This document shows, piece by piece, positions 1-11,906 of a stretch of DNA of 11,906 nucleotides. Position 1 is the stretch's first letter; each line of letters opens with the position of its first letter. The notes beneath the pieces were generated by a model. That model saw only the letters and a list, made by a program, of their open reading frames with translations. It was not told the DNA's origin and ran no database searches. Source of the DNA: Rhodoferax sp. (GTDB lineage: Bacteria > Pseudomonadota > Gammaproteobacteria > Burkholderiales > Burkholderiaceae_C); NCBI GenBank assembly GCA_029946045.1, contig JAQSDS010000448.1, positions 1 through 11,906 of the forward strand, in the 5' to 3' direction. A program made the position numbers and the translations under genes.

Positions 1-1584
1 CACTATATTGGCCTGCTGGTGGACCACCATCAGCCGGAGCTGGCCGAGACTTTTTTCAACTCGGTCACCACCAAGATCCTGCACCGCAGCTACTTCCAGA
101 ATGATTTCATTTTCATTCGCCCGGCGGTCAGCACCGAGTACATAGAAAACAGCGAGTCTGAGTCACGCCCCACTTACCGCGCTTATTACCCGAGCGCCAG
201 CAACATGCAGGAGGTCCTGCTGCAAATGGTGCAAGACTTTCATTTGCGGCGTGACTTTGAAGACCTGCCACGTGACGTGGCACGGGTGGCAGGGGTACTG
301 AACCGCCTGCTGGGTGACGCCACCTTGCGCGCCAATTTTCAGATTCAGGTGCTCACAGGCCTGTTTTTCCGCAACAAGGGCGCTTACATCGTGGGCCGGC
401 TGATCAACGGCTTTGCCGAAGTCCCCTTTGCCCTGCCCATGTTGTATGTCCAAGGGGAATAAAAGCTGGTCATTGACGCGGTGCTGTACGGCGAGGATGA
501 CCTGCACATGCTGTTCAGTTTTGCCCGCGCCTACTTCATGGTCGACATGGAAATCCCGAGTGCCTATGTGCAGTTTTTGCGCAACATGATGCCGCGCAAG
601 CCGCGCAACGAGCTCTACAGCGCCCTGGGTCTGGCCAAGCAGGGCAAGACCCTTTTTTACCGCGACTTTCTCTACCACCTGCGCCATTCCACTGACCCAT
701 TTCGCATCGCGCCCGGCATCAAGGGCATGGTCATGCTGGTGTTTGACCTGCCCAGCTTTCCCTATGTGTTCAAGCTCATCAAGGACTTTTATCCGCCACC
801 CAAGGAGACCAGCCGTGAGCAGATCAAGGGCAAGTACCTGCTGGTCAAGCAGCATGACCGCGTGGGTCGCATGGCCGACACCCTGGAGTACAGCGAGGTG
901 GCTTTCCCGCGCCAGCGTTTCACCGACGAGCTGATTGCCGAGATCGAGAAATTTGCCCCCAGCCAGCTGGAGATCAGCGATCGCGATGGCGACGGCCAGG
1001 TCGAGGTGATCCTGAAGCACGTCTACATTGAGCGGCGCATGATTCCGCTCAATATCTACCTGCAGGAAGCCTTTGATGCCGGCGGGGCCGACCCTGCCAA
1101 CACCAGCCCGCAAGCGCAACGCGCCCACGAGCAACTCGAGCGTGGTGTGATCGAGTACGGCAATGCCATCAAGGACCTGGTGGCGGCCAACATCTTTCCC
1201 GGTGACATGCTGTGGAAGAACTTTGGCATCACGCGCCATGGCAAGGTGGTGTTTTACGACTACGACGAGATCGAATACATCACCGACTGCGTCTTTCGCC
1301 GGGTTCCCCAGCCGCGCAACGAAGAAGAAGAAATGTCGGGCGAGGTCTGGTACACGGTGGGCCCGAAAGACGTTTTCCCCGAGACTTTTGGGCCGTTTTT
1401 GCTGGGCAACCCGGCGGTGAAAGCGGTGTTCATGATGCACCACGCTGATCTGCTCGATGTGGCGTTCTGGCAGAGTCACAAGGAGCGGATTCAGTCGGGT
1501 TACGTGTACGACGTTTTTCCGTACGACCAGCACAAGCGGTTTTCTCCTGAGCGCGCTGATGCGCAGGCTCGGGCATCGATTTGA
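1..1584 (+). pseudogene. aceK: Isocitrate dehydrogenase kinase/phosphatase AceK, 5'-truncated by window edge, with in-frame TAA
   Basis: AceK phosphorylates and dephosphorylates isocitrate dehydrogenase and so sets the split between the TCA cycle and the glyoxylate shunt in the cytoplasm. The frame is open from base 1 (HYIGLLVDHHQPELAETFFNSV), so the N-terminus lies outside the window. Family landmarks are present: [22 protein letters not shown], the ATP-loop sequence [12 protein letters not shown] (about 709-744), VFKLIKD with the ATP-binding Lys (about 766-786), [24 protein letters not shown] (from about 1186) and FYDYDE. A TAA at 460-462 interrupts the frame between YVQGE and KLVIDAV. The reading frame is the same on both sides, so this is a nonsense codon, not a frameshift. 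The downstream part (GTG at 481, 367 residues) holds the whole kinase domain but has no convincing ribosome binding site. The alternatives are a real pseudogene, a recent point mutation or a sequencing/assembly error. Family identity is very sure; functional status is not. Confidence 0.93.
460..462 (+). other. In-frame TAA stop inside aceK
   Basis: The codon lies between GGG GAA and AAG CTG GTC, in a variable stretch just before the conserved [12 protein letters not shown] segment. One base change from GAA, CAA or AAA would give TAA. The following base is A, and no known readthrough or recoding signal was recognised. Confidence 0.9.
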
Positions 1585-1605
1585 TTTTTTTTCAAGGAGT
1601 TTGAT

Positions 1606-2787
1606 ATGACAGAGCAAATAGTGATCGTGGGCGCAGCCCGCACCCCCATGGGTTCTTTTCAGGGCGACTTTGCGTCGCTGGCGGCGCACGACCTGGGTGG
1701 CGTGGCCATCCGGGCTGCCGTACAGCGTGCCGGTGTTAACCCGGAGCTGGTCAACGAGGTGCTGTTTGGCAACTGCCTGATGGCGGGCCAGGGCCAGGCG
1801 CCGGCCCGGCAGGCGGCACTGAAAGGCGGCTTGCCGCTGAGTGCGGGCGCGGTCACGCTGTCAAAAATGTGCGGCTCGGCGATGCGTGCAGCCATGTTTG
1901 CCAATGACATGCTGGCGGCCGGCAGCGCCGACGTGCTGGTGGCCGGCGGCATGGAAAGTATGACCAACGCGCCCTACCTGTTGCCCAAGGCGCGCGCTGG
2001 CTACCGCATCGGGCACGACCGCATTTTTGACCACATGATGCTCGACGGCCTGGAAGACGCCTACGAGCCCGGCCGTTCCATGGGCACCTTTGGCGAAGAC
2101 TGCGCTGCCAAATACGGCTTTACCCGTGAACAGCAAGACGCCTTTGCCACCGCCAGCGTGCAGCGTGCGCAGGCAGCGACCCAATCGGGCGCTTTTGCCG
2201 CCGAAATTGCGCCCGTCACCGTCAAAACGCGCGCCGGTGAGACCGTCATTGCGATTGATGAAGGCCCCGGCAAGGTCAAGCTCGACAAGATCAGCTCGCT
2301 CAAACCCGCGTTCAAGAAGGACGGCACCATCACGGCGGCCAGCAGTTCCAGCATCAACGACGGCGCTGCCGCGCTGGTCATGATGCGTGCCTCCACTGCG
2401 GCCAGCCTGGGTCTCAAGCCGCTGGCGCGCGTGGTGGCGCACGCCGTGCACGCCCAAGAACCCAACTGGTTTGCCACCGCGCCCATTGGCTCGGTCAACA
2501 AGGTGCTGGCCAAGGCGGGCTGGGGCGTGAAAGACGTCGACCTGTGGGAGGTCAACGAAGCCTTTGCCGTGGTGCCGATGGCGCTGATGCACGAGCTTAA
2601 TTTGAGCCACAACATCGTCAATGTGAATGGCGGCGCTTGCGCCCTGGGGCACCCGATTGGCTGCAGCGGCGCCCGCATCATGGTGACCCTGATGTATGCG
2701 CTGCAGGCGCGTGGCCTGAAAAAGGGCGTGGCCAGCCTGTGTATTGGCGGTGGCGAGGCGACCGCCGTGGCGCTTGAAATGCTCTGA
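1606..2787 (+). CDS. Acetyl-CoA C-acyltransferase (thiolase)
   Basis: This 393-residue thiolase either cleaves 3-ketoacyl-CoA with CoA or condenses two acetyl-CoA, in the cytoplasm. The length is that of the PhbA/AtoB/FadA type. All catalytic elements are visible: the nucleophile Cys89 in LSKMCGSAMRA, NEAF at about 317-320, His349 in GGACALGHPIGCSGARI, and the second Cys379 in SLCIGGGEA. The start ATG has an AAGGAG at 1594-1599, six bases upstream. The gene begins 21 bp after the aceK stop and is probably cotranscribed with it. Sequence alone does not separate a degradative role (fatty acids, branched-chain amino acids) from a polyhydroxybutyrate role; the nearby acyl-CoA dehydrogenase at 8371 favours degradation. 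Codons for residues about 276-293 are duplicated at 8218-8269. Confidence 0.95.
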   Translation: MTEQIVIVGAARTPMGSFQGDFASLAAHDLGGVAIRAAVQRAGVNPELVNEVLFGNCLMAGQGQAPARQAALKGGLPLSAGAVTLSKMCGSAMRAAMFANDMLAAGSADVLVAGGMESMTNAPYLLPKARAGYRIGHDRIFDHMMLDGLEDAYEPGRSMGTFGEDCAAKYGFTREQQDAFATASVQRAQAATQSGAFAAEIAPVTVKTRAGETVIAIDEGPGKVKLDKISSLKPAFKKDGTITAASSSSINDGAAALVMMRASTAASLGLKPLARVVAHAVHAQEPNWFATAPIGSVNKVLAKAGWGVKDVDLWEVNEAFAVVPMALMHELNLSHNIVNVNGGACALGHPIGCSGARIMVTLMYALQARGLKKGVASLCIGGGEATAVALEML

Positions 2788-2797
2788 ACACTGGCTA

Positions 2798-2864
2798 ATT
2801 GCTACCCAAAAGAGAGCTTCTGGCGATTTATAAACAAAGGCTAGAGGTCTATTTTTCTTATAAA
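2798..2864. repeat. Degenerate copy of a Comamonadaceae-type intergenic repeat, possible terminator
   Basis: The gap between the convergent thiolase and GGDEF-EAL genes holds an AT-rich segment that starts GCTACCCAAAAGAGAGCTTC and ends GGCTAGAGGTCTATTTTTC then TTATAA. The general plan (GCTA, A-run, AGAGCT, imperfect hairpin centre, GCTAGAGGYCTATTTTT, CTTATAA) resembles a short element I recall as common between genes in Acidovorax, Rhodoferax and Polaromonas. The hairpin arms are degenerate here. The T-run at 2851-2856 could end thiolase transcription. The family assignment is from memory, not from a search. Confidence 0.4.
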
Positions 2865-2870
2865 TTCCCC

Positions 2871-5621
2871 TCAAGCCGCCCAGACCGCCGCCGAGTGCCA
2901 GTTGGCCATCCAGTCGGGAAAATCGGCGGCAGGCATGGGTTTGTCGATGCCGTAGCCCTGAGCCAACTCACAGCCTATCGACAACAGCAGTTTGCCATGC
3001 GCTGCGGTCTCCACGCCTTCGGCAATGACCCCGCGATGGAAGGCGCTGGCCAGGCCGACAACGCCTTGCACAATCGCCAGGTCATCCGGATCCTGGAGCA
3101 TGTCGCAAACAAAGCTCTGGTCAATCTTGAGCACCTCCGCCGGCAGACGGCGCAAATAGGTCAGCGACGAATAGCCAGTGCCAAAGTCGTCCAGCGAGAA
3201 GTGCACGCCCAGGGCCTGACAGGCGCGCATGATCTGGGATACATGAACGATATCTGCCAGTGCACTGGTTTCCAGCACTTCGAGTTCCAGGCAATTCGGT
3301 TCCACGTCCGGGTGCTCAAGCAGCAGCGCTGACAGGCGCGCCGTAAAGTTGGGGTCTTGTAGCTGTCTGGCGCTGATGTTGACGCTGACCGGGATGTCGA
3401 GCCCGCCGGTCTTCCAGTGGCCCATTTGGGACAGTGCGCTGGTGATGACCCATTCGCCCAACTCGACATTGAGCGGGTCGTCTTCGATGATGTGCAAGAA
3501 CAAGGAAGGGGCTAACAGGTCACGCTCGGGGTGTTGCCAGCGGATCAGCGCTTCAGCACCAACGACCGCGCCGGTTCTCAGGTTCACCTTGGGCTGGTAG
3601 AACAGCACGAATTCCTTGTGATCGAGCGCAAGGCGAATCTGCTCCAGGCTGTCATGCTGGGTCTGAATCGCGGCATCCTGCGCCACATCAAACAGGTGGT
3701 AGCGGTTCTTGCCGGCATCTTTGGCCAGGTACATCGCCTGGTCGGCATGGCGCAGCAACTGGTCGGCATCGGTGCCGTCTTTCGGAAAGATGGTCACGCC
3801 GATGCTGGCCGAGGTCTGTAGCACGGCTTCGATGACGTTGCCGTCCTGGTCAATGCCCGCACGCACGGCTACCGAGCTGGCCGCAGCGCGCAGCAGCCGC
3901 TCCAGCACCGGGTAGCAGTCTTGCGCCTGTTCCAGATCGACCAGGATGGCGACAAATTCGTCGCCGCCGATGCGTGCCAGGCTGTCACCCTCGCGCAAGG
4001 CCTCTTTCATGCGCTGCGACAACTCGATCAGCAGGGTGTCGCCCGCGGTGTGGCCGTACTTGTCATTGATCTCCTTGAAGTGATCCAGGTCGAGGTAGGC
4101 CACGGCAAGTGAATGCTCGCGGCGCTGGCACTGGACGATGCCCTGCTGCATCCGGTCGGCCAGCAGCAGGCGGTTGGGCAGCCCGGTGAGCGCGTCGTAG
4201 TGGGCCATGCGTTCAAGCTGGTTCTGATGCTCTTTCTGCAGCGTGATGTCGGTGAACAGGGCCACATAGTTTTGTGTTTGGCCAGCCGCGTCGCGCACGG
4301 CGCTGATGGTGAGCATTTCGGCAAACAGTTCACCGCTCTTGCGCCGGTTCCAGAGCTCGCCGTACCAGTGGCCTTTGTCAGTCAGGGCTTTCCACATGGC
4401 AGCATAAAACTCGGGCACCTGGCGGCCGGATTGCAGCATGCGCGGGTTTTGACCCAGCGCTTCGTCACGGCTGTAGCCGGTGAGCAGCGAGAAGGCGGCG
4501 TTGACCTCGATGATGGTGCCCGTCGCATCGGTAATGATGATGCCCTCACGGGCATGGGTGAACACATTGGCGGCGAGTTGCAGGCGGCTTTCGGACGTGG
4601 TTTTTTCGATGGCGATGGCAGCCAGGTGCGCTTCATCCTCAATCAGTTGCAGCCCGGCAGCTGTGGGCTGGTAGGCCTGGCGGTGGTAGACCGCAAAAGT
4701 GCCGAGCACCTGGCCTTGCTCCGAGAGAATCGGCTGCGACCAGCAGGCACCCAAACCGGCTCGCCTCGCCAGGTCGCGGTAGGGTGTCCAAAAGGCGTGG
4801 GTTTCAATCTCTTCTACAACCACGCGCTGGCCGGTAAAGGCGGCCGTGCCACAAGAGCCAACACCGTGACCGATCGCCAGGCCCGCGATCGCCTCGTTAA
4901 AAAAATCAGGCAGGCTCGGCGCGGCACCCTGGCGCAGTTGTTTGCCGTCGTTATCCAGCAACAAAATGCTGCACAGCATGGCCGGGTTAAGTGACTCCAG
5001 GTCACGCACGATGGTGTCAAGCACGCTGGCCAGCGGTGCGTTGGCGGTCAGCATCTGCAGAACCCGGTTGATGTGCGCGACCTGGGTGTGTTGGCGCTCG
5101 CGTTCTTCGGCCCGATTGCGCTCGGTCAGGTCCGTTGCCACGATGCTGATGATGCCAACCGAAGCCGGGGGCGGGCGGTTGAGGGACAGATGAACGGGCA
5201 GCAAGGTGCCGTCGTCGCGGCGCAAGCCGACTTCGCCTTCGCTGCGTCCCGATGGCGTCGCCTGCAGCAGCGCGGCCCAGGCGGTGCCCTGACCTGGCGC
5301 GAGGAAGGCATCGAACGCCGCGCCAATCACCTGGTCAAGCGGCTTGCTGAGCAGTTCTGCAAAGCGTCGGTTGCAGTACAGGATGGTGCCCGATTCGGAC
5401 AGGCTGAGCGCGCCCTCGTTCATCTGCTCGATGAACACCCGGTAGGGCGTGTTTGCGTCTTCAAGCGTGAACACCCGGTCGCCCTGCGGGCCGGCCACGA
5501 TCAGCGCGTCCACAGCGCCGTTGCGGATCGCCCACAGCGTCTCTTCGGCTTCAGCGAGCCGCTCGCGCAAATCCTTCAGTTCCCGCGCGAGGTCCTCGCG
5601 CGGTTTTCCAGTGGGCGGCAA
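2871..5621 (-). CDS. PAS-GAF-PAS-GGDEF-EAL sensor, dual c-di-GMP cyclase/phosphodiesterase
   Basis: A predicted cytoplasmic protein of 916 residues with no visible membrane segment. Order of parts: coiled coil (about 8-30), PAS (about 55-168), GAF (about 183-340), PAS (about 348-463), GGDEF (about 470-645), EAL (about 658-905). The cyclase motif IGGDEF is intact (GGDEF 552-556). An RxxD product-inhibition site (Arg543-Asp546) sits six residues before it, as in PleD. The phosphodiesterase side also looks complete: EAL at 690-692, Asn748, the DDFGTGYSS loop 811-819, Lys832 and the EGVE loop 868-871. Both activities are therefore possible, and the balance cannot be read from sequence. The frame extends upstream to 5825, but that part overlaps kaiB. 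I chose the TTG at 5621 because AGAGGAG lies eight bases upstream and it starts just after the kaiB stop. It is the last gene of the kai operon. Confidence 0.9.
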   Translation of the reverse strand: MPPTGKPREDLARELKDLRERLAEAEETLWAIRNGAVDALIVAGPQGDRVFTLEDANTPYRVFIEQMNEGALSLSESGTILYCNRRFAELLSKPLDQVIGAAFDAFLAPGQGTAWAALLQATPSGRSEGEVGLRRDDGTLLPVHLSLNRPPPASVGIISIVATDLTERNRAEERERQHTQVAHINRVLQMLTANAPLASVLDTIVRDLESLNPAMLCSILLLDNDGKQLRQGAAPSLPDFFNEAIAGLAIGHGVGSCGTAAFTGQRVVVEEIETHAFWTPYRDLARRAGLGACWSQPILSEQGQVLGTFAVYHRQAYQPTAAGLQLIEDEAHLAAIAIEKTTSESRLQLAANVFTHAREGIIITDATGTIIEVNAAFSLLTGYSRDEALGQNPRMLQSGRQVPEFYAAMWKALTDKGHWYGELWNRRKSGELFAEMLTISAVRDAAGQTQNYVALFTDITLQKEHQNQLERMAHYDALTGLPNRLLLADRMQQGIVQCQRREHSLAVAYLDLDHFKEINDKYGHTAGDTLLIELSQRMKEALREGDSLARIGGDEFVAILVDLEQAQDCYPVLERLLRAAASSVAVRAGIDQDGNVIEAVLQTSASIGVTIFPKDGTDADQLLRHADQAMYLAKDAGKNRYHLFDVAQDAAIQTQHDSLEQIRLALDHKEFVLFYQPKVNLRTGAVVGAEALIRWQHPERDLLAPSLFLHIIEDDPLNVELGEWVITSALSQMGHWKTGGLDIPVSVNISARQLQDPNFTARLSALLLEHPDVEPNCLELEVLETSALADIVHVSQIMRACQALGVHFSLDDFGTGYSSLTYLRRLPAEVLKIDQSFVCDMLQDPDDLAIVQGVVGLASAFHRGVIAEGVETAAHGKLLLSIGCELAQGYGIDKPMPAADFPDWMANWHSAAVWAA

Positions 5622-5626
5622 GGCGA

Positions 5627-5953
5627 TTACTCCTCTGGCTTGATATCGAGCGCAATCAACACGCGATGGGTGTTCGACAAATCGCCAATCAGCCGGCGCA
5701 GTGGCAGCGGCAGTTGCTTGACCAGCGTCGGCGCGACCACGATCTGCTCGCCCTGGGCATTCTCGGGCTGCTGATAGAGGTCGATGACGTTGAGCTCGTA
5801 GCGGTCTTTCAGGCGCGCCTCGCATAAATTTTTGATGTTGGCGACGGCGCGCGCCGACTGCGGCGTGTTGCCGGCGATATACAGGCGCAGCACGTATTTG
5901 CCTTCGCCCGATTTCGCCAGCAGTTCTTCAAAGTCGGAAATGGAGTCGGTCAT
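5627..5953 (-). CDS. kaiB: KaiB family protein, second copy (KaiB-2)
   Basis: A 108-residue thioredoxin-fold KaiB homologue. In cyanobacteria KaiB binds the CI ring of KaiC after switching fold. The diagnostic segments are present: LRLYIAGNTPQSARAVANIK (about 22-41), YELNVIDLYQQPENA, APTLVKQLPLPLRRLIGDLS (about 74-93) and RVLIALD. The N-terminus has about 15 extra residues compared with the 102-residue Synechococcus protein, and the acidic C-terminal tail is shorter. Ala101 replaces the glycine found at this place in KaiB-1 (IGLD) and in Synechococcus KaiB (Gly88). The ATG has AGGAGAAAG just upstream, overlapping the KaiB-1 stop; the gap between the two genes is 12 bp. Family assignment is very sure; whether it binds the neighbouring KaiC is inferred. 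Confidence 0.94.
   Translation of the reverse strand: MTDSISDFEELLAKSGEGKYVLRLYIAGNTPQSARAVANIKNLCEARLKDRYELNVIDLYQQPENAQGEQIVVAPTLVKQLPLPLRRLIGDLSNTHRVLIALDIKPEE
5630..5636 (-). promoter_or_regulatory. Ribosome binding site deciding the TTG start of the GGDEF-EAL gene
   Basis: On the minus strand the sequence reads AGAGGAG, then TAATCGCC, then TTG. The site lies inside the last codons of kaiB and its TAA stop is in the spacer. This implies translational coupling between kaiB and the downstream gene and argues against the longer upstream extension of the frame. Confidence 0.6.
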
Positions 5954-5965
5954 GGTTTCTTTCTC

Positions 5966-6298
5966 CTATGCGCTCAGCCGCAGGTCCAGGCCGATCAATA
6001 CCCGCTCCGTGTTCGATAGATCGCCGATGATCTTGCGCACCGGCTCAGGGAGTTTTCGCACCAGCGTGGGCAGTGCCAGGATCTGGTCGCCCGCAGCGAG
6101 TTGCGGTTGCAGCATCAGGTCGATCACCTCGATCCGGTATTTGCCTTGCAAGTGCTCGCTGCAGATGCGCTTCAGGTTGGCGAAGGCAGTCAGTGATTTT
6201 GGTGTCTGGCCAGCCACGTAGAGGCGCAGATCCCAGATGACCTCGGTCGGCTCGGTCGAGCTAGCTACGCTTGGCGCTGCCTGTTTTTTTGCATTCAT
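5966..6298 (-). CDS. kaiB: KaiB family protein, first copy (KaiB-1)
   Basis: A 110-residue KaiB homologue. It shows [20 protein letters not shown] (about 24-43), [35 protein letters not shown] (about 76-95) and RVLIGLDL. It keeps the Gly103-Leu-Asp105 that matches Gly88 and Asp90 of Synechococcus KaiB, so it is the more clock-like of the two copies. About 20 N-terminal residues rich in Ala, Ser and Thr precede the fold. The frame is open further upstream to 6553, but that part overlaps kaiC. The ATG at 6298 has AGGAGA at 6307-6312, eight bases away, and is the only Met near the conserved start. It begins 37 bp after the kaiC stop and is probably cotranscribed with kaiC. Confidence 0.94.
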
Positions 6299-6335
6299 TT
6301 GCTGGGTCTCCTGGTAAGCACCGACAGACCAGCGC

Positions 6336-8072
6336 TCATTTTTTCTTCGCTCTGGCCATCGTGGACGCATCCGCCTGGCGACTGCGGCCCATCGCCTGGC
6401 GGTCATCCTGCAGCCGGTTTTTGCGTTGTGATGCCTCGCTGGCGAGCTGGCCAACCTCGGCCTCGCTGGCGGCGAATTCGGCGCGCAAGGCGGCAATCTG
6501 GCTCTCCATCGCCAGGCGCTTGCGCTCCAGCACGACATCCTGGCGCTGCGCATCCTGCTGCGCGGCCACTTGTTCGGCCTGCTCGCGCGCTTCCTGCGCC
6601 AGCCTGGCCGAGCCGGTCAGCAGGCCCGCCGGGCCAACATACACGTCGGCCAACTCGACCCCGTGGTCGCTCAGCAAAAACTCACGAATCTGGTTCGAGT
6701 GCGCCATGCCGCGTGATTTCAGCACGTACATGCCGCGATTGCGCTCGCCGTTGAACTCCAGGTCGCGCAGCAGCAGCCAGGTGTCGATCAGCGAGGAGAT
6801 CGCTTCGCCGGTTTGCTCTGCCGCCTCACTGCCGGTGTGGGTGAGGTTGACCAGCATCACCGTGATGTTCCTCGCTTTGAGGAAGTCAATCAGCCGGATC
6901 AGCATCGACTTGATCTCGGCCTGCGAGCCGGCCCCGCCAAACGAGGAAATCGGGTCGACGATCACCACGCTGGGCTCAAATTCGTTGATCATCTTGAGCG
7001 TGGTCGAGAGGTGCATTTCCAGGCCGGTGAGCGAAGGCCGCGAGGCCTGAAGCCGCAGCAGCCCCTTTTTTACCCAGGGCTGCAGATCTGCGCCGATCGA
7101 GCGCATGTTGCGCAGCAACTGGCTTGGCGACTCCTCAAACAAAAACGTCAGGCAGCGCTCGCCCCGGCGGCAGGTCGCTTCGGCAAAGAGCGCGGCCAAG
7201 CTGGTCTTGCCACTGCCTGCCGTGCCCGACACCAATATGCTGCTGCCACGGTAATAGCCTTTGCCGCCCAGCATGGCATCAAGCCGGGCGATGCCCGATG
7301 AGATGCGTTCCTGTGACACCAGGTGCTGCAGACCGAGCGAGGTCACCGGCAGCATGAAGATGCCTTGCTCGTCGATGAGGAACGGGTATTCGTTGGTGCC
7401 GTGGACGGAGCCGCGGTATTTGGCCACGCGCAGTCGCCGCGTCGACATCTGCTCGGTCACGCGATGGTCGAGCACGATCACGCAATCCGAGACGTATTCT
7501 TCGATGCCATAGCGCGTCAGGGTACTCTCGCCGCGTTCGCCGGTGATGACGGCGGTGACCCCCTTTTGCTTGAGCCACCGGAACAGCCGGCGCAGCTCGG
7601 CACGCAGAATGGCCGGGTTGGGCAGCCCGGCAAACAGGGCTTCTACGGTATCCAGTACCACCCGCTTGGCACCGATGCTGTCGATGGCACTGCCGAGGCG
7701 GATGAACAGGCCTTCAAGGTCGTATTCGCCGGTCTCCTCAATTTCGCTGCGCTCGACGTAGACGTAGTCGAGCGCGAGTTTCTTCGCCGCCACCAGCGCC
7801 TTCAGATCAAAGCCGAGCGAGGCGACATTGCTGGTGAGATCTTCGGCCGTTTCCTCAAACGCCATGAACACGCCTGGTTCCTTGTATTGCTGCGCGCCGT
7901 GGACCAGAAACTCCATCGCCATGAGCGTCTTGCCGCAGCCAGCGCTGCCACAGATCAGCGTGGGCCGGCCCGTCGGAAACCCGCCGCCGGTGATATCGTC
8001 GAGCCCGCGGATGCCGGTGGGTGATTTCGGCAGGTACAACACGGGGGTTTTTTTGACCAGGTTTGGTTTCAT
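6336..8072 (-). CDS. kaiC: Circadian clock/timer ATPase KaiC with C-terminal coiled coil
   Basis: A 578-residue double RecA-type ATPase. The CI half has Walker A GSAGCGKT (42-49), the catalytic FEETAED (Glu73/Glu74) and Walker B VVLD (138-141). The CII half has GTAGSGKT (283-290), FEESPSQ (Glu313/Glu314) and VVIVD (369-373). By alignment to Synechococcus KaiC, the autophosphorylation pair Ser431/Thr432 is Ser426/Ser427 here (AISSLIDT), and Thr426 matches Thr421. From about residue 490 the protein runs into a charged, alanine/glutamine/arginine-rich tail of about 85 residues ending in KKK, which looks like a coiled coil. Known KaiBC-only proteobacterial KaiCs, such as that of Rhodobacter sphaeroides, have such a tail and use it to pair hexamers. 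No kaiA is visible. The start ATG lacks a strong ribosome binding site, but the next residues match KaiC N-termini. It is the first gene of the leftward operon. Confidence 0.96.
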
Positions 8073-8119
8073 CGTCGGTACCCGCGTTTGGCGTTGGAAT
8101 AGTGCTACTTTGCCCGGAC

Positions 8120-8147
8120 TTTATCGCCTTGTATTGCGTTTGGTCAA
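8120..8147 (-). promoter_or_regulatory. Candidate sigma70 promoter of the kai operon
   Basis: On the minus strand TTGACC (8147-8142) is followed after 16 bases by GATAAA (8125-8120). The -35 matches consensus at 5 of 6 bases and the -10 at 4 of 6. Transcription would start near 8113, about 40 bases before the kaiC ATG. An imperfect inverted repeat brackets it: TGCCCGGACTTT at 8111-8122 and AAAGTCGGGCA at 8157-8167. A second copy of the -35-like sequence lies 11 bp further upstream. Confidence 0.4.
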
Positions 8148-8217
8148 GGTCTGGTCAAAGTCGGGCACGGCGAAGCCAGTTTTCCAATGCCGCCGCCATT
8201 TGCACCACCTCTGGCCT

Positions 8218-8269
8218 TGGTGGCACACGCCGTGCACGCCCAAGAACCCAACTGGTTTGCCACCGCACC
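8218..8269 (+). pseudogene. Duplicated fragment of the thiolase gene
   Basis: Bases 8218-8269 match 2432-2483 inside the thiolase gene, in the same orientation, with two differences (2439/8225 and 2481/8267). Bases 2440-2480 are identical to 8226-8266. Read in frame the segment encodes VAHAVHAQEPNWFATAP, thiolase residues 277-293. There is no start codon and the similarity stops abruptly on both sides, so it is a remnant and not a gene. It lies just outside the kai operon. Confidence 0.93.
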
Positions 8270-8295
8270 GACAAGTGTGGCCGATAATCGGACCA

Positions 8296-8313
8296 GTTGA
8301 CGTTAACGTCAAC
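8296..8313. promoter_or_regulatory. Perfect 18-bp palindrome, candidate operator of the acyl-CoA dehydrogenase gene
   Basis: GTTGACGTTAACGTCAAC reads the same on both strands. Its centre, ACGTTAACGT, resembles the ACGT-N2-ACGT sites I recall for MerR-family LiuR regulators of branched-chain amino acid and acyl-CoA catabolism; this recall is not verified. It lies 57 bases before the acyl-CoA dehydrogenase ATG and runs straight into the hexamer repeat. A -10-like GATAAT at 8283-8288 would place it at the transcription start, a position that suits repression. Confidence 0.55.
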
Positions 8314-8343
8314 GTCAACGTCAACGTCAACGTCAACGTCAAC
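8305..8343. repeat. Tandem AACGTC hexamer repeat, six copies
   Basis: Six perfect AACGTC units (8305-8340) are followed by AAC. The first unit is the right half of the 18-bp palindrome, so the array consists of repeated operator half-sites. It ends 27 bases before the acyl-CoA dehydrogenase start codon. On the minus strand each unit supplies a TTGACG that resembles a -35 box. Only the one at 8312-8307 is 17 bases from a -10-like GATTAT (8289-8284). Confidence 0.97.
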
Positions 8344-8370
8344 TACAGAACACCTTTTTGAAAGACCATC

Positions 8371-9498
8371 ATGTTGTTAACCCAAGACCAGGAAATGGTG
8401 CGCAATGCCGTTCGCGCTTTTGCCCAGGCTGAGCTGTGGCCAAACGCTGCCAAGTGGGACAAGGAGCACACCTTCCCCACCGACGTGCACAAGGGCCTGG
8501 CTGCGCTGGGCGCTTACGGCATTTGTGTGCCCGAGGCGTTTGGCGGGGCCAATATGGATTATTTGACGCTGGCGCTGGTGCTGGAAGAGATTGCCGCTGG
8601 CGATGGCGGCACCAGCACCGTCATCAGCGTCACCAATTGCCCGGTCAATGCCATTTTGATGAAGTTTGGCAATGCCGCGCAAAAGAAGCAGTGGCTTGAG
8701 CCTTTAGCCCAAGGGCTGATGCTGGGCGCGTTTTGCCTGACCGAGCCGCATGTGGGCTCGGATGCATCGTCACTCAAAACCACCGCCGTCAGAGACGGCG
8801 ACGCCTACGTCATCAACGGTGTCAAGCAGTTCATCACCAGCGGCAAAAATGGCGACCTGGCCATCGTCATTGCGGTGACCGACAAGGGCGCGGGCAAAAA
8901 AGGCATGAGCGCGTTTCTGGTGCCGACCAACGCACCTGGCTACGTGGTGGCGCGGCTGGAAGACAAGCTGGGCCAGCACAGCAGCGACACCGCGCAGATC
9001 AATTTTGACGACTGCCGCATTCCGGCGGACAACCTGATTGGCAAAGAGGGCGAGGGCTACGGCATCGCTCTGGGTGGGCTGGAGGGCGGGCGCATCGGCA
9101 TTGCGGCGCAAAGCGTTGGCATGGCGCGCAGTGCGTTTGAAGTGGCGGTGGCTTACGCCAAAGACCGCCAGAGTTTTGGCACGGCCATCTTCAATCACCA
9201 GGCAGTCGGATTCAGGCTTGCGGAATGCGCTACTAAATTGGAAGCGGCACGGCAACTGATCTGGCACGCCGCCGCATTGCGTGATGCCGGTCGCCCGTGC
9301 CTGAAAGAAGCCGCCATGGCCAAGCTGTTTGCCAGCGAAATGGCCGAACAGGTGTGCAGCGTTGCCATTCAGACACTGGGTGGCTATGGCTATGTGAGCG
9401 ACTTTCCGGTGGAGCGCATCTACCGCGACGTGCGCGTCTGCCAGATCTACGAAGGCACTTCTGACGTGCAAAAAATCATCATCCAGAGAGCGCTCTGA
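8371..9498 (+). CDS. Acyl-CoA dehydrogenase (short-chain/branched-chain type)
   Basis: A 375-residue FAD flavoprotein that makes the alpha-beta double bond in acyl-CoA and passes electrons to electron-transfer flavoprotein. Length and motifs fit the short- and medium-chain family. FCLTEPHVGSDAS (about 121-133) is the first family signature and contacts FAD and substrate. QTLGGYGY followed by ERIYRDVRVCQIYEGTSDVQK is the second, with the catalytic base Glu361 in YEGT, the position used by short/medium-chain enzymes (isovaleryl-CoA dehydrogenase has it elsewhere). The chain-length preference cannot be read from this. Upstream lie only a weak GAAAG ribosome binding site and the palindrome plus hexamer array, which may control it. 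It probably acts in the same pathway as the thiolase at 1606, from which the kai operon separates it. Confidence 0.95.
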   Translation: MLLTQDQEMVRNAVRAFAQAELWPNAAKWDKEHTFPTDVHKGLAALGAYGICVPEAFGGANMDYLTLALVLEEIAAGDGGTSTVISVTNCPVNAILMKFGNAAQKKQWLEPLAQGLMLGAFCLTEPHVGSDASSLKTTAVRDGDAYVINGVKQFITSGKNGDLAIVIAVTDKGAGKKGMSAFLVPTNAPGYVVARLEDKLGQHSSDTAQINFDDCRIPADNLIGKEGEGYGIALGGLEGGRIGIAAQSVGMARSAFEVAVAYAKDRQSFGTAIFNHQAVGFRLAECATKLEAARQLIWHAAALRDAGRPCLKEAAMAKLFASEMAEQVCSVAIQTLGGYGYVSDFPVERIYRDVRVCQIYEGTSDVQKIIIQRAL

Positions 9499-9664
9499 CC
9501 CAGGGCGGTTGTCAGCCATTTGCCGGATGTTTGGCGGCGTGGAACGTTTATTGCGTGGGTGTGTTGGCGTACAAACAGCTTGCCAGTTGCAACTTATGCT
9601 CTGATGCCTTTGGCCGTGGTTTAGGCCATGGGTCTCCCTTCATTCCAACCCGGATTCCACTAGC

Positions 9665-10531
9665 ATGCACACCAACGATATACCGGGACAGACGCTGTTT
9701 CAAGCTCCTGCGGCCAGGCTGCGCATGCGCGTCGGCTTTGAGATGGCCTACGACTGCCCCGGGCCGACGCCGATGCTTTTGTCGCTCAACATCCACCATT
9801 CGCGGGCAAGCGACTTGGTGCGTCCGGATATTTTGGTGACCAGCCCGGCAGTTCCGATCAGCGCTTACCGCGACCTCTTTGGCAACTGGTGCAGCCGCAT
9901 CGTCGCACCAAAGGGCAGACTGGTGTTGCGCACCGAGGCACTGGTCAATGACAGCGGCCTGCCCGATGTGGTGGCGCCCTGGGTTGAGCAGACGCCGGTC
10001 GAGCACCTACCCGAATCGGTGCTGGTCTATCTGCTGGGCAGCCGTTACTGCGAGACCGACCTGCTCTCCGACATCGCCTGGCAGCAGTTTGGTGCCGGCC
10101 CGACCGGCTGGGCCAGGGTGCAGGCGATCTGCGACTTTGTCCACCAGCGCATCGCGTTTGGCTACCACCATGCCCGGCGCACACGCTCTGCCTGGGAAGC
10201 CTACAAGGAAGGGCAGGGGGTGTGCCGCGATTACGCCCACCTGGCGATTGCCCTGTGCCGCTGCATGAACATCCCGGCGCGTTATTGCACCGGCTACCTC
10301 GGGGACATCCGTATTCCAGCCATTCTGGGGCCAATGGACTTTGCCGGCTGGTTTGAAGCTTTTCTGGGCGACCGCTGGTACACCTTCGATGCGCGCAACA
10401 ACACGCCGCGCATCGGTCGTGTGCTGATGGCCCGTGGCCGCGACGCCTGCGACGTGGCGCTGACCAGCACCTTCGGGCCCAACACGTTGCAGGGTTTTAC
10501 GGTCTGGGCGGATGAAGTGGCGATGCATTGA
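9665..10531 (+). CDS. Transglutaminase-like family protein
   Basis: A 288-residue cytoplasmic-looking protein with a transglutaminase/protease-like core. The N-terminal half (RVGFEMAYDCPGPTPMLLSLNIH) is the beta-rich domain typical of this bacterial family. The catalytic cysteine is expected at Cys187 in GQGVCRDYAHLAIALCR and the Asp at Asp242 in RWYTFDARNN. The usual HxW motif between them reads AGW (Ala227-Trp229), so the canonical His is absent; I believe Ala occurs in some relatives, so this may be a subfamily trait. The ATG at 9665 lacks a clear ribosome binding site, and the ATG at 9725 (MRVGFEM) is a plausible alternative nearer the conserved start. The substrate is unknown. It may be transcribed independently, as 166 bp separate it from the gene before. 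Confidence 0.85.
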   Translation: MHTNDIPGQTLFQAPAARLRMRVGFEMAYDCPGPTPMLLSLNIHHSRASDLVRPDILVTSPAVPISAYRDLFGNWCSRIVAPKGRLVLRTEALVNDSGLPDVVAPWVEQTPVEHLPESVLVYLLGSRYCETDLLSDIAWQQFGAGPTGWARVQAICDFVHQRIAFGYHHARRTRSAWEAYKEGQGVCRDYAHLAIALCRCMNIPARYCTGYLGDIRIPAILGPMDFAGWFEAFLGDRWYTFDARNNTPRIGRVLMARGRDACDVALTSTFGPNTLQGFTVWADEVAMH

Positions 10532-10544
10532 GCTTCAGGGAGTC

Positions 10545-10572
10545 GCGAGCATCGCTCCGCTATGATGCTTGC
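10545..10572. other. Imperfect inverted repeat upstream of the rhodanese gene
   Basis: GCGAGCATC (10545-10553) and GATGCTTGC (10564-10572) pair at 8 of 9 positions around a 10-base loop and are followed by seven A. The T-run is on the wrong side for a plus-strand terminator. A TATGAT at 10561-10566 could be a -10 box, but no -35 is well placed. The role is unknown; it could be an operator. Confidence 0.3.
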
Positions 10573-10635
10573 AAAAAAAGCACCCTGCTTTGGTGCAGCT
10601 CATTTGCCGCTCGTTTTTTCAACAGGAGACCCCTC

Positions 10636-11064
10636 ATGCCCATCACCAAAGGCTACCAGCAACTCGTGGCCGAGGCCATGGCCCAAGTCAAGACCTACTC
10701 GGTCGAAGAGGTCAAAGCGCGTCTGGACGATCCGCACGTGCAGGTGGTTGACATTCGCGACGTGCGCGAGCTTGAGCGCGAAGGCACGGTGCCGGGCTGC
10801 ATCAACGCACCGCGCGGCATGCTGGAGTTTTGGGTGGATCCGGCTTCGCCTTATTACAAGCCGGTGTTTGGCGATGCGTCCAAAGAGTACATTTTGTTTT
10901 GCGGTGCCGGCTGGCGCAGCGCGCTGGCCACCCAGACCTTGCAAGCCATGGGCATGACCAACGTGGCGCATATCGACGGTGGTTTTACCGACTGGGTCAA
11001 GCGGGGGGCACCGGTGGAAACCATGGAACAGCACAAGGCGCGCCGCCAATCCAAGGCCACGTGA
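10636..11064 (+). CDS. Single-domain rhodanese-like sulfurtransferase
   Basis: A 142-residue cytoplasmic protein with one rhodanese domain (about 20-125). The active-site cysteine is Cys89 in ILFCGAGWRSALA, with a six-residue loop CGAGWR as in sulfurtransferases. VVDIRDVRELEREGTVPGCI and HIDGGFTDWVKRGAPV are the other family landmarks. The frame is open upstream to 10528, but the ATG at 10636 has AGGAGA at 10624-10629, six bases away, and the N-terminal residues fit homologues. The sulfur donor and acceptor cannot be told from sequence. The downstream HAD gene begins 48 bp after its stop and may be cotranscribed. Confidence 0.92.
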   Translation: MPITKGYQQLVAEAMAQVKTYSVEEVKARLDDPHVQVVDIRDVRELEREGTVPGCINAPRGMLEFWVDPASPYYKPVFGDASKEYILFCGAGWRSALATQTLQAMGMTNVAHIDGGFTDWVKRGAPVETMEQHKARRQSKAT

Positions 11065-11112
11065 TGGGTAAACATAAGCCGAAAAAAATGAGCCGTATCA
11101 GGATGAAGTGCG

Positions 11113-11772
11113 ATGAGGTTTGACGCCATTTTGTTCGACTGTGACGGCGTATTGGTCGACAGTGAGCCCCTTACCAACCAGGTACTGCGCGACATGCTGG
11201 AGGAATCGGGCTGGTCCATGACGCTGGCCGAATGTATGGCTTACTTCGTTGGCAAGACCGTGCGTGAAGAACGGGCCGTGATCGAGGCGCGTACCGGCCA
11301 GCCCTTGACGCAGGACTGGCTGAACAGCTTTTACCAGCGGCGCAACCAGGCGCTTGTTGCCGGGCTGAAAGTGATTTCGGGTGCACGGGTTGCGGTGCAA
11401 GCGGCGCACGAGACCACCCAGGGACGCATTGCCTGCGCGTCCGGGGCGGACCGTTTCAAGGTGGAAATGCAATTGGGAAAAGTTGACCTGCTGGGTTTTT
11501 TTGAAGGAAAGATTTTCAGCGGCCATGAAATGCCACGCTCCAAGCCGGCCCCTGACGTCTATCTGGCGGCTGCCGGGCATCTGCAGGTGCCAGGTCACCA
11601 GTGCCTGGTCATTGAAGACACCACGGTGGGCGTGACGGCGGGTGTGGCGGCCGGCGCCACGGTCTGGGCCTACAGTCCGCAGCCATCGGCAGATGCCGCC
11701 CTGCTGCTGGCCGGTGCGAGCCAGGTGTTTCGTCGCATGGACGATGTGCCTGGGCTACTGGCTGGGGCTTGA
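11113..11772 (+). CDS. HAD-superfamily phosphatase (phosphoglycolate phosphatase/beta-phosphoglucomutase-like)
   Basis: A 219-residue cytoplasmic phosphohydrolase. Motif I DCDGVLVDSE has the nucleophile Asp9 and acid/base Asp11. Motif II is Ser110 in CASGADRFK, motif III Lys144 in RSKPAPDVYL, and motif IV Glu168-Asp169 in VIEDTTVGV. The helical cap lies between motifs I and II (about 15-85), as in subfamily IA. The substrate cannot be assigned; relatives act on phosphoglycolate, sugar phosphates or FMN. The start has AGGATGA upstream (from 11100). The gene follows the rhodanese gene by 48 bp. Its TGA at 11770-11772 abuts the stop of the opposite-strand AraC gene, leaving no room for a separate terminator. 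Confidence 0.92.
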   Translation: MRFDAILFDCDGVLVDSEPLTNQVLRDMLEESGWSMTLAECMAYFVGKTVREERAVIEARTGQPLTQDWLNSFYQRRNQALVAGLKVISGARVAVQAAHETTQGRIACASGADRFKVEMQLGKVDLLGFFEGKIFSGHEMPRSKPAPDVYLAAAGHLQVPGHQCLVIEDTTVGVTAGVAAGATVWAYSPQPSADAALLLAGASQVFRRMDDVPGLLAGA

Positions 11773-11906
11773 TCAGGCACCCATGCTGGCTGCCTGTCTG
11801 AATTCTGCGGGGCTGAGACCGGTCCAGCCTTTGAAGGCGCGCATGAAGCTCTTTTCGTTTTGAAATCCGCTGGCTGCTGCCACCTGTTTGATGGGGCGGT
11901 CGGTGC
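11773..11906 (-). CDS. AraC-family transcriptional regulator, C-terminal end only
   Basis: The last 43 codons of a gene that continues beyond the right edge. The minus strand reads IKQVAAASGFQNEKSFMRAF then KGWTGLSPAEFRQAA, which is the second helix-turn-helix of AraC/XylS regulators with the typical SFxRAFK and G.SPxEFR pattern. The stop is at 11773-11775, directly next to the HAD stop. The ligand-binding part is not in the window, so its target is unknown. Confidence 0.88.
   Translation of the reverse strand, partial: TDRPIKQVAAASGFQNEKSFMRAFKGWTGLSPAEFRQAASMGA

What the first reader, a model, noticed from the sequence alone, without database searches (positions are those of the whole stretch)
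2871..8072. KaiC-KaiB-KaiB operon ending in a dual c-di-GMP enzyme
Seen directly: four minus-strand genes with gaps of 37, 12 and 5 bp, encoding KaiC, two distinct KaiBs and a PAS-GAF-PAS-GGDEF-EAL protein with intact GGDEF, RxxD and EAL residues. Known: cyanobacterial clocks pass output through SasA/RpaA, and proteobacterial kai genes are often next to histidine kinases. Inference: here a KaiA-less Kai timer is wired to c-di-GMP, giving time- or energy-dependent control of biofilm or motility. The tight coupling of kaiB-2 and the c-di-GMP enzyme supports a joint function.
Basis: partly seen in the sequence, partly recalled or inferred. Interest (0 to 1): 0.72.

Follow-up and report, generated by a model that had tools for sequence, protein, structure and literature searches.

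The report
KaiBC timer operon with c-di-GMP output
A freshwater bacterium carries a simple clock-protein operon whose last gene encodes an enzyme predicted to make and break a biofilm/motility signal, and a short stretch at the start of that enzyme, found beside clock genes in very different microbes, looks like the plug that connects such clocks to interchangeable outputs.

Summary
In detail: four minus-strand genes, kaiC, kaiB-1, kaiB-2 and a PAS-GAF-PAS-GGDEF-EAL gene, with gaps of 37, 12 and 5 bp and intact catalytic motifs. KaiC is of the Rhodobacter sphaeroides type; the assembly shows no KaiA. A GGDEF/EAL protein behind kaiC/kaiB was already in print (De Luca 2011), so the pairing itself is not new. 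What I add: the enzyme's N-terminus (residues 11-61) is a module, NMOD, with no significant PDB sequence match. In 80 named KaiB loci, bacterial and archaeal, chosen as best matches to this KaiB type, NMOD is on the next recognised gene (75) or fused (1), attached to histidine kinases (46), GGDEF/EAL (13) or HD-GYP (3). In four genome searches all 27 NMOD matches at E<=1e-5 lie beside kai genes. The two KaiBs fall into two position-specific groups (70 of 70), and KaiB is naturally fused to NMOD in several proteins. So the window is a c-di-GMP output variant of a modular KaiBC system. Physical coupling remains inference.

The parts
6336..8072 (-). kaiC, double-domain KaiC, 578 aa, R. sphaeroides type
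   Evidence: Pfam PF06745 350.8 bits; best PDB match 8dba, residues 14-566; Walker A at 42 and 283, EE at 73 and 313
6792..6797 (-). KaiC Ser426-Ser427, predicted phosphosites ([12 protein letters not shown])
   Evidence: aligned to the S413/S414 region of 8dba (paper passages)
6375..6575 (-). KaiC C-terminal extension (residues ~500-566), coiled coil in the R. sphaeroides relative
   Evidence: sequence alignment with 8dba; not modelled here
5966..6298 (-). kaiB-1, first-position KaiB, 110 aa
   Evidence: PF07689 93.7 bits; best PDB match 8fwj, KaiB of the R. sphaeroides complex; outside the second-position clade
5627..5953 (-). kaiB-2, second-position KaiB, 108 aa
   Evidence: PF07689 87.8 bits; second-position clade, support 1.0
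5630..5635 (-). GAGGAG, likely ribosome-binding site inside the end of kaiB-2 (translational coupling)
   Evidence: read from the sequence
2871..5621 (-). PAS-GAF-PAS-GGDEF-EAL protein, 916 aa, TTG start
   Evidence: Pfam; PDB GGDEF-EAL matches such as 5m3c
5439..5591 (-). NMOD (residues 11-61): N-terminal module, long helix plus beta hairpin ahead of the first PAS
   Evidence: alignment A4; model mean pLDDT 90.9; genome searches
3702..4205 (-). GGDEF domain with intact GGDEF and RxxD
2937..3644 (-). EAL domain with intact catalytic residues
2432..2483 (+). 52-nt segment inside the thiolase gene, repeated on the far side of the operon
8218..8269 (+). second copy (96%) of the 52-nt thiolase segment, upstream of kaiC

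Best explanation
The operon is a KaiA-less, KaiC_RS-type timer or energy sensor wired to c-di-GMP. KaiC, probably a coiled-coil-joined double ring, autophosphorylates on Ser426/427 and reads the ATP/ADP ratio (inferred from homology). KaiB-1, the paralogue nearer to the R. sphaeroides KaiB, binds the post-hydrolysis CI ring and speeds ATP turnover (inferred). KaiB-2, the copy next to the output gene, carries KaiC's state to the output protein by touching its N-terminal NMOD helix-hairpin (inferred from specificity, order and natural fusions). Through the PAS/GAF coiled coils this shifts the balance of the GGDEF (synthesis) and EAL (breakdown) domains, with breakdown the likelier conserved output. 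NMOD is an adaptor: elsewhere the same timer carries a histidine kinase or HD-GYP domain behind it. Shown: gene order, motifs, paralogue split, NMOD specificity in the genomes searched, fusions. Inferred: contact, direction and timing.
For: Order and spacing. KaiC similar to KaiC_RS over 14-566 including the C-terminal extension. In 80 named loci: kaiC within 400 bp upstream in 77, two KaiBs in 68, NMOD on the next recognised gene or fused in 76, full kaiC-kaiB-kaiB-NMOD in 63; of the 75 unfused, 67 have a gap of 50 bp or less, overlaps included. NMOD searches (60, 274, 398 and 149 genomes, partly overlapping): 27 matches at E<=1e-5, all 27 beside kai genes; Fisher p 2.6e-11 in the 149-genome set. 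All 70 second-position KaiBs form one clade holding none of the 70 first-position ones. KaiB-NMOD fusions: L142 (GGDEF-EAL), P0121, P0122, P0124; NMOD only in part in P0123 and P0132, KaiB only in part in P0133. 14 of 18 NMOD-GGDEF-EAL proteins keep a standard GGDEF motif; the EAL positions checked are all kept in 16 of the 17 whose EAL domain is complete, L142 differing at one Glu. HD-GYP on the same module.
Against: No experiment. The 80 loci are the best of 573 matches to KaiB patterns drawn from this group, so their conservation is biased towards the type; other KaiB loci in the class sample have other neighbours. At least 9 of the 27 genomes gave rows to alignment A4 itself, so their matches were expected; the finding is the lack of strong matches elsewhere. 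The larger searches scored at most 17, 25 or 46 candidates per genome and could hide NMOD copies. Three weaker partial matches lie outside kai loci. The model of the natural KaiB-NMOD fusion gave no confident interface (pTM 0.47). Four of 80 loci show no NMOD: three end within about 140 bp of kaiB, but L106 has a kinase gene without it. Three single-KaiB loci (L060, L062, L144) have NMOD with a KaiB outside the second-position clade, so KaiB-2 is not obligatory. In S. elongatus c-di-GMP changed rhythms without a consistent direct effect on Kai proteins in vitro (PMC13001216, passages).
Confidence: 0.6

Rival explanations
1. NMOD touches KaiC, not KaiB-2: its long N-terminal helix packs against KaiC's C-terminal coiled-coil bundle, whose register shifts with phosphorylation, and KaiB-2 only tunes KaiC.
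For: KaiC here has the C-terminal extension, whose coiled-coil register shift follows phosphorylation in KaiC_RS (passages); NMOD begins with a long helix; NMOD is present where the single KaiB is not of the second type (L060, L062, L144) and where KaiB carries a stop (G124).
Against: The fusions join KaiB, not KaiC, to NMOD; kaiB-2, not kaiC, is the gene next to NMOD.
Confidence: 0.2
3. The output enzyme is a generic PAS/GAF c-di-GMP sensor with Kai as its target rather than its input (c-di-GMP feeds back on Kai).
For: c-di-GMP level alters the cyanobacterial rhythm (PMC13001216 abstract).
Against: Kinase outputs on the same module point to Kai as input; that study saw no consistent direct effect of c-di-GMP on Kai proteins in vitro (passages).
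Confidence: 0.05

Closest known systems
Rhodobacter sphaeroides KaiBC (Pitsawong et al. 2023, PMC10076222; passages read)
   Same: Double-domain KaiC with C-terminal extension, two adjacent serines, no KaiA; KaiB-1 closest to the KaiB of that complex.
   Different: The passages read concern one KaiB; Ma 2016 describes the R. sphaeroides operon as kaiC-B-PAS/HK (passages). Here there are two KaiBs and a c-di-GMP output.
kaiC-kaiB with HK or GGDEF/EAL neighbour, first context of De Luca et al. 2011 (PMC3164672; section 17 read in full; passages)
   Same: Same gene context: a GGDEF/EAL protein immediately downstream of kaiC or kaiB; SS phosphosites fall in their ST/SS group.
   Different: Section 17 describes a shared N-terminal region only for the kinases of their second, kaiB-less context; it does not mention a module shared by kinase and GGDEF/EAL outputs, two KaiB clades or fusions. 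Figures and supplements were not seen.
Rhodopseudomonas palustris kaiC-kaiB-PAS/HK operon (Ma et al. 2016, PMC4794148; passages)
   Same: KaiBC system with a PAS-domain output protein in one operon.
   Different: Kinase output, one KaiB described; whether its kinase carries NMOD was not tested here.
Legionella pneumophila kai operon (Loza-Correa et al. 2014; not held; content recalled only)
   Same: Named as a KaiC2 homologue with a role in stress response in PMC5520375 (passages).
   Different: Recalled from memory as including a further signalling protein; not checked.
Cyanobacterial SasA/RpaA output (PMC13001216 passages)
   Same: A clock-dedicated output protein.
   Different: The output here has no histidine kinase domain and no KaiB-like domain by Pfam.

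Membership tests
KaiA-less KaiC_RS-type KaiBC system | Double-domain KaiC with both P-loops and catalytic Glu pairs | tested here: met
   Walker A 42 and 283, EE 73 and 313
KaiA-less KaiC_RS-type KaiBC system | C-terminal coiled-coil extension | tested here: met
   by sequence only: alignment to 8dba through residue 566; structure not modelled
KaiA-less KaiC_RS-type KaiBC system | Two adjacent Ser phosphosites | tested here: met
   S426/S427
KaiA-less KaiC_RS-type KaiBC system | KaiA absent | tested here: inconclusive
   no PF07688 match in the own assembly, but it is 86.7% complete; none in the operon
KaiA-less KaiC_RS-type KaiBC system | ATP/ADP-driven timing and KaiB binding | not testable with these tools
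   needs biochemistry
GGDEF-EAL c-di-GMP enzyme | Intact GGDEF active site and RxxD I-site | tested here: met
   GGDEF 552, REGD 543
GGDEF-EAL c-di-GMP enzyme | Intact EAL catalytic residues | tested here: met
   EAL, N, E/E, DD, K, E/E, Q positions; which positions are catalytic is recalled
GGDEF-EAL c-di-GMP enzyme | Measured DGC or PDE activity | not testable with these tools
   no assay
De Luca 2011 first kaiC context | kaiC-kaiB clustered with HK or GGDEF/EAL gene immediately downstream | tested here: met
   definition read
SasA-type clock output kinase | KaiB-like N-terminal domain plus histidine kinase domain (definition recalled; SasA N-terminal similarity to KaiB mentioned) | tested here: not met
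   neither domain reported for the 916-aa protein at E<=1e-3

The most novel reading that the evidence does not exclude
NMOD is a dedicated, previously undescribed clock-output docking domain shared by bacteria and archaea. An ancient second KaiB paralogue plugs the KaiBC timer through it into interchangeable effectors: histidine kinases, GGDEF/EAL and HD-GYP c-di-GMP enzymes, and, on single proteins seen here, a SpoIIE-type phosphatase and a sigma-54 activator.
Probability: 0.5. Interest if true: 0.82.

Novelty: new variant of a known kind. Interest (0 to 1): 0.62.

Why it matters
How KaiBC systems without the cyanobacterial KaiA and SasA/RpaA pass information on is open. If NMOD is the plug, a ~50-residue module predicts clock outputs across many genomes from sequence, gives a concrete binding pair (KaiB-2 or KaiC with NMOD) to test, and links energy or time sensing directly to c-di-GMP, that is to the choice between motility and biofilm. 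It also suggests a role for the second KaiB.

Tried and rejected
Rejected: 'chance neighbours' (order recurs). Rejected as a full account: 'NMOD is an ordinary PAS prefix', because the PAS part was left out of alignment A4 and the strong matches still lie beside kai. Rejected: 'novel because Kai meets c-di-GMP', since De Luca 2011 printed it. Tried without result: structure model of the natural KaiB-NMOD-PAS fusion, pTM 0.47, KaiB half poorly predicted, no interface; PDB sequence search with NMOD, best E 0.019, nothing significant; Foldseek on NMOD-PAS, where the listed top 50 are mainly PAS and LOV proteins; Rfam and tRNA scans of the window empty; terminator-like sites fewer than in shuffles (2 against a mean of 5.2), promoter-like sites 3 against 1.2. 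Inconclusive: homology of the shorter 'GEVDAV' N-terminus (L020, L022, L023, L068, L072) to NMOD, hhalign probability 50%, E 1.6e-4 for one pairwise comparison. The paper searches behind 'not seen in print' were made; they cover open-licence PMC papers only. Passages of PMC6627678, PMC10132064, PMC5847659 and PMC10278575 were also looked at and add nothing on NMOD. Rows dropped: three weak partial NMOD matches (G295, G306, G449; E 1e-4 to 1e-3, 21-31 of 51 positions) lie outside kai loci and are not in the 27; the search of the family of G463 had its limit at 1e-5, so weak matches there were not shown.
Full report
WHAT IS THERE. The window is one whole contig (C448, 11,906 bp) of a 3.31-Mb draft genome, 86.7% complete. 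Its genus is Rhodoferax, inferred from a same-genus contig (G045:C7, 41,147 bp) that fits the named record of L075 in length and KaiB. On the minus strand lie kaiC (8072-6336), kaiB-1 (6298-5966), kaiB-2 (5953-5627) and a 916-aa PAS-GAF-PAS-GGDEF-EAL gene (5621-2871, TTG start), with gaps of 37, 12 and 5 bp. A GAGGAG overlapping the end of kaiB-2 suggests translational coupling. These are the only KaiB matches in the assembly; no KaiA match was found.

THE TIMER. KaiC aligns with R. sphaeroides KaiC over residues 14-566, including the C-terminal extension that forms the coiled coil there. It keeps both P-loops, both Glu pairs and two adjacent serines, S426/S427; two serines are described for cyanobacterial KaiC2 proteins in PMC5520375 (passages). 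KaiB-1 matches 8fwj, the KaiB of the R. sphaeroides complex, best (105 bits); KaiB-2 matches 4kso best (90 bits), a cyanobacterial KaiB by my recall.

THE OUTPUT. GGDEF, RxxD and the EAL positions checked are intact. I took 18 NMOD-GGDEF-EAL proteins at kai loci (window, L016, L018, L056, L062, L070, L079, L083, L087, L098, L101, L110, L112, L121, L124, L135, L142, L146; L075 and L179 left out as the same contigs as L016 and L083; L070 and L135 are split into two frames). Of these, 14 keep a standard GGDEF motif and 4 do not (L016, L062, L079, L083). The EAL domain is complete in 17 (L079 is cut by its contig); 16 keep every position checked and L142 differs at one Glu. HD-GYP stands in place of GGDEF-EAL in L017, L090, L107, L138 and L186. 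So c-di-GMP breakdown is the likelier shared output. This is inference from motifs.

THE MODULE. Residues 11-61 of the enzyme (window 5439-5591) match the N-termini of the other output proteins. I aligned 27 of them without the PAS domain (A4). AlphaFold puts a long helix, then a beta hairpin, ahead of a PAS fold (mean pLDDT 90.9). No Pfam family has its best stretch there (second stretches of PAS families are not located in that table), and there is no significant PDB sequence match.

CONSERVATION. I annotated them with my own HMMs, so 'next gene' means the next one with a recognised domain within 1.5 kb on the same strand, and kaiC or a second kaiB counts if within 400 bp. Of the 80, 77 have kaiC upstream, 68 have two KaiBs, 76 have NMOD next (75) or fused (1), and 63 have the full kaiC-kaiB-kaiB-NMOD. 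Of the 75, 67 have a gap of at most 50 bp (overlaps included), 6 have 51-250 bp, and L116 and L090 have 472 and 585 bp. Outputs on the 76: kinase 46, GGDEF/EAL 13, HD-GYP 3, NMOD only or truncated 14. The four without NMOD are L104, L118 and L152, which end within about 140 bp of kaiB, and L106, which has a kinase gene without it. Record titles of loci with NMOD include Gallionella, Methylococcaceae, Thiodictyon, Bacteroidales, Anaerolineales, Acidobacteria, Nitrospirae, a Nostocales cyanobacterium, Methanoculleus and Methanoperedens. L075 and L095 duplicate the genus loci L016 and L019. The set is biased towards this KaiB type. In the class sample of 274 genomes KaiB exceeds the cut-off in 23 and NMOD at E<=1e-5 occurs in 6; other KaiB loci there have other neighbours.

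SPECIFICITY. NMOD at E<=1e-5: genus 5 of 60, class 6 of 274 including the own genome, phylum 11 of 398 including the own genome, and another Pseudomonadota family (that of G463) 9 of 149, of which 2 were already counted. That makes 27 distinct genomes, one match each. All 27 lie beside kai genes: by loci, and by coordinates against KaiB. Two are damaged: G124 has a stop in KaiB, and G429 keeps only a 78-aa KaiC/KaiB remnant. At least 9 of the 27 (own, G001, G006, G045, G049, G078, G100, G183, G391) supplied rows of A4, so what counts is the lack of strong matches elsewhere. Three weaker partial matches (E 1e-4 to 1e-3) are not at kai loci. Fisher p for KaiB with NMOD by genome: 8e-5 (genus), 2e-7 (class), 3e-11 (family of G463); related genomes are not independent. 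In the genus search every first-look candidate was scored; in the others at most 25 (class), 17 (phylum) or 46 (family) per genome.

TWO KAIBS. In 70 loci with kaiC-kaiB-kaiB (66 named, plus the window, L018, L019 and L064), all 70 second-position KaiBs form one clade (FastTree support 1.0) with none of the 70 first-position ones. Of 15 single-KaiB loci with NMOD in the tree (L016 and L075 being the same contig), 12 carry the second type and 3 do not (L060, L062, L144). Marker positions differ sharply, such as Leu/Met/Ile at kaiB-1 62 against mostly Tyr at kaiB-2 60. This points to one old duplication with a fixed role for each copy. Names here are positional and do not follow the Synechocystis KaiB1-3 scheme.

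FUSIONS. In L142 KaiB-2 and NMOD-PAS-GAF-GGDEF-EAL form one reading frame; compared with sister locus L146, a short stretch holding the stop and start is missing. A protein search gave 14 proteins. KaiB followed by full NMOD is found in P0121, P0122 and P0124 (kinase domains, in P0122 only the HisKA part). P0123 has KaiB, NMOD positions 6-35 only, then SpoIIE and ATPase domains; P0132 has KaiB, a weak NMOD (14-51, 29 bits) and PAS repeats; P0133 has the last third of KaiB and NMOD; P0126 has KaiB but no NMOD match. These are gene predictions from assemblies and could include errors. Among the 120 listed (of 175) NMOD-PAS relatives of the window protein I counted, from their Pfam lists, 99 with kinase domains, 10 GGDEF+EAL (window included), 3 HD-GYP and 8 with PAS only. 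Their gene context was not seen.

ORIGIN IN THIS GENOME. In same-genus loci around the acyl-CoA dehydrogenase gene, the thiolase gene lies upstream on the same strand within about 1.1 kb in 20 of 29, and within 250 bp in 14 of these; some of the other 9 are cut by contig ends. In the window the kai operon lies between the two genes, and a 52-nt thiolase segment (2432-2483) recurs at 96% at 8218-8269. The operon is therefore probably an insertion in this lineage. NMOD-type kai loci occur in 5 of 60 genus genomes.

WHAT IS KNOWN. De Luca 2011 (section 17 read) states that outside cyanobacteria almost all kaiC-kaiB clusters have a histidine kinase or GGDEF/EAL protein immediately downstream of kaiC or kaiB. 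Ma 2016 describes kaiC-B-PAS/HK operons (passages). c-di-GMP alters the S. elongatus rhythm (abstract and passages). I did not see the NMOD module, the positional KaiB clades or the fusions in the passages read. Loza-Correa 2014 and Makarova 2017 are not held, so precedence there is unchecked.

VERDICT. The best reading is a modular KaiBC timer in which an N-terminal adaptor connects a dedicated KaiB to interchangeable effectors, here a c-di-GMP enzyme. Contact, direction and timing are untested.

Noticed in passing
window 460-462: aceK (isocitrate dehydrogenase kinase/phosphatase) is cut by one in-frame TAA: ORFs 19-462 and 481-1584 share a frame. Pseudogene or assembly error not settled.
   Followed up: partly
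window 2432-2483 and 8218-8269: 52-nt, 96% direct repeat of a thiolase segment on both sides of the kai operon; many same-genus genomes have thiolase close upstream of acyl-CoA dehydrogenase.
   Followed up: yes
window 8300-8343: About seven tandem ACGTCA hexamers upstream of kaiC, holding the -35 of a weak promoter-like site on the minus strand.
   Followed up: partly
L024 9371-10075, L025 7877-8566, L026 2914-3603: REC-KaiB fusion proteins in other genus genomes, between a histidine kinase gene and an HD-GYP or PAS-GGDEF-EAL gene, with no KaiC found in the fetched stretch.
   Followed up: no
L020, L022, L023, L068, L072: Another kaiC-kaiB-linked GGDEF-EAL group with a shorter 'GEVDAV' N-terminus, possibly a remote NMOD form; GGDEF is degenerate in L020, L022, L023 and L068.
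   Followed up: partly
P0125, P0127, P0130, P0131: Proteins with KaiC and KaiB Pfam domains, KaiB at the C-terminal end: apparently KaiC-KaiB fusions.
   Followed up: no
P0134: NMOD-PAS followed by a sigma-54 activator and HTH: a transcription-factor output on the same module; gene context unknown.
   Followed up: no
L186 7594-10943: Kai genes recognisable only as a 78-aa remnant while the NMOD-HD-GYP gene stays long and open.
   Followed up: no
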